Shown here: in pieces, positions 1 to 64,000 of the stretch
Layout: each line of letters begins with the position of its first letter
How positions within the stretch are numbered: the stretch's first letter is position 1
Assembly (NCBI GenBank): GCA_946183785.1
Contig: CAMHCS010000013.1
Span: 1-64,000 of the forward strand
Direction of reading: 5' to 3'
Source of the DNA: an uncultured Selenomonadales bacterium
GTDB taxonomy: Bacteria > Bacillota > Negativicutes > Selenomonadales > Selenomonadaceae
DNA: 64,000 nucleotides
The notes under the pieces: generated by a model
What the model was told of the DNA's origin: nothing
The model's input: only the letters and a program-made list of their open reading frames with translations
Databases searched by the model: none
Program-made: the position numbers and the translations under genes

Positions 1-62
1 TATAACGCCTTAGTTCCAATTTTGTCGACAGACAAAATACTCCTTAGCGGCGTTTCATCATG
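1..62. repeat. Intergenic element, copy A (palindrome at 19-38)
   Basis: About 60 bases that recur at 43111-43170. Both copies begin TATAACGCCT, contain the perfect inverted repeat ATTTTGTC-GACA-GACAAAAT (19-38 here) and continue with a related GCGTTTC stretch. The window edge may truncate this copy. It lies upstream of the EAL gene. It could be an operator or a small mobile repeat; nothing in the sequence decides which. Confidence 0.6.
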
Positions 63-146
63 GCAAGGCCTCGATATACTCCCCCAAAGCTTTTCCATCT
101 ATCCGCATAAATAGCTGAACACAAAGCCTCATTCTTTCAGTAATCC

Positions 147-175
147 TTGAAATAACGCAAGGCGTTTAGTATAAT
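147..175 (+). promoter_or_regulatory. Sigma-A-type promoter for the EAL gene
   Basis: TTGAAA at 147-152 and TATAAT at 170-175 are separated by 17 bases and lie about 50 bases upstream of the start codon at 227. Confidence 0.65.
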
Positions 176-226
176 TGATAAAATAGGATTATTATAATAG
201 GTAAGATTGGGACGGAGGTGTCCGTC

Positions 227-3136
227 ATGCGAAAACGCGCATTCCTTGCGGCAATCCTGCTCGCACTGGGGTTTCTTTTGCCGTGCGCGTCCACGGCCGA
301 AGCCGACACGCCCGTGCTGCGCGTCGGCTATACCGACGTGCCCGGATATATTTCCAAGGGCGAGGACGGCTACTTCCGAGGCTTCCTTTACGATTATCTG
401 GAGGCCATTTCCATTTACGTCGGCTGCCGGTTTGAGTACGTTGAAGCACAGCCGACCGCTTGCATCGACAAGCTGCGGAGCGGGGAAATCGACCTGATTG
501 CCGCCCTGCCGGACGAGAACAATCTCCCGCCGGGGATTTCCAGCACACGCCATGCGCTTATGCAATGCCCCGTCGGCGTCACGCTCCGCCCCGGAAAAAC
601 CTTTGCACCGGGGCAGGCGCTCCGCATCGGGTACACCACGTTCGTTTCCACGGAACAAGACATCCGTTCCGCGCTCCAAGCCTACGGGCTTCGCGAGGGC
701 GCTGATTTTATGCTCGTTCCCGCCGAGCGGTTCTTCAGCATCATTTCCATGTTCCAAAACGGCGAAATCGACGCCTTCATAGACGCCGCGGTCTATCACA
801 GCTCGGAGCCCCCGATGGGCGTCTATCTCTTCACGAAAAGCTTTTCCATCGCCATGCGCACGGATCGCGGCGATTTGCATGAGAGGCTCCATCAGGCCGT
901 CGAGGAACTGCTGTTGATCAACCCCCATATCCGGGGCCAGCTTTACGCGAAATACGCGGGGCAAAACAACACCCCGCTGCTCCTGACCGCCGACGAGAAA
1001 GAATATCTGTCGTCGCATCCCGTCATTGCCGCCGCCGCGTCGCCGGGGCAAAAGCCCTACGCTTATTTCGAGGACGGCGAGTCCAAGGGCGTCATCGCCG
1101 AAATCATCCGGTGCATGGAAAAAGACCTCGGCATCCGCTTCGACATCCGCGAGACGAAAACCAGCGGGGAATTGATGCAGCTTTTGACCAAAGGCGACGT
1201 CGAGGTCGTCACCGATTATTTTGCCGACCACAACTGGGGGCATCTGCACAACGCCCTTGTGACGCTCCCCTACCTTACCATCAACTATGTGCCGGTCATG
1301 CGGCGCGACCGCGATCTGCCGAAAGAGCCGATCATAGCCTGCGCCAAGAACCATTTTTACACCCACGAATATATCGAGCGGAAATACGACGTAAAACAGC
1401 TTGTCTATTTCGACACCATCGACGCTTGCATGGACGCGGTCAATCGCGGCGCTGCGGATGTCACCTTTTTGAAAGCCATCACCGTGCAGCACGACATCGA
1501 GCAAGGCAATTACGTGAACCTTTACACCAACGGCAGCGTCGTCTTTTCCCACCAAGTCGCTTTCGCGGTCAGCGAAGCCGCCGACCCGCGCCTCGTCCAT
1601 ATATTGAACAAGGAAATCAATCATCTTGGCGAGGCGCCTGTCGAGGAAATCGTGACGCGCCACATCTTCGAGGTGGAACAGAACAAAAGCCTGAAAGCCT
1701 ACATCGTGAGGAACCCGCTGCAATCCCTCACAATCTTAGCGGCGCTGCTGTTTTCCGTCATCGGCGTCCTGCTCTATCTGATGCGGATCCGCCAACGCGC
1801 CGCCAAGGAAGCGCATGACATCGCCCATCAAAACCTGCAAACCGGGCTGCCAAACGTCCGCTGGTTCGAGGAAAAAGCGCCGCGCCTAATCAAAAAACAC
1901 GAAAAAGACCGCAAGGAAGGCAGACTGTTCGTCCTGGTGCTCAGCACCCAGCGCATCGACCTTTTGAAAGCGTCGCTGAATCCGGGAGCGATTGCGCGGG
2001 GCATACGCGAACTCGTCGAGAAGGCCCGGAGGGAAAACCCGTGGATGCTCGCGGACGGTCTTTCCTCGGAACTGACGCATCTTTATGTTCTCGGTCGTCT
2101 CGAGAATGGCATGACGCTCCGCGACGCGGCGAAGAAACTCGCCGCCGACACGGCCATCATGACGAGCCAAGGCTACGACGTTCACATGCAGTATTATTAC
2201 GGCATCTGCGCCGTCCCGACAGACGAAGTCCCTCCCATTGCGAACCTGATGGCAAACGCGGACACCGCCCAAGTGGAAGCGATGGACGCCGGCGACAATA
2301 TCGGCATTTACGACGAAAAGCTCCAAAAAAAGCGGCTGCAGCAAAAAATGGTGGAAAAGCTGATGCAAAAAGCGTTGGCGAACGACGAATTCCAAATCTG
2401 GCTCCAGCCGAAATACGACCTTCGCACGCACAAGATCATCGGCGCGGAAGCCCTGACCCGCTGGCAGAGCCCGGAGCTCGGCTTTGTGATGCCGGGGCTG
2501 TTCATCAGCGTTTTCGAGAAAAACGGGTTCATCATCGAATTCGATTACTATGTGCTGGAAAACGTCTGCCGGATGCAGCGGAGACGCCTCGACGAAGGCA
2601 GGCCCCTCATCCCCTTCTCGGTCAATCAGTCCGGCCTGCACATCCGCGAGCCGGGCTATCTCGACCGCCTGCGGGAAATCATTGGGCGCTATCATCTTCC
2701 GCCCGGCGCTCTCGACCTTGAGATCACGGAAACGGCGTTCGTCGATTTTGACACGAAGGACGGAAAGGGAAATTCGGCGGCGATCATCGCTGCGATAAAG
2801 GAAATGGGCTGCACCGTCTCCATGGACGATTTCTGCACCGGTTACTCGTCCATCGCGATGCTCCAGCACCTCGACATGGACATCATGAAAATCGACCGGG
2901 CGATGCTGCTTGCCGCCGAGTCGTCCGACCGCGGACAGAAAATCATGCGTCGCGTCGTGGCGCTCGGCCACGATCTCAATATGCTGGTGCTCTGCGAAGG
3001 CGTTGAGACGAAAGAGCAGGAACAATTCCTGCTTGACAACGATTGCCACTACGCGCAAGGCTTCCTGTTCGGAAAGCCGATGCCCGCCGAAGAGTTCTTT
3101 GCCTTCGCCGATAAGCAGCAAACGGAAAACGCATAA
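227..3136 (+). CDS. Membrane-bound EAL-domain c-di-GMP phosphodiesterase with tandem periplasmic solute-binding sensor domains
   Basis: This 969-residue protein probably hydrolyses cyclic di-GMP in response to a periplasmic ligand. After a signal peptide come two SBP_bac_3-like domains (about 30-250 and 265-490), a membrane segment (about 500-522), a GGDEF-like domain with no GGDEF motif, and a C-terminal EAL domain. The EAL site looks complete: Glu741 in GAEAL, Asn in SVNQS, EITET, Asp867-Asp868 in MDDFCTGYSS, and Glu in CEGVET. The frame opens at GTG 218, but GGAGG at 214-218 sits 8 bases before ATG 227, so that ATG is preferred. The ligand is unknown; such paired sensor domains often bind amino acids or related solutes. 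The next gene is convergent. Confidence 0.9.
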   Translation: MRKRAFLAAILLALGFLLPCASTAEADTPVLRVGYTDVPGYISKGEDGYFRGFLYDYLEAISIYVGCRFEYVEAQPTACIDKLRSGEIDLIAALPDENNLPPGISSTRHALMQCPVGVTLRPGKTFAPGQALRIGYTTFVSTEQDIRSALQAYGLREGADFMLVPAERFFSIISMFQNGEIDAFIDAAVYHSSEPPMGVYLFTKSFSIAMRTDRGDLHERLHQAVEELLLINPHIRGQLYAKYAGQNNTPLLLTADEKEYLSSHPVIAAAASPGQKPYAYFEDGESKGVIAEIIRCMEKDLGIRFDIRETKTSGELMQLLTKGDVEVVTDYFADHNWGHLHNALVTLPYLTINYVPVMRRDRDLPKEPIIACAKNHFYTHEYIERKYDVKQLVYFDTIDACMDAVNRGAADVTFLKAITVQHDIEQGNYVNLYTNGSVVFSHQVAFAVSEAADPRLVHILNKEINHLGEAPVEEIVTRHIFEVEQNKSLKAYIVRNPLQSLTILAALLFSVIGVLLYLMRIRQRAAKEAHDIAHQNLQTGLPNVRWFEEKAPRLIKKHEKDRKEGRLFVLVLSTQRIDLLKASLNPGAIARGIRELVEKARRENPWMLADGLSSELTHLYVLGRLENGMTLRDAAKKLAADTAIMTSQGYDVHMQYYYGICAVPTDEVPPIANLMANADTAQVEAMDAGDNIGIYDEKLQKKRLQQKMVEKLMQKALANDEFQIWLQPKYDLRTHKIIGAEALTRWQSPELGFVMPGLFISVFEKNGFIIEFDYYVLENVCRMQRRRLDEGRPLIPFSVNQSGLHIREPGYLDRLREIIGRYHLPPGALDLEITETAFVDFDTKDGKGNSAAIIAAIKEMGCTVSMDDFCTGYSSIAMLQHLDMDIMKIDRAMLLAAESSDRGQKIMRRVVALGHDLNMLVLCEGVETKEQEQFLLDNDCHYAQGFLFGKPMPAEEFFAFADKQQTENA

Positions 3137-3148
3137 CCATCACAAAGA

Positions 3149-3198
3149 AAATCTCCGATCGTTTCCCCTACCGGGTTTCAATCGGAGATTTTTATTTT
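3149..3198 (+). terminator. Intrinsic terminator after the EAL gene
   Basis: AAATCTCCGAT and ATCGGAGATTT form a stem followed by TTTATTTT. It lies between convergent genes and may also serve the minus strand. Confidence 0.75.
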
Positions 3199-3220
3199 GC
3201 GCCGCTCTCTTTTCTCGTCC

Positions 3221-3799
3221 CTAAACCATGCGGAACAGTTCTTCGCGGCCGCGCTTCGGCACGCAATAGTCCTTCTTCTCGTCCAGATAATATTTGACGT
3301 CTCCGCCCTTCATCTCGACAATATGCGATTCGTGCGTCGGATAGCCGAAAGCCACAATCGTCGCAATCTCATAGGACGCGTCGATATCCAGCGCCTCGCG
3401 AATGGGGTCGCGCTCAATATTGGCGAGGATACAGCTCCCGACGCCTTCCGCCGCCGCCGTGAGCGTCATGCGCGCCTCCGCGATTCCCAGATCAAGATCT
3501 GTCCATTTCGCCTTCGTCGCCGTCTCATACGTCGAAACGATAAACAGCACCGGGTGTTCCCCTTCCTTCGGCTGTCCGACCTCCTTCGGCAAGATCGCCG
3601 CCCAGTGGGTAAACGGAAAAATCTTCTCCACCATTTCCGGGGAACGGACGACGATAAAGCGGAGCTGCTGACGGTTCGACGCCGAGTTCGCAAGCCGCGC
3701 CGCCTCCATGATACGCTCCAGCACAGCCTCTGGAATCGGTTTGGACTGGTCAAACCGCCGATAGCTCCGGCACCATTCCATCAATTTCATTATTTCCAT
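3221..3799 (-). CDS. Nitroreductase family protein
   Basis: This 192-residue protein belongs to the FMN-dependent nitroreductase family, which uses NAD(P)H to reduce nitro compounds, quinones or related substrates. The N-terminal RSYRRF segment, the SNRQQLRFIVV region that helps bind FMN, and the late GVGSCILANI segment are family hallmarks. A GTGAGG ribosome site lies 7 bases before ATG 3799. It is the last gene of a compact minus-strand trio with a tautomerase and a second nitroreductase, 9 bases from the tautomerase. The substrate cannot be told from sequence. Confidence 0.88.
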   Translation of the reverse strand: MEIMKLMEWCRSYRRFDQSKPIPEAVLERIMEAARLANSASNRQQLRFIVVRSPEMVEKIFPFTHWAAILPKEVGQPKEGEHPVLFIVSTYETATKAKWTDLDLGIAEARMTLTAAAEGVGSCILANIERDPIREALDIDASYEIATIVAFGYPTHESHIVEMKGGDVKYYLDEKKDYCVPKRGREELFRMV

Positions 3800-3808
3800 A
3801 ACGCAGCC

Positions 3809-4015
3809 TCACTTTCCTTTTTTCCGAATCTCCGTTACGGGAACGCCCCCAATTCCCCAGTTGTCGGTGTCCACCTCGTCGATAGTCACAACGGTCGTCG
3901 CCTTGTTCTTGCCAAGCACGTCGTGCAGAAGATCGGTCGCCCCCTCGATGAGCCGCCGTTTCTGTTCCGCTGTGACCTCGCCTTCGCGGGTAATCTTGAT
4001 GTTGACATACGGCAT
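3809..4015 (-). CDS. 4-Oxalocrotonate tautomerase family protein
   Basis: This small protein (68 residues before Met removal) starts Met-Pro-Tyr. Removal of Met exposes the Pro1 that acts as the catalytic base in this family. Length and the MPYVNIKITREG opening fit a homo-oligomeric 4-OT-type tautomerase; the later VTIDEVDTDNWGIGG stretch is also typical. GGAGG precedes the start. It is co-transcribed between two nitroreductases, which suggests a redox/isomerisation set acting on small aromatic or enone compounds. That role is an inference from context. Confidence 0.88.
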   Translation of the reverse strand: MPYVNIKITREGEVTAEQKRRLIEGATDLLHDVLGKNKATTVVTIDEVDTDNWGIGGVPVTEIRKKGK

Positions 4016-4030
4016 ACGATTTTTCCCTCC

Positions 4031-4546
4031 TTATCCCAACACTTTTACCATATCCCCAATGGGAATCCGCTCGTCGTGCAGATATGCCGGCTTCGCGTTC
4101 TCGGCCGGATAACCGAGGAACAGCATCGAGATCAGCGTCGTGTCTTTCGTTTCCGGAAATTCCTCGTGAACCTTCGTCGGACTGAACAGCCCGATGCAGA
4201 TATTGCCGACGCCGAGATCGGTCGCCTGCAGCATCATCTGCGTAATGGCGATAGTCGCGTCCATCATGCCGAAATCAAAATTGCCGATCGTGTGCTTTGC
4301 CGAAATCTTCTCGTCATATCCGACGATCAAAATAACCGGCGGGTGGAAATGGCACTCCGTGCATTTGTCCGCCTTCGCCAGCGCTTCCGGCGTATTCGCG
4401 ACGAATATGCGCTGCGGCTGGTAATTCTTCGCAGTCGGCGCGTTGTGAGCGGCTTCAAGAATCAAATCGAGCTTTTCCCGCTCCAACGGTTTATCGCTGA
4501 ATTTCCGAAGCGAATACCGCTCCCTGCTGAGCTTTGCAAAATCCAT
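4031..4546 (-). CDS. Nitroreductase family protein (second, shorter type)
   Basis: This 171-residue FMN nitroreductase-like protein has SRERYSLRKFSDKP at the N-terminus, NAPTAKNYQPQRIFV in the flavin region and LGVGNICIG late in the protein. A longer frame opens upstream, but AGGAGA about 10 bases before ATG 4546, and a terminator hairpin inside the would-be extension (4571-4616), favour the shorter start. It is the first gene of the nitroreductase-tautomerase-nitroreductase trio. It is only distantly similar to the other nitroreductase here, so it is not a recent duplicate. Confidence 0.88.
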   Translation of the reverse strand: MDFAKLSRERYSLRKFSDKPLEREKLDLILEAAHNAPTAKNYQPQRIFVANTPEALAKADKCTECHFHPPVILIVGYDEKISAKHTIGNFDFGMMDATIAITQMMLQATDLGVGNICIGLFSPTKVHEEFPETKDTTLISMLFLGYPAENAKPAYLHDERIPIGDMVKVLG

Positions 4547-4570
4547 AACCAAGAATCTCTCCTTTCCTGC

Positions 4571-4616
4571 AAAAAATCCCTCTTTCTGGCTTGTATTCGC
4601 CAAAAAGAGGGATTTT
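4571..4616 (-). terminator. Intrinsic terminator after panD
   Basis: On the minus strand AAAATCCCTCTTT pairs with AAAGAGGGATTTT and is followed by a T run. It separates the pan operon from the downstream nitroreductase group. Confidence 0.8.
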
Positions 4617-4638
4617 CCTTCTCGCCCTTCAAAACATT

Positions 4639-5022
4639 TTATTCGGTCTGTCCGTGGTATTCAACATTGCGCACTTCCACCGCGCGGTTCTTTTCGTCCA
4701 CCATGACCACTGTAGGTTTCCAGCTTCGCGCCTCCGCCTCGTCCATCCACGCGTAAGCCATGATGATGACCGTGTCGCCCGGTTGGGCGCAGCGCGCCGC
4801 GGCGCCGTTCAGGCAGATGACGCCGGAGCCCTTCGGTCCGGGAATCACATACGTCTCGAGACGAGCTCCGTTGTTGTTGTCCACTACCTGCACGCGCTCG
4901 TTGGGCAGGATATGCGCTTTTTCCATCAGCGCCTCGTCGATGGTGATGCTGCCCATGTAGTTGAGGTTTGCTTCCGTGACCGTCGCACGGTGTATCTTGG
5001 ACTTGAACAGGTTCAAAAACAT
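4639..5022 (-). CDS. panD: Aspartate 1-decarboxylase
   Basis: PanD decarboxylates L-aspartate to beta-alanine for pantothenate synthesis. The protein is a proenzyme that self-cleaves at Gly-Ser to make its pyruvoyl cofactor; the YMGSITID site is present near residue 24. At 127 residues from ATG 5022 it has the usual length. A GTG at 5031 overlaps the panC stop codon, but GGGGGAG is well spaced for ATG 5022, so that start is preferred. It is the last gene of the transporter-panC-panD operon and is followed by a terminator. Confidence 0.95.
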
Positions 5023-5027
5023 CGCGC

Positions 5028-5879
5028 TCACTCCCCCAAAATCACATTGTCTATCAGACGCGTCTTCCCGATTTTCACCGCAATCGCAAGCAACGCGGGC
5101 TCCGTCACTTTCTCGATCGGCAAAAGCGCCGGGAAGGAATAAATATCGACGTAATCAATGACGGCTTTCGGCTCCGTCCCGATTTCCCCGCGGACGATGT
5201 TCTTCAGCGCCTCCACGTCCTGCTCGCCGCCGTCGAAAGCAGCCGCACCTTTTTTCAGGCTGCGGGACAGCACCAGCGCCGCCTCTTTTTCCTCGTCGGA
5301 AAGGTACTGGTTGCGCGAGCTCCGCGCGAGGCCGCTCTCCTCCCGCACAATCGGCACCATTACGACCTCGGTGGGAATGTTCAGGTCGGAGACGAACCGC
5401 TTGACCACGACCACCTGCTGCGCGTCCTTCTGCCCGAAATAGGCACGGTCGGCACGGGACAGATTCATCAGCTTCGTCACAACCGTCGCGACGCCGCAGA
5501 AATGGCCGGGACGCTGTGCGCCGCAGAGCTTTTTCGTGATGTCACCTTCGACGTTCACATAGGTGCAGTAGCCTTCCGGGTACATCTCCTTCGGTTCCGG
5601 GTGAAACACCGCGTCCACCGGCACCGTCTCCATCTTTTTGCAGTCCTCCTCAAAGCGGCGCGGATAGGCGTCAAAATCCTCGTTCGGACCGAACTGCGTC
5701 GGGTTCACGAACACCGACGCGATCACCACGTCGTTCTCCTGCCGCGCGCGGCGCATCAATGTCAAATGCCCCTCGTGAAGCGCGCCCATCGTCGGCACAA
5801 GGCCTACGCTCTTGCCTGCGTCCTTCGCAGCCTTGGAAAATGCCTGTATTTCCTGTACGGTACGTAATACCTTCATCAT
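5028..5879 (-). CDS. panC: Pantothenate synthetase (pantoate-beta-alanine ligase)
   Basis: PanC joins pantoate and beta-alanine using ATP, through a pantoyl-adenylate. At 283 residues it has the normal length. It shows the HIGH-like [10 protein letters not shown] motif near residue 30, the FGQKDAQQ motif, and a KMSKS-like region SGLARSSRN. Two adjacent ATG codons (5879 and 5876) follow AAAGGAG; either could be used. It overlaps the possible GTG start of panD and lies 21 bases after the transporter gene. No panB or panE is present next to it. Confidence 0.96.
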
Positions 5880-5900
5880 TCTTCTCCTTTACGTTTATGT

Positions 5901-6857
5901 TCACGCCGCCGAATGTGCGTCCAGCAGCTCTCCATCTGCGCGCGCGTCTTTCCGCACGAAATAATTCGCGAGGAATGAGCCGGACACATTGTGCCACAGG
6001 CTGAAAATCGCGCCCGGCACCGCAGCCAGCGGGTTGAAATACATGACCGCAAGCGACGCTGCAAGACCGGAATTCTGCATGCCGACCTCGATGGCGACAG
6101 CCCGCGCCTTCGCCGGCGCCAGATGGAACACCTTCGCCAGGGTATAGCCGCACAGCAAGCCGAAACCATTGTGCAGAATCACGACGAGGAAAATCAACAG
6201 CCCATGCGCGAAGAGCTTTTCCGCCGACAGAGCGACGACGCCGCCAACGAGCAGAGCAATCGCGATGACAGAAATGAGCGGCAGCACCGGCAGGAACTTC
6301 TCAACGAACTTCCCGGCGAAATGATTGACCAAGAGGCCGGCAATCACCGGGCAAAGCACCATCATAGCGATGGATTTCATCATCGCGACAAGGGAAATGT
6401 CAACCCATGCGCCTGCGAGCACCCAGGTCAGGAACGGCGTCACCAACGGAGCCAAGAGTGTCGTCGTCATCGTCATCGCAACGGACAGCGCAACGTCTCC
6501 CTTCGCCAGATAGGTAATGACGTTCGACGCGGTACCGCCCGGGCAGGTGCCGACCAGCACAACGCCGATCGCGATATCCGGCGGCAGCGAGAAAACTTTG
6601 ACCAACACCCAGGCAATCAAAGGCATCAGCGTGAACTGCGCCAACGCGCCGATACCGACCTCCCATGGCCGCTTCGCAAGCATATGGAAATCCTCAAATT
6701 TCAGCGTCATACCCATGCCGAACATCACGACGCCGAGCATCCACGGCACATGAGGCCCGACCCATGTCAGGGAAGCGGGAACCGTCGCGCCCAAGATCGA
6801 GATCAAAATGATGAGAATCGCCATGTTGTCCACAACAAAATTGCAAAACTTTTTCAT
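5901..6857 (-). CDS. Bile acid:sodium symporter (BASS) family transporter, possible pantoate/ketopantoate importer
   Basis: This 318-residue polytopic membrane protein has about nine to ten hydrophobic helices. The GTCPGGTASNVITYLAKG segment and the later GMQNSGLAASLA helix are the crossing-helix signatures of BASS transporters. AGGAGGG lies 6 bases before ATG 6857. It is the first gene of an operon with panC and panD. PanS of Salmonella, a BASS protein, is known to move pantoate-type precursors. A similar role here is inferred from the operon; other organic anions remain possible. Confidence 0.88.
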   Translation of the reverse strand: MKKFCNFVVDNMAILIILISILGATVPASLTWVGPHVPWMLGVVMFGMGMTLKFEDFHMLAKRPWEVGIGALAQFTLMPLIAWVLVKVFSLPPDIAIGVVLVGTCPGGTASNVITYLAKGDVALSVAMTMTTTLLAPLVTPFLTWVLAGAWVDISLVAMMKSIAMMVLCPVIAGLLVNHFAGKFVEKFLPVLPLISVIAIALLVGGVVALSAEKLFAHGLLIFLVVILHNGFGLLCGYTLAKVFHLAPAKARAVAIEVGMQNSGLAASLAVMYFNPLAAVPGAIFSLWHNVSGSFLANYFVRKDARADGELLDAHSAA

Positions 6858-6897
6858 CAGAATCCCTCCTACAAATAGAACAAAGGAACACGGCTAT

Positions 6898-7092
6898 AAA
6901 AAAGCGCCTCCCGGCAAAGACCGAAAGGCGCAGAAATTTCCTGTGCTAAAAGCCTCTCTGTCTCAGTCCGAAAAAAGATCTAAGCAGACGTTTCCTTATA
7001 GGTACCGCGAATCCAGAAAAGTATAATTCCTAAAACCAAGGATATTATCTCCGTTCCGATGGTAGGATAGCACAACGTCATGGAAATTGCAA
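6898..7092 (-). promoter_or_regulatory. Promoter and terminator-containing leader of the transporter-panC-panD operon
   Basis: Read on the minus strand, TTGCAA (7092-7087) and TATCCT (7069-7064) with a 17-base gap form a possible promoter. About 130 bases downstream, GCGCCTTTCGG pairs with CCGGGAGGCGC and runs into TTTTTT (6931-6898). This is a strong intrinsic terminator ahead of the transporter start. The leader is therefore suited to attenuation. I could not match it to a known riboswitch class. A 33-codon hydrophobic frame (7081-6980) lies inside the same stretch. Confidence 0.5.
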
Positions 7093-7182
7093 TGAAAAAA
7101 ACAAGATTTAACCGCAATTTAATGAAACCTCAAAAAAGTCAATTATGATTCGGTGAATCGTGTTTGACTGTTCAAAATTGCA

Positions 7183-7248
7183 GGCACCGATCAAGATACC
7201 GACCAAGGCAGCGACCAAGACGACGTCGCGAGTCTCACTTTAGTATAA
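7183..7248 (+). pseudogene. Possible remnant of a Fic-type gene (C-terminal linker)
   Basis: Within the 7093-7355 gap, 22 codons read G-T-D-Q-D-T-D-Q-G-S-D-Q-D-D and so on to a stop. The DNA closely resembles bases around 8199-8226 inside the downstream Fic gene (ACCGACCAAGGCAGCGACC against ACCGGCCAAGGCAGCAACC). This suggests debris of a second Fic gene. Apart from this fragment I see no gene in the gap. Confidence 0.35.
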
Positions 7249-7355
7249 TAAAGTCCTTCATGAAATTATTGTATGCACTTGAATAGTCCTTGGGAAAATT
7301 GTAAATCGCCGTTTAATAATCGCATAACTCTTATTCATAAATGATCACTCGCCAG

Positions 7356-7384
7356 TTGTATCAGCATACGCTTTCGGATATAAT
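7356..7384 (+). promoter_or_regulatory. Promoter for the Fic gene
   Basis: TTGTAT at 7356-7361 and TATAAT at 7379-7384 with a 17-base spacer lie about 50 bases upstream of the Fic start. Confidence 0.6.
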
Positions 7385-7432
7385 AAAGGAAACTATTATT
7401 CGTCGGCAAAACGACTAAATCAGGAGGCCGCC

Positions 7433-8422
7433 ATGAGCGATTACACGCCCCCGTTTCATATTACCGACAAAAGCATAAACTTACTGGCCAAAATCAGCGA
7501 GCAGCTCGGACGCATCAAAACGTCGCGTCGCAGCGTCGTTAATCCAAGACTTCGCCGACAAAATCGCATCCGAACGATTCATTCTTCGTTGGCTATAGAG
7601 CAAAACACCCTATCCCTAGAACAAGTCACAGCCATACTGGACGGCAAGCGCGTGCTCGGCCCCCCCGACGAGATTCGTGAAGTGCAAAACGCCTATTCCG
7701 CATACGAGCTAATAACGGCATTAAACCCTTTTTCCGTCAAGGATATGCTGAACGCACACCGCACCATGATGGACGGCCTGATTGCCGAAAATGGGCGCTT
7801 TCGCTCCGGCGGTGTCGGAGTCTTCAACGGCAAATCTTTGATCCACATGGCACCGCCCGCTGAATTGGTGCAGGGACAAATCAAAGACTTGATGCGATGG
7901 TACAAGAAATCGGAAATGCACCCGCTCTTGAAAAGCGCCGTCTTCCATTACGAATTAGAATTTATTCACCCCTTTGCCGACGGCAACGGACGCATGGGAA
8001 GAATGTGGCACAGCCTGCTCCTCGGCAAATGGAACGATCTGTTTTTCTACTTGCCCATCGAGGAGCTGATTCGGGCGAATCAAAAAGAATACTACGACAA
8101 CCTTGAACGTGCCGACAGGGAAGCCGACAGCTCCGCTTTTGTGGAATTTATGCTTCAAATTATCCACGACAGTCTGCGGGAATTCGACAACGCAAAACAG
8201 ACCGGCCAAGGCAGCAACCAAGATGAATCCGCCGTCAAAAAACTTCTTGACGCGCTCGGCACGGAAACCTTATCCGCAAGAGAGCTAATGCAACGCATGG
8301 GGTTGTCCCACAAACCGACATTCCGAAAGAACTATCTGCGCCCAGCACTGGAACGCGGCCTCATCGAAGCCACCCTGCCGGACAAGCCGACAAGCAGGTA
8401 TCAGAAGTACAGGAAAACCTGA
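7433..8422 (+). CDS. Fic family protein with N-terminal inhibitory helix and C-terminal winged helix
   Basis: This 329-residue protein carries the Fic motif HPFADGNGRMGR starting at His179. That motif is the active site for transfer of AMP (or another phosphate-linked group) to a target protein. An N-terminal SSLAIEQN segment with Glu56 resembles the autoinhibitory motif of class II Fic enzymes, although the usual Gly/Asn directly after Glu is Gln here. Residues from about 265 form a winged-helix-like DNA-binding tail. AGGAGG precedes ATG 7433. It is a stand-alone gene in an AT-richer patch between gene remnants, suggesting horizontal acquisition. The target is unknown. Confidence 0.9.
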   Translation: MSDYTPPFHITDKSINLLAKISEQLGRIKTSRRSVVNPRLRRQNRIRTIHSSLAIEQNTLSLEQVTAILDGKRVLGPPDEIREVQNAYSAYELITALNPFSVKDMLNAHRTMMDGLIAENGRFRSGGVGVFNGKSLIHMAPPAELVQGQIKDLMRWYKKSEMHPLLKSAVFHYELEFIHPFADGNGRMGRMWHSLLLGKWNDLFFYLPIEELIRANQKEYYDNLERADREADSSAFVEFMLQIIHDSLREFDNAKQTGQGSNQDESAVKKLLDALGTETLSARELMQRMGLSHKPTFRKNYLRPALERGLIEATLPDKPTSRYQKYRKT

Positions 8423-8449
8423 ACCGGTTTCCGAAAGGAAGTGTATTGA

Positions 8450-8620
8450 TATATTTATGAACACGTTCTGTTAAAATTTATGAGCGAAAAAAGCTATGCA
8501 ACCGAATTCTTTAATGGCAGACTATATATGAATAGCTTATATTATTTTTGGAATGAATATCCTGTTAAGCAAGCAATGAAAGAGAGCTCCGGCGAATATA
8601 TATTATTATGGAAGTATTGA
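8450..8620 (+). pseudogene. Short AT-rich gene remnant
   Basis: An open stretch without a ribosome site reads YEHVLLKFMSEKSYATEFFN, continuing for about 30 residues to a stop at 8618-8620. It looks like the beginning of a larger phage- or island-type protein of unknown function. A second short open stretch (around 8620-8690) follows in another frame. Base composition is clearly more AT-rich than the surroundings. The rest of 8423-8841 holds no gene I can support. Confidence 0.4.
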
Positions 8621-8841
8621 CCGCAAAACAATGAGAAATCTCTTTTATGAGCTCGGAGATAATAAGGTTAAGCTACTCTTTTTTGGGGGATAATAGTTTT
8701 CAACGACTCACAGAGTTAAAATCAGTATTCCAACTTTATTCATTTGACATCTGCTCCTATAAATCGTAAAACGATTAAAAGTCTGACAATAATTCATCAT
8801 CAAGCGCTTATCGATGCGAATTTAACTGCGAATTTAACTCC

Positions 8842-8888
8842 AAAAACGCCGACAGTCCGAACTCTCCTGTTCGTCCTGTCGGCGTTTT
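8842..8888 (-). terminator. Intrinsic terminator after htpG
   Basis: On the minus strand AAAACGCCGACAG and CTGTCGGCGTTTTT form a long stem ending in a T run, just past the htpG stop. Confidence 0.85.
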
Positions 8889-8902
8889 CACGTGCTTATA
8901 TT

Positions 8903-10855
8903 TTATTTTGCCATCAGTTTTGCCACCTTGTTCGCGAAGTCCACCGGATTCTCCGGCAGGATGCCCTCGATCAGGAGCGCCTGTGTATAGAGCAGGTCAC
9001 AATAGTCCTTGAAGTCCTGACTGTCCTTGCCCGCCTCGTGGAGCTTTTGCAGGCGGCCGAAGAGGTCGTGGTGCGGGTTCAGCTCGAGGATTCGCTTCGC
9101 CTTGAACAGCGGATTATCCATGTCGGCGAAGGTCTGCTCCATCGAAAGGCTCGGCCCCATCTCGTCGGCGACCAGGCATACGGCGCTGGTCTTTAAGCGC
9201 TGCGACACCTTGACGTCCGCGACCTTGTCGCCCAGCGTTTCCTTGATGTCCTTGATCAGGTCGTCGTTCTTCTTCGCGATGTCCTCGGTCTCTTTCTTCG
9301 CCGTCTCGGACTCCGCGTCGCCAAGGTCGAGATCGCCCCGGGCGATGGACTGGAATTCCTTGCCGTCATAGTCATGCAGCGCCTCGATAGCGAACTCGTC
9401 CACCGGATCGGTGCAGAACAGCACTTCAAGCCCCTTCTCGCGCAAAAGCTCCATCTGCGGCAGCGCCTCGATGATGGCCTTGTCCTTGCCGGTCGCGTAG
9501 TAGATCTTCTTCTGGCTCTCCGGCATACGATCCTTATATTCCTTCAGCGTGACGAGCTTCTCTTCCTTCGAGCTGGGGAACAGTACAAGGTCTTTCAGTT
9601 TCTCCTTCGCGTCGCCCGCCATGTAGATCGTGTTGTAAATGCCTATTTTCAGCGACTTGCCAAACTCGGCCCAGAACTTCTCGTACTTCTCGCGGTCCTT
9701 TTCCAACGTTTTTTCGAGAGATTTCAGGATCGTCTTTTCGAGATTCTTGCCGATGACTTTGAGCTCGCGGCTCTGCTGCAAAAGCTCGCGGGAAATGTTC
9801 AGCGAGAGGTCCGGCGAATCCACGAGGCCCTTGACGAAGCGCAGATAATCCGGCAAGAGGTCTTTGCACTTCTCCATGATGAAGACGTGGCGCGAATAGA
9901 GCTGCATGCCCGGCTCGAAATCGGTATGATACAGATTGAACGGCGCTTTCGACGGAATGTACATCAACGCCGTGTACTCCACCGTGCCTTCGGCCTTCGT
10001 ATGGAAAACCTCCATCGGGTCTTCCCACTCGTGGAACTGGTTCTTGTAGAACTCGTTGTACTCCTCGGGCTTGATGTCGCTCTTGTTCTTCGTCCAAAGC
10101 GGCTGCATGGAGTTCAGCGTGCGGACCTCCACCTTCTTCTCCGGCTTCGCGTCCTCGATGACCTTGCCGTCTTTGTCCTTCGGCTTCTCCTCGGTGACAA
10201 AATCCATCTTGATCGGATAGCGCACATAGTCCGAATATTTCTTCACGAGACGCTCTAACTTATACGTCTCGGTGAAGTTCTCCTCCGCCTCGGCACCATA
10301 AAATTCTTTCTTCAGGGAAAGGGTAATCGTCGTGCCGCGCTTCTCCTTTTCGCAGGGCTCTATGCTGAACGTGCCGCTTCCGTCGGACTCCCAGCGCACA
10401 GCCTCTTTCGTACCGGCCTTGCGCGTAACGATGGTGACTTTATCCGCCACCATGAACGCCGAGTAGAAGCCCACTCCGAACTGTCCGATCATGTCCTTGT
10501 CGGTGACCTCGCCGCCCTCTTTCGCCTCTTTCAGCTTTTCAAGAAAAGCCTTCGTGCCGGATTTCGCGATCGTGCCGATATTCTCGATGACCTCGTCCTT
10601 CGTCATGCCGACGCCGTTGTCAGAGATCGTCAGCGTGTGGCTGTCCTCATCCGGCACGAGGTAAATCTCATAGTCCTCGTCCCCTTCCAAAATCTCGCGG
10701 TTCGTCAGCGACTCAAAGTGCAGCTTGTCGATCGCGTCCGACGCGTTCGAGATCAGCTCCCGCAGAAAAATCTCCTTGTTCGTATAGATGGAGTTGACCA
10801 TCAAATCGAGCAGCTGCTTCGTCTCCGCCTGAAATTCGTGCATTTCCTTCGCCAT
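8903..10855 (-). CDS. htpG: Chaperone protein HtpG (Hsp90)
   Basis: This 650-residue cytosolic Hsp90 chaperone is an ATP-dependent dimer that remodels client proteins. The N-terminal GHKL ATPase site is visible: ELISNASDAIDKL, DNGVGMTKDE, and GQFGVGFYSAFMVADKV with the lid region before it. The long middle domain and C-terminal dimer domain follow at normal length. A longer frame opens at 10894, but GGGAGAG lies 8 bases before ATG 10855, which gives the typical MAKEMHEFQAE start. It is monocistronic, with its own promoter and terminator. I see no CIRCE operator. Confidence 0.97.
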   Translation of the reverse strand: MAKEMHEFQAETKQLLDLMVNSIYTNKEIFLRELISNASDAIDKLHFESLTNREILEGDEDYEIYLVPDEDSHTLTISDNGVGMTKDEVIENIGTIAKSGTKAFLEKLKEAKEGGEVTDKDMIGQFGVGFYSAFMVADKVTIVTRKAGTKEAVRWESDGSGTFSIEPCEKEKRGTTITLSLKKEFYGAEAEENFTETYKLERLVKKYSDYVRYPIKMDFVTEEKPKDKDGKVIEDAKPEKKVEVRTLNSMQPLWTKNKSDIKPEEYNEFYKNQFHEWEDPMEVFHTKAEGTVEYTALMYIPSKAPFNLYHTDFEPGMQLYSRHVFIMEKCKDLLPDYLRFVKGLVDSPDLSLNISRELLQQSRELKVIGKNLEKTILKSLEKTLEKDREKYEKFWAEFGKSLKIGIYNTIYMAGDAKEKLKDLVLFPSSKEEKLVTLKEYKDRMPESQKKIYYATGKDKAIIEALPQMELLREKGLEVLFCTDPVDEFAIEALHDYDGKEFQSIARGDLDLGDAESETAKKETEDIAKKNDDLIKDIKETLGDKVADVKVSQRLKTSAVCLVADEMGPSLSMEQTFADMDNPLFKAKRILELNPHHDLFGRLQKLHEAGKDSQDFKDYCDLLYTQALLIEGILPENPVDFANKVAKLMAK

Positions 10856-10966
10856 GAAATATCTCTCCCTCTGAAAATATTGAAAACACTGCAATTAGAG
10901 TTTTAGGGAACCGTTTAAGGAACCATTGCGGCATCCCCTGTCCCAAGCTCCGATCAGGCTTTTCGT

Positions 10967-10995
10967 ATAATACCTTATGAACGTGAATGACACAA
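10967..10995 (-). promoter_or_regulatory. Promoter for htpG
   Basis: On the minus strand TTGTGT (10995-10990) and TATTAT (10972-10967) are 17 bases apart, about 110 bases upstream of the htpG start. Confidence 0.45.
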
Positions 10996-11104
10996 CCAGA
11001 CACGTTAAAAGCCAAATGATATTATAACACAAAAAGGATGGTTGTTGCCATGAAAAATGAACTTGTGGAGATGCGAAGCTTTTCAATATCCAGCGCATCA
11101 AGAA

Positions 11105-12907
11105 TTAAATTGTATTTGTTTTCCCCGTCTCCATGGGGCATGGCGCTTCCATCGCCGGGCAGGGGAGGCAGCGGCGCACGTAGACGCATTTGGGGCAATC
11201 GGGCGACCGGACGTCGCGCAGAGCGTTCAGCACAGGGGAACGTTCCCAATATTCCATGACGGAGCCGTATGATTCCGCTTTGCCGTAATCGGCGCAAGGG
11301 ACAAAGCTGCCGTCCGAGCGCACGCAGAAATGGTCCCGTCCGGCGGCGCAGCCGCGCTTGACGCCCCGATTGGCGTTTTGCTTCGCGTCTTCCCCGCCCA
11401 TCATCGCCCGGAGCGGCGAGAAGCAGGACTCCGCCCTCAGCTTCATTTTCTCGCCGCCGTTTTCTTCCTCTTCCCCCCGTTTCGAGTATTCATTGATAAA
11501 CTGCGCCGCGCTTTCCATCTGTTCCCGCGTGGGGAAAGTCCGTCCCGGAGTCCCGCCGCTGACGATAAGCTCCCGAAGGGCGAAGGGCTCCAGCCCCTGC
11601 ACGACTTCCGAAAGTTTTTCCGCGTTTTCCCGCGTCATGATCCATCGCGCAGCCGTCCGATCGGAAAGCCCCGCCCGAAGGAGCGCCCGGACTGTTTCCG
11701 TCGGCTCGCCGTCCTCTCCAAGCTCCGCGATATACGCCTCCGCGCCGAGAGAGAACATCTCCCCCAATCGCGATTCGGGAATGCTTTTCGCGGGCAAAAC
11801 CACCGTCGCCGACAGCCCGCCCAATTTGCATTCCGCCAGCAGCCGAGCCAGATGCTCATACGCCGCCACCTCGCCGAGGAAGCGCACACGGCGGATCCTT
11901 TCCTTCCCGCACTCATAGAGCCGGTTCAGCGCCTCGCCCACGGGAAGCGCCCCCTTCCCGTCCTGCAGCATGAAGTCCACATAAACGGGACGCTCATAGG
12001 CGTCGAAATAGTGATGGTGGACGTAAGGCGACTGCTCCAGGTATGCCTTCGCCTCGGCAATCTTCCCATCCCGATAGTTCAACTTGAAATAAGCAATCAG
12101 CGTTTGGATGAACGGATCGCCGTCGGGGCGGATCCGAATCCAGCGGCGGAGCGCCTCGGCTTTTGACGGCAGGCACAGCCCGGCCGCCTCCAGCCGCGTG
12201 ATGAACATATCGACGAGCAGCGGGTGACGCCAACGGGAAAAGACCTCGACGCCGATTTTCGGCAGCACGCCGTTTTCGCCCAGGTCGATATTGACGGCGA
12301 TCTTTTCCGTCTCCCGCCACGGCGCGAGCGCTTCGCGCAGCGCGGCCGTGTCGCCCCGCCAGCCGATGGCGGCCAGCCCGTCGGGAATCGTTTCCCAACC
12401 GGGAAACATGATTACGAGACGCATGACGTCCAGCTCGCCCCGGCTCGTCATCGTACCGATCTGCTTGAAATTGGCGCCCTTCGGCAAATTTTCCATCACA
12501 CGCTCCAACGGCGCGCGCAATTTTTTTGCCCGTTCCTCGCCCAGGAAAGGCGGCAGGAAAGCATCCCAGGCCGCGGCGTCCTGATGGGCGAATTTAATAT
12601 TTGCAAAAAGGCAGGGCGAGATTTTTTCGCCCGTTTCGCGCGCTTTCCGAAATTCCGCGTAGTCGATTTCATACCAAAGGCTTTCCATGTCGGGAATCAC
12701 TGTCTCGTCGATATTCATGATGTAGTCGACATACCGCGCCTCTTCGCCGAGCCGCACCTCCAGCCCCGCGCCATGGGTGATCGTGTCGCCGTACTGCGTC
12801 TTGACGCTTTCGAGGTCGGCAAGACATTCCTCGTCCATGATCTCCGGTATCGGATGACGATGGAGATGGGCGAGAAAATCCTTCATCGGAAGCTCCTGTA
12901 CGTCCAT
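11105..12907 (-). CDS. SPASM-domain protein with a degenerate radical SAM-like barrel (putative RiPP-associated)
   Basis: This 600-residue protein has three parts. Residues 1 to about 285 form a domain I do not recognise. Residues about 290-500 look like a radical SAM barrel, but no CxxxCxxC cluster motif exists anywhere in the protein and the GGE motif is replaced by FLGE. The C-terminal end (about 520-590) is an apparently intact SPASM domain with cysteines spaced C-x7-C-x9-C, then CPKC, C and CLPC. AAGGAGTG precedes ATG 12907, and a terminator lies directly upstream. It lies downstream of two leader peptides on the same strand. It may be a partner protein for peptide maturation rather than an active radical enzyme; function is inferred. 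Confidence 0.7.
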   Translation of the reverse strand: MDVQELPMKDFLAHLHRHPIPEIMDEECLADLESVKTQYGDTITHGAGLEVRLGEEARYVDYIMNIDETVIPDMESLWYEIDYAEFRKARETGEKISPCLFANIKFAHQDAAAWDAFLPPFLGEERAKKLRAPLERVMENLPKGANFKQIGTMTSRGELDVMRLVIMFPGWETIPDGLAAIGWRGDTAALREALAPWRETEKIAVNIDLGENGVLPKIGVEVFSRWRHPLLVDMFITRLEAAGLCLPSKAEALRRWIRIRPDGDPFIQTLIAYFKLNYRDGKIAEAKAYLEQSPYVHHHYFDAYERPVYVDFMLQDGKGALPVGEALNRLYECGKERIRRVRFLGEVAAYEHLARLLAECKLGGLSATVVLPAKSIPESRLGEMFSLGAEAYIAELGEDGEPTETVRALLRAGLSDRTAARWIMTRENAEKLSEVVQGLEPFALRELIVSGGTPGRTFPTREQMESAAQFINEYSKRGEEEENGGEKMKLRAESCFSPLRAMMGGEDAKQNANRGVKRGCAAGRDHFCVRSDGSFVPCADYGKAESYGSVMEYWERSPVLNALRDVRSPDCPKCVYVRRCLPCPAMEAPCPMETGKTNTI

Positions 12908-12933
12908 AGCTGCAATCACTCCTTGCATTTTTC

Positions 12934-12966
12934 AAAAAGCGCGGGCAAACCGCAAAGCCCGCGCTT
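12934..12966 (-). terminator. Intrinsic terminator just upstream of the SPASM gene
   Basis: AAGCGCGGGC pairs with GCCCGCGCTT, followed by TTTG on the minus strand. It could end peptide-gene transcription or attenuate SPASM expression. Confidence 0.65.
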
Positions 12967-13018
12967 CCGGTTACGCCTCTTTTTTCATTTTATCTATAAG
13001 GGCATCTCTAAAAACTTC

Positions 13019-13151
13019 GATTCCCCAAAACTCCTCCCGGCACTTCGTGCCACCCTCCTCTGAGAGAAGGGCTTAATTACTGCTTTTTTAGCCTCCCTCT
13101 CTGAGGGAGGTGGCACGCCGTAGGCGTGACGAAGGGAGTTTTTTAGATACT
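13019..13151. repeat. Large imperfect palindromic intergenic repeat
   Basis: Two inverted arms of about 60 bases contain AACTCC-type ends, CTGAGAGA/TCTCTGAG blocks and small hairpins (GGCACTTCGTGCC and CACGCCGTAGGCGTG). Repeats of this build, with AACTCC ends and nested GGCAC hairpins, occur widely between genes of gut Firmicutes, to my knowledge without a known function. Only one copy is present in this window. It fills much of the 12967-13395 gap, which holds no gene I can support. Confidence 0.65.
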
Positions 13152-13227
13152 CCCTTAATTTATTCGAGAAAAAACGTGCACTTCCTTCCTGCAAGCGCAC
13201 GTTTTTTCAAATTGGCTCGATTCTTGA

Positions 13228-13389
13228 GGGAAGCACTGATTAAGTCAAGTCGTGGCCCTGTCGAGGGATTTTTTCGTCAAGCAAGGAAAAGTGCTCGAAG
13301 TCGTAGCAGAGCTACGTCGAGAGCACTTTGACGCAGCATGACGGAAAAAGACCCGTCAGGGGCGCGGCGGGACTTATTCAGTGCTTCCT
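13228..13389. repeat. 162-bp hairpin element, copy 1
   Basis: Terminal inverted repeats GGGAAGCACTGATTAAGTC and (reversed) AGGAAGCACTGAATAAGTC enclose a sequence that can fold almost end to end. The inner stem is GTGCTCGAAGTCGTAG / CTACGTCGAGAGCAC. TA follows the right end; GA lies at the left. It ends 6 bases past the stop of the double-glycine peptide gene. It is nearly identical to copies 3 (44235) and 4 (55346). Confidence 0.9.
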
Positions 13390-13395
13390 TAGATG

Positions 13396-13668
13396 CTAGA
13401 CGCCCATAACGAGCTTGTCAATCTTACGCATCTCGTCCGTTACAAAGTTCGTCGGCGCCGGATACTGCCGGAGCACCTGATCTTTGGGACTGAACTTCTT
13501 GATGAGGCAGGTAATCATTTTCTTTGCGTTGTGAATGGCGCCGGTGACGTCCTTGAGCTGCTTGAAGGACGGGCCGCGAAGCGGGACCCTGACGCGCGGG
13601 CCGCCGCCCGCCACGACGTCCAGCTCGTCCTCGGTCATTACCTTGTTCATGAGTTCTGCGTTCGTCAT
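13396..13668 (-). CDS. Double-glycine-leader peptide (bacteriocin/RiPP precursor-like)
   Basis: This 90-residue peptide begins MTNAELMNKVMTEDELDVVA and is followed by Gly-Gly at 21-22. Leaders of this kind are cut after GG by C39-peptidase ABC exporters. The remaining 68 residues are basic, with one Cys (residue 54) and no known fold. AAAGGAGG lies 8 bases before ATG 13668, fixing the start; an in-frame extension up to ATG 13762 lacks a better site. The SPASM gene lies downstream on the same strand and a second leader peptide (14043-14416) upstream. No exporter or C39 protease is in the window. It may be an unmodified bacteriocin or a RiPP precursor. Confidence 0.65.
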   Translation of the reverse strand: MTNAELMNKVMTEDELDVVAGGGPRVRVPLRGPSFKQLKDVTGAIHNAKKMITCLIKKFSPKDQVLRQYPAPTNFVTDEMRKIDKLVMGV

Positions 13669-14042
13669 TTTCAATTCCTCCTTTGCGATTCGTTGATTCG
13701 CTTTGTCGTTCATTCGGTGATCGGGTTCGCTTTTATCCGAGAGCCGCGTTTCTATATTGTCCATCGGCGTCATCCCCTTTGTGCTTTTCTTTCCGCCCGT
13801 ATATATACGCAAGCCGAAAAATCCTGACAAACTTTTTTGAAAAAAATAATGGCGCCAACTGAAAGAACCGCCTGCACATGCAAGCGGTTCTTCTTCGTAT
13901 AAATCAGGATTTGCCGTTGAACGCTCAATAGTAGGATTCTACCTGGCTGCAGCTGCTTGTTATGCCAGCCCGCCGGCAACACGTACGAGGACTCCGTCTT
14001 CAAGCTCACACTCTGACAACTCATTTGATATAAAACGACATT

Positions 14043-14416
14043 TTATCGGACAATTGCACATGCAACGCCGCCTGCTACATTTTCTAAAACGTTTTCGTCC
14101 AATTCAAAGTCGCCCATCTTATCTAAGGAACCACTGATTAAGTCAATTCGTGCATCTGTCGAGGGATTTTTTCGACTGTCTAGGAAAAGCCCTCGAAGGC
14201 GTAGCATCGCTACGTCGAGAGGGCTTTGACAACGACAGGCGGAAAAAGACCCGGCGGAGGCACGGAGGGACTTATTCAGTGGTTCCCTAAACAGGCTTCC
14301 GCATCTTCTTTTGTAATCTCCTTGCCTTCCGCCTTTGCCAACGCAATCAGTTCATCGGCATCCTTGCACTGCATAGCTTTCATCATCATTTCCTGTGTAA
14401 GTTCATAGACGTTCAA
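14043..14416 (-). pseudogene. Nif11-type double-glycine RiPP precursor gene split by the 162-bp element
   Basis: From TTG 14416 the frame reads a Nif11-type leader (MNVYELTQEMMMKAMQ, then DADELIALAKAEGKEITKED, then AEACL). It then enters repeat copy 2 and stops at 14276-14278. Beyond the repeat the same protein resumes: DKMGDFELDENVLENVAGG and a short core VACAIVR, ending at 14043. Deleting the 162 bases plus one TA joins the halves exactly in frame to give 69 residues. With the insert, only a 46-residue leader fragment can be made. The start codon sits at the broken end of a sensor gene, so its promoter is uncertain. Confidence 0.75.
14126..14287. repeat. 162-bp hairpin element, copy 2 (inside the precursor gene)
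   Basis: Ends are AGGAACC and GGTTCCC, flanked by TA on both sides (14124-14125 and 14288-14289), consistent with a TA target duplication. Compared with copy 1, the terminal repeat changes from AAGCACT to AACCACT and the inner stem from GTGCTC/GAGCAC to GCCCTC/GAGGGC. Both arms changed together, so pairing is kept. Confidence 0.92.
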
Positions 14417-15217
14417 TCTCGTCCCCGGTTTTGACGTCGAGCTTCCTGTCGAGGTTCCCCTTCGCGATTTCCTGCACGCCCGCGTCCAGCGCCAGGATCG
14501 GTTCCACGATGCGTCGCGTCGTCCTGCGGCCGAAATAAAAGAGCGCCGCCATAATCAGGCAGAGGAGCGCCGTCATATAAAGGAAGTTTTCCAAAAAGAG
14601 CCGGTTCAGCGAAGCGACGAAACGCTCCGCTTCCGCCGCCCCCGTCCGCCGGATTTCCATCCCCGAAGCAGATGCGGAGGAAACCTTCTCCATCATGCCG
14701 AAGCTCCAGCCGATGGACGGCAACGGCGCGTAAGCAAGGTTATATTCCCGGCCGTCCACGCTCACGGGCGCCACGCCGCTTTTTCCTTCCGTCATGGCCG
14801 CCGCTTCCTTCGCCAGCCCCGGCTCCGAAGCCATGCGCAGGTCCCGGTCGGCGGACGCCGCCAGCACGCCTTCCCGCTCCGTGGAAACAACCACGCGTCC
14901 CTTCTCGTCCAGCACGAAATTCACGCCGTCGTTCCCGAAGCTCTTTTCCTGCACGAACAGTCGGAGCGCGTCCGGCAGGCTGTCAGCGCCGACGCCTGAT
15001 ACGGCCCGTTCGGCATGCTGCGCTCTTGCTTCTGCCGCAACCAAAGATGCTGCCGGGCGTTTTGCTCGGAAGCGTCCCTGGCGAAGCCGGACACCGTCTC
15101 TCCCATCTTCCGGCTCATCTCCAGCGCGCCCGAGCGCCCCATATAGAGGCTCACCGACATCATCGCCGAAAGGAGCAGGAAAATACTCAGCCCCGCCGCC
15201 AGGACAATCTCGAACAT
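14403..15217 (-). pseudogene. Broken HAMP-domain membrane sensor gene
   Basis: The N-terminal part (MFEIVLAAGLSIFLLLSAMM and onward, from 15217) is in one frame. The rest continues in another frame from about 15045: extracytoplasmic domain VNFVLDEKGRVVVST, a second membrane helix FLYMTALLCLIMAALFYFG, and a HAMP segment ending GDEIERL. The reading frame then stops where the Nif11 gene begins, so the output domain is lost. There is both a frameshift and a 3' truncation. The intact protein was probably a two-helix sensor with a Cache-like domain. The missing output type cannot be told. Confidence 0.75.
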
Positions 15218-15246
15218 CGCCTTCGGACGCGTCCCGAGTTTGCCGC

Positions 15247-15292
15247 GAAAAAGAGCGTGAAACCTCAGATTTCATAAGGCTTCACGCTCTTT
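15247..15292 (-). terminator. Intrinsic terminator after the superoxide reductase gene
   Basis: AAAGAGCGTGAA and TTCACGCTCTTTTT form the stem and T run on the minus strand. Confidence 0.75.
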
Positions 15293-15356
15293 ATTGTGGC
15301 AAACTTGGGATAACCAGCCCAATCATTTGCAATAAAAATAGTCCCCTGCAGCTTAA

Positions 15357-15746
15357 TTAAGCATCCGCTTTCCAGAGCCCGTGCAGATTGCAATATTCAT
15401 AGGCCGCGACGGGCGCGTCCTCTTCCGCCAGTGCAAACGTCGCCTCCGGCGCGTCCCCCGGCGCAAAGAAGTGAAACTGTCCACCGTTTTTCGTCTGCAA
15501 ATAAATCCACTGGATATAGTGTTCCGCCACCATCGGATGCGGCGCGCTTCCGACCCTGACCGTCACTTTGCCGCCTTTTGCCTCGATAACAGGCACATGC
15601 TTTTCCTGTGAAGCATCCGTGGTGTTCGCCGTCAAAAGCTCTGCAGAACCTTCGCCGCAGCAGTCCGCGCTCTCTTTTCCGCCCGGCAGCGCCATCACCA
15701 AACGCCCGCAAGTTCGGCAACGCAAAAATTTCGGCTCAAACCCCAT
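15357..15746 (-). CDS. dfx: Superoxide reductase (desulfoferrodoxin)
   Basis: This 129-residue protein reduces superoxide to hydrogen peroxide without releasing oxygen, a defence typical of anaerobes. The N-terminal desulforedoxin-type site is present as CRTC and CC. The catalytic neelaredoxin site is present as EKHVPV, HPMVAEHYIQW and the CNLHGLW motif, which supplies Cys and His to the iron. Both metal sites appear complete, so it is the two-iron type. It is downstream of a DUF1292 gene, 25 bases apart, and followed by a terminator. Confidence 0.94.
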   Translation of the reverse strand: MGFEPKFLRCRTCGRLVMALPGGKESADCCGEGSAELLTANTTDASQEKHVPVIEAKGGKVTVRVGSAPHPMVAEHYIQWIYLQTKNGGQFHFFAPGDAPEATFALAEEDAPVAAYEYCNLHGLWKADA

Positions 15747-15771
15747 AAAAAGTCCCCCGCTTTCTTTATTA

Positions 15772-16122
15772 TTATTCGTCCTCTTCGTCCATCAACGCCT
15801 CATAAGCCGCCAGCACCGCCTCGAACTCATCGTCCGTCGGCTCGATGTATGCCTCCTCGCCGCTCTCGTCGAGCACCATCTTCGCGAAGAATGCAGCTTC
15901 ATCGTCATCCTCCTCATGATTGTGCTCGTGACAGTGACAATGCCCTTCTTCCTCATCGTCGTCGCAAGTCGGAACCAGCAACGCGTACTTATCCCCCTGC
16001 ACTTCTAAAATCAACTCTTGCACATAGTAATACTCGTTGCCCTCGTCGTCAGTCATCACGACGATAATCTCATCGTCTTCCATCTGCTCCTCGTCCATCG
16101 GCATTTCTTTTTCCGAAGCCAT
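15772..16122 (-). CDS. DUF1292 family protein with His-rich insert
   Basis: This very acidic protein of 116 residues matches the DUF1292 pattern (acidic; DDEGNEYYYVQELILEV; YALLVP; DEFEAVLAAYEAL). The role of this family is unknown. An insert HCHCHEHNHEEDDDE could bind metal ions; this is unusual for the family and is inferred only from composition. AGAGGTG precedes ATG 16122, which is preferred over the longer frame. It probably shares an operon with the superoxide reductase gene. Confidence 0.8.
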   Translation of the reverse strand: MASEKEMPMDEEQMEDDEIIVVMTDDEGNEYYYVQELILEVQGDKYALLVPTCDDDEEEGHCHCHEHNHEEDDDEAAFFAKMVLDESGEEAYIEPTDDEFEAVLAAYEALMDEEDE

Positions 16123-16211
16123 GCGTACACCTCTTTCTAGATTGTCCATACATTTCATCGAAAATATTGTATCGTACTTTGACGGAAGTTGTCAACGATG
16201 CAAACTGACGT

Positions 16212-16250
16212 AAAAAACCGCCGCCGGAAAACAGTTTCTCCGACGGCGGA
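16212..16250 (-). terminator. Intrinsic terminator after the SPFH gene
   Basis: CCGCCGTCGGAG pairs with TCCGGCGGCGG on the minus strand, followed by TTTTTT. Confidence 0.8.
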
Positions 16251-16269
16251 CCCAATGATTGATTTGATT

Positions 16270-17688
16270 TTATACCTTGTCGTTGTCGTCAAACGGATCG
16301 CCGCACTGCGGGCAGAATTTTGGCGGATTCTTCGGGTCGGGAGGATTCCAGCCGCACTTGTCGCACTTGTAAAGCGGCTCGCCCGCCGGACGCTTCGCGC
16401 CGCAGCCCTGGCAGAAGTTGCCCTGGTTCACCGCGCCGCAGGAGCACTTCCAGCCGCCGCCTTCCTCCGGTTTCGGCTTGCCGCAGGCCGTGCAGAACTT
16501 GCCCGTGTTGCCGCCCTGACCACAGGCGCAGGTCCATGCGCCCGCCGGAGCCGGCTGCGGTTTTCCGCAAGCCGTGCAGAATTTTCCGGTATTGCCTGCC
16601 TGACCGCAGGCACAGGTCCAGCCTGCTGCTGCCGCGGGAGCCGCCTGCTGCTGCATTTGCGGCTGCATCTGCTGTTGCTGCTGGCCCATGGCGAAGAGAT
16701 TGGCCGCGTTGGCGCCGCCCATATTGCCGGCCATGCCCATGCCCATGAATGCGCCCATCGCACCCATGCCGCCTTGGTTGTTCGCGGCGTCGCGCATCGC
16801 GCCTGCCGCCGCTGCCGCCATCGCACGCCCCGCCGTGTTGGCGTCGCGAACGACCTGCATATCTTTGAGCCGCTGCTTGTCCTCATCGGTCATGCTGATG
16901 TTCGAGATACCGAACTTGACGACCTCGATGCCTCTGCCTTGCGTCCAATCCTGAGAAAGCTCTTCCTTCAGCGCCGCCGCTATCTCTTTCGTATAGCCGA
17001 TGAGCTGGCTCGGACGCGCACCCATGACGCTGATTCTCGCAAAGGCCGGCTGAAGCGCAGTCAACAGCTCGCTCTTGAGCTGGCTGTCGATTTCCTTGCG
17101 GCTGTATTCGCTGTCCACGTTGCCGCAGACCTTTTTGTAGAACAGGATCGGGTCTACGATGTGATAACTGTACTCACCGAAGCACTTGATATCAAAGTCG
17201 GCGTCAATGCCCGCGCCCTGATCCACCACGCGGAACGAGATTGGCGTTGGCGTGCCGTACTTGTTGCCAATGATTTCCTTCGTATTGAAGTAGTAAATCC
17301 GCTGATCCTTCCCCGGGTCGCCGCCAAAGGCAAAGCGCTTGCCCATCTGCTTGAAGGACGCAATGATGCTTTCGCCGAGATTCCCCGCGAAGACCGACGG
17401 CTCACTGGACTTGTCGTAGGTGAACTGCCCCGGCTCGGCGCAGACCTCGACGATCTCGCCGTTTTCCACGATGATCATGCACTGTCCGTCGTTGACGGCG
17501 ACGCCGGAGCCGTTGGAAATAATATTGTCCTCAGCGCTCGTATTCGAGCTGCGCCCCTGCGAACTGGTGCGCTTCTGCCCCTTCGCCACCAAAATGTCCG
17601 CGCTTAGGCTTTCACAATAGAAGAATTCCTTCCACTGGTCGCCCAGCACGCCGCCTGCGGCTCCCATTGCCGCTTTGATAAGTCCCAT
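16270..17688 (-). CDS. SPFH-domain protein with C-terminal tandem zinc ribbons
   Basis: This 472-residue protein resembles the YdjI/virion-core-protein branch of SPFH (band 7) proteins, which form membrane-associated scaffolds. The SPFH part spans roughly 40-290. A low-complexity linker rich in Gly, Met, Ala and Gln (about 300-370) follows. Then come repeated zinc ribbons of the form WTCACGQ...NTGKFCTACGKP (twice), a WKCSCG ribbon with FCQGCG, and YKCDKCGW with FCPQCG. All ribbon cysteine pairs look intact. It is monocistronic, with a terminator. Cargo or partner proteins are unknown. Confidence 0.87.
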   Translation of the reverse strand: MGLIKAAMGAAGGVLGDQWKEFFYCESLSADILVAKGQKRTSSQGRSSNTSAEDNIISNGSGVAVNDGQCMIIVENGEIVEVCAEPGQFTYDKSSEPSVFAGNLGESIIASFKQMGKRFAFGGDPGKDQRIYYFNTKEIIGNKYGTPTPISFRVVDQGAGIDADFDIKCFGEYSYHIVDPILFYKKVCGNVDSEYSRKEIDSQLKSELLTALQPAFARISVMGARPSQLIGYTKEIAAALKEELSQDWTQGRGIEVVKFGISNISMTDEDKQRLKDMQVVRDANTAGRAMAAAAAGAMRDAANNQGGMGAMGAFMGMGMAGNMGGANAANLFAMGQQQQQMQPQMQQQAAPAAAAGWTCACGQAGNTGKFCTACGKPQPAPAGAWTCACGQGGNTGKFCTACGKPKPEEGGGWKCSCGAVNQGNFCQGCGAKRPAGEPLYKCDKCGWNPPDPKNPPKFCPQCGDPFDDNDKV

Positions 17689-17712
17689 GTCTTTGCCTCC
17701 TCCATTTGATAA

Positions 17713-17872
17713 AGGAAACGCTGAACAAGTCCTTCCACGCTTCTCTCAGGCTTTACCCGCCTGTCGCCTTCAAGCCCCTCTCAACATAGCAATACTACGC
17801 TCTCAAGGTTCTTTCCCTGACAGACGGAAAATCCCTCGGCCGATGCACGAATTGACTTATTCGTCATTTCCT
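17713..17872. repeat. Hairpin element, copy 5 (decayed)
   Basis: It starts AGGAAACGCTGAACAAGTC and ends GACTTATTCGTCATTTCCT. It keeps the length (160) and the overall inverted layout of the 162-bp family, but the interior has diverged strongly. It is upstream of the SPFH gene. The rest of the 17689-18042 gap contains only AT-rich sequence without a gene I can support. Confidence 0.7.
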
Positions 17873-18042
17873 GAAACTCCCGCGCGAATCCGCGCGCCTC
17901 GTCCGAAAAACCGAGGAAGATTCAGATAACTCTTTTATACTATAACAAATTTGCCGCCATTTGAAAACCGTTTTCCGATTTTTAGGACAAAAATTTTATA
18001 GTTTCCTTGCTATTTGCTTCACATAAATCCAATCCGGAACGC

Positions 18043-18078
18043 AAAGAACCGCCGCACATTTTCATGCGGCGGTTCTTT
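18043..18078 (-). terminator. Intrinsic terminator after proS
   Basis: AAAGAACCGCCGCA and TGCGGCGGTTCTTT form a perfect 14-base stem just past the proS stop codon. Confidence 0.8.
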
Positions 18079-18093
18079 ACGTTCGTTGCCACG

Positions 18094-19806
18094 TTATAAA
18101 TTCTTCAAAAGCTCCTGCGCTTTCACAAGATAGGACGCCTCCGGCTCGATGACCGTCTCACCCGTCTTGCGGACGTGAAGCTCGATCTGCCCTTCCTCGA
18201 CGGCCTTCGGGCCGACGGTGACGCGGAGCGGATATCCGATTAAGTCACAATCCTTGAACTTGACGCCCGCGCGCTCCTTCCTGTCGTCGAGCAAAACGTC
18301 GACGCCCGCCGCTTTCAGCTCGCCGTAAATTTTCTCGGCCAATGCAAGCTGCTCCGGCACTTTCGCATTGACCGGCACAACCACGACCTCGAAAGGTGCA
18401 ATGGCCCTCGGCCAAATGATTCCGTCTTTGTCGTTGTTTTGCTCGATGGCCGCCGCCATCGTCCGTCCGACGCCGATACCGTAGCAGCCCATGACCAGCG
18501 GCTTTTCCTTGCCGCTCTCATCGAGGAAGGTCGCGTGGAGCGCCTCGCTGTATTTCGTGCCGAGCATGAAGACTTGCCCCGCCTCGATTCCCCGCGTCAT
18601 TTTCAGCGGCGCGCCGCAGTGCGGACACGGGTCCCCCGCCTGCACGAGCCGGATATCGGCGACAATCGGCTCCGCCGCATTAAAGTCGCGCTTCGGCACT
18701 ACGTTTATATAGTGCGCGTCAGCTTCATTCGCGCCCGCGACAGCGTTTACCATTTCCATGACCGTCGAATCGACGACAATCTTCGTACCTTTCCTGACGC
18801 CGATGGGACTCATGAATCCCGGCTCGCCGCCTACGGCACGGATGGCCGCCTCGTCTGCCATGCGGAGCGCGATAGCGCCGACGGCGTTCAAGATTTTGAC
18901 CTCGTTTGCCTCATGATCGCCGCGAACGAACGCCAGAACGACCTCGTCCTTTTCCGTCTGGTAGGCGACAGCCTTGATTGTCTTTTCCACGGGAACTTTC
19001 AGATATTCTGCCACGAGCGCGATGGTTTTCGTTCCCGGCGTCGCTGCTTTTTCGAGCGGCAGCGCTTCTTCCTCCGCCGCGCGGATTACCTTCAGCTCCG
19101 CCTTTTCGTCGCTGGCCGCGTAGTCGCATTTCTCGCAATATGCAATACTTGATTCTCCCGCGTCCGCCAACACCGTAAACTCGTGTGAGCCGCCGCCGCC
19201 AATGGCGCCGTTATCCGCTTCGACCGGACGGAAGGTCAGCCCGCAGCGTGTGAACACATTCGTGTAGGCGTCGTACATTTTCTTATAAGAGATACGCATT
19301 CCTTCCTCGTCCTTGTCGAACGAGTACAGGTCCTTCATGATGAACTCGCGTCCGCGCATGAGCCCGAAACGCGGCCGAATCTCGTCGCGGTATTTGTTTT
19401 GAATCTGGTAGAGCATCAACGGAAGTTGCTTGTAAGAACGCACTTCGTCCCGCACGATGGAGGTCACCATTTCCTCATGCGTCGGGCCAAGGCAGAACTC
19501 GCGACCATGGCGGTCGTTCAGCCGGAACATTTCGTCTCCGTAGACCTCCCAACGTCCCGTCTCCTTCCAAAGCTCCGACGGCTGCACGATCGGCATCGCG
19601 ATTTCCTGTCCGCCCGCCGCATCCATTTCCTCGCGGATGATCTGCTCAATCTTCCTGATCGTGCGCCATGCCAACGGCAGATAGGTGTAAAGCCCGCCCG
19701 CGGCTTTCCGGATCATGCCCGCCCGGAGCATAAGCTTATGGCTGATAACTTCGGCCTCCGCCGGAACTTCCCGAAGCGTCGGCGCGTAAAGCTGTGATGT
19801 ACGCAA
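18094..19806 (-). CDS. proS: Prolyl-tRNA synthetase
   Basis: This 570-residue class II synthetase charges tRNA-Pro. The length and the large insertion between motifs 2 and 3 (about 230-400, the editing INS domain that removes Ala-tRNA-Pro) mark the bacterial form. Motif 2 ([18 protein letters not shown]) and motif 3 ([17 protein letters not shown]) are clear. It is the last gene of the minus-strand isoprenoid/phospholipid run, 25 bases after ispG, with its own terminator. Confidence 0.97.
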
Positions 19807-19831
19807 TGCAATTTCCCCCTAATAATATAGT

Positions 19832-20908
<1,077 letters not shown>

Positions 20909-20909
20909 A

Positions 20910-21947
20910 TCAGCCTCCGAAAAAGATCCGCACGATGTCGTTTTTCGTCGCGAAAAGCATCAGGGCGACCAGCACCGTGATGCCCGCCATTTGCGTATAG
21001 TGCAAAGCCTTTTCGCCCAACGGCTTGCCGCGCACGGCCTCGAGAAGCAGCGTCACGAAATGGCCGCCGTCCAACGCGGGAACGGGCAAAAGATTGATGA
21101 CGCCGAGATTCAGACTGAGTAACGCGGCAAAATTCATCAGCGCCGCAAAGCCGAGCTTCGCCACCGTCCCGGTCATCTGCATGACGCCCAAAGGCCCGGC
21201 CAGCTCCGCCGCCGCGTCGCCCGTAAAAATTTGCACGAGCCCTTCGACCATGTGGTAAATCACATATCCGGTCTTCCAGATTGCCGTCGTCGCCGCCTCG
21301 ATCACGCCGGGCTGCCGCGTATCGAGCGCGCCCATCACGCCGATCATCATACGGTTTTCCTGCTTGTCAAGCACGGGAATCACCGTTGCCTGCCGTGCCT
21401 CGCCGTCCCGCGTATACGCGATTTTCATCGGGCTTCCGTCCGCGCCGCGTACAAGGCGCACAATATCGTCCCATTCGCTCACGGCTTCGCCGTTAATCGC
21501 TTCAACGCGGTCGCCTTTTTGCAGCCCCGCCATCGCCGCCGGCTGGTCGGGCAGAACCTCGCCAAGCTCCGGACGCGTCGAAGGCGAGCTGACGCCCACC
21601 GTCATGAAAATCAGGAAAAAAATTGCAATCGGCAGCAGAAAATTCATCAACGGCCCAGCCACGATGACAATCATACGTTTCCAGACCGATTTTTCGCAAT
21701 AACCGCGCTCCCCGGCGTCGTTTTCCGCCGGATCCATGCCCGCGATGTCGTTGAAGCCGCCCAGCGGCACGCAGCGAATCGAATAGACCGTCTCGCCGAT
21801 CTGCTTGCTGACGAGCTTCGGCCCGAAGCCGATGGCGAACTCGTCGACGCGCATGCCCGTCGCCTTCGCCATGATGAAATGGCCGAACTCGTGAAACAGC
21901 ACGAGCAAACCGAAAACAAAGACGGACGCAAGAATCGTCAGTCCCAT
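20910..21947 (-). CDS. rseP: Site-2 intramembrane metalloprotease RseP
   Basis: This 345-residue membrane zinc protease cuts transmembrane segments of regulatory and signal proteins. The first helix carries HEFGH (His19, Glu20, His23). A PDZ domain lies about 120-190 (GLQKGDRVEAINGE). The second active-site helix has PVPALDGGHF. A GTG at 21953 could start the frame, but AGAGG before ATG 21947 is better placed. It overlaps the end of dxr. This gene lies in the dxr-rseP-ispG run as in many Firmicutes. Confidence 0.95.
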   Translation of the reverse strand: MGLTILASVFVFGLLVLFHEFGHFIMAKATGMRVDEFAIGFGPKLVSKQIGETVYSIRCVPLGGFNDIAGMDPAENDAGERGYCEKSVWKRMIVIVAGPLMNFLLPIAIFFLIFMTVGVSSPSTRPELGEVLPDQPAAMAGLQKGDRVEAINGEAVSEWDDIVRLVRGADGSPMKIAYTRDGEARQATVIPVLDKQENRMMIGVMGALDTRQPGVIEAATTAIWKTGYVIYHMVEGLVQIFTGDAAAELAGPLGVMQMTGTVAKLGFAALMNFAALLSLNLGVINLLPVPALDGGHFVTLLLEAVRGKPLGEKALHYTQMAGITVLVALMLFATKNDIVRIFFGG

Positions 21948-21949
21948 CG

Positions 21950-23113
21950 TCACACCTCTTTAATACGCAAACGCTCACGCACAAAAGCCCGTGCACGCGC
22001 GTCCGCCTCGCAAAGCGTCCCGAAGGACGGATGCAGGACGTTTTCCTGCGCGTCCATCGCACGCTCGATACAGTCGTAAATATCCAAAAAGCCGATACGC
22101 CCGGCGAGGAACGCCGCGACGGCTTCCTCGTTTGCCCCGTTCAGCACGCAGGGCGCCGTGCCTCCGGCCTTCCCCGCCGCATAAGCGAGCGCGAGACCGC
22201 GAAATGTCTTCATATCCGGCGGCTCAAATGAAAGGCTCGTCTGCGTCTTGAAATCCATGCGCCCGAAATCCGCCGCCTCGCGCTTCGGATAGGTCAGCGC
22301 ATATTGGATCGGCAGCCGCATATCCGGCAGGCCGAGCTGCGCCATCACCGCGCCGTCGCGGAACTCCACCATGGAATGTACGATGCTTTGCGGATGCACG
22401 GCAACGTCGATTTTTTCATAGGGCACATCGTAAAGCCAATGCGCTTCGATAACTTCCAATCCTTTATTGACAAGGGTCGCCGAATCAACGGTGATTTTTT
22501 TCCCCATCGACCACGTCGGATGCTTCAGGCAATCCGCCACCGTGACCGATTTCAATTCTTCCGTCGTCTTTCCCCGGAACGGACCGCCGGAAGCCGTCAA
22601 TATCAGGCGTTCCACAGTATCCCGCCGCTCGCCCTGCAAGCATTGGAACAACGCGCAATGTTCACTGTCCACCGGCAGGATTGAAACGCCCTTTTCTTTT
22701 GCCAATGCCGTTACAAGTTCGCCGGCGACGACCAAAGTTTCCTTATTCGCAAGTGCAATGGTCTTTCCGGCTTTAAGCGCCTCCAGCGTCGGCGCAAGCC
22801 CTGCGAATCCCACCATAGAGGTGACGACCGTATCCGCTCTGTCATAAGCCGCCGCTTGAAGCAAACCAGCGTCGCCGCTCAAAATCTCCGTCTTGCCATG
22901 ATATCGTCCGCGGAGCCGCGACGCCGCTTTTTCGTCCACAAGCACCGCGATTTCCGGCTGAAACTCTTCTATCTGCCGTTCCAAAGCATCATCGCTGGTA
23001 TTCGCCGCCAGCGCCGTCACTTGGAAAAGCTCCGACTGGCGCCGCACGACGTCAAGGGTTTGGGTGCCGATCGAGCCGGTCGAGCCGAGAATCGCAAGCC
23101 GTTTCACCGTCAC
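21950..23113 (-). CDS. dxr: 1-Deoxy-D-xylulose 5-phosphate reductoisomerase
   Basis: Dxr makes MEP from DXP with NADPH, the committed step of the MEP pathway. At 387 residues the length is normal. The N-terminal GSTGSIGTQTLDVV nucleotide-binding motif, ALANKETLVVAGE, the metal-site SILPVDSEHCALFQ, and the catalytic-loop ILTASGGPFRG, HPTWSMGKKITVDSATL are all present. It starts with GTG one base after the cdsA stop. Together with ispG and uppS it forms most of an undecaprenyl-phosphate supply operon. Confidence 0.97.
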   Translation of the reverse strand: MTVKRLAILGSTGSIGTQTLDVVRRQSELFQVTALAANTSDDALERQIEEFQPEIAVLVDEKAASRLRGRYHGKTEILSGDAGLLQAAAYDRADTVVTSMVGFAGLAPTLEALKAGKTIALANKETLVVAGELVTALAKEKGVSILPVDSEHCALFQCLQGERRDTVERLILTASGGPFRGKTTEELKSVTVADCLKHPTWSMGKKITVDSATLVNKGLEVIEAHWLYDVPYEKIDVAVHPQSIVHSMVEFRDGAVMAQLGLPDMRLPIQYALTYPKREAADFGRMDFKTQTSLSFEPPDMKTFRGLALAYAAGKAGGTAPCVLNGANEEAVAAFLAGRIGFLDIYDCIERAMDAQENVLHPSFGTLCEADARARAFVRERLRIKEV

Positions 23114-23947
23114 TTAAAATCCCTCCATGATCCGCAGAAAATAATATACGCACGGAACCACAAACATCGCGCTGTCGAAGCGGTCGAGCACGCCGCCGTG
23201 GCCGGGGATCAACGTCCCTGAATCCTTAATTCCAGTGTACCTCTTCACGATCGACTCTACAAGGTCGCCCACCGTTGCCACCAAAGCGATTGCGACGCCA
23301 AGCGCAAGCATCGGCAAAGGAGCGTAGCCAATCGAATGACCGATCGCCGCGACGGAAATCGCCGTCCCGACAACGCCGCCATAAAATCCTTCCCTCGTTT
23401 TCTTCGGGCTGATCGTCTCGCACAGCTTCGTTTTTCCAAAAGCAAAGCCGGAAAAATAAGCGAAGGTATCGCTGGCCCAGGTGCCGATCATCGCAATCCA
23501 AAACCAGGCGCAGCCGGTCTCCATCACTCCGATTGGCGTCGCCACAGTCTCCCCCGCGTGCCAAAAACGGAGCAGCACCAAATGTGCGAGGGACAGGCCG
23601 ACATACATGACGCCCGCCGTCGAGACGAGCGCCTGAGGCACGGAAAAGGAACGGTAAAACAGCACCGCTTCCAGCATCAGCCAAAGGGCAAACAGCGTCG
23701 CCGCCGCCGACAAAAGCTCCGGCTTCCCCAAATAGGCCGCGCCCCAAAATCCGGCCATCGCTGCCATACCGCTCCAATAGGCAGGCGGAATTTCCTTATG
23801 CCGAAAGGCCTGCGCATATTCATGCCAGCCTGTAAACATCAAAAGCAGAACGGCCGCGCCGAAAACCGCGCCCCCCGTCTGAATGACAAAAGTCGCCAGC
23901 GCGATGCCGACAATTCCCGAAATTACACGAATCCCCAAAAAACGCAC
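23114..23947 (-). CDS. cdsA: Phosphatidate cytidylyltransferase
   Basis: CdsA makes CDP-diacylglycerol from phosphatidate and CTP, feeding all phospholipid synthesis. The 277-residue protein has about seven hydrophobic helices and the signature ASDTFAYFSGFAFGKTKL followed by ISPKKTREGFYGG. The C-terminal GDLVESIVKRYTGIKDSG and PGHGGVLDRFDS hold the family's catalytic aspartates. It lies between uppS and dxr and is co-transcribed with them. Confidence 0.96.
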   Translation of the reverse strand: MRFLGIRVISGIVGIALATFVIQTGGAVFGAAVLLLMFTGWHEYAQAFRHKEIPPAYWSGMAAMAGFWGAAYLGKPELLSAAATLFALWLMLEAVLFYRSFSVPQALVSTAGVMYVGLSLAHLVLLRFWHAGETVATPIGVMETGCAWFWIAMIGTWASDTFAYFSGFAFGKTKLCETISPKKTREGFYGGVVGTAISVAAIGHSIGYAPLPMLALGVAIALVATVGDLVESIVKRYTGIKDSGTLIPGHGGVLDRFDSAMFVVPCVYYFLRIMEGF

Positions 23948-23971
23948 CTCAATCTGAATGATTTGCCGATT

Positions 23972-24751
23972 TTACTTGTTTTCCAAGCCGCCGAACCGCC
24001 GCTCGCGCTTCCCGAAATCCTTGAGCGCTTCCACAAAGAGCTCAGGCGTGAAATCCGGCCAGTTTGTATCTGTAAACCAAAGTTCCGCGTAAGCCGATTG
24101 CCATAACAGAAAATTGCTGACGCGCATATCCCCGCCGGTCCGGATCAGGAAATCCACCGGCGGCACCCCTGCCGTGTCAAGACAGTCGTCAAAGCTATTT
24201 TCGTTCACGTCCTCCGGAGAAAGTTCTCCCTGCTGCACACGCTGCATGAGTTTCTTGGTTGCGCGCAAAATCTCGTCCTGCGCGCCATAATTGATTGCAA
24301 CGTTAAATTGGACGCCCGTATTATCCTTCATCTGATCCTCCGCCTTCTGCGTCAACTCCTGCAGAGCGGGGGAAAGCTCGTTGATTCGGCCGATAAAGCG
24401 AATCTTCACATTATCCTCGTCCATCTCGTCGATCTCCTGCATCAGACGATTGAAAAAGAGGCGCATAATATAATCCACTTCCACCGGTGGCCGCTTCCAG
24501 TTTTCCGTCGAAAATGCGTATATCGTGAGCGCAGGCAGTTCCAGTGCAATGGCAGCCTTCAATATCTTTTTCAAGGTGTCGGCTCCCGCTGCGTGTCCCG
24601 CCGTCCTCAGAAGCCCCTGTCCCTTTGCCCAGCGCCCGTTCCCGTCCATGATAATCGCCGTATGCGCCGGCAAGCGTGAACGGTCGAGTTCCTGAAATAC
24701 AGGAAGATCCATAACCTCACGGGGGGCTCTTTTAAATAAACGGTTCCACAT
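23972..24751 (-). CDS. uppS: Undecaprenyl diphosphate synthase
   Basis: UppS extends farnesyl diphosphate to the C55 lipid carrier used for cell-wall precursors. The 259-residue protein has IIMDGNGRWAKGQG with the catalytic Asp, YAFSTENWKRP, and the late DFLIRTGGDMRVSNFLLWQ and RERRFGG motifs. GGGAGGA precedes ATG 24751, which is preferred over an upstream in-frame ATG at 24775. A terminator separates it from the ferredoxin gene upstream, so the uppS-cdsA-dxr-rseP-ispG-proS run may have its own promoter. Confidence 0.96.
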   Translation of the reverse strand: MWNRLFKRAPREVMDLPVFQELDRSRLPAHTAIIMDGNGRWAKGQGLLRTAGHAAGADTLKKILKAAIALELPALTIYAFSTENWKRPPVEVDYIMRLFFNRLMQEIDEMDEDNVKIRFIGRINELSPALQELTQKAEDQMKDNTGVQFNVAINYGAQDEILRATKKLMQRVQQGELSPEDVNENSFDDCLDTAGVPPVDFLIRTGGDMRVSNFLLWQSAYAELWFTDTNWPDFTPELFVEALKDFGKRERRFGGLENK

Positions 24752-24786
24752 ACTGTCCTCCCACGCTAATTCCAAGTGTAAAAAAC

Positions 24787-24823
24787 GAAAAACAGGTCCC
24801 TCTCACACTTCCAAGAGGGACCT
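24787..24823 (-). terminator. Intrinsic terminator after the ferredoxin gene
   Basis: AGGTCCCTCT and AGAGGGACCT form the stem, followed by GTTTTTC on the minus strand. It lies between the ferredoxin gene and uppS. Confidence 0.75.
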
Positions 24824-24837
24824 CTCATTCTCTCCCA

Positions 24838-25008
24838 TCAAGGAGCAGCAATCGCCGAAACCGGGCAGCCCGCCGCGCAGGCTCCGCACTCCACGCACTT
24901 TTCCGGGTCGATCTCGTAATGCTTCTCTCCCTCTGAAATCGCGCCCACCGGGCAGGTGGCGGCACAGGAACCGCAGGAAATGCAATCGTCTCCAATCTTG
25001 TATGCCAT
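24838..25008 (-). CDS. 2[4Fe-4S] ferredoxin
   Basis: This 56-residue clostridial-type ferredoxin starts MAYKIGDDCISCGSCAATCP. Two complete cluster motifs are present: C-x2-C-x2-C-x3-C-P in the first half (CISCGSCAATCP) and again in CVECGACAAGCP. It carries electrons at low potential in the cytosol; IspG, encoded nearby, is one possible acceptor (inference). It follows a small conserved gene by 6 bases and ends before a terminator. It was found by reading the sequence directly because it is very short. Confidence 0.95.
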   Translation of the reverse strand: MAYKIGDDCISCGSCAATCPVGAISEGEKHYEIDPEKCVECGACAAGCPVSAIAAP

Positions 25009-25014
25009 GTCGTC

Positions 25015-25229
25015 TCACACCTCCTTTCGTGGCTTTATCTGCTTTGCCGCCAACGTCAGACGGCAGGAACCGTCCGGGCATTTGACAACCCGGACTACAT
25101 ATAGCTTCGCCTCGTCCACGGGGAAAAAACTCCTTGTGGGGCGCGTCAGCTCCGTTGTGTACTCCACGCCCGCCTCCAAAAGAAGCCGATACGCTTCCTC
25201 TGCGGGGCGGCCCAAGACGTCGGGCGTCA

Positions 25230-25230
<1 letters not shown>
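25015..25230 (-). CDS. Small conserved protein, single PASTA-like domain
   Basis: This 71-residue cytosolic protein opens MTPDVLGRPAEEAYRLLLEA, which resembles the start of a PASTA domain (a proline-aspartate-valine followed by an amphipathic helix). It is followed by beta-strand-like segments (KLYVVRVVKCPDGSC and onward). Its start ATG overlaps the frr stop codon by one base (TGATG), indicating translational coupling. It lies between frr and the ferredoxin gene. I do not know its function, and the PASTA similarity is weak. Confidence 0.7.
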
Positions 25231-26539
<1,309 letters not shown>

Positions 26540-26606
26540 CTATTATTATATATCCTTTTCCGCAAATTGGAAACATATAATTTCCAAATCCCAAAGGCAT
26601 GATTTG

Positions 26607-26640
26607 AAAAAAGAGAACACGATTTGTCCTCGTGTTCTCT
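26607..26640 (-). terminator. Intrinsic terminator after tsf
   Basis: GAGAACACGA and TCGTGTTCTC form the stem, followed by TTTTTTC on the minus strand. Confidence 0.85.
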
Positions 26641-26650
26641 CCTTTGCGTC

Positions 26651-27550
26651 TTATTTAATCTGCGCTGCAACCTCAGCCGCAAAATCTTCCTGCTTTTTCT
26701 CGATGCCTTCGCCAAGCTGGAAGCGTGCAAACTGCTTCACGGCAACGCTGCCAAGCACCTTCGCCACCGTCTGCTCCGGATCCTTGACGAAGGGCTGCTC
26801 TACGAGGCAGGCCTCTTTATAGAAATTCTTCTGGAGCCGCCCGTCGACCATCTTCGCGATGATTGCCTCGGGACGACGCTTGCCCTCAGGCAGCGCGTTA
26901 TTTTCCTCAAGCGCCTGCTTTGTCAGCACTTCGCGCTCATGCTCAAGAACTGCGGGATCAAGCCCGGAACGATCGACGCAGGACGGATTCGCCGCCGCAA
27001 TCTGCATCGCAATATCCTTACCGAGCTCGACGCTGCCGCCGGTCAGCTCGACCAGCACGCCGATCTTGCCGCCCATGTGGATATAGCTGGTAACGCGGCC
27101 GTCCTCGGAAGCGTAACGCGCGAAGCGACGAAGCGAAACTTTCTCGCCGATCTCGGCAATAGCCCCGAGCACAATCTCCGAGACCTTCTTGCCGTCCAGC
27201 GTGCTGTCGTTCAACGCGTCGATATCAGCGGGATTCGTCTCGGCGATATGCTTGGCGATTTTATCGACGATCGCGTGGAACTTGTCCGTCTTCGCGACAA
27301 AGTCCGTCTCGCAGTTGACCTCGACCACCGCGCCGACCTTCGCGTCCTCGGAAACGTAAGCGCCGACAGCGCCCTCAGCCGCGATGCGGCCGGCCTTCTT
27401 CTCCGCTTTCGCAATGCCCTTCTCACGCAGGTAATCGATCGCCTTCTGCTTGTCGCCGTCTGTCTCCGCCAGCGCCTTCTTGCAATCCATCATGCCGGCA
27501 CCCGTCATCTCACGGAGTTCTTTTACCATTGCCGCAGTAATCTGTGCCAT
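26651..27550 (-). CDS. tsf: Elongation factor Ts
   Basis: EF-Ts exchanges GDP for GTP on EF-Tu. At 299 residues it is a full-length type. The N-terminal UBA-like part (VKELREMTGAGMMDCKKALA) and the core TDFVAKTDKFH motif that inserts next to the Mg site of EF-Tu are present. It follows rpsB with a hairpin in the gap (27580-27617), which could tune the ratio of the two products, and ends at a strong terminator. Confidence 0.98.
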   Translation of the reverse strand: MAQITAAMVKELREMTGAGMMDCKKALAETDGDKQKAIDYLREKGIAKAEKKAGRIAAEGAVGAYVSEDAKVGAVVEVNCETDFVAKTDKFHAIVDKIAKHIAETNPADIDALNDSTLDGKKVSEIVLGAIAEIGEKVSLRRFARYASEDGRVTSYIHMGGKIGVLVELTGGSVELGKDIAMQIAAANPSCVDRSGLDPAVLEHEREVLTKQALEENNALPEGKRRPEAIIAKMVDGRLQKNFYKEACLVEQPFVKDPEQTVAKVLGSVAVKQFARFQLGEGIEKKQEDFAAEVAAQIK

Positions 27551-27579
27551 GTTTTTTCCCTCTTTCTGTATAAAATCAC

Positions 27580-27617
27580 AAAGAAAGGGGCAAGGGATAA
27601 TGTATGTCCCTTACCCC
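27580..27617 (-). terminator. Hairpin between rpsB and tsf (possible attenuator)
   Basis: GGGGTAAGGGA and TCCCTTGCCCC pair on the minus strand, followed by TTTCTTT. The weak T run suggests partial read-through to tsf. Confidence 0.55.
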
Positions 27618-27630
27618 TGATATCTCAATA

Positions 27631-28353
27631 TTACTCGGCGTCCTTGTCCGCCGCTTCCTCCGGCTCGTCCTGACCGTGGCTGCCCTCAATGACGGCGTCC
27701 GCCATGCGGCTCGTCAGCAGGCGCACCGCGCGAATCGCGTCGTCGTTGCCCGGAATCACATAGTCAATCTCGTCCGGATCGCAATTCGTGTCGACAATCG
27801 CAACGATAGGAATATTCAGCTTGCGCGCCTCCGCGACGGCAATGCGCTCTTTCCGCGGATCGACAACATAGAGCGCGCCCGGCAGGCGGTTCATCTCCTT
27901 GATGCCGCCGAGGAACTTCTCGAGTCTCTCCATCTCGTGGCGAAGCGCGAGCACTTCCTTCTTCGTCAGCACTTCGAACGTGCCGTCCTGCTCCATCTGC
28001 TCAAGCTGTTTCAGGCGCTTGATGCGCTTCTGGATTGTCTGGAAATTCGTCAGCATTCCGCCGAGCCAACGCTCGTTAACATAGAACATGCCGGCGCGGG
28101 TCGCCTCTTCCTTCACGGCCTCCTGCGCCTGCTTCTTCGTGCCGACGAACAGAACCTTCTTGCCTTCCTGCGCGACGCTGCGGACGAAATTGAACGCCTC
28201 GTCGACTTTGCGGACCGTCTTCTGCAGGTCGATGATGTAAATGCCGTTGCGCTCCGTGAAGATATACTTCGCCATCTTCGGGTTCCAACGGCGCGTCTGA
28301 TGACCGAAGTGGACGCCCGCTTCCAAAAGCTGCTTCATTGAAATAACTGCCAT
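27631..28353 (-). CDS. rpsB: 30S ribosomal protein S2
   Basis: This 240-residue protein is needed for S1 binding and 30S assembly. The opening [20 protein letters not shown] and [12 protein letters not shown] are diagnostic, as are [13 protein letters not shown] and [15 protein letters not shown]. The acidic tail is normal. The frame extends to 28419, but AGGAGGT before ATG 28353 and the family's N-terminus fix the shorter start. It is the first gene of the rpsB-tsf unit. Confidence 0.98.
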
Positions 28354-28460
28354 GATAGTACCTCCTGTTTTTTCCTCCGCGCGCTTCATCCGCCGCTTCA
28401 CCCTGAAAGGTCCGGGCACAGCACGGCGCTCGACGCGCGTGCGTTTTCACACTGCAAGCG

Positions 28461-28489
28461 ATTATACCATAGAGACCAATCGAATGCAA
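28461..28489 (-). promoter_or_regulatory. Promoter for rpsB-tsf
   Basis: On the minus strand TTGCAT (28489-28484) and TATAAT (28466-28461) have a 17-base spacer and lie about 110 bases upstream of rpsB. Confidence 0.65.
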
Positions 28490-28540
28490 CGGGCGGGAAC
28501 AAAAAATTATCGTTCCCGCCCGCGTTCGTTTTCTACCTTT

Positions 28541-29818
28541 TTACTGCAGCCGTTCCAGCGCCCGGTGCGCGATGTCCTTCCGATAGTGCGCGCTCTCGAA
28601 GGATATTTTCTCTATGCCCGCGTAGGATTTTTTCACCGCCTCGCGAATGTCCTTCGCGACGCCGACCACGTTCAGCACGCGGCCGCCCGATGTGACGAGC
28701 GCGCCCTCCTTTTCCGCCGTGCCCGCGTGGAACACCAGCGCGCCGCTCTTCTCGGCTGCGTCTATGCCTGTTATTTTTTTACCTTTCTCATAATCGCCCG
28801 GATAGCCGCCCGACGCCATGACGACGGAAACAGCCGCCTCGTCCGACCACTCGACCTTCGTCTCCGCCAGCTTTCCGTCCACACAAGCCAGCATGACCTC
28901 GACGAGATCGCTCTTCAGCAGCGGAAGGACGACCTGCGTCTCCGGATCGCCAAACCGTGCGTTGAACTCCACGACCTTCGGGCCCTTCGCGGTGATCATC
29001 AGCCCCGCGTACAGGCAGCCTTTGTACGGGCGGCCTTCCTTCTTCATGCCCTCGATGGTCGGCTTCAGGATTTCCTCCATTACGCGCTCGGAAAGCTCCG
29101 GCGTAATGACCGGCGCAGGAGCATAGGCGCCCATGCCGCCGGTATTCAGCCCTTCGTCGCCGTCGTTCACGCGCTTGTGATCCTGCGACGCGGGCATCGC
29201 GACAATCGTTTCACCGTCGGTAAACGCCAATACAGAAGCTTCCTCGCCTTCCATGAATTCCTCGATGACGACGCGGTTCCCGGCGTCGCCAAAGGCCTTT
29301 TCCTTCATTAACAGATCGATAGCGTCGACCGCCTCGTCCGCCGTCTTTGTCAAGATCACGCCCTTGCCTGCCGCAAGGCCGTCCGCCTTGATCGCAAACG
29401 GCTGCCGCATTTGCCGGACGTAAACGTGGGCGCGGGACGGATCGCCGAAGACCTCGCTGCGCGCCGTCGGGATTTTATAGCGGCGCATGACGACCTTCGC
29501 ATAGACCTTCGAGCCTTCCAGCTCGGCGGCGTCCTTCGTTGGCCCGAACGCTTTGATTCCCGCCGCCGTCAGCGCGTCCACGACGCCGTTCACCAGCGGA
29601 ACCTCCGGCCCGACCACTACAAGACCGATATTCTTCTCCTTCGCCAGTGCAACAATCGCATCGTTGTCCTCGACGGAAATGCCCGAAATGCACTCGGCAA
29701 ACTGCGCGATTCCCGGATTGCCCGGAACGGCATACAATTTATCCGTGTGCACGCTTTGGCTGAGCTTCCACGCCAGCGCGTGCTCGCGCCCGCCGCTGCC
29801 GATCAGTAAAATATTCAT
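28541..29818 (-). CDS. purD: Phosphoribosylamine-glycine ligase
   Basis: PurD makes GAR from phosphoribosylamine and glycine with ATP. At 425 residues it is the usual monofunctional ATP-grasp protein. The N-terminal LLIGSGGREHALAWKLSQS, the ATP-grasp lid FAIKADGLAAGKGVI and the NARFGDPETQVVLPLL metal site are present. It is the last gene of the purine operon, 15 bases after the short purH gene. An inverted repeat (28496-28527) follows but lacks a T run. Confidence 0.97.
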   Translation of the reverse strand: MNILLIGSGGREHALAWKLSQSVHTDKLYAVPGNPGIAQFAECISGISVEDNDAIVALAKEKNIGLVVVGPEVPLVNGVVDALTAAGIKAFGPTKDAAELEGSKVYAKVVMRRYKIPTARSEVFGDPSRAHVYVRQMRQPFAIKADGLAAGKGVILTKTADEAVDAIDLLMKEKAFGDAGNRVVIEEFMEGEEASVLAFTDGETIVAMPASQDHKRVNDGDEGLNTGGMGAYAPAPVITPELSERVMEEILKPTIEGMKKEGRPYKGCLYAGLMITAKGPKVVEFNARFGDPETQVVLPLLKSDLVEVMLACVDGKLAETKVEWSDEAAVSVVMASGGYPGDYEKGKKITGIDAAEKSGALVFHAGTAEKEGALVTSGGRVLNVVGVAKDIREAVKKSYAGIEKISFESAHYRKDIAHRALERLQ

Positions 29819-29833
29819 ATCGCGCCTCGCCCC

Positions 29834-30427
29834 TTACTTTTCGATTTGTTCTTTCAAATACGCCTGGATATGCGCGTCATAGTCCGCCGTATGCGCAAAC
29901 GCCTCCTGCGCGAGTTTCATGCGAAGCATTCCGCTGGTCGTGCCTTCCGAGAGTACCGCCTCCGCTACCTCGTCATAACGGGCAGGATTCGTCACTACCG
30001 TAACGAACTTGAAATTCTTCGCCGCCGCACGGATCATTGCCGGCCCGCCGATATCAATATTCTCAATGGCCTCGGCCAGCGTCACGCCCGGCTTTGCGAT
30101 TGTCTCCTTGAAAGGATACAAATTGACCGCCACGAGGTCGATCGGAATAATCTTGTGTTCCTTCATCGCCTGCTGATGCGTCGGATTGTCCCGCACCGCG
30201 AGAATGCCGCCGTGAATGTACGGATTCAGTGTCTTCACGCGCCCGTCCATAATCTCGGGAAATCCTGTCACGTCGCCGACATAGAGCACGGGAATCCCCG
30301 CCTCTTTCAACGCGCGCATCGTGCCGCCGGTAGAAACAATCTCCACACCCGCCGCAATGAGTTTCCGCGCAAACTCTACGACCCCAGTCTTATCCGAAAC
30401 GCTGATCAGCGCCCGTTTGATTTTCAT
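29834..30427 (-). CDS. purH: IMP cyclohydrolase (PurH N-terminal domain only)
   Basis: This 197-residue protein covers only the MGS-fold cyclohydrolase part of PurH, which closes FAICAR to IMP. Motifs [38 protein letters not shown] and [16 protein letters not shown] are intact. The usual C-terminal AICAR transformylase domain (about 310 residues) is absent: the stop codon is followed 15 bases later by purD, with no leftover coding sequence. This is therefore a natural stand-alone domain, not a fresh truncation. A separate formyltransferase must exist elsewhere if the pathway is complete. Confidence 0.9.
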
Positions 30428-30442
30428 ATCGCAGCCCCCTCT

Positions 30443-31054
30443 TTATTCCAATATCCGTACTTTCCGTCCCTCAATCTTCAGTTTGCCCTTCAAAAACAGC
30501 TCGATCGCTCTCGGATACAGCTTGTGCTCCTGCTCCAAGACCCGCGCCGCCAGCGTATCTTCGTCGTCGCCGTCCAGCACCGGCACCGCCGTCTGCAAGA
30601 TAATCGGGCCGGAGTCCATGCCCTCGTCGACGAAATGAATCGTGCAACCGGACACCTTGACGCCATATGCCAACACGTCGCGATGGGCATGAGCGCCGCC
30701 GAAAGACGGAAGCAGCGACGGGTGGATATTCAAAATCCGCCCCGGGAATTTGTGAACGAAATACGGGCTCAAAATTCGCATGAACCCCGCGAGGATTACC
30801 AGTGTGACGCCGTGTTCCCGCAGCTTTTCAACCAGCGCTTCCTCAAATGACTGCTTGTCCGCGTACTGCTTACGGTTGACGCAGAAATGCGGGATGCCTG
30901 CCTTTTCCGCCCTTTCCAGCGCTTTAGCGTCAGGCTTGTCCGTCAATACCACGCCTACGGGCGCGGGAATCTGTCCGCTGTCTACCGCCGCCAAAATGGA
31001 TTGCAGATTCGTACCGCGTCCCGAGCAGAGCACGCCTAATATTTCTTTAGCCAT
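30443..31054 (-). CDS. purN: Phosphoribosylglycinamide formyltransferase
   Basis: PurN transfers a formyl group from 10-formyl-THF to GAR. At 203 residues it is normal. It shows [13 protein letters not shown], the catalytic region [13 protein letters not shown] and [20 protein letters not shown] (Asn, His), and [10 protein letters not shown] with the catalytic Asp. ATG 31054 overlaps the purM stop codon by eight bases, which shows translational coupling and is preferred to the longer frame. Confidence 0.97.
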
Positions 31055-32099
31055 TAAACACTCCGCCTTTGAGCACAACCTCGCCGCTTCTCGTCACGCG
31101 GCCGATCCGATACGACGTCTCGCCCGCTTTGGCGAGCGCAGCCGTCACCGCGTCGGCGTCCTCCGCGCCGACAATCAGGATCATGCCGACGCCCATATTG
31201 AAGGTACGATACATCTCTGGCCACTCAACGCCGCCCCATTCCTGGAGCAGCCTGAAAATCGGCGGCATCTTCCAGACGGACGTGTCGATCTCGACGCCGA
31301 AGCCATCCGGCAAAGCCCGGGGGATATTGTCGTAGAAACCTCCGCCCGTGATATGCACCATGCCATGTAAACGGAAATCACGAATCAGCGGCAAACAGAC
31401 GCGCGGATAGAGACGCGTCGGCGTCAGCAAAGCCTCGCCCAGCGGCTTGTCGCCAAGTTCCGAAATATGCTCGTCGCCTTTGAATCCCTTAACCTCGAAC
31501 ACGATTTTTCGCACGAGTGAAAAGCCGTTGGAATGAAGTCCCGAGGACGGCAGCCCGATCAATACGTCGCCTTCCTGCACGCGCTTTTCCGTGATAATCT
31601 CCGACTTTTCCACCGCGCCGACGGCAAAGCCCGCGATGTCGTACTCCCCGTCCGGGTAAAAGCCGTTCATCTCAGCCGTCTCGCCGCCGATCAACGCGCA
31701 GCCGGATTCTTGACAAGCCGCCGCGACGCCCTTCACAACCGTCGCCACCTGCTCCGGATCGAGCTTGCCCACCGCCAGATAGTCGAGGAAAAACAGCGGC
31801 TCCGCGCCCTGTACGAGAATATCGTTGACGCACATGGCCACCGCGTCCTGCCCGACGGTGTCGTGCTTATTCAGCAGAAACGCCAGCTTCAGCTTCGTGC
31901 CGACGCCGTCCGTGCCGGAAACCAGCACCGGCTCTTTGAATTTCTTTGTGTCAAGCGCAAACAGCCCGCCGAAGCCGCCAAGGTCGCCCAATACCTCCGG
32001 GCGATACGTCGCCCGCACGCTGTCCTTGATCAGCTGCACGGAGCGGTTGCCTGCGTCAATATCGACCCCTGCGTCGCGATAAGTCAGGTTCGCCGCCAT
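31047..32099 (-). CDS. purM: Phosphoribosylformylglycinamidine cyclo-ligase
   Basis: PurM closes the imidazole ring to give AIR, using ATP. The 350-residue protein begins with the usual [20 protein letters not shown], has [20 protein letters not shown], and ends with the AIRS C-terminal domain ([16 protein letters not shown]). It starts one base after the purC stop codon and overlaps purN. Confidence 0.98.
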
Positions 32100-32100
32100 T

Positions 32101-32814
32101 TCAGCGCTCCTCGCCCGTCAAGCGGCGCAGCATTTCCTTGTACGCGTCTTCCACATTGCCGAGATCACGGCGGAAGCGGTCCTTATCCAGTTTCTCATGC
32201 GTATCGCTGTCCCAGAAACGGCAGTTATCCGGCGAGATCTCGTCGCCGAGCACGATCTGCCCGTTGAGACGGCCAAATTCCAGCTTGAAATCGATCAAAT
32301 CGACCTTCTTCTGCTTCAGGAACGCCTTCAAAATATCGTTGACCTTCAGTGCCAGCTTCTCGACCTCGGCGACTTCCTCAGCCGTCGCAAGACCAAGCGC
32401 AGCGATATGGTAATTATTCATGAACGGATCGCCGAGATCGTCGTTCTTATAGCAGAACTCCACCGTCGAGATTTTCAGCGGCGTGCCTTCCTTTACGCCG
32501 AAGCGCTGGGAAAAGCTGCCTGCAGCCACATTCCGCACGATAACCTCCAACGGAATCATGTCAAGCTTTTTGACCAGCATTTCGCGATCGCTCGTCACCT
32601 GGACGAGATGGGTCTTGACGCCTTCCTTCTCCAACAGCTTGAAGAAGAACTCCGTCATCTTGTTGTTCATGACGCCCTTGTCGGCGATAGTTCCCTTCTT
32701 GGCGCCGTTGCCCGCAGTCGCGTCGTCCTTGTAATAGACGAGCAGCTCGTCCGCTTTGTCCGTCGCGTACATGATCTTTGCCTTGCCCTCATAAAGGGCT
32801 TCTTTCTTTTCCAT
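32101..32814 (-). CDS. purC: SAICAR synthase
   Basis: PurC condenses CAIR and aspartate using ATP. The 237-residue protein shows the N-terminal [20 protein letters not shown], the [11 protein letters not shown] loop, [15 protein letters not shown] and the [20 protein letters not shown] motif. GGAGG lies 11 bases before ATG 32814; an in-frame ATG at 32832 is less likely. It starts the purC-purM-purN-purH-purD run. Confidence 0.97.
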
Positions 32815-32857
32815 TCTCTTTCGTTCCTCCAATTTCTCTCAACTGATAATAGAGTAC

Positions 32858-32906
32858 AAAAAGCAACCCGTGTCACACCTGCGATGCGACATAGGCTGCT
32901 TTTTTC
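32858..32906 (-). terminator. Hairpin overlapping the end of purE
   Basis: AAAAAAGCAGCC and GGGTTGCTTTTTG form an imperfect stem on the minus strand ending in TTTTT. It includes the last purE codons and lies before purC, so it may reduce purE-to-purC read-through. Confidence 0.5.
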
Positions 32907-33358
32907 TCGACTTCCTTCGCAAGATTTTCCCGATGCGCCCTGAGTTTTTCCATGAGACTGGCGTTCTGCCCCGCGAGAATCTGCACGGCAAAAAGCGCGG
33001 CGTTCTTCGCGCCGTTGACCGCCATCGTCGCCACGGGAATGCCGGATGGCATTTGCACTGTCGCCAAAAGTGCGTCCAGCCCGTTCAGCGGCGTCGCGTT
33101 GATGGGTACGCCGATTACGGGCAATACCGTATGGCTCGCCACTACCCCAGCCAAATGCGCTGCTCCGCCTGCCGCTGCGATGAACGCGCCGACGCCGCGC
33201 TCCGGCGCCGACTTCACAAGCTGCTCGACCCGCGCAGGCGTGCGGTGCGCCGAAGCCACCGTCACCTCAGCCTCCACGCCGAACTGCTTCAGCGTCTCAG
33301 CCGCCGGCTTCATAATCGGCCAATCCGAATCACTTCCGATAATAATGGAAACCTTCAT
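32873..33358 (-). CDS. purE: N5-carboxyaminoimidazole ribonucleotide mutase (class I PurE)
   Basis: PurE rearranges N5-CAIR to CAIR. The 161-residue protein has VSIIIGSDSDWPIMKPA, the ASAHRTPARVEQLV loop with catalytic His, and AAGGAAHLAGVVASHT. Two starts are possible; ATG 33358 is 9 bases from GGGAG and preferred over ATG 33367, which touches it. No purK is adjacent. It is probably the first gene of the purine cluster, separated from purC by a possible attenuator hairpin. Confidence 0.96.
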   Translation of the reverse strand: MKVSIIIGSDSDWPIMKPAAETLKQFGVEAEVTVASAHRTPARVEQLVKSAPERGVGAFIAAAGGAAHLAGVVASHTVLPVIGVPINATPLNGLDALLATVQMPSGIPVATMAVNGAKNAALFAVQILAGQNASLMEKLRAHRENLAKEVEKKAAYVASQV

Positions 33359-33453
33359 CAAAATCATCTCCCAGTATATGCAAAAGCTCCCTTACATCAT
33401 AGCGAAAGACAGAAAAACTGTCAACGGAAAGAGAAATCCCCGTCAGCTCCCCA

Positions 33454-33981
33454 TCAGGCATTGTCCTTTTTCAAAAAGTAACTAAGCTTCTTATCCGTCC
33501 GCAGCGCGAACTCCCTTGCCGCCGCCAGATCTTCCTCGTCCGGGTGACCGATGGAGGTTTTCCAGCCCTGCGCCTTTGCGTGAGCATCCGCCGGCTTCTC
33601 TGCCTCCAGTTTCGCGCGTTTTTCGCGCACCGCCTCCGGCACCTGCCCCTGGCATTCAAAAACATTGAGCACGCGGCATCCTTCTCCCAGGCACGCCGCC
33701 GCCCGTGCGAAGGCCGTCACCGAATGCTCGCTCCGGTTGTCCGCCGCATGCGTCTCGAAAAGCGCCACATTCACGTCGGACAACCGCGAAAGATACGCTG
33801 CCGTTTTCGGGTCGGGGCCGCCCCGCCAAAGCCAGTAACCGACCGCTACCGCGTCGAATCCGTCCGGCGTTTTTGCGTCCTCTGCGCGGACCAGCGTCCC
33901 TCCCACCGCTCCGCAAAAGGCCTCCGCCACCTTTTTCGTATTGCCTGTGACGGAGGAATACACGACCAACCAATGATTCAT
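33454..33981 (-). CDS. Flavodoxin family protein
   Basis: This 175-residue protein opens MNHWLVVYSSVTGNTKKVAE; the SSVTGNTKK loop is the FMN phosphate-binding site of flavodoxins. VGYWLWRGGPDPKTAAYL is the probable isoalloxazine loop. It ends with a charged helical tail. It is longer than a small electron-transfer flavodoxin and may act as a reductase partner. It lies downstream of glmS behind a terminator, so it is probably expressed separately. The partner is unknown. Confidence 0.87.
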   Translation of the reverse strand: MNHWLVVYSSVTGNTKKVAEAFCGAVGGTLVRAEDAKTPDGFDAVAVGYWLWRGGPDPKTAAYLSRLSDVNVALFETHAADNRSEHSVTAFARAAACLGEGCRVLNVFECQGQVPEAVREKRAKLEAEKPADAHAKAQGWKTSIGHPDEEDLAAAREFALRTDKKLSYFLKKDNA

Positions 33982-34010
33982 ACCGAACGCCCCTTTCCCT
34001 GCCGATGTAA

Positions 34011-34053
34011 AAAGAAATGTTGCGGCATATGATTCGCCTCGCCGCAACATTTA
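34011..34053 (-). terminator. Intrinsic terminator after glmS
   Basis: AAATGTTGCGGC and GCCGCAACATTT form a stem followed by CTTTTT on the minus strand. Confidence 0.8.
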
Positions 34054-34066
34054 CAGATTCCCTATA

Positions 34067-35896
34067 TTATTCTACCGTAACCGATTTCGCGAGGTTTCTC
34101 GGCTTGTCCACGTCGCAGCCGCGCGTAATGGCCGCGTAATACGCGAGCAGCTGGAGCGGAACCACCGCCAGCAGCGGAATCAGCATTTCGTCAGTCTCCG
34201 GCACCTTGATGACGTGATCGACGTATTTTTCCAATTCCGTGTCCGTATCCGAGGCGATACCGATAACGACGGCGTCGCGCGCTTTGACTTCCTTGATGTT
34301 TGAAAGCGTCTTTTCGTAAACGCTCTTTTGCGTCGCCAGCGCGATGACCGGCACGCTGTCCACGATCAACGCCAGCGTTCCGTGCTTGAGCTCGCCCGCC
34401 GCGTAAGCCTCCGCGTGGATATAGCTGATTTCCTTCAGCTTCAGCGAACCTTCAAGAGCCACGTCGTAATCGAGCGAACGGCCGATGAAGAATACATCCT
34501 CGTTGAACCCATACTGCCGGGCGAAGGTCTTGATCGGATCGACGTCCTCCAGCGTGCGGCTGATTTGCGTCGGAATTTCCTTCAGCCCGCGCACCAGCTC
34601 CGCGACGCGCGTCTTGGGCAGCGTCTCCCGAATACCGGCCATGTAGAGACCGAGAAGCAGCATCACAATGAGCTGCGTCGTGTACGCTTTCGTCGAAGCG
34701 ACGGCAATTTCCGGCCCCGCCCAGGTGTAAACGACCTGATCCGCCTCGCGGGCGATGGACGAGCCGACTACGTTCGTCACCGCAAGCGTCTTCGAACCGA
34801 GACGCTTGGCCTCCTTCAGGGCCGCCAGCGTGTCGATGGTCTCGCCGGACTGGCTGACGACAATCGTCATCGTGTGCTCGTCGATGATCGGCGAACGATA
34901 ACGGAATTCCGAAGCGATATCGCACTCGACGGGAATGCGCGCCATATTCTCAATGTAATACTTGCCGACAAGTCCGGCATGATATGCGGTGCCGCAGGCC
35001 ACGATAAAAATCTTGTGTATGCCGTTCAGGAACGACTTATCCCAAGCAAGCTCCTCCAGCACCACCGAGCGCCCGTTTTTCGCAATGCGAGAAGAAAGCG
35101 TGGCGCGAACCGCTTTCGGCTGCTCGTGGATCTCCTTCAGCATGAAATGCTCAAAGCCGCCCTTTTCCGCCGCTTCGGCATTCCAGTTGACCTCAAAGAT
35201 TTTCTTGTCGACCGGCTCTCCCGCGTGGTTCGTGATGGTTACGCCCTTCTTTGTGACCACCGCCATCTCGCCGTCGCTCAAAATATAGGTGCGCCGTGTG
35301 TGCGTGATAATCGCCGGGATATCCGAAGCGATGAAATTCTCCCCGCGTGCCAGTCCAATGACGAGCGGATTGTCCTGCTTCGAGCAAATCAGCTTGCCGG
35401 GGTGGCGGCGCGACATGAACACGATGGAATAGGAGCCCTCGACGCGGCGCAGGACCTCCCGCACGGCAGCCTCGAAATCTCCGTCGTAGACTTCCTCCAG
35501 AAGATGCGGAAGCACTTCCGTGTCCGTTTCCGAACGGAACTTGTGGCCTTTCGCAATCAGTTCTTCCTTCAATGTGAGATAATTTTCAATAATACCGTTA
35601 TGCACGACGACAAAATCCCCCGCGCAGTCCGCATGCGGGTGTGAATTCAAATCGGACGGGCGCCCATGCGTCGCCCAGCGCGTATGCCCGATGCCCATTT
35701 TTCCGACGGGAATATCGTCGCCGAGCTTCTCCCTCAGTTCGGATAGCCGTCCGACACTTTTTTCCACGCGGATTTTCTTGCCGTCAAAAACCGCGATGCC
35801 CGCGGAGTCGTACCCACGATACTCGAGCTTCGTCAGCCCTTCCAAAAGAAACTTCGCCGCTTCGCCGTCGCCGACATAGCCAACAATACCGCACAT
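34067..35896 (-). CDS. glmS: Glutamine-fructose-6-phosphate aminotransferase (isomerising)
   Basis: GlmS makes glucosamine 6-phosphate for peptidoglycan and lipid A. The 609-residue protein begins Met-Cys-Gly-Ile with the glutaminase nucleophile Cys2. It has the class II glutaminase domain (to about 240) followed by two SIS sugar-isomerase domains (SQSGETIDTLAALKEAK and IGRSLDYDVALEGSLKLKEI). The C-terminus LAKSVTVE is conserved. The leader has a hairpin but no match to a glmS ribozyme, so control is probably different from that in Bacillus. Confidence 0.98.
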   Translation of the reverse strand: MCGIVGYVGDGEAAKFLLEGLTKLEYRGYDSAGIAVFDGKKIRVEKSVGRLSELREKLGDDIPVGKMGIGHTRWATHGRPSDLNSHPHADCAGDFVVVHNGIIENYLTLKEELIAKGHKFRSETDTEVLPHLLEEVYDGDFEAAVREVLRRVEGSYSIVFMSRRHPGKLICSKQDNPLVIGLARGENFIASDIPAIITHTRRTYILSDGEMAVVTKKGVTITNHAGEPVDKKIFEVNWNAEAAEKGGFEHFMLKEIHEQPKAVRATLSSRIAKNGRSVVLEELAWDKSFLNGIHKIFIVACGTAYHAGLVGKYYIENMARIPVECDIASEFRYRSPIIDEHTMTIVVSQSGETIDTLAALKEAKRLGSKTLAVTNVVGSSIAREADQVVYTWAGPEIAVASTKAYTTQLIVMLLLGLYMAGIRETLPKTRVAELVRGLKEIPTQISRTLEDVDPIKTFARQYGFNEDVFFIGRSLDYDVALEGSLKLKEISYIHAEAYAAGELKHGTLALIVDSVPVIALATQKSVYEKTLSNIKEVKARDAVVIGIASDTDTELEKYVDHVIKVPETDEMLIPLLAVVPLQLLAYYAAITRGCDVDKPRNLAKSVTVE

Positions 35897-35983
35897 AAAT
35901 TAATTCCCTCCATACCGCCAAACGGCATAACAATCAAACGCAAACACAGCAAAGAAGCCTCGCTCCTTTGCTGATACGCCCTT

Positions 35984-36012
35984 ATTCTACTGGAAGGCCG
36001 CCCGATAGTCAA
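35984..36012 (-). promoter_or_regulatory. Promoter for glmS
   Basis: On the minus strand TTGACT (36012-36007) and TAGAAT (35989-35984) are 17 bases apart. A CAGCAAAG/CTTTGCTG hairpin follows in the leader (around 35948-35973). Confidence 0.7.
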
Positions 36013-36033
36013 GCTTTTCCATGTTTCTTCCAT

Positions 36034-36061
36034 TTGACATTTGCGCCAAATCGCGTACAAT
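36034..36061 (+). promoter_or_regulatory. Promoter for the cysteine hydrolase gene
   Basis: TTGACA (36034-36039) and TACAAT (36056-36061) with a 16-base spacer, divergent from the glmS promoter. Confidence 0.7.
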
Positions 36062-36124
36062 AGAACAAACGCGAAGCGACGTCGCCCGCGTCCGATATTT
36101 GAATGAAAGGAAGCGTCTCACTCC

Positions 36125-36637
36125 ATGAAAAAAGCTCTCGTCGTCATCGACATGCAAAACGACTTCATCGACGGCTCACTCGGCACGCCCGAAGCGCAGG
36201 CCATCGTCCTCTCCGTCACCGAGCGGGTCAATGCCGCCGTCAAAAACGGCGAAAAACTGATCTTCACACAGGACACCCATCATAAGGACTATCTCGAAAC
36301 CGCCGAAGGGAAAAAGCTGCCCGTCGAGCACTGCATAAAGCCGTCACACGGTTGGGGCCTCGCCTCCGCGCTGATCCCCTTCGCAAAGGATGCCGTCGTA
36401 TTGGAAAAGCCCACCTTCGGCGCGACAGGGCTGCCGCAGCTCGTCGCGGACTGCGACGAGATCACCGTCGTCGGCCTATGCACCGATATCTGCGTAATCT
36501 CGAACGCAATGCTCTTAAAAGCATTCCTGCCGGAAGCGAAAATCTGCGTGGACGCCGACTGCTGCGCCGGCGTCACGCCGGAAAGCCACAGCCGCGCGCT
36601 GGAAGCGATGAAGATGTGCCATATCGACGTACTGTAA
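36125..36637 (+). CDS. Isochorismatase-like cysteine hydrolase (nicotinamidase-type)
   Basis: This 170-residue protein has the cysteine hydrolase triad: Asp9 in VVIDMQNDF, Lys95 in LEKPTFGATG, and Cys123 in GLCTDICVIS. A metal-site pattern TQDTHHKDY is typical of nicotinamidases, which release nicotinic acid from nicotinamide for NAD salvage. Amidohydrolysis is likely; nicotinamide is the best guess but the family is diverse. It is a single gene with its own promoter and terminator. Confidence 0.88.
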   Translation: MKKALVVIDMQNDFIDGSLGTPEAQAIVLSVTERVNAAVKNGEKLIFTQDTHHKDYLETAEGKKLPVEHCIKPSHGWGLASALIPFAKDAVVLEKPTFGATGLPQLVADCDEITVVGLCTDICVISNAMLLKAFLPEAKICVDADCCAGVTPESHSRALEAMKMCHIDVL

Positions 36638-36664
36638 CGAAAAAGAGCAACTTTGTAAGAAGAA

Positions 36665-36710
36665 GCCCCGACGTCCACAAGGTTTTGTCCTGCAAACGTC
36701 GGGGTTTTTT
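36665..36710 (+). terminator. Intrinsic terminator between convergent genes
   Basis: CCCCGACGT and ACGTCGGGG form the stem, followed by TTTTTT on the plus strand. Confidence 0.85.
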
Positions 36711-36713
36711 GTA

Positions 36714-37607
36714 TCACTTGCCAAAATACTCCTTTACCGTTTCCTGCAATTCTGTAACACGATAGAAGCCAGTTTGTTTGCCGCAAAACGGGGACAAAAT
36801 CAATTTGCGTTTTCCCCATTTGCGGAAAAAGACAGAAAATGTTTTCTTTTTGCTTAAAGAAGGAAACGGCTGCTCGTCCCATTGCCCATCGCGATCAAAT
36901 GCGAGGCGATTATCCAAGATCTCCTTCACTTCCTCCACCCTGCCAAAAAATACGACATAGGCGTCTTCCGTTGATTTGTTCTCAATCAAGCTGATAAGAC
37001 CATCAAGATACGCTTTTCCCTTCGGATTCTCCGCCAACGCCGACACGCTGAACGCAGCGGTGCTCGACTTGTACGGAAGCAAGTCCGCGTTTAAGACAGG
37101 GTGCTTCGCGAAACAATCCAAGAACACCTTTTCAATATTTCCCTTTCCTACGCCCTTGACCAAATCCGTCCATGTGTCATAGGAAACGCCCTCGAAAAAG
37201 GCGTGATGCAAACGAAGCACTGTCCGATAATATGTGTTGGAAACACCTTTTTCCGCAATGAATCTGTACACGTTCTTCTTGCTGGCAAGGATTCCCTTGG
37301 CGGGGGCGCAATAATCCGCCAGCTCCTGCCATGTGGTATTTTTAGAAAACGGATTCCAGTCATCCATTGGCTTACCCGGATTCAATCCCACCCAAACCAA
37401 TTCGGCAAGTTTGTCGCCTCCGCTGAAACAAAACGGACACGGCTCATATCCGTTCGCTATATCTACTTTTAGACAGGGCATAATCGCCTCTTGAATCTCG
37501 GTGCAATTATTTTTCAAGGCTGTCGATTCAACTTTGTCGTCCAGTTTTGCCTTCCCCTGTGTCATCCGGTTCATCATTTCCATAAAATCCTGTCGAATAT
37601 CCGTCAT
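36714..37607 (-). CDS. Uncharacterised protein, possible uracil-DNA-glycosylase-like fold
   Basis: I do not firmly recognise this 297-residue protein. ELVWVGLNPGKP near residue 70 resembles the first strand-loop of the uracil-DNA-glycosylase superfamily, and ILSPFCGKQTGFYRV near the end resembles its late His/Ser-containing loop region, but the catalytic residues are not clear. A CPFC pair lies just upstream of the first motif. It is soluble, without a signal peptide. The gene is more AT-rich than neighbours and sits at the edge of an accessory block. A nucleic-acid role is a weak inference. Confidence 0.55.
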   Translation of the reverse strand: MTDIRQDFMEMMNRMTQGKAKLDDKVESTALKNNCTEIQEAIMPCLKVDIANGYEPCPFCFSGGDKLAELVWVGLNPGKPMDDWNPFSKNTTWQELADYCAPAKGILASKKNVYRFIAEKGVSNTYYRTVLRLHHAFFEGVSYDTWTDLVKGVGKGNIEKVFLDCFAKHPVLNADLLPYKSSTAAFSVSALAENPKGKAYLDGLISLIENKSTEDAYVVFFGRVEEVKEILDNRLAFDRDGQWDEQPFPSLSKKKTFSVFFRKWGKRKLILSPFCGKQTGFYRVTELQETVKEYFGK

Positions 37608-37750
37608 ATTATTCGCCGTCCTTTCGATACCGTGTCAACTTTTTCATTATGTCATTATGTCATAAATGACGTTTGCTTCAACGGAGTATGTAAAGGCAAT
37701 ATTCGCGAGATTTGTCCCGCGTACGCCGCTTCTTTGCATTCCCTACCAAA

Positions 37751-39139
37751 TTAATAATTAAGATAAAAATTATTGTTAATTGACACAGTAAAATATCCTC
37801 CTTCCTCATCCACCCAGAAATTGATGGAAGGTTTTCTACCAACATTTGCAAAAACATTAAATATTTGCTTAGCAATTTCATAATCAGGCGTATCGAAGCT
37901 AATGCTTAATTCTGACACTTTACCTGTACTTTCTTTCACTTCATAACGAATGCGCTCTTTTACTACATCATTCACATTTCTCTTACGTTTGTATTGATAT
38001 TCATGATGTACCACTCCTTGACTATTCGTATTCTGCTCGCCATTCTTTTCCATACCTATCCATTGTGAATGTTGAACAAAATAGTCTTTTATTTCCTCGG
38101 CAGACATTCGCTCATATAAAACATTCGTATGTGCTAATTCTCTTGCATCTGCCATATAGTCAAAAGAACATCGCTTTGCGTTCCTCGTTCGCAATGCCCA
38201 TGTATCTGGCGAAAATGCCAAACAACTCCCATCGGAAATCACGATGTCTCTCGATTGATCGTCTGGCACAAAATGCCCTGCACTGCTTTGCGCTTTTTTT
38301 ATTTCTTTATATTGGGCAATATCTTTTTGTGGGCAATGAAACGCTTGCAACACAGATGTCTCTATTCCCTTATCCACAGGCATTTTCAAAGCTACAATTC
38401 TTCCATTAGTATCAATTTTCATGTTGATTATTACAGAGTTTTCGCGGTCAATTATTGCTTTATACACTGCCCCTTCTTGTTGATCCACCATATCCCTCAT
38501 GTTCTTTAACAAGACATAACGATAATCTATTACTGCAGAGATGTCAGATATTGGCTCTAATCCAGCTATATGGTACGGAAATCCCCAAGCACGGAGATTT
38601 TCATTTATTCTCTGAATGACAACATCCGAAGGATCATCGCTTAATGGTACCAAAGTCGATGCCATTTTCTTGTCGCTCGACGCAAACATATTCGAGTAAT
38701 TCATGATCTCCGGCTGAAATTCCTTTGCGGCACTGGACAAGAAGAAGAACAGCACACCAAACACAACGGACGCGACGCGCTTTTCCTTCTTTTTCCGCCC
38801 CATCCACCAATGCGAAAGACAGAGACAGCCCAAAATCATGCTTCCATGCTGGAGGACGCCCATCGCCACTTCGGGCTTCCATTGCAACAGCAAAAAACAA
38901 AGAATCAAAAACGCCGCAACCCCGCCGCCAAGAACGCCGAACCAAAAGGCTTGCGAACGCGCCGGTTTCTCCTCCGGCAATTTTTCTTCCGGCGTTTTTA
39001 TCTCTCCTTGCTTCATTTCCGGCGGAGTTTCCACGACAGTTTCCTGTTTCGCCTCCGTGTCCTCGATTTTCGTTCCGCACTTCGGACAGAACAAAATATC
39101 GTCCGTCAATTCTTGGTTGCAGTTGCGGCAAGTTTTCAT
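37751..39139 (-). CDS. Zinc-ribbon membrane protein of unknown function
   Basis: This 462-residue protein starts with a zinc ribbon (CRNCNQELTDDILFCPKCGT), then an acidic/proline linker, then two to three membrane helices (FWFGVLGGGVAAFLILCFLL; VASVVFGVLFFFLSSAA), and a long soluble domain of about 300 residues likely outside the membrane. The soluble part has no motif I recognise. The gene is AT-richer towards its 3' end. It is the most downstream of three minus-strand genes, all membrane-linked and two with the same type of N-terminal ribbon, suggesting a common accessory module. Confidence 0.75.
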   Translation of the reverse strand: MKTCRNCNQELTDDILFCPKCGTKIEDTEAKQETVVETPPEMKQGEIKTPEEKLPEEKPARSQAFWFGVLGGGVAAFLILCFLLLQWKPEVAMGVLQHGSMILGCLCLSHWWMGRKKKEKRVASVVFGVLFFFLSSAAKEFQPEIMNYSNMFASSDKKMASTLVPLSDDPSDVVIQRINENLRAWGFPYHIAGLEPISDISAVIDYRYVLLKNMRDMVDQQEGAVYKAIIDRENSVIINMKIDTNGRIVALKMPVDKGIETSVLQAFHCPQKDIAQYKEIKKAQSSAGHFVPDDQSRDIVISDGSCLAFSPDTWALRTRNAKRCSFDYMADARELAHTNVLYERMSAEEIKDYFVQHSQWIGMEKNGEQNTNSQGVVHHEYQYKRKRNVNDVVKERIRYEVKESTGKVSELSISFDTPDYEIAKQIFNVFANVGRKPSINFWVDEEGGYFTVSINNNFYLNY

Positions 39140-39276
39140 ATTTTCTCCCTCATTTCTTCATTCAATAAATGGTTTGTCTTTATTCATCCAGTCGGCGCGC
39201 ACTGATATAATCCACGACGCCATTTTTGACAGAAAAGCGAATCAGGCAGGGCTGTCCTTTCGGCGAGGAATGATAT

Positions 39277-39948
39277 TCATGGAATCGCAAGACCTTCCGC
39301 GAAAAGCGCCCCGACGGACTTTACGAAAAGGTCAGCCGCATAGTCTTCCAGCGATTGGTCATCCGTTTTGCTGAAGCGCAACATGGAAAGAGGAAGCCCC
39401 ATCGCGTTGCAAGCGAGCTTCTCCACACGCGTATTGTTGTTGTTCGTCAAAATGCGCACCTTCATGTCCGAGCCGCCAATATCTATGTGCGCAAGCATCT
39501 CTTTTCGATTTTCCGCGCTGATCACATAATCCCACGGATCAATGATCTCGCAAATTTGCGATGCCAGCGTGGAAACCGAGCGGACGACCTCTCTGTTATC
39601 ATTAGGATACATGATGCAAATAGTCGAAATCTTTCCCGTGATGGAATCTTTTTCAAACCAAAGCATCACATCGTCTTGATTCCACCAAGACAGCCCGATC
39701 AATGGGACATCGACCTGCTTAGTAAAGACCAAGGAATCTTTGCGAATCTTTGAATTTTTGTCATGGCGGATATAATCGTTTATATCCGTCAACGCCTGCT
39801 CCACCGTGACTTTCCGCCCCAAGTAGTCCGACTGGAACCAAGCGCGGGTGAATGCGCAGCCGCCGAGAAGCACCGCACAAAGACAAATCAGCATCCCTGC
39901 CATCAACGCGCGGACGGCGTGCCTGCATGACGTCTTACGCCGCTTCAT
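39277..39948 (-). CDS. Putative lipoprotein of unknown function
   Basis: This 223-residue protein has a basic start, a hydrophobic stretch and a lipobox ending VLLGGC (Cys about residue 32), so it is probably lipid-anchored on the outer face of the membrane. No known domain is visible. GGGGGAG precedes ATG 39948. Just past the stop codon, another frame reads RFHEYHSSPKGQPCLIRF and continues to ARRLDE before its stop (39178). This could be a lost C-terminus after a frameshift or a gene fragment. It lies between the two zinc-ribbon membrane genes. Confidence 0.7.
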   Translation of the reverse strand: MKRRKTSCRHAVRALMAGMLICLCAVLLGGCAFTRAWFQSDYLGRKVTVEQALTDINDYIRHDKNSKIRKDSLVFTKQVDVPLIGLSWWNQDDVMLWFEKDSITGKISTICIMYPNDNREVVRSVSTLASQICEIIDPWDYVISAENRKEMLAHIDIGGSDMKVRILTNNNNTRVEKLACNAMGLPLSMLRFSKTDDQSLEDYAADLFVKSVGALFAEGLAIP

Positions 39949-39968
39949 AGCCACTCCCCCTTTGCCTG

Positions 39969-40691
39969 TCATCCCAGCGGATCAGGCCCATATTGATTCG
40001 GTCCCCGGTCTCCGGGCGCAAACATCAGATACAGGATGATCCCAGTCCATGCAAGCAGAATTGCTATAAACACCAGCAATAGCACATCGTGGTTTCCATA
40101 GGTAGCTTTTCCTATGAGGTCAAAAAAATCCATGTTATGTCTTACTTGCATCTGTGCTTGGGCAAACCCGATAAAGAGATTGATTTTGGCAAGAAGCGGC
40201 CCGCGTCCTAAATCTTTCAGACGACGCACGTCCAAATTGTACTCAAAGATCAGGACGACACAGGTAATGACAAAGAAAACCCCATTCCCGGTTGTTGTCA
40301 GATTCCCTGAAACATCGGAAAACATATCAAAAATCAACATGTTGATAAGCCCGGAAACAAAAAGCACGCAAAAATCCCGTTTGAAATATCGCCAGCGATT
40401 GAGACGGCTGCCGTTCTGCCCGTTCAGGAAATGCTCAACAAAACCTTCATCGGGAACGTAACGCCCTTGATTATTTAGAGCTGCCGCGTCATTGCTTGTC
40501 GCGCTGGCACTTGCTTCCGCATTGACGGCATCGGCGTTGTTCCCCGTTTGGGCGGGCGACGTGCCTGCATTGGAAAACGGAGCCGCGGATACTGACTCAT
40601 CCTGAATTTGCAGTTTCGGCGTTCCGCATTTGCCGCAAAAATTTTGGTCGTCTCCCAGCGGCGTCCCACATTTATGACAAAACTGGCTCAT
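39969..40691 (-). CDS. DUF805 family membrane protein with N-terminal zinc ribbon
   Basis: This 240-residue protein opens with a zinc ribbon (CHKCGTPLGDDQNFCGKCGT), continues through a Ser/Ala-rich linker, and has a DUF805-type membrane domain: RLNRWRYFKRDF, several hydrophobic helices, the DVRRLKDLGRGPL loop and the C-terminal PGDRGPNQYGPDPLG signature. The function of DUF805 is unknown. It is probably first in a three-gene unit with the lipoprotein and the other ribbon protein. Confidence 0.85.
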   Translation of the reverse strand: MSQFCHKCGTPLGDDQNFCGKCGTPKLQIQDESVSAAPFSNAGTSPAQTGNNADAVNAEASASATSNDAAALNNQGRYVPDEGFVEHFLNGQNGSRLNRWRYFKRDFCVLFVSGLINMLIFDMFSDVSGNLTTTGNGVFFVITCVVLIFEYNLDVRRLKDLGRGPLLAKINLFIGFAQAQMQVRHNMDFFDLIGKATYGNHDVLLLVFIAILLAWTGIILYLMFAPGDRGPNQYGPDPLG

Positions 40692-41035
40692 AACCCCTCT
40701 CTTTCTCCGCTTTTAGGCGGTATAAGAATATTTTTCAACGGCACACAAAAAAGCTCCCCCTCGCGCAATAAAGCACGTCACGGGATTATTCCTCCCGCAA
40801 CCGTTCGCGCAAAAGAGAGCCTTCGTTCTATATACAATTCATGGTGGGCTACGACAATGTCCACTGGCGCGAAGCGCCTGCCCCCCCCCCCGAGACAGTA
40901 AGGAGCGCAAAACGACTTTGCCGTAACGCTTTCGTCATAGTGATTGCCTCCTCCTATTTTGTTTCTTCGAAATTATATGAAAACAGTTCGACATGGAAAC
41001 AAAAATTCCTGCCATTCTCGTAAATTTCAATGTGA
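40692..41035. other. Gene-free stretch with an 11-base C tract
   Basis: I can support no gene here. An uninterrupted run of 11 C lies at 40881-40891. Together with the DUF4143 remnant that follows, this looks like a decayed insertion point between the zinc-ribbon block and RNase J. Confidence 0.5.
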
Positions 41036-41299
41036 TTATCGGAAGTTACCTTCCCTGGTTCGGAAATGGTGCACGCGCAAATCTCGGATACAGAGCGTTT
41101 CAAAGAACAGGCCGCATGTCTCCAAGTCGTTCAGGAGATCGCCGGGGCCAACACCCAGAGCGGCAGTCGCAATAGACGGATCGACAAAATACCACGTGTC
41201 CGATGTGCGAATTGCAAAACCATCGATATGGCAAAAAAACAACCGTCGATTTGGCAAAATTTTTGACCATACTTTTGGATCTATAAAAAATCTCCACAT
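41036..41299 (-). pseudogene. Remnant of a DUF4143 (AAA ATPase) protein
   Basis: The minus-strand frame contains IRTSDTWYFVDPSIATAALG and LLNDLETCGLFFETLCIRDL, the hallmark of the C-terminal DUF4143 part of AAA+ ATPases often found on islands. It stops shortly after, at 41036, and has no ATPase domain upstream. Only about 60 residues are recognisable, so it is a gene fragment. It is followed in transcription order by the 11-C tract region. Confidence 0.65.
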
Positions 41300-41332
41300 T
41301 CCTTAGTGTTTCAAAGGAAGTGGAGATTTTTT
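41285..41332 (-). terminator. Intrinsic terminator after RNase J
   Basis: AAATCTCCACTTCC and GGAATGTGGAGATTTTTT pair on the minus strand directly past the stop codon. Confidence 0.85.
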
Positions 41333-42996
41333 CAGATTTCCATAATGATAGGCAGGATCATCGGACGGCGTCGGGTCTTGTCAAACAGATACCGCCCGAG
41401 AGCGTCGCGAATGTTGGACTTCATCGCGCCCCACTCAAGCACACCCTCGTCACGGCAACGGTCCAGCGCCTGCTCGACGCGCTCCCGCGCCTCATCCATC
41501 AGTTCCTCGGACTCTCGCACGTAGACGAATCCGCGGGACACGATATCCGGGCCTGAGACGACCTCTCCGGTCTCTTTGTTCATCGTCAGCACGACAATCA
41601 ATATACCGTCCTGCGAAAGCTGCCGGCGGTCGCGCAGCACGATGTTTCCGACGTCGCCGACGCCGAGTCCGTCCACAAGCACGCGGCCTGCCGTGACCTT
41701 CCCGACCACCGCTCCCGTATCACGGGTAAACTCAAGCACCTGCCCGTTTTCGCTGATGAAAATATTCTCCTTCGGCATTCCGAGTTCCTGCGCGAGCTTC
41801 GCGTGCCTGATCAGGTGGCGGTACTCGCCGTGCACCGGGATAAAGAACTTCGGACGCACGAGGTTGTGCATCAGTTTGATTTCTTCCTGGCTCGCATGGC
41901 CGGAAACGTGGATTCCTTCGCCGCGTCCATAGATGACGTTCGCGCCGAGTTTCAACAGATGGTCGATGGTCTTCGACACCAGCTTCTCGTTGCCGGGAAT
42001 CGGCGTCGCTGAAATGATGATCGTGTCGCCTGGCACGATGGTCACCTTGCGGTGCTCTCCTACGGCCATGCGCGTCAGTGCCGACATCGGCTCGCCCTGG
42101 CTGCCGGTGGTGATGACGACGATCTGGTTTGCCGAATAGAAATTGATTTCGTCGATGTCAATGATCGTCCCCTCCGGCGCACTGATATAACCGAGCTCCA
42201 GAGAGATAGATACCACGTTCACCATGCTGCGGCCAAGCACGGCGACCTTTCGCTTGTAACGCACCGCAGTATCGATGACCTGTTGGATGCGATGGACGTT
42301 CGACGAGAACGTCGCGACGATGATGCGCTGCTTCGCGTTGTGGAACGCCTTGTCAAAGGCTGCGCCCACTGTACGCTCGCTGGGCGTGTGGCCCTCGCGT
42401 TCCGCGTTCGTGCTGTCCGCTAAGAGCAGCAACACGCCCCGATTCCCGAGATCGGAAAAACGGCGAAAATCCGTCATCTCCCCGTCGATCGGCGTATAGT
42501 CGAGCTTGTAGTCGCCGGTATGGACGACCATGCCCACCGGCGTGCGGATGGAAAGCCCCACCGCGTCCGGTATGCTGTGATTGACGCGGATAAAGCCAAC
42601 GCTAAAGCAGCCGATATTGATTACATCCCCCGGCGCGACGGGCTTCAGTTTCTCACAGCTCACGCCGTGCTCCTTCAGCCGTCCCGTCAAAATGCCCAGC
42701 GTCAACCGCGTACCGTAAACCGGCACGTCAATCTGCTTCAGCAAGTACGGAAGCGCACCAATATGGTCCTCATGCCCGTGCGTGAGAACAATGGCCTTGA
42801 TCTTTTCGCGATTCTCCAACAGATACGTGATATCGGGAATCACGAGATCAATGCCCAGCATGTCGTCCTCGGGGAACATCAGCCCTGCGTCAATCAGCAG
42901 GATCTCATCGTCCACGCGGAAAACCGTCATATTTTTGCCGATCTCCCCCAAGCCGCCCAGAGGAATGACCTGCAACTTTTGTTGTCCCTTCGACAA
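41332..42996 (-). CDS. rnj: Ribonuclease J
   Basis: RNase J is an endo- and 5'-3' exoribonuclease of the metallo-beta-lactamase/beta-CASP family that drives mRNA decay and rRNA maturation. The 554-residue protein has the zinc motif HGHEDHIGALPYLL, IRVNHSIPDAVG, VHTGDYKLD and the beta-CASP motif GRGEGIHVSGHASQEEIKLM. The start is probably TTG 42996, spaced 7 bases from GGAGGTG, giving MSKGQQKLQVIPLGGLGEIG; an upstream ATG frame lacks a ribosome site. It is monocistronic. Confidence 0.95.
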   Translation of the reverse strand: MSKGQQKLQVIPLGGLGEIGKNMTVFRVDDEILLIDAGLMFPEDDMLGIDLVIPDITYLLENREKIKAIVLTHGHEDHIGALPYLLKQIDVPVYGTRLTLGILTGRLKEHGVSCEKLKPVAPGDVINIGCFSVGFIRVNHSIPDAVGLSIRTPVGMVVHTGDYKLDYTPIDGEMTDFRRFSDLGNRGVLLLLADSTNAEREGHTPSERTVGAAFDKAFHNAKQRIIVATFSSNVHRIQQVIDTAVRYKRKVAVLGRSMVNVVSISLELGYISAPEGTIIDIDEINFYSANQIVVITTGSQGEPMSALTRMAVGEHRKVTIVPGDTIIISATPIPGNEKLVSKTIDHLLKLGANVIYGRGEGIHVSGHASQEEIKLMHNLVRPKFFIPVHGEYRHLIRHAKLAQELGMPKENIFISENGQVLEFTRDTGAVVGKVTAGRVLVDGLGVGDVGNIVLRDRRQLSQDGILIVVLTMNKETGEVVSGPDIVSRGFVYVRESEELMDEARERVEQALDRCRDEGVLEWGAMKSNIRDALGRYLFDKTRRRPMILPIIMEI

Positions 42997-43110
42997 AAAA
43001 ACAACACCTCCATTTTTATTTGAATGTAAAGGGAATGAATGGAATCCGAACCGTTCAATGTCCAAGCATAACCGAAAAGAATTGACCGATCTGTTTTCGT
43101 TAAAGGATAT

Positions 43111-43170
43111 TATAACGCCTAATTCAAATTTTGTCGACAGACAAAATCACCTCAGCAGCGTTTCGACGAG
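43111..43170. repeat. Intergenic element, copy B (palindrome at 43128-43147)
   Basis: It matches bases 1-62: same TATAACGCCT start, same perfect palindrome ATTTTGTC-GACA-GACAAAAT, and a similar CAGCGTTTCG stretch after it. It lies between the divergent RNase J and aminotransferase genes. A GGCGATTTTTCGCC hairpin follows at about 43170-43183. Confidence 0.6.
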
Positions 43171-43223
43171 GCGATTTTTCGCCGAGTCATAACGCCAAGA
43201 GTCTTTATTTGTCAAAGAAAGAA

Positions 43224-43252
43224 TTGAACTTAGCTAAAAATTCTTCTATAAT
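43224..43252 (+). promoter_or_regulatory. Promoter for the aminotransferase IV homologue
   Basis: TTGAAC (43224-43229) and TATAAT (43247-43252) with 17 bases between, about 30 bases before the TTG start. Confidence 0.7.
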
Positions 43253-43283
43253 AAAAGAGTTTACGAAGAGGAGGTCTTGCACA

Positions 43284-44153
43284 TTGAAAGAACTTGCTTA
43301 CTACGACGGCGCTTTTCTGCCGCTGGACACCTACGCCGTCCATTTGGAGGATCGCGGTTTTCAGTTCGGCGACGGCGTGTTTGAAACAATCCGCGTCTAC
43401 GGCGGCAAATGCTTCGCGTTGGAAGAACACCTGGAGCGTTACCGCCGCTCGATGCGAGAGTTATCAATCCCAATTACCGATTCCGACGCGGAATTGGTCG
43501 GAGTTTTCTACGAGCTGATCGAGAAGACAGAGATTGCGGACGGAATCATTTACTTCCAGCTCACCCGCGGCACCTCTCCCCGCTCCTATCTGCCGCCGAA
43601 AATCAATCTGCCTCACCTCGGCGTCGTCATTCGCGACGTACCGGTTCACACGGACTGGCAGGAAGAGGGAATCCGTGCCGCACTCGTCGAGGATATCCGC
43701 TGGCTGCGCTGCGATATCGCCTCGCTGAACCTCCTCGGCAGTGTCCTTGCCGCCGAAGAGGCGCGGAAAAAGAACGCAAAGAAGGCGCTGCTCTTCCGCA
43801 AGGAAAAAAACACCGTCACCGAAGGCGAAGACGCGAATTTCTTCGTCGTCAAGGACGAGGTGCTCTGGACGCACCCGGCGAACGAAATGATCCTGAACGG
43901 AGTCACACGCACGATTGTCAAGGAAAAACTCGCCCCGGCTCTCGGCCTCACCGTCGTCGAAAAGACGCTGACGCCCGACTTCGTCAAGGGCGCGGAGGAA
44001 GCCTTCTTCACCAACACCGCCGACGAGATCGTCCCGGTCACTATGATCGACCACGACGCGATCGCCGACGGCGCGCCCGGCGAAATAACGCAAAAACTCC
44101 TCGACGCGTATAGAAAACACGTCAAAGAGGAACTCGAGAAGCCGGCCGAATGA
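43284..44153 (+). CDS. Fold-type IV aminotransferase homologue lacking the PLP lysine
   Basis: This 289-residue protein is closely patterned on D-amino-acid transaminase and branched-chain aminotransferase (EDRGFQFGDGVFETIRVYGG; VTEGEDANFFVVKD; THPANEMILNGVTR). In that family the PLP Schiff-base lysine lies in DIKSLNLLGN. Here the codons read Asp144-Ile145-Ala146 (GAT ATC GCC), and the following Asn of LLGN is Ser. Without the lysine, normal transamination is not expected, yet the frame is open and promoter, TTG start (9 bases after GAGGAGG) and terminator look functional. It may have another role or use another residue. Confidence 0.85.
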   Translation: MKELAYYDGAFLPLDTYAVHLEDRGFQFGDGVFETIRVYGGKCFALEEHLERYRRSMRELSIPITDSDAELVGVFYELIEKTEIADGIIYFQLTRGTSPRSYLPPKINLPHLGVVIRDVPVHTDWQEEGIRAALVEDIRWLRCDIASLNLLGSVLAAEEARKKNAKKALLFRKEKNTVTEGEDANFFVVKDEVLWTHPANEMILNGVTRTIVKEKLAPALGLTVVEKTLTPDFVKGAEEAFFTNTADEIVPVTMIDHDAIADGAPGEITQKLLDAYRKHVKEELEKPAE

Positions 44154-44156
44154 GAT

Positions 44157-44206
44157 AAAAAAGCGCAGGCAAAAGGCGAGATAATTCGCCAAAGCCTGCG
44201 CTTTTT
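44157..44206 (+). terminator. Intrinsic terminator after the aminotransferase homologue
   Basis: AAAAAGCGCAGGC and GCCTGCGCTTTTT enclose a smaller GGCGA/TCGCC hairpin; T run on the plus strand. Confidence 0.85.
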
Positions 44207-44234
44207 GCATCCAATGATAAGTATGCGATTTTTA

Positions 44235-44396
44235 AGGAAGCACTGATTAAGTCAAGTCGTGGCCCTGTCGAGGGGTTTTTTCGTCAGGCAAGGAAAAGTG
44301 CTCGAAGTCGTAGCAGAGCTACGTCGAGAGCACTTTGACGCAGCATGACGGAAAAAGACCCGTCAGGGGCGCGGCGGGACTTATTCAGTGCTTCCT
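44235..44396. repeat. 162-bp hairpin element, copy 3
   Basis: Ends AGGAAGC and GCTTCCT are flanked by TA on both sides (44233-44234; 44397-44398). The stop codon of response regulator 1 spans the right junction, but the same stop forms with or without the element. The sequence is nearly identical to copies 1 and 4. Confidence 0.92.
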
Positions 44397-44935
44397 TAAT
44401 AAGCGTCCAGGTTTTTGAGCAATTCCTCAATGTCCAGACTCAATGTGTCGAGGCTTTCCTCCTGCCAGTTTTCCCAAATGGCCTTTGAGACGCGGTTGAC
44501 CAGCTCTTCGGGCGCAAAAGGTTTGCGGATATAATCCTCCACCTTGTATTGACTGGCTTTGATTATAGAATCGCGATCGGCGGAAGCTGTCAGCATGATG
44601 ACCGGAATGCCTTCCAACATTTCACGTATAATGGAGAGCGTCTTGAACCCACTCCACCCAGGCATCGTCACGTCAAGCAGTATCAGATGCACTTTGTTGT
44701 GAAGCAATGCCTCTACGCCATCCATACCCGAGGACGCCGTCAAGACATCGTATGGAAAATTGTCTTTCAAAATCATCGTCGTCTTCTGACGGGTGAACTC
44801 ATCGTCGTCAATAATCAGAATGGTAATTCCGTTCTTACCGCGCGTCATGTTTTTATTCTGCCCTCCTTCTACACAGGGCGTTCGGTCCACATGGCGCAAG
44901 GCGCCGCAGTAGTCTTCGAAAACAGCGCTTCGCAT
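44396..44935 (-). CDS. Response regulator (receiver domain), paralogue 1
   Basis: This 179-residue protein has a receiver domain (about 47-165) with the acidic pair in LIIDDDEF, the phosphoacceptor Asp in ILLDVTMPGWSG, Thr in VIMLTASAD and Lys in YIRKPFAPEEL. About 40 unusual residues precede the domain, and a short helix DIEELLKNLDAY ends the protein; there is no output domain. AAGGAGG lies 8 bases before ATG 44935. A paralogue is encoded next to it in the same orientation, including a similar upstream sequence, so the pair is a tandem duplication. No histidine kinase is nearby. Confidence 0.9.
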   Translation of the reverse strand: MRSAVFEDYCGALRHVDRTPCVEGGQNKNMTRGKNGITILIIDDDEFTRQKTTMILKDNFPYDVLTASSGMDGVEALLHNKVHLILLDVTMPGWSGFKTLSIIREMLEGIPVIMLTASADRDSIIKASQYKVEDYIRKPFAPEELVNRVSKAIWENWQEESLDTLSLDIEELLKNLDAY

Positions 44936-45035
44936 AATACTTTCCTCCTTACTTTTATACATACGACGACTTTTGTCCCGATTATATCATCAAAAAGTTC
45001 GGATTGCAAGCAATTCGTGTGAACGACATTTTAAA

Positions 45036-45067
45036 GGCGTGAACGACATAATAATATCGTTCACGCC
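45036..45067 (-). terminator. Hairpin after response regulator 2
   Basis: GGCGTGAACGA and TCGTTCACGCC pair on the minus strand, followed by TTTAAAA. A further GTCGTTCACAC copy lies next to it, so the repeated GTGAACGAC word may matter beyond termination. Confidence 0.55.
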
Positions 45068-45158
45068 CATAATCTTGAAAAATGAAAATCGATCGTTCTC
45101 TGGAAAAAGTGCCAAGAAGCGATTATTTTTGCGATATGCAAAACGCCGAACGGCAGTC

Positions 45159-45719
45159 TTACATTTCAGAAATGGTATCTTCCGTCCAGGGTTCTGAGCC
45201 ATTCCTCAATATCCAGGACAGCGTTTCGAAGCCCTCATCCGGCCAATGCTCCCATACGACCTTTGCGACGCGGCTGACCAGTTCTTCAGGCAGAAAGGGC
45301 TTGCGGATATAATCCTCCACTTTGTATCGGCTTGCTCTGATTATAGAATCGCGGTCAGCGGCGGCCGTCAGCATGATGACCGGAATATTTCTCAGCAACA
45401 CTTTTTCGCGTATGACGGAGAGCGTCTTGAACCCGCTCCACCCCGGCATCGTCACATCGAGCAGTATCAGATGCACGTTGTTTCGAATCAGTGAATCTAC
45501 TCCATCCATACCTGAAGGAGACGTCAAGACTTCGTATGGAAAATTATCTTCCAAAATCATCTTTGCCTTCTGACGCGTGAACTCATCGTCGTCAATGATA
45601 AGGACGGTGATGCCATGCTTACCGGACGTCATGCTTTCATTCCGTTCTTCTTCCGTGCCGGACGGTTGACTCATGTGGCGCAATGCGCCGTGGTAGTCTT
45701 CAAGAACATCGCTCCGCAT
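45159..45719 (-). CDS. Response regulator (receiver domain), paralogue 2 with shifted C-terminus
   Basis: This 186-residue protein is like paralogue 1 throughout the N-terminal extension (MRSDVLEDYHGALRHM) and the receiver domain (LIIDDDEF; LILLDVTMPGWSGF; YIRKPFLPEEL). Near 45214-45221 one base appears missing relative to paralogue 1. As a result the last 21 residues (WILRNGSEPW and onward) are out of frame, whereas the alternative frame reads LDIEEWLRTLDGRYHF and matches the paralogue's end helix. The receiver domain itself is intact. Confidence 0.85.
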   Translation of the reverse strand: MRSDVLEDYHGALRHMSQPSGTEEERNESMTSGKHGITVLIIDDDEFTRQKAKMILEDNFPYEVLTSPSGMDGVDSLIRNNVHLILLDVTMPGWSGFKTLSVIREKVLLRNIPVIMLTAAADRDSIIRASRYKVEDYIRKPFLPEELVSRVAKVVWEHWPDEGFETLSWILRNGSEPWTEDTISEM

Positions 45720-45867
45720 AGTATATTTCCCCTTTTAAATCGACTTTTTGGATAATTATATCATTAGACTATTCGGATTGCAAGAAAATTGACGCAAACG
45801 AATATCATTCGTTCACAGGAATAACATTTCAAATCTCAGAAGAAACGATGCACAATTCATTTTCCCT

Positions 45868-45896
45868 TTGACAACGGCGGCGCGTTTTCCTATACT
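45868..45896 (+). promoter_or_regulatory. Promoter for the carboxyltransferase gene
   Basis: TTGACA (45868-45873) and TATACT (45891-45896), 17-base spacer; near-consensus. Confidence 0.75.
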
Positions 45897-46003
45897 ATAG
45901 GCATACCCAAACACAAAAATGCCTGCGGGAATGACGCACGGCTTTTGCCCTGCCGCCTTTTCCTTCCGCAAGCTGATTTCACAACGGAAAAGGAGAGAGA
46001 TTC

Positions 46004-47374
46004 ATGGCAAACAACCCCGTTAAAATCACTGAAACAATCCTGCGCGACGCGCACCAGTCGCTTTGCGCGACCCGCATGCGCATCGGGCAGATGGTTCCTC
46101 AGCTTGAGGCGCTGGACGCCATCGGCTTCAACGCGCTGGAGGCCTGGGGCGGCGCAACATTTGACTCTTGCCTGCGCTTTCTCGGCGAGGATCCGTGGGA
46201 GCGTCTCGACACGCTGAAGGCCCACCTGAAAAAGACGCCGATTCAAATGCTGCTTCGCGGGCAGAACCTTCTTGGTTATAACCATTACTCAGACGACGTG
46301 GTGCGCGCTTTCGTGCGTCAGGCGTCGAAGCACGGCGTCGCAGTTTTCCGCATTTTCGACGCACTGAACGACATTCGGAACCTGACCACCGCCATCGACG
46401 AGGCGCTGAAGTGCCCCGAGAAGCCCCATGTCCAAGGCTGCCTCGTTTACACGGTCAGCCCGTACCACACGAACGAAACCTTCGTGGACTTGGCGAAGAA
46501 ACTCGAAGAGATGGGCTGCCACTCCGTCTGCATCAAGGATATGTCGGGCCTCTTGAAGCCCTATGTGGCCGAGGACCTCGTGAAAAAGCTCAAAGCCGCC
46601 GTCAAGGTACCCATCGAGCTGCATACGCATTACACCAGCGGCTTCGGCTCAATGGCTTATCTGAAAGCGATCGAGGCGGGCGTCGACATCATTGACTGCG
46701 CGCTGGCGCCTTTCTCCTGCGACACCTCCCAGCCCTGCACCGAGACGATGGTCGAGACGCTTGTCGGCACCGAACGCGACACCGGACTTGACCGTCAGAA
46801 ATTGATTCCCATCTCAAAGCACTTCACGAAAGTCAAGCAGGACCTGATCAAGGAATTTGACCTGAAAGGCTACTTCGACGTCAACCCGAACGTGCTCGAC
46901 TTCCAGATTCCGGGTGGTATGCTCTCGAACCTGACGAATCAGCTCAAGGAAATGGGTATGGAGGACAAATATCAGGACCTCCTCGACGAGATGCCCCGCG
47001 TCCGCGCCGACCTCGGCTTCCCGCCGCTCGTCACACCATCGAGCCAGATTGTCGGTACCATGGCCACTATGAACGTGATGATGGGCCAGCGCTACAAGAT
47101 GGTGCCGAAGGAAGTCAAGGACCTGGCCCGCGGCAAGTTTGGCCGCACACCGAAACCCATCGACCGCGATTTCCTCATCAACACCCTCGGGATTCCCGCA
47201 GAGGAGATTATCGACGACTGCGCGAAGGAGGACGCGAAGGAGAACACCGTCGCCCAGTTCCGCGAGGAGATGGCGAAAAAGGGATACGCCAACGCGCCCG
47301 AGGAGGACGTCCTCTCCTACGCTCTGTTCCCGCAGGTCGCTGAGGAGTTCTTCAAGAGCAAGGGCAAGATGTAA
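46004..47374 (+). CDS. Biotin-dependent carboxyltransferase subunit (pyruvate carboxylase B / oxaloacetate decarboxylase alpha type)
   Basis: This 456-residue protein has the HMGL-like carboxyltransferase barrel and the conserved helical domain, but no biotinyl domain. Motifs are ETILRDAHQSLCATRM with the metal Asp, the carboxylated-lysine site VCIKDMSGLL, and the ELHTHYTSGFG metal histidines. It moves CO2 between pyruvate/oxaloacetate and a separate biotin carrier. In propionate- or succinate-forming Negativicutes it could act in pyruvate carboxylation, transcarboxylation or sodium-pumping oxaloacetate decarboxylation. No partner subunit is adjacent, so I cannot choose. Confidence 0.9.
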   Translation: MANNPVKITETILRDAHQSLCATRMRIGQMVPQLEALDAIGFNALEAWGGATFDSCLRFLGEDPWERLDTLKAHLKKTPIQMLLRGQNLLGYNHYSDDVVRAFVRQASKHGVAVFRIFDALNDIRNLTTAIDEALKCPEKPHVQGCLVYTVSPYHTNETFVDLAKKLEEMGCHSVCIKDMSGLLKPYVAEDLVKKLKAAVKVPIELHTHYTSGFGSMAYLKAIEAGVDIIDCALAPFSCDTSQPCTETMVETLVGTERDTGLDRQKLIPISKHFTKVKQDLIKEFDLKGYFDVNPNVLDFQIPGGMLSNLTNQLKEMGMEDKYQDLLDEMPRVRADLGFPPLVTPSSQIVGTMATMNVMMGQRYKMVPKEVKDLARGKFGRTPKPIDRDFLINTLGIPAEEIIDDCAKEDAKENTVAQFREEMAKKGYANAPEEDVLSYALFPQVAEEFFKSKGKM

Positions 47375-47387
47375 TGTATAAAAACCA

Positions 47388-47416
47388 GAGCCCCCAACCT
47401 ACACGGTTGGGGGCTC
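47388..47416. terminator. Bidirectional terminator
   Basis: GAGCCCCCAACC and GGTTGGGGGCTC form a perfect stem between convergent genes; a T run follows on the minus strand. Confidence 0.75.
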
Positions 47417-47437
47417 ATCTATTGTCCAGTGATTCTT

Positions 47438-49090
47438 TTACTGCACGATTGCGCCGGTGCTGGCCGAAGTGGTGAGCTTCGCATAGCGGGCGAGGTAACC
47501 GGTCTTGATCTTCGGCTCAGGCTTTTTCCATGCCGCTTTCCGTTTCTGAAGTTCGTCATCGCTGATCTTGAGCTCCAGTTTACGGTTCGGGATGTCGATG
47601 GAGATGACGTCGCCGTCCGTAATCAGCGCGATTGGTCCTCCCTCCATCGCTTCCGGCGAGATGTGGCCGATGCAGGCACCCTGGCTTGCACCGCTAAAAC
47701 GTCCGTCGGTGATCAGGCCGACTTTGAGGCCCGCGCCGGTGATGGCCGCCGTCGGGTTCAGCATTTCCTGCATGCCGGGGCCGCCCTTCGGGCCTTCGTA
47801 GCGAATGACGACCACGTCGCCGTCGTGGATTTCGCCGCCCATAATCGCGTCGATGGCCGCCGTTTCGGAGTCATAGCATTTCGCCTTCCCCTCATAGACG
47901 AGCATGTCTTCGCTGACCGCCGACGCCTTGACGACGGCGTAGTCCGGACAAAGGTTGCCGCTGAGGATTGCAATGCCGCCCTCCTTGCGATAGGGATCGT
48001 CCACGCTACGGATGACGTCCGGACGCATAATTTTCGCGTCTTTGATCCGGTCGCCGAGTTTTCCGGTGACGGTCAGCGCGTCGAGGTGCAGCAGATTCTT
48101 TTTCGCCAGCTCGTTCATGACGGCAGAAATGCCGCCGGCCTCGTCGAGATCCTGCATATGGTGCTTTCCCGCAGGGCTGAGCTTCGTGATATACGGCGTA
48201 CGGCGGCTGATTTCGTCGAAGAGCGGCGCGGGAATCTCAATGCCCGCTTCATGGGCGATAGCCGTCAAATGCAGCACCGTGTTCGATGAGCCGCCGATGC
48301 CCATATCGGTCGTAATTGCGTTTTCAAAGGCCTCGCGGGTCAGGATGTCGCGAGGACAGATATTTTTCCGCACCAGTTCCATCACGACCGCGCCCGCGCG
48401 CTTCGCGAGGAGACGGCGCGCGCCCGTATAAGCGGCTGGAATCGTGCCGTTGCCGGGGAGCCCCATACCGAGGGCCTCAGTCAGGGAATTCATCGTGTTC
48501 GCGGTGAAAAGGCCGGCGCAGGAGCCGCAGCTTGGGCAGGCATGAGCTTCAAGCTCCGCCATTTCGTCGGCGCTGATCTTGCCCGCCGCGAATTTACCCG
48601 CGGCTTCAAAGCACTGACTGACGCTGACGTCCTGCCCGTGGAAACGGCCGGCAAGCATCGCGCCGCCGCTGACGACTACTGACGGGATATTGAGACGGGC
48701 CGCCGCCATCAGCATACCCGGCACGATCTTGTCGCAGTTTGGAATCAGCACGAGGCCGTCGAAGCCGCTGGCCGTGGCCACCGCTTCGATAGAGTCGGCA
48801 ATCAGTTCGCGGCTCGCAAGCGAGAATTTCATGCCCGTGTGTCCCATCGCGATGCCGTCGCAAACGCCGATGGCCGGAAATTCCAGCGGTGTACCGCCCG
48901 CTGCCGCCACGCCAAGTTTCGCGGCTTCGGTTATTTCTTTCAGATGCATATGACCCGGGATGACTTCGTTAAAGGAATTGCAAATGCCAATCAACGGCTT
49001 TTCGAGCTCCTCCGGCCCAAAGCCGAGAGCGTAGAACAGCGACCGGTGCGCGCAGCGAGTCGGTCCTTTTTTTACGGCGTCACTTTTCAT
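47438..49090 (-). CDS. ilvD: Dihydroxyacid dehydratase
   Basis: IlvD dehydrates dihydroxyacids in valine, isoleucine and pantoate precursor synthesis. The 550-residue protein shows cluster and active-site motifs [26 protein letters not shown] and [17 protein letters not shown], and the C-terminal [25 protein letters not shown] precedes ATG 49090; a longer frame begins at 49132. It stands alone, with no other ilv genes in the window. Confidence 0.97.
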
Positions 49091-49166
49091 TTTCTTTCTC
49101 TCCTTAAATAAAATTATAAAGCGGAAGCGCAATATCGCGCTCCGCTTAGGTAAGACAGAAGAATTA

Positions 49167-50141
49167 TTAATTGAACGAGCCGAAAGGCGTAGTAAACCGA
49201 GTGAAGGTGCGCCCGCAGGAACAGGGCTGATCCAGACGCATGACCGTCTGACCCGTCCGATAGCGAATCAACGGAAGCGCCTCGGCGGTCAGGGACGTGA
49301 TCACCAGTTCTCCCATGCAGGCCGGATCGTTGATGATCGTGTCCCGCCCGAAAGCCGCCACCTCTGGATAGAAATAATCCTCCTGCAAATGATGGCCGAC
49401 GTGCTCCTTGCACTGGTAAAACATGCCGCTGGTGCCGAAAAACGAGGACGCGAAGAAATTGTAGACCTGCGTTCCCGTACGGTTCCGCATATGGATTTTC
49501 AACGGGTTTTGCAAATCTTCATTGAAGCAGAGAATCGTCGAAAGATTGAACTCCTTGATTTCCCTGCCCATAGCCTGGGCCTGGATAATCAGCCGCAGAA
49601 TGCGGCGGGCAGAGCTGACAATTATGCTGAGATACGTAGCATCCAAGAGCTTGAGCGCACGCTCGTATTCCGTACCTAAAGGCACGACGGTGGTGCCGAG
49701 CACTTCAAGCGCGTACTGGGTATCCATCAGACCGCTGTCCGCAAGGTCTCCGAGAATACCAACCACCGAAGCGCGGCTGATGTCCGCCGCCGCCAGTGCG
49801 CGCGTCATCATTTCGACGTTGCAGGCGATGTCCCTCGCCGTGTACATGCGGATCAGCGGTTTCGGATGTTCCCAGAGGCAGACGCGGGAAATCGCGCTGA
49901 AAGGAAGCGTGAGGAATTCATGCTCCGAATGCTCGTCTATTTCGCGCTCCGTCGTGAACGGTAGCTTCGTGATATCCTCCAAAGTGCGGATATCTTCCGG
50001 CTTCACGCCGGCGGCGTCGAATTTTCTTTTATAAATGCCGCTTTTCTCATATGCCCACGCCACCGTCTTTTTAAGACGTTGGAGCTGCATGGCGCGGAGC
50101 TCTTCCGGCGCCATCTGCTCCAGCTGCGGATTTGCAAACAT
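49167..50141 (-). CDS. Phenylacetate-CoA ligase-like protein, short and lacking the P-loop
   Basis: This 324-residue protein follows the PaaK pattern (about 430 residues): [31 protein letters not shown], and [20 protein letters not shown] with a CSCGR pair. Where active ligases have SSGTTGKPT, this one has [17 protein letters not shown], so the ATP phosphate-binding loop is missing. The C-terminal swivel domain is also absent. It is unlikely to adenylate an acid in the usual way. The start ATG 50141 is 26 bases past the cheR stop codon, so the two are probably co-transcribed. Its role is unknown. Confidence 0.75.
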
Positions 50142-50167
50142 TCACCCACCGCCTTTGGTTGCTACGA

Positions 50168-50953
50168 TTATAACGGATGCTGATAGAAGAAGGGCTGGTA
50201 GTTGACATAGCCCATATTGCGGGCGTTCAGGATTGCCTCGGTGGCGCCGACGAAAAGAATTCCGCCCGGCTTCAGCGACGCGAAGAAGTTCCGATACAGC
50301 TTGTCCTTCGCTTCCTCGGTAAAGTAAATGACGACATTCCGGCAGAGGATCAGATCGAATCCCTTTTCAAACGGGTCCTTCAAAAGATTGTGCCGCTTGA
50401 ATTCGACGCATTGCTTGATCTCGTCCTTGATTGCATACCTGCCGTCGGACGTTTTCGTGAAATATTTTTCCTTGCGCTTCGGGTTAAGCGCTTTCAGCTC
50501 ATTTTCGGCATAGACGCCCTTTTTCGCCTTCGCGATGATCTCGATGTCAAGGTCGGTTGCGAGGAGGCGGTGCTTCTTGCCGGGGGTCAGGTCCTTCAGA
50601 ATCATCGTGAGGGAATAGACCTCCGCGCCGATGGAGCAGCCCGCGCTCCAGATATTGAGCGTCGGCGACCGCGTCAAAAGCTCGGGAATGATTTCCGTCT
50701 CCAGCTTGCCGAACTTGTCGGGCGTACGGAAGAACTCGGAAACGTTGATGGTCAGGTACTCAATGAACGCAGCAAATTCTTCCTTGTCCTGCGCGACATG
50801 GTCGAAATACGTCACGAAGGAATCAAAGCCGCCGCGCGTGACAAGATTGCTGATTCGACGCCTCATCTGGGCTTCCTTGTAAAGATCGAGGTCAATCTCC
50901 GTCTTTGCTTTAAGTTTCTGCTTAAACGTCGCCCAATCTTTTTCGTCCATCAT
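50168..50953 (-). CDS. cheR: CheR-type protein-glutamate methyltransferase
   Basis: This 261-residue protein has the CheR N-terminal helical domain (about 10-65) and an SAM-dependent methyltransferase domain (NIWSAGCSIGAEVYSL; LLATDLDIEIIAKAKKG; ILCRNVVIYF). CheR methylates glutamates of chemoreceptors. The full set of motifs suggests activity. No chemoreceptor or other che gene is nearby; instead it pairs with a degenerate CoA-ligase homologue, so it could belong to a non-motility signalling system (inference). Confidence 0.93.
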   Translation of the reverse strand: MMDEKDWATFKQKLKAKTEIDLDLYKEAQMRRRISNLVTRGGFDSFVTYFDHVAQDKEEFAAFIEYLTINVSEFFRTPDKFGKLETEIIPELLTRSPTLNIWSAGCSIGAEVYSLTMILKDLTPGKKHRLLATDLDIEIIAKAKKGVYAENELKALNPKRKEKYFTKTSDGRYAIKDEIKQCVEFKRHNLLKDPFEKGFDLILCRNVVIYFTEEAKDKLYRNFFASLKPGGILFVGATEAILNARNMGYVNYQPFFYQHPL

Positions 50954-51078
50954 AAACGATCGCTCCTTCTCAGTCGGGAAATGAGATACTGCCTTCTAAC
51001 TTTAGTAAATTCTACCTAAAACGGAAAAATCCTCTTTTTGCCGCAATATTTTTGAAGAATTTATTTTTCTCGTTCCCT

Positions 51079-52314
51079 TTATTTCACAAAATGGCTAAAA
51101 CTTCCTATAGTAATTGCTGGAAACGATTCGCGCAGCGCGTGGATAAACGGTTTCGCACCCAGCGTCCTGCCCTTGGCGGGCAGCATGGTGCCGAGAAAAA
51201 AGTCCGGGTCGAGGTTCAGGTTCCGTATTTGGACCATCTGCACAGGCAATCCGTGAAAAAACGCCTCCCACGCGGCGAGCTCCTCCTCCCTGTCGTTGAA
51301 ACCGGGAAAATAAAGGAGATTCAGCGAGACATAGACGCCGTGTGCAAGCGCATAGCGAATGGACGCCTTGACGTTTTCCAACGGGTAGCCCGCACGGTAA
51401 TACGCCTGATAGCTTTCTTCCCGCGCGCTGATAATGCTGACGCGCATCGTGTCAAGCCCCGCGTCGACGATTTTTTGTATGCCGTCGGTAAATCCGGCGT
51501 TCGTATTGATATTGATCTGCCCTCGGCCCGTTTGCGCACGAATCGAGCGAATACTCTCCGCGATGACGTCCGCCGCCAGCGAAGGCTCGCCCTCGCAGCC
51601 CTGACCAAAGCTGATAATGGCGTCCGGCGCCTCTGACAAATGATAGACGGCAAGCTCTGTCACCTCCTCCGCCGTCGGCCGGAACGTAATGCGGCTCTGC
51701 GGCGATGGGCAGCATTCAGCCGGCTGGAGCGAAATGCAGCCGAGGCAGTTCGCGTTGCAAACGGGAGAAACGGGAATTCCCGCCTCCCAACGATGATAAA
51801 AAAGATTCTGCGCGGTGCAGCAATGCCATTCGAGGGAGCAGTGCGCCAAATGCGGAACGAGCCGGTTGCCCGGGAATTTTTTCTTCAGCTCACGGACGTA
51901 CCGCTTCAATGCGCGGGTGTTGTATTTCATCGGGTCCCATTTGTCGTTTCTGTCGGTGTAAAGCGCCGCGGCGTACATTTTCCCTTTTCGGAGCGCCACC
52001 GCCGTATAGCCGAAAAGCGGCAGCACAGACGCGCCTTTCTGTTTTTGGAACGCAGGCAACATCAGCCGCGTATAGCCTGCGGGCAAAACGGCCGACACCG
52101 CACGGCCCGGCAGCGTCGTCAGGTTTCCGCTTTTATCGTAGCCGACGGCGCTTCGTTCCGGCAGGAACATCAGATCCGCGGCATCCGGCAACGGAATCAG
52201 CATATCTTCGGTCAGCCGGACGGTTCCCCCCCCAATTCGCGCCGCGGCCGCCATACCGGCCGCGAAGAAAATCTCCCCGTTCTCGTCCGCGTAAAGAGCT
52301 GTGATTTTAGCCAT
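51079..52314 (-). CDS. Radical SAM protein of unknown function
   Basis: This 411-residue protein has a Cys-rich segment before the cluster (HCSLEWHCCTAQN, 159-170), then the radical SAM motif Cys186-x3-Cys190-x2-Cys193 (VCNANCLGC). A QGCEGEPSL motif corresponds to the GGE region and TNAGFTDGIQKIVDAGLD to the barrel's later part. The first about 140 residues form a separate beta-rich domain. The start ATG 52314 overlaps the pth stop codon by 8 bases, showing coupling. GGAGAG precedes it. The substrate is unknown. Confidence 0.85.
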   Translation of the reverse strand: MAKITALYADENGEIFFAAGMAAAARIGGGTVRLTEDMLIPLPDAADLMFLPERSAVGYDKSGNLTTLPGRAVSAVLPAGYTRLMLPAFQKQKGASVLPLFGYTAVALRKGKMYAAALYTDRNDKWDPMKYNTRALKRYVRELKKKFPGNRLVPHLAHCSLEWHCCTAQNLFYHRWEAGIPVSPVCNANCLGCISLQPAECCPSPQSRITFRPTAEEVTELAVYHLSEAPDAIISFGQGCEGEPSLAADVIAESIRSIRAQTGRGQININTNAGFTDGIQKIVDAGLDTMRVSIISAREESYQAYYRAGYPLENVKASIRYALAHGVYVSLNLLYFPGFNDREEELAAWEAFFHGLPVQMVQIRNLNLDPDFFLGTMLPAKGRTLGAKPFIHALRESFPAITIGSFSHFVK

Positions 52315-52978
52315 CAAGCTTTCTCTCCGTTTCCGTCTGCTTCGCGCTTCCATCTGGTTCATCCTGCGCGTTCCCTGTTTCGGCATTTTTAGGTTTCTTC
52401 GGCTTTTTTTCTTTTTTCGGATTATATTTGTTCATCGCAAGGTCGATTCCCTCCGTCACAATGCACTCGACGGCGGGCAGCAGATAGTCGATGGCCTCCC
52501 GGATTTTTTCCGCGTCCTCTGCGGAGAACGGCGAAAGCACATGGCGGATTACCTGCTCTCGCCCGTGTACGGGGTGACCGACGCCAATACGGACGCGAGG
52601 GAAATTCTCGTCCCTCACATGATAGAGAATCGACTTCATGCCGTTGTGCCCGCCTGCGCTGCCTTTCTTTCGCAGGCGGATCGTCCCGACGGGCAAATCC
52701 ATATCGTCGTGGGCGACAATCAAGTCGCCCGCGTCGAGCTTGTACCACGAAAGCAACGGCCCAACGGCGCGCCCGCTCTCGTTCATATACGTCAACGGCT
52801 TCACCAGCAATATTTTTTCCGTGCCAAGCCGCGCCTCCGCCACAAGGGCGTCCTGCTTCAGGCGCCATGAAGCGGCGTCCCATCGCGCCGCCAAAGCGTC
52901 CGCCAGCATGAAGCCGACATTGTGCCGCGTCGCCGCGTACTCCGCGCCTGGATTCCCGAGCCCGGCGATCATCTTCAT
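52307..52978 (-). CDS. pth: Peptidyl-tRNA hydrolase
   Basis: Pth frees tRNA from prematurely released peptidyl-tRNA. The core (about 190 residues) shows AGLGNPGAEYAATRHNVGF with the catalytic His20, PLTYMNESGRAVG, and HDDMDLPVGTIRLRKKGSAGGHNGM. A basic, low-complexity tail of about 30 residues (KKEKKPKKPKNAET and onward) extends beyond the usual length. That tail contains the overlap with the next gene, a radical SAM protein. It is translated first in this two-gene unit. Confidence 0.96.
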   Translation of the reverse strand: MKMIAGLGNPGAEYAATRHNVGFMLADALAARWDAASWRLKQDALVAEARLGTEKILLVKPLTYMNESGRAVGPLLSWYKLDAGDLIVAHDDMDLPVGTIRLRKKGSAGGHNGMKSILYHVRDENFPRVRIGVGHPVHGREQVIRHVLSPFSAEDAEKIREAIDYLLPAVECIVTEGIDLAMNKYNPKKEKKPKKPKNAETGNAQDEPDGSAKQTETERKLDG

Positions 52979-53132
52979 ATCCTCATCCTCCCTTTTCTAT
53001 TGTATCATGAACTCGAAGCAGGGATAACCTTTTTCTTGCAATTTTTTTCACCCCGGCAAAGGATTCGGCAGGAAAAGCGGACGGCCGAATGGAATATAAC
53101 ATCATACGAAGCAGAAAGAAGGAGGGAACCTC

Positions 53133-53756
53133 ATGAACAACAAAGCCATGTACAACCTGTCCTACGGACTTTTCGTCCTGACGGCCCGGCAGGACGAAAA
53201 AGACAACGGCTGTATCGTCAACACGGTCGGGCAGGTCACGACGGAACCGAACCAAATCACCGTCGCGGTCAACAAGCTGAACCTGACACACGACATGATC
53301 GCCGCGACGAAAAAACTCACGGCGTCAATCCTGAGCGAGCAGGCAGATTTTTCTCTGTTCCAGCGCTTTGGCTTCCAGTCCGGACGCAACGCCGACAAAT
53401 TCCTGCTGTTTGACGGGAAGAAGCGCGTCGCCAACGACACCTTTGCGGTCACGCAGGGAACGAACGGCTATATCTCCGCCTATGTGACCCGGCAAATCGA
53501 CGTCGGCACGCACACGATCTTTCTCGCGTCCGTCACTGATATGGATATATGGGGCGACGCGCCATCGGCAACTTACGCCTATTACCAGTCGAACATCAAG
53601 CCAAAACCACAGCCTTCCAGCAAAGCTGCGCCGGGAAAAACAATCTGGCGCTGCCGGGTTTGCGGCTATGAATATGTGGGCGAAGAGCTGCCAAAGGATT
53701 TCATCTGCCCCATCTGCAAACACCCGGCGTCGGATTTTGAAAAAATATCCGGCTAG
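53133..53756 (+). CDS. Flavin reductase-rubredoxin fusion
   Basis: This 207-residue cytosolic protein joins an FMN-binding flavin reductase-like domain (about 1-150; MYNLSYGLFVLTARQ, NTVGQVTTEPN) to a C-terminal rubredoxin (about 167-207; RCRVCGYEYVGEELP, FICPICKHPASDF). All four iron cysteines are present. Such 'high molecular weight rubredoxins' carry electrons from NAD(P)H to flavodiiron oxygen reductases or superoxide reductase in anaerobes. A superoxide reductase gene is in the same window (15357), but not linked. It has a good ribosome site (AAGGAGGG) and is a single gene. Confidence 0.92.
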   Translation: MNNKAMYNLSYGLFVLTARQDEKDNGCIVNTVGQVTTEPNQITVAVNKLNLTHDMIAATKKLTASILSEQADFSLFQRFGFQSGRNADKFLLFDGKKRVANDTFAVTQGTNGYISAYVTRQIDVGTHTIFLASVTDMDIWGDAPSATYAYYQSNIKPKPQPSSKAAPGKTIWRCRVCGYEYVGEELPKDFICPICKHPASDFEKISG

Positions 53757-53785
53757 CAAAGCTGAAGAGGATTCACTTTTTTATC

Positions 53786-53814
53786 TTGACATTCTCCCGT
53801 CAATCGGGTATTCT
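53786..53814 (+). promoter_or_regulatory. Promoter of the metK riboswitch leader
   Basis: TTGACA (53786-53791) and TATTCT (53809-53814) are 17 bases apart. Transcription would begin about 15 bases before the riboswitch. Confidence 0.7.
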
Positions 53815-53835
53815 TAATACATAAAGCTGAATAAA

Positions 53836-53985
53836 GACTCATCAAGAGCAGTGGAGGGACTGGCCCGATGAAGCTGCGGCAACCATTGAGCAATCAAAAA
53901 GGTGCCAATTCCTTTAGGCGAAGCCTATAAGATGAGAGAAACGCGACCCGGCTCTCATCCCAGGAGCCGGGTTTCTTATTTGGAA
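53836..53985 (+). ncRNA. SAM-I (S-box) riboswitch with terminator, controlling metK
   Basis: The leader has the S-box core CTCATCAAGAG, GTGGAGGGACTGGCCCGATG, GCGGCAACC, GGTGCCAATTCC and a closing GATGAGAG. The closing strand (53931-53938) is exactly complementary to CTCTCATC (53952-53959), which overlaps the left side of the terminator stem CCCGGCTC/GAGCCGGG (53947-53971). SAM binding would hold P1 and let the terminator form; without SAM the antiterminator forms. This shuts down SAM synthesis when SAM is plentiful. Confidence 0.95.
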
Positions 53986-54071
53986 TTAGCCGGAATTTGC
54001 GCGGCGAGCTTTATTTGGCGAAGCAATGAGCGGGATTAACCGCGTGAAAACATTTTCAGGGAGGTATAAGC

Positions 54072-55262
<1,191 letters not shown>

Positions 55263-55298
55263 TCTCTGTTGCCAGAAATACAAATATATTCAAAAAGG

Positions 55299-55330
55299 AA
55301 ATGCCCCGCGAAATTGTCGCGGGGCATTTT
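55299..55330 (+). terminator. Intrinsic terminator after metK
   Basis: AAATGCCCCGCG and CGCGGGGCATTTT form the stem. Confidence 0.85.
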
Positions 55331-55345
55331 CAACTATTTGACTGT

Positions 55346-55507
55346 AGGAAGCACTGATTAAGTCAAGTCGTGGCCCTGTCGAGAGATTTTTTCGTCAGGC
55401 AAGGAAAAGTGCTCGAAGTCGTAGCAGAGCTACGTCGAGAGCACTTTGACGCAGCATGACGGAAAAAGACCCGTCAGGGGCGCGGCGGGACTTATTCAGT
55501 GCTTCCT
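55346..55507. repeat. 162-bp hairpin element, copy 4
   Basis: Ends AGGAAGC and GCTTCCT are flanked by GT on both sides rather than TA. The sequence is nearly identical to copies 1 and 3, with differences such as GAGAGATTTTTT in place of GAGGGATTTTTT. It lies between the metK terminator and the ftsH stop codon. Confidence 0.9.
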
Positions 55508-55552
55508 GTAAGTAATCATATGCTGTCATCGCCGTAAAAGGTACGGAGAACA

Positions 55553-57541
<1,989 letters not shown>

Positions 57542-57614
57542 AGATTATGTCCTCCTTCCCCGTTCGGGGCAAAACACTTCGAAATATTATATCATCAAAC
57601 GGGGAATCCTACAA

Positions 57615-58154
57615 TCAGGAATATATTTCCGGCTTCAATATTCCGATGCAGGGAAGATTACGGTAATACTCGGCGTAGTCGAGGCCGTAGCCGACGAGGA
57701 ATTCGTCCGGCACTTCCCAGCCGCAGTAAGATATTTTTACCTCAACCTGGCGCCGCGCGGGTTTCGAAAGCAACGCGCAAAGACTGAGACTGGCGGGCTT
57801 CCGCGTTTGGAGCAGCGCGAACAAATTGCTCATCGTGACGCCGGAATCGATAATGTCCTCGCAGATGATCACATGACGATCCCTGACGTCCGTGTCGAGG
57901 TCCTTCCGAATTTTGACCGTGCCGCTGGTCTTTGTGCCCGAGCCATAGCTCGAGACGACCATGAAATCAAGCTGCATCGGCGTTTCAATCTTGCGGATGA
58001 GATCCGTCGTAAACGGGGACGCTCCCTTCAAAATGCCGATGACCAACGGTTTTTTCCCCGCGTAGTCCCGCGTGAGTTCCGCCCCGAGCTCCGCCACCCG
58101 TTTCGCAATCTGTTCCTCTGTGAAAAGCACGCTCTTCAAATCATCTGTCATCAT
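57615..58154 (-). CDS. hpt: Hypoxanthine phosphoribosyltransferase
   Basis: Hpt salvages hypoxanthine and guanine to IMP and GMP. The 179-residue protein has the PRPP-binding loop VIICEDIIDSGVTM and the purine-contacting VPDEFLVGYGLDYAEYYRNL. Start ATG 58154 is 7 bases from GGGGAG and overlaps the tilS stop codon by 14 bases, showing coupling. It shares the classic tilS-hpt-ftsH order of Firmicutes. Confidence 0.96.
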   Translation of the reverse strand: MMTDDLKSVLFTEEQIAKRVAELGAELTRDYAGKKPLVIGILKGASPFTTDLIRKIETPMQLDFMVVSSYGSGTKTSGTVKIRKDLDTDVRDRHVIICEDIIDSGVTMSNLFALLQTRKPASLSLCALLSKPARRQVEVKISYCGWEVPDEFLVGYGLDYAEYYRNLPCIGILKPEIYS

Positions 58155-59562
58155 GTCCGGTCTCCCCTTTTGTCTTTCGCATATCATCCCATACCATGCG
58201 CAATACGACGGCCCGCTTCGTTTCCTTCGTCACCAGCGCAACAGCCGCCCGCCGCAGGCCGCCTACCCAAAAAATCTCGCCCCCCGCCGTGAAAACCGGC
58301 ACGCGGTCACGAAGCGCGCGCGGCACCTTGCGGTCGATCAAAAGCGATTTGACTTTCTGCCGCCCGTTGCTCTCCAGCCGAAACGCATCCCCATCCCGAC
58401 GCCTGCGAATGGAAAGCGGAAGCTTCAGCGCGTCGACGTCGATCCACGCAGTCGATGCATCCGGCAAAGCGGCCCCTTCGCTCCACGTCGATGCGTACAC
58501 CGTCAGGCCGATAGCCTCAATCCTCGTCCAGCCCGTCAGAGAAAGCTCCGTTTCGTCCCACGCCACAGGCGTTTCTGGCGCCCGCCTCAGGGCGACGACG
58601 CCGTGGCGACATTCGGCGATGCGATGATCAGGAAGCGTCAGTCGCTTGCCCGTCTCGCCGAAAAGACAAAGCCCGTCAAGCGCTTCGTAATGCGAAAACT
58701 CCAGCGACTGCCGCAGTCCCGCTTCCTCTGCCAATCGCCGCAAAATCGCCTTGCGAAGAGCGGCAGACCGGGCGCGATAAATCTCCTTCCGAAGAAAAAA
58801 AACGCCTTCCTCTTCCGTCACTGCTTTATCCCATACCTCGTTTACCGAGTCTCGCAGGAACTCCGCGACCTCCGCCCCAGTCTCGGCAAAACGGCAAAGG
58901 GCAGCCTCCGCTGTCGGGCTGTAGCTGCGAAGCGAGGGCAGAACCTCCAGTCGTATCCGATTGCGAGCAGCGTCTGGCAAAAGATTCGTCTCGTCCCATC
59001 GCGGCGTCAACCCTTTGGCCTCCAAATACGCCAGGATTTCTTCCCGTGTAAGAAACAGAAGCGGGCGAATCCTGTTTCCCGCTCTCGGGCGCATACCGGC
59101 AATGCCGTCGATGCCGCTGCCCCGCAAGAGGTGCATCAGCACCGTTTCCGCCTGGTCTCCCGCGTGGTGACCTGTGGCGATCAACGCGCCGTTGCCCATC
59201 TTCCGCGCCGCTGTCTCCAAAAACTCGTACCGCCGCTCCCTCGCAGCCGTTTCCAGTGAAAGCCGCGCGTGTTTCGCGCAGGAGGGAATGTCCTCGTGCA
59301 CAACGTCGAAGGGCAAGCCCTTTGCCTCAGCGAAAGCTCGCACGAACTCTGCGTCCGCCAACGACGCCTCGCCGCGTATACCATGCTCAAAATGCGCAAT
59401 ACGGAGTGAGAGCCGCCATTTTTCCCGAAACGAGAGGAGCACCGAGGCCAAAGCCAGGGAATCAGGGCCGCCCGAACAGGCGACAACGACGCGGCCGCCC
59501 GGCGCAATAAGACCATGCCGCCGTACGAAAGCCTCCACCCGGCTCTCAAGCTCCATCTGCAA
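58141..59562 (-). CDS. tilS: tRNA(Ile)-lysidine synthetase
   Basis: TilS changes the wobble C of the AUA-reading tRNA-Ile to lysidine using ATP and lysine. The 473-residue protein has the PP-loop ATPase motif VVACSGGPDSLALASVL (about 25-42), HFEHGIRGEASLADAEFV and ATGHHAGDQAETVLMHLLRG. C-terminal TilS domains follow at normal length. It overlaps hpt. Confidence 0.95.
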   Translation of the reverse strand: MQMELESRVEAFVRRHGLIAPGGRVVVACSGGPDSLALASVLLSFREKWRLSLRIAHFEHGIRGEASLADAEFVRAFAEAKGLPFDVVHEDIPSCAKHARLSLETAARERRYEFLETAARKMGNGALIATGHHAGDQAETVLMHLLRGSGIDGIAGMRPRAGNRIRPLLFLTREEILAYLEAKGLTPRWDETNLLPDAARNRIRLEVLPSLRSYSPTAEAALCRFAETGAEVAEFLRDSVNEVWDKAVTEEEGVFFLRKEIYRARSAALRKAILRRLAEEAGLRQSLEFSHYEALDGLCLFGETGKRLTLPDHRIAECRHGVVALRRAPETPVAWDETELSLTGWTRIEAIGLTVYASTWSEGAALPDASTAWIDVDALKLPLSIRRRRDGDAFRLESNGRQKVKSLLIDRKVPRALRDRVPVFTAGGEIFWVGGLRRAAVALVTKETKRAVVLRMVWDDMRKTKGETGHDDR

Positions 59563-59581
59563 ATCCCTTCCCCAACCAAGA

Positions 59582-59605
59582 AAAGCGCTCTTTACAGAGC
59601 GCTTT
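59582..59605. terminator. Small hairpin after the S1 gene
   Basis: AAAGCGCTC and GAGCGCTTT form a 9-base stem; on the minus strand TC then follows. It may partly separate the S1 gene from tilS. Confidence 0.55.
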
Positions 59606-59613
59606 ACATTTCG

Positions 59614-60075
59614 TCAACCACGTCTGGAGCCGCGTCCCCCCCGCTTGGAATCGGTCTTCCTGCGAAGGTCGGTCAACCGTTCGTCGCTGTCCTTTAAAAA
59701 TCTGGACAGCTTATCCTCGAAGGATACCGGTCCTGCTGAGAAGCGTCCCGCCGATTTTCCGCGAAAATCGTTCCCTGCGGGCCGGCGCGCCGGAAAAGAA
59801 GCCTGTGCGGGGGCCCCGCCTGCGGGAGCCTCCGGTTTCTTCGGCTGCAAACGCTTGATGGAAAGGCCGATCTTGCCGTGATCGTCCACGCTCAAAACCT
59901 TGACCTTGACTTTCTGGCCCACCTTCAAAAAATCCTTCACGTCGTTTACGTAAACGTCCGCAACCTCCGAAATATGTACGAGCCCCACCTTTCCGTCCGT
60001 CAAATCAACAAACGCGCCAAACTTCGTGATGCCGGTAACCGTACCTTCCACCACGCCGCCAACTTCAATCGACAA
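59614..60075 (-). CDS. S1 RNA-binding domain protein (YabR-type)
   Basis: This 153-residue protein has one S1 domain at 1-75 (GGVVEGTVTGITKFGAFVDL, VGLVHISEVADVYVNDV, and VLSVDDHGKIGLSIKRL). A Pro/Ala/Gly/Arg-rich linker and a basic C-terminus (SKRGGRGSRRG) follow. Its position between divIC and tilS matches yabR of Bacillus. It probably binds RNA on or near ribosomes; the exact role of this protein is not known to me. Confidence 0.9.
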   Translation of the reverse strand: MSIEVGGVVEGTVTGITKFGAFVDLTDGKVGLVHISEVADVYVNDVKDFLKVGQKVKVKVLSVDDHGKIGLSIKRLQPKKPEAPAGGAPAQASFPARRPAGNDFRGKSAGRFSAGPVSFEDKLSRFLKDSDERLTDLRRKTDSKRGGRGSRRG

Positions 60076-60164
60076 AATCGCTCCTCCTCAAATTGTATGA
60101 AATTTTTTTCATTATACTCTTGCCGCTTCGCGCCTGTCAAGAATACGGACACGGCGGAACCTGC

Positions 60165-60491
60165 CTATTTTTTAGCCGCGATATAGGGCATCTCCCCGGT
60201 CCGCGTCATGCCTAGCTCTTCCCGCGCGACCTTCTCGATATATTCCGGCTGATCCATACCGTCGCGTTCCTGCTTTAATGCGGCGTTACGCTCACGGGCT
60301 TCCTCGAGCCTGGCAACCGCCGCCGCGCGATCGTCCGCGACCTCGTCCAGATGGGACTGCTGGGTGTAAAACGTATAGCCGAAGCCGATGAGCCACACCG
60401 CCACAATAACAGCAAAAACGCTGGGCCGCCAGCCGCCTCGCCTGTTATCCAACCGTTTCGCCCCGCTTTCCTCGACGTATCGCAAAATCAT
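60165..60491 (-). CDS. Septum formation initiator family protein (DivIC/FtsB type)
   Basis: This 108-residue bitopic membrane protein has one helix (VFAVIVAVWLIGFGYTFYT), a coiled-coil region (about 50-80; rich in Ala, Arg and Glu) and the motif PEYIEKVAREELGMTRTGE, typical of DivIC/FtsB. It bridges early and late division proteins at the septum. Position before the S1 gene supports divIC as the name. Confidence 0.9.
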   Translation of the reverse strand: MILRYVEESGAKRLDNRRGGWRPSVFAVIVAVWLIGFGYTFYTQQSHLDEVADDRAAAVARLEEARERNAALKQERDGMDQPEYIEKVAREELGMTRTGEMPYIAAKK

Positions 60492-60569
60492 TCCGTGTCC
60501 TCGATATATAATACAAAGATTTCAGGCAACTTGCAAGAAAAAAGTCTCGCTTCGCCCCAATTTTCGCGA

Positions 60570-61640
60570 TTATTTTTCTGAGAACTGGAAATAATCGGTG
60601 TTGACAATCCTTCGGAAGACTGAATTGCAAGTCTTGCAACAAAAATGATCCCAGACATTTTCCATATCCGGTTTTCCGTCCACCAACTGCACCGCCCGCC
60701 CCTCGACATAATCCATCATCGCACCGCAGCGCGGGCATTTGCACTGGTTGTTCGCGTCCCGCTTCAGCTCCATCGGCGCCAAATCCGCCGTCGAAAGGGT
60801 CTTCGGCGGCTCCGGCTTCGCGACCTCCCTCTCAGGCAGCTTGTCTTCCTCCTGTTGCGGGTACGGCAAATAAAATCCCGAAGTCAGTACCTCGCGGTAA
60901 AACACGCCGCAAGTATCGCACTCATACTTGGGCTTGATATTATCCATGTCGACCTTGCCGTTGACCACGCGAACCGCACCGCCGTCCACGAAACGAAAGA
61001 GATTTCCGCAGACCGGGCATTTCTCATCGCCCTTCGGCTCTTTCGGCAATGCAATCGGGTCCCTGCCCGCCGCAGACGATTCCCCGCCCTGCGCTTCGGC
61101 CTTCTCCTCCGTCGCCGAAGCCGGGGGCAGCTTATCCTCCTCTTCCTGCGGATACGGCAAATAAAATCCTGAGGACAACACCTCGCGGTAAAACACGCCG
61201 CAAGTATCGCATTCATACTTGGGCTTGATGTTTTCCATGTCAACCCTGCCGTTGACTACGCGGACCGCGCCGCCGTCCACGAAACGGAACGGCTTCCCGC
61301 AGACCGGGCATTTCTCATCGCCCTTCGGCTCTTTTGGCAGTGCGATCGGACCTTTTCCCGGAGGTTTCTTGACAGGGTCCGGCGGCTGGGCCGCCGCCGT
61401 CTTCGCCGGTTTTTCCACGTCCTCCCCGCTCAATGGAAAAGTGTCGTAATAATCCGTCGTCAAAACCGCGCGGTAATAAACCTTGCAGTTGTCGCAAATA
61501 TAGCGAGGTTTATAATTATCCATGTCAAGCTGGCCGTCCACAACCGCTACGGCTTCGCCGTCCTTGAAACGGAGCGGCTTGCCGCACTCGGGACACAGAA
61601 AATCCCCGTCAGCCCGCTTTTCCAGCTTTCTCAGCGTCAT
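60570..61640 (-). CDS. Protein of four tandem zinc-ribbon repeats
   Basis: This 356-residue protein is made of four repeats of about 55-60 residues joined by Pro/Glu-rich linkers. Each repeat has a first CxxC (CPECGK, CPVCGK, CPVCGN, CPRCGA), a middle segment of the form F-x-G-A-V-R-V-V-N-G-K-V-D-M-N, and a second CxxC (CDNCKV, CDTCGV, CDTCGV, CKTCNS) followed by YYR/FYR. Repeats 2 and 3 are almost identical, so they arose by a recent duplication. No catalytic motif is seen. ATG 61640 has AGGTGAG upstream. The function is unknown; a scaffold or nucleic-acid/protein binder is possible. Confidence 0.85.
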   Translation of the reverse strand: MTLRKLEKRADGDFLCPECGKPLRFKDGEAVAVVDGQLDMDNYKPRYICDNCKVYYRAVLTTDYYDTFPLSGEDVEKPAKTAAAQPPDPVKKPPGKGPIALPKEPKGDEKCPVCGKPFRFVDGGAVRVVNGRVDMENIKPKYECDTCGVFYREVLSSGFYLPYPQEEEDKLPPASATEEKAEAQGGESSAAGRDPIALPKEPKGDEKCPVCGNLFRFVDGGAVRVVNGKVDMDNIKPKYECDTCGVFYREVLTSGFYLPYPQQEEDKLPEREVAKPEPPKTLSTADLAPMELKRDANNQCKCPRCGAMMDYVEGRAVQLVDGKPDMENVWDHFCCKTCNSVFRRIVNTDYFQFSEK

Positions 61641-61719
61641 ATTCTCACCTAAGCTCAAATTCTGTTACGCTATCTATATTTATATTCGAGACGTGGGGGA
61701 AAATCCCTGCTTCATCCGT

Positions 61720-62874
61720 TCATCTTCCGTGAATTTTTTTCATATCGGAAAAATGTCCGAACGCCTCCGAAAAATACTCCGCGATATCGCGCGCCGCATA
61801 CGGCCTCTTCATCTCATGGGCGCATTCACGCATTGCGGCCAGCGTCTCCTCCGACGACAGCAGTTCGGCGACCCCCTGTTTAAGCTTCGCCTCTGAATTT
61901 GCCCAGATGGCCGCGCCCTTCCTCGCGATATAGACGGCGTTCTCCGTCTCCGGGCCGGGAATCGGGTCGTGCAAAAGCATGGGAAGCTCGGCGGCCAGCG
62001 CCTCGCTGATTGTCAACGCCCCGGGCTTCGTGATGATAAAATCCGAAATCGCCATGAACTCGCGCACACGCGGCGAATAGCCCCAAACGCGAATCGTGTG
62101 CCGGGACGCTTCCGCCAGCTTTTCCACCTGCAGGCGCAGCTCGCTGTTCTTGCCTGCGACCACGAGAATCTGCAGGGGAATCTCCACATCCTCCAGCGCT
62201 TGCAAGGCCGCGTCCAGTCCGCCGATTCCAAGGCCGCCGCCCATCAAAAGAACCGTTTTGCGTCCCGATAAAAGGCCGAGACTTTCAAGGATCGCGTCGC
62301 GATCCTCCCGCTGATGAAACTTCGACGTAACGGGAATCCCTGTCACAAACACTCTGCCCGCAGGCAGCCCCGCCGCAATCAGATCCGTCTTCATCTCCTC
62401 CCGCGCGACGAAATAGCAGTCCACGTTCGGATAAATCCACATCTGATGCACGGAATAATCGGTGATGACCGTCGCGTACAAAAACTCGTCGGGATGGCGT
62501 TTCTTTCGCCATGAAGCCGCGCCCGCCGGAAACGGATGCGTGCAAATCACAGCCTCGGGACGAAACTTTTTCACAAGAGCCGCGACGTCCCTCGCCGTAA
62601 ATGCTGAAATCAGGCTCTGCACCGAAAGTCCTCCCGACCTGCCGCCCGTGAAGCGATACATCAACTCGTAAAGATTTGGAATGAACCGAAGCATAAAAAG
62701 ATAACACGACTTCATGAAGGCCGTCGCCCATGAAACGCGCCACATCGTAAAGTCCTCGGTCTGGATCTCAGCGTCCGGATATTTTGTTTTCAGCGCATCG
62801 GCCACCGCCTCCGCCGCCTTGATGTGTCCGGAGCCGATGGACGCCGCGATAATCAGGAAACGCTTCTCCCGCAT
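61720..62874 (-). CDS. Processive diacylglycerol glycosyltransferase family (MGDG synthase/UgtP type)
   Basis: This 384-residue GT-B enzyme resembles UgtP and plant MGDG synthase, which add sugar to diacylglycerol. The N-terminal MGDG-synthase domain shows IIAASIGSGHIKAAEAVADA and ICTHPFPAGAASWRKK. The C-terminal nucleotide-sugar half has LLMGGGLGIGGLD and ITKPGALTISEALAAELPML. GGGAGGA precedes ATG 62874; an in-frame upstream ATG is less likely. It probably makes glycolipid for the membrane. A monogalactosyl or glucosyl product cannot be told apart. Confidence 0.9.
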   Translation of the reverse strand: MREKRFLIIAASIGSGHIKAAEAVADALKTKYPDAEIQTEDFTMWRVSWATAFMKSCYLFMLRFIPNLYELMYRFTGGRSGGLSVQSLISAFTARDVAALVKKFRPEAVICTHPFPAGAASWRKKRHPDEFLYATVITDYSVHQMWIYPNVDCYFVAREEMKTDLIAAGLPAGRVFVTGIPVTSKFHQREDRDAILESLGLLSGRKTVLLMGGGLGIGGLDAALQALEDVEIPLQILVVAGKNSELRLQVEKLAEASRHTIRVWGYSPRVREFMAISDFIITKPGALTISEALAAELPMLLHDPIPGPETENAVYIARKGAAIWANSEAKLKQGVAELLSSEETLAAMRECAHEMKRPYAARDIAEYFSEAFGHFSDMKKIHGR

Positions 62875-62948
62875 CGGCAATCCTCCCATACGAACCCATT
62901 GTAGCACAATCGGCGGCGATATGGCAATGAACGAGACGACGGTTACCG

Positions 62949-62987
62949 CAAAAAAGACTGCCGATGAAAGTCATCGCTGGCAGTCTT
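62949..62987 (-). terminator. Intrinsic terminator after the SDR gene
   Basis: GACTGCCAGCGATGA and TCATCGGCAGTC pair, followed by TTTTTT on the minus strand. Confidence 0.85.
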
Positions 62988-63040
62988 TCTCCAAAGCATT
63001 TATATGTTTACGTTCGCTTATTGAATGGGGATTTTCCTTC

Positions 63041-63796
63041 TTATGCCGTCAGCCCTCCGTCCACGCTCCAGCAGGCGCCGGTCACAAACGAGGCGCGGGG
63101 CGAGGCGAGGAAACAGACGACCGCAGCCGCTTCCTCCGCCGTGCCGATCCGTCCCGTCGGATAGACAGAGGCCATCGCAGCGAGCCCTTCTTCCCGAGAC
63201 GGCGCTTTTTTTAGCTGTGCCTCCGTCATCGGCGTCAGTATATCGCCCGGCGCGACGCAGTTCACACGCACGCCGAAGGACGCCGCCTCCAGCGCAAGAG
63301 CGCGTGTGTAGAGCACGACAGCGCCCTTCGACGCGCAATAGAGGCTGCAAAGATAATTGCCATGCAGTCCCGCGTCCGACGCCACGTTGACGATGCAGCC
63401 CTTCGTCTCCCGCAAATACGGCAATGCGGCCCGCGCCATGAACATCGCACCCTTGACGTTCGTATCCATAATGTCGTCGTAGGCTTCCTCGGTCAGCGCC
63501 TCCGCCGCGCCCTCATGATAGACGCCAGCCGAGCAGACGAGGACGTCGAGGCGTCCGAGGTTCTCCTTCGCCTCCCGCGCGAGGGCGTCGCAATCCGAGA
63601 CTTTCCGCACGTCCGCCGCACGGAAAAACGCCCTGCCTGTCCGCCCCAGCAAGCGAAGCGCTTCTTCGCCACGCGCCGCGCTCCGGCCCGCGAGAAGAAC
63701 GCGCGCGCCTCCCGAGAGAAACAGACGGGCGGCGGCCAGACCGATCCCCGACGTACCGCCCGTAACCAATACGCCGCGATCCATCATCTTTTCCAT
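63041..63796 (-). CDS. Short-chain dehydrogenase/reductase
   Basis: This 251-residue SDR has the cofactor motif VTGGTSGIGLAAA, a CSAGVY segment in place of NAAG, the active-site VNVASDAG serine, the YCASKG Tyr-x3-Lys pair and the ending SFVTGACWSVDGGLTA. NAD(P)-dependent oxidoreduction of an alcohol/ketone is expected; substrate unknown. GGAGG lies 5 bases before ATG 63796, directly after the T run of the HU terminator. It is a single gene. Confidence 0.92.
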   Translation of the reverse strand: MEKMMDRGVLVTGGTSGIGLAAARLFLSGGARVLLAGRSAARGEEALRLLGRTGRAFFRAADVRKVSDCDALAREAKENLGRLDVLVCSAGVYHEGAAEALTEEAYDDIMDTNVKGAMFMARAALPYLRETKGCIVNVASDAGLHGNYLCSLYCASKGAVVLYTRALALEAASFGVRVNCVAPGDILTPMTEAQLKKAPSREEGLAAMASVYPTGRIGTAEEAAAVVCFLASPRASFVTGACWSVDGGLTA

Positions 63797-63807
63797 GTAA
63801 ACCTCCG

Positions 63808-63845
63808 AAAAAAAGGCCGCCGTACGAAACATTTCGTCGGCAGCC
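63808..63845 (-). terminator. Intrinsic terminator after the HU gene
   Basis: GGCTGCCGACGAAA and TTTCGTACGGCGGCC pair, followed by eight T on the minus strand. The ribosome site of the SDR gene begins right after it. Confidence 0.8.
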
Positions 63846-63866
63846 TCCCCTTTGAGCGCGTGCGTT

Positions 63867-64000
63867 TTATTTTTTCTTTTTGTTGACGGCGTCCTTCAAA
63901 GCCTTGCCAACTTTAAAGACCGGAGCCTTAGAAGCCGCGATCTTGATCGCCGCGCCCGTCTGCGGGTTGCGCCCCATGCGAGCTGCGCGCTCCTTGACCT
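63867..64000 (-). CDS. HU-family DNA-binding protein (C-terminal part; runs off the window)
   Basis: The last 43 codons are present: [20 protein letters not shown], then the DNA-bending arm end and [15 protein letters not shown]. The R-x-G-R-N-P-x-T-G motif marks the intercalating arm of HU/IHF proteins that bend and compact DNA. The start lies beyond base 64000. A terminator follows. Confidence 0.93.

What the first reader, a model, noticed from the sequence alone, without database searches (positions are those of the whole stretch)
14043..14416. Excising one element restores a complete Nif11-type double-glycine precursor gene in frame
Before the element the frame ends ...EDAEACL; after it, the frame resumes DKMGDFELDENVLENVAGG-VACAIVR and a stop. 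Deleting 162 bases plus one TA gives GCC TGT TTA GAT AAG ATG, a perfect in-frame join to a 69-residue peptide with a typical leader and a 7-residue core. This proves insertion, its exact borders and TA duplication from sequence alone, and shows that the element inactivated a peptide natural product gene here.
Basis: seen in the sequence. Interest (0 to 1): 0.85.

Follow-up and report, generated by a model that had tools for sequence, protein, structure and literature searches.

The report
Mobile RNA hairpin interrupts peptide gene
A 160-base mobile DNA element sits inside a small peptide gene of a Selenomonadaceae bacterium; three related genomes carry the same site without it, and one strand of the element is predicted to fold into a long hairpin, kept by matched base changes across genera of the family, that likely works as RNA.

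Summary
The core observation holds: a short mobile element splits a Nif11-type double-glycine precursor gene, and removing 164 bases closes the frame. In three same-genus genomes the flanking matches meet, overlapping by exactly 4 bases. Corrections: (1) The element is 160 bp with a 4-bp CTAA duplication, not 162 bp with TA; 31 of 37 copies show an exact 4-bp duplication. (2) The gene was not complete: relatives encode 71 residues with a native start, here replaced by a broken chemotaxis-receptor gene. Element-free database proteins (P0001-P0003) carry the same junction, so the start was probably lost first; inactivation by the element is unproven. (3) The element is the more interesting part: about 115-123 copies in this genome, ends shared with IS5-type elements of relatives, and fragments of such an IS at three contig edges here. 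One strand is predicted to fold as a 160-nt hairpin, kept by compensatory changes with G-U favoured over A-C; a model of it matches 74 of 151 family genomes. A ~100-nt core occurs inside different transposon ends, once as a near-identical swap in one genome. I read it as a miniature IS5-type transposon carrying a conserved structured-RNA module; its function is unknown.

The parts
14127..14286 (+). 160-bp miniature element (GGAACC subfamily); its plus strand is the strong hairpin strand
   Evidence: inverted ends; copies; predicted fold -102.2 kcal/mol, z -14.8 against -73.1 on the minus strand
14123..14126 (.). target duplication CTAA, left copy
   Evidence: 4-bp overlap at the empty sites of G007, G010, G003
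14287..14290 (.). target duplication CTAA, right copy
14276..14416 (-). first half of the precursor: Nif11-type leader, ends GNH-stop inside the element; TTG start at 14416 lies in receptor-derived sequence
   Evidence: TIGR03798 20.4 bits, cut-off 32.3; relatives
14043..14126 (-). second half of the precursor: end of leader, Gly-Gly, core VACAIVR, stop (the open frame 14043-14207 starts inside the element)
14403..15275 (-). broken chemotaxis-receptor gene, cut within HAMP (profile 2-40 of 53), amino-terminal part in another frame; fused to the precursor gene at about 14406/14407
13229..13388 (+). second copy of the element, GGAAGC subfamily
44236..44395 (+). copy of the element, GGAAGC subfamily, TTAA duplication
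55347..55506 (+). copy of the element, GGAAGC subfamily, TGTA duplication
17714..17871 (-). old, decayed copy of the element, no duplication left

Best explanation
A 160-bp miniature transposable element, likely moved in trans by an IS5-type transposase, sits between two CTAA copies inside a Nif11-type peptide precursor gene whose own start had probably already been replaced by a piece of a chemotaxis-receptor gene. Shown: the insertion, the 4-bp duplication, empty sites in three relatives, the fused start, an in-frame stop at the fourth codon after the last leader codon, ends shared with IS5-type elements of relatives, and fragments of such an IS end at three contig edges of this genome. Inferred: the transposase (its gene is not in this assembly) binds the 18-bp ends and inserts the element at YTAR-like sites (mostly TTAA); fill-in gives the 4-bp repeat. 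Also shown: base pairing of one strand is kept by compensatory changes, with G-U favoured over A-C, across genera, and a near-identical core lies inside two different kinds of ends in one genome. Inferred: the element carries a structured core kept for its RNA form; what that RNA does is unknown. Effect here: the frame stops before the Gly-Gly site, so no mature peptide would come from this copy.
For: Ends and 160-bp spacing. 110 + 120 end matches in the genome, reversed-pattern control 0; 118 + 128 with a looser pattern. TSD: 31 of 37 identical 4-mers, 25 of these YTAR; 101 of 147 over 13 genomes, 71 of these YTAR. Empty sites with a 4-bp overlap in G007, G010, G003. Fused start. Element-free alleles with the same junction: P0001-P0003. 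IS5-type partners: L136 in G001, 1225 bp, ends GGAAACACTGAAAAAGTC/GGAAGCACTGAATAAGCC, TSD TAAA, PF01609 + PF05598; L143 in G012, 1263 bp, transposase 66% identical, TTAA on both sides. Own genome: contigs C53, C3 and C9 begin with an IS end like that of L136 (score 49-54, shuffled maximum 24), running into TTAA, TTAA and TAAA; at C53 it lies in an element copy. Hairpin: 23 of 53 pairs with double changes in A1 and 40 of 53 in A2; covariation 0.311 and 0.522 against at most 0.091 and 0.130 for slid pairings; one-step WC-to-GU against WC-to-AC changes 41.7: 16.5 and 26.2: 5.0. Family spread 74 of 151 genomes, 18 of 30 genera. Core swap.
Against: No gene for the matching transposase in the window's own assembly; the L136 transposase matched 2 of 10 other same-genus genomes (G001, G004), and PF01609 was absent from 4 of 8 others (G002, G006, G007, G008) although these carry copies. 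The element interior does not resemble the partner IS. Orientation looks random with respect to neighbouring genes, 18 (+,+) against 18 (-,-) of 67 by a rough gene call, and no significant replichore bias was found in G139, so no host use of the RNA strand is visible. The G-U bias is weaker when pair columns are counted: 27 of 53 hold any G-U, 18 any A-C. Six of 37 copies lack an exact TSD. No transcript data.
Confidence: 0.82

Rival explanations
1. One reading: an element of 162 bp with a TA duplication knocked out a complete 69-residue precursor gene.
For: Removing 164 bases closes the frame; TA is compatible with this one copy taken alone. Related elements in G043 and G162 do have TA flanks.
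Against: 31 of 37 copies of this family show exact 4-bp repeats of varying sequence; the empty-site matches overlap by 4 bp; partner elements are IS5-type; the gene's start region is replaced.
Confidence: 0.04
2. The hairpin is kept as DNA, not RNA: repair by template switching between the arms keeps the palindrome, or one strand is used as a single-stranded DNA hairpin.
For: Arms of palindromes can be corrected against each other (recalled), which also makes double changes; G-T is tolerated in single-stranded DNA as well; orientation with respect to genes and replication looks random.
Against: Arm correction should erase the asymmetric internal loops, yet loops such as the CGAAG/GUCGAG one and the GACnACG side recur across genera; it gives no reason for WC-to-GU exceeding WC-to-AC 2.5- to 5-fold.
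Confidence: 0.3
3. The element is an ordinary MITE whose hairpin is a by-product (for example a terminator or an RNase III site), and the wide similarity is plain descent plus spread between species.
For: MITE transcripts are known to form stable stem-loops, and Correia elements are cut by RNase III (passages of PMC10969869). No orientation bias.
Against: No U-run terminator was called at the element; pairing and internal loops stay conserved although aligned copies differ widely; the same core appears with different ends.
Confidence: 0.35
4. The insertion is neutral debris: the locus was already decaying (fused start, broken receptor, shifted third peptide) and lost no active gene to the element.
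For: Fused start in element-free alleles P0001-P0003; receptor frame-shifted and truncated; third peptide frame differs from G007.
Against: Past the first residues P0001 matches the 71-residue relative P0004 throughout, which suggests that the fused gene may still have been used; use of the TTG start cannot be excluded.
Confidence: 0.5

Closest known systems
IS5 family, IS5-like group (YTAR targets)
   Same: 4-bp YTAR-like duplication; ends beginning GGAA and resembling IS5 ends (recalled); partner elements L136 and L143 with matching ends, L136 with DDE_Tnp_1 and DUF772; IS end fragments at three contig edges of this genome
   Different: The element has no transposase and shares no interior with the partners; duplications are mostly TTAA; the transposase gene itself is missing from this assembly
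Bacterial MITEs with hairpin transcripts (Correia, QMITE2, ERIC; review PMC10969869, outline and passages seen)
   Same: Short, non-coding, many copies, whole-length stem-loop
   Different: Here pairing is supported by covariation over eight further genera, with a strand-specific G-U bias, and a core occurs inside different transposon ends
IStrons (PMC4227781, seen only as a listing with the start of its abstract)
   Same: A structured RNA travels on an IS-type DNA transposon
   Different: IStron RNA is a self-splicing group I intron; no sign of a ribozyme was seen here and the element has no transposase of its own
Nif11-leader RiPP precursors (TIGR03798 / PF07862)
   Same: Leader, Gly-Gly, short core; relative P0066 reaches the TIGR03798 cut-off and is named so by its source
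   Different: P0001 and P0017 score 29.2 and 28.7 bits, just under the 32.3 cut-off; core of only 7 residues; maturation enzymes not identified here

Membership tests
MITE | short, no transposase gene | tested here: met
   160 bp; only short frames cross it
MITE | terminal inverted repeats | tested here: met
   18-bp ends, 1 mismatch between the two ends
MITE | target-site duplication | tested here: met
   31 of 37; 101 of 147
MITE | many near-identical copies | tested here: met
   230 ends; at least 40 full-length copies at 99-100% of the GGAAGC subfamily (which scored 40 candidates)
MITE | autonomous partner with the same ends in the same genome | tested here: inconclusive
   no transposase gene found in G000, but an IS end like that of L136 opens contigs C53, C3 and C9 (78 loci with contig edges examined); whole partners in G001 and G012
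IS5 family (as a derivative) | YTAR 4-bp duplication | tested here: met
   25 of 31 exact duplications are YTAR; YTAR as IS5 TSD motif: PMC10359306, passages
IS5 family (as a derivative) | partner transposase with DDE_Tnp_1/DUF772 | tested here: met
   L136: PF01609 83.9 bits, PF05598 76.5 bits
IS5 family (as a derivative) | transposition by that transposase | not testable with these tools
   needs an assay
Nif11-leader RiPP precursor | score above the curated cut-off | tested here: not met
   P0001 29.2 and P0017 28.7 against 32.3; a relative, P0066, 32.4
Nif11-leader RiPP precursor | leader ending in Gly-Gly followed by a core | tested here: met
   VAGG-VACAIVR in the second half and in relatives
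Nif11-leader RiPP precursor | modifying or exporting enzymes nearby | tested here: inconclusive
   a 607-aa SPASM-like protein lies at 11105-12928, below the SPASM cut-off; no search for a transporter
Known Rfam RNA | match to any Rfam 15 family | tested here: not met
   none at the element at gathering score or at E up to 1

The most novel reading that the evidence does not exclude
The element is a vehicle for a conserved mobile RNA: a core hairpin of about 100 nt with fixed internal loops, selected as plus-strand RNA, that is passed between transposon ends of different kinds (IS5-like YTAR ends, GGG...GTTGGTAAA ends with TA, and once GAGCAAAGTGCA ends with TA) and has spread through much of the Selenomonadaceae, at over 100 copies per genome in two genera.
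Probability: 0.35. Interest if true: 0.82.

Novelty: new variant of a known kind. Interest (0 to 1): 0.58.

Why it matters
The interrupted peptide gene by itself is an ordinary MITE insertion with a clear order-of-events lesson. The element matters more: MITE hairpins are usually read as by-products of inverted ends. Here base pairs are kept by double changes over many genera, G-U is favoured over A-C, internal loops recur, and one core is found within different ends. If the RNA itself is what is kept, then a bacterial family carries an abundant mobile RNA, absent from Rfam, whose function can be tested directly.

Tried and rejected
TA/162-bp border: rejected by the 4-bp duplications. Transposase gene in the own genome: three PF01609 proteins, none with matching ends; no match to the L136 transposase. 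Contig edges: element sequence at most of those printed; on rechecking, the start of C53 proved to be an IS end, and edges of further contigs gave two more, C3 and C9. Host use of one orientation: no bias in 67 sites (rough gene calls on 1.5-kb flanks, 10 sites lacked a neighbour on one or both sides). Replication-strand use: of 78 positions copied (114 matches in all in G139) 42 are co-directional if the origin is at coordinate 1 (p 0.57); best of any origin 48 of 78, permutation 0.32. Recent copies as a neutral yardstick for G-U against A-C: too few events. Phages: the exact core pattern gave 0 viral contigs; one partial match (56% of the query, 76.7%) in annotated phages. Papers: the listings showed me no description of this element or of an element-split Nif11 gene; only open-licence PMC is held, so this is no proof of absence. 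Seen: outline and passages of PMC10969869, passages of PMC10359306, the listing entry of PMC4227781.

Rows dropped: of 44 representative elements, 4 were left out of A1 (window 17714-17871, decayed; L004 1636-1822, a false call across two tandem copies; L211 and L167, with extra bases); this leaves 12 genomes, G007 without a row. The false L004 call is still among the 147 and 99. For A2, 23 of the 30 loci were used (4 near contig ends, 2 partial matches and L274 left out), plus 4 from nearer genomes. Of 83 protein hits 20 were read.

Full report
What is there. The finding is real in its main point. On the minus strand a Nif11-type leader (14416 down to about 14288) runs into a foreign sequence and stops after Gly-Asn-His; 164 bases further on, in another frame, the leader end, Gly-Gly and the core VACAIVR follow. 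The foreign sequence has perfect short inverted ends GGAACC...GGTTCC at 14127-14286, 160 bp.

Borders. With one copy, 'TA + 162', 'TAA + 161' and 'CTAA + 160' all remove 164 bases and cannot be told apart. Among 37 copies (own genome and window) 31 have an identical 4-mer on both sides: TTAA 19, CTAA 3, TTAG 3, others 6. Over 147 copies from 13 genomes (one of them a false call across two tandem copies) 101 have identical 4-mers, TTAA 55. So the duplication is 4 bp and YTAR-like, as described for IS5 (passages of PMC10359306).

Empty sites. In three of the ten other same-genus genomes searched (G007, G010, G003) the two flanks match next to each other and overlap by exactly 4 bp; in the others the site was not found, and several are incomplete. 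Contig lengths identify the three as RUG12372, RUG643 and Tb.RUG.370, uncultured Selenomonadaceae/Selenomonadales. The G007 gene encodes 71 residues starting MPTNKNELT, with AAGGAGG before the ATG.

The start is not native. In the window, similarity to these genes stops at 14398-14406. Upstream is a chemotaxis-receptor fragment. Four of five receptor relatives tested align on the coding strand up to 14406; two of these also align an amino-terminal part in another frame; the fifth (L074) aligned only in an opposite frame, because my script took its longest stop-free stretch. HAMP is cut at profile position 40 of 53. The residues Asn-Val-Tyr of MNVYELTQ come from that receptor sequence. P0001, P0002 and P0003, three of the 20 proteins read out of 83 hits, have the same residues and no element. 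The likely order is therefore: start lost by fusion, then the insertion. I did not see the contigs of these proteins. That the element silenced a working gene is not proven.

The element family. The genome has 110 + 120 end matches (control 0), about 115 elements, or 118 + 128 with a looser pattern. At least 40 full-length copies of the GGAAGC subfamily are 99-100% identical, so spread was recent. In G001 a 1225-bp element has ends GGAAACACTGAAAAAGTC and GGAAGCACTGAATAAGCC, TAAA on both sides and a 330-residue transposase with DDE_Tnp_1 and DUF772. G012 has a 1263-bp relative (transposase 66%) with TTAA on both sides. The interior of the miniature element does not resemble the L136 interior. 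No such transposase gene is in the own assembly, but contigs C53, C3 and C9 begin with an IS end like that of L136 (37 aligned bases, score 49-54, shuffled maximum 24), followed by TTAA, TTAA and TAAA; at C53 the IS end lies within an element copy. So the partner is likely present in several copies and broke the assembly; the highest-numbered contig held is 2862 bp.

The hairpin. The plus strand is predicted to fold end to end at -102.2 kcal/mol (z -14.8), the minus strand at -73.1. In all 99 distinct elements of 13 genomes the plus strand is the more stable. In alignment A1 (40 elements, 12 genomes) 96.1% of cells pair, 23 of 53 pairs have double changes, and covariation is 0.311 against at most 0.091 for slid pairings. 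In A2 (27 elements, 11 genomes, eight further genera) 91.8% pair, 40 of 53 pairs have double changes, and covariation is 0.522 against at most 0.130. G-U cells outnumber A-C cells 184 to 26 in A1 and 99 to 21 in A2. In a strand-neutral alignment of the arms of A1 the ratio is 206 to 72; on trees one-step WC-to-GU against WC-to-AC changes are 41.7 to 16.5 and 26.2 to 5.0. By pair columns it is weaker: 27 of 53 with any G-U, 18 with any A-C. The structures came from the alignments themselves, which favours them over slid versions; the strand-neutral count does not depend on that.

Spread and core. A covariance model from A1 matches 74 of 151 genomes of the family, 18 of 30 genera; in eight chosen genomes it gives 114, 46, 42, 24, 20, 18, 15 and 11 matches. 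G043 and G162 elements have ends like GGGCGTGTTGGTAAA; of 10 copies printed with both ends, 7 have TA on both sides, one has its left flank cut off, and 2 differ. These ends could be drifted relatives of the GGAA...CTGATAAA ends. In G162 one element has quite different ends (GAGCAAAGTGCAGAAA, TA flanks), yet within positions 28-131 it is 96%, 93% and 92% identical to elements with the other ends in the same genome, and the match stops near those points. That is a clear core swap, but a single case: no second copy with those ends was found in the seven genomes searched. Rfam has nothing similar.

What it does. Elements are placed without orientation bias with respect to genes (18 against 18 of 67) and, within power, replication. 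So use of the RNA strand by the host is not visible. Either the RNA serves the element, or the hairpin is kept as DNA; the recurring internal loops and G-U bias speak for the first, the random placement is neutral. Nothing here shows transcription.

Verdict. Insertion real; border, duplication size and 'complete gene' corrected; the fused start probably precedes the element; the element is a new variant of MITE with a conserved structured core.

Noticed in passing
window 13229-13388: A second element copy, GGAAGC subfamily, lies 738 bp from the first; flanks TGAG/TTAG, no exact duplication. A decayed older copy is at 17714-17871.
   Followed up: yes
window 14403-15393: Chemotaxis-receptor pseudogene: amino-terminal part in another frame, cut inside HAMP.
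   Followed up: yes
window 13960-14061: Remnant of a third double-glycine peptide overlapping the precursor end; in G007 (L054 11362-11499) its frame stays open to a 14-residue core (AGITSSCSQAESNY), here it is shifted.
   Followed up: partly
window 11105-12928 and 13396-13830: A 607-aa SPASM-like protein and a peptide gene with VAGGGPRVRVPLRG, both about 90-96% conserved in DNA in four sister genomes: a possible unusual peptide system.
   Followed up: no
window 13777-13845; L054 about 6792-6860 and 11215-11283: A 69-bp stretch present once here and twice in G007, about 4.4 kb apart, suggesting deletion between direct repeats here or insertion there.
   Followed up: no
L004 1499-1822: Two elements of different subfamilies in tandem sharing one TTAA: likely an insertion at the duplication of another copy.
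   Followed up: no
L131 1-60 (G000 contig C53): An IS5-type end runs into TTAA inside the end of an element copy: the IS likely used the element's own end as target.
   Followed up: partly
L054 11717-11847: In G007 a decayed element sits just upstream of the ribosome-binding site of the intact 71-residue precursor.
   Followed up: no
L211 88-267 (G005): A 180-bp element with an extra inner palindrome.
   Followed up: no
window 6954-7051 and 53836-53938: pan motif near a pantoate-beta-alanine ligase gene and a SAM riboswitch.
   Followed up: no
G033: A genome of another family in the class has 36 matches (control 2) to related ends such as GGAACCACTGATTTATTC, probably another element family.
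   Followed up: no
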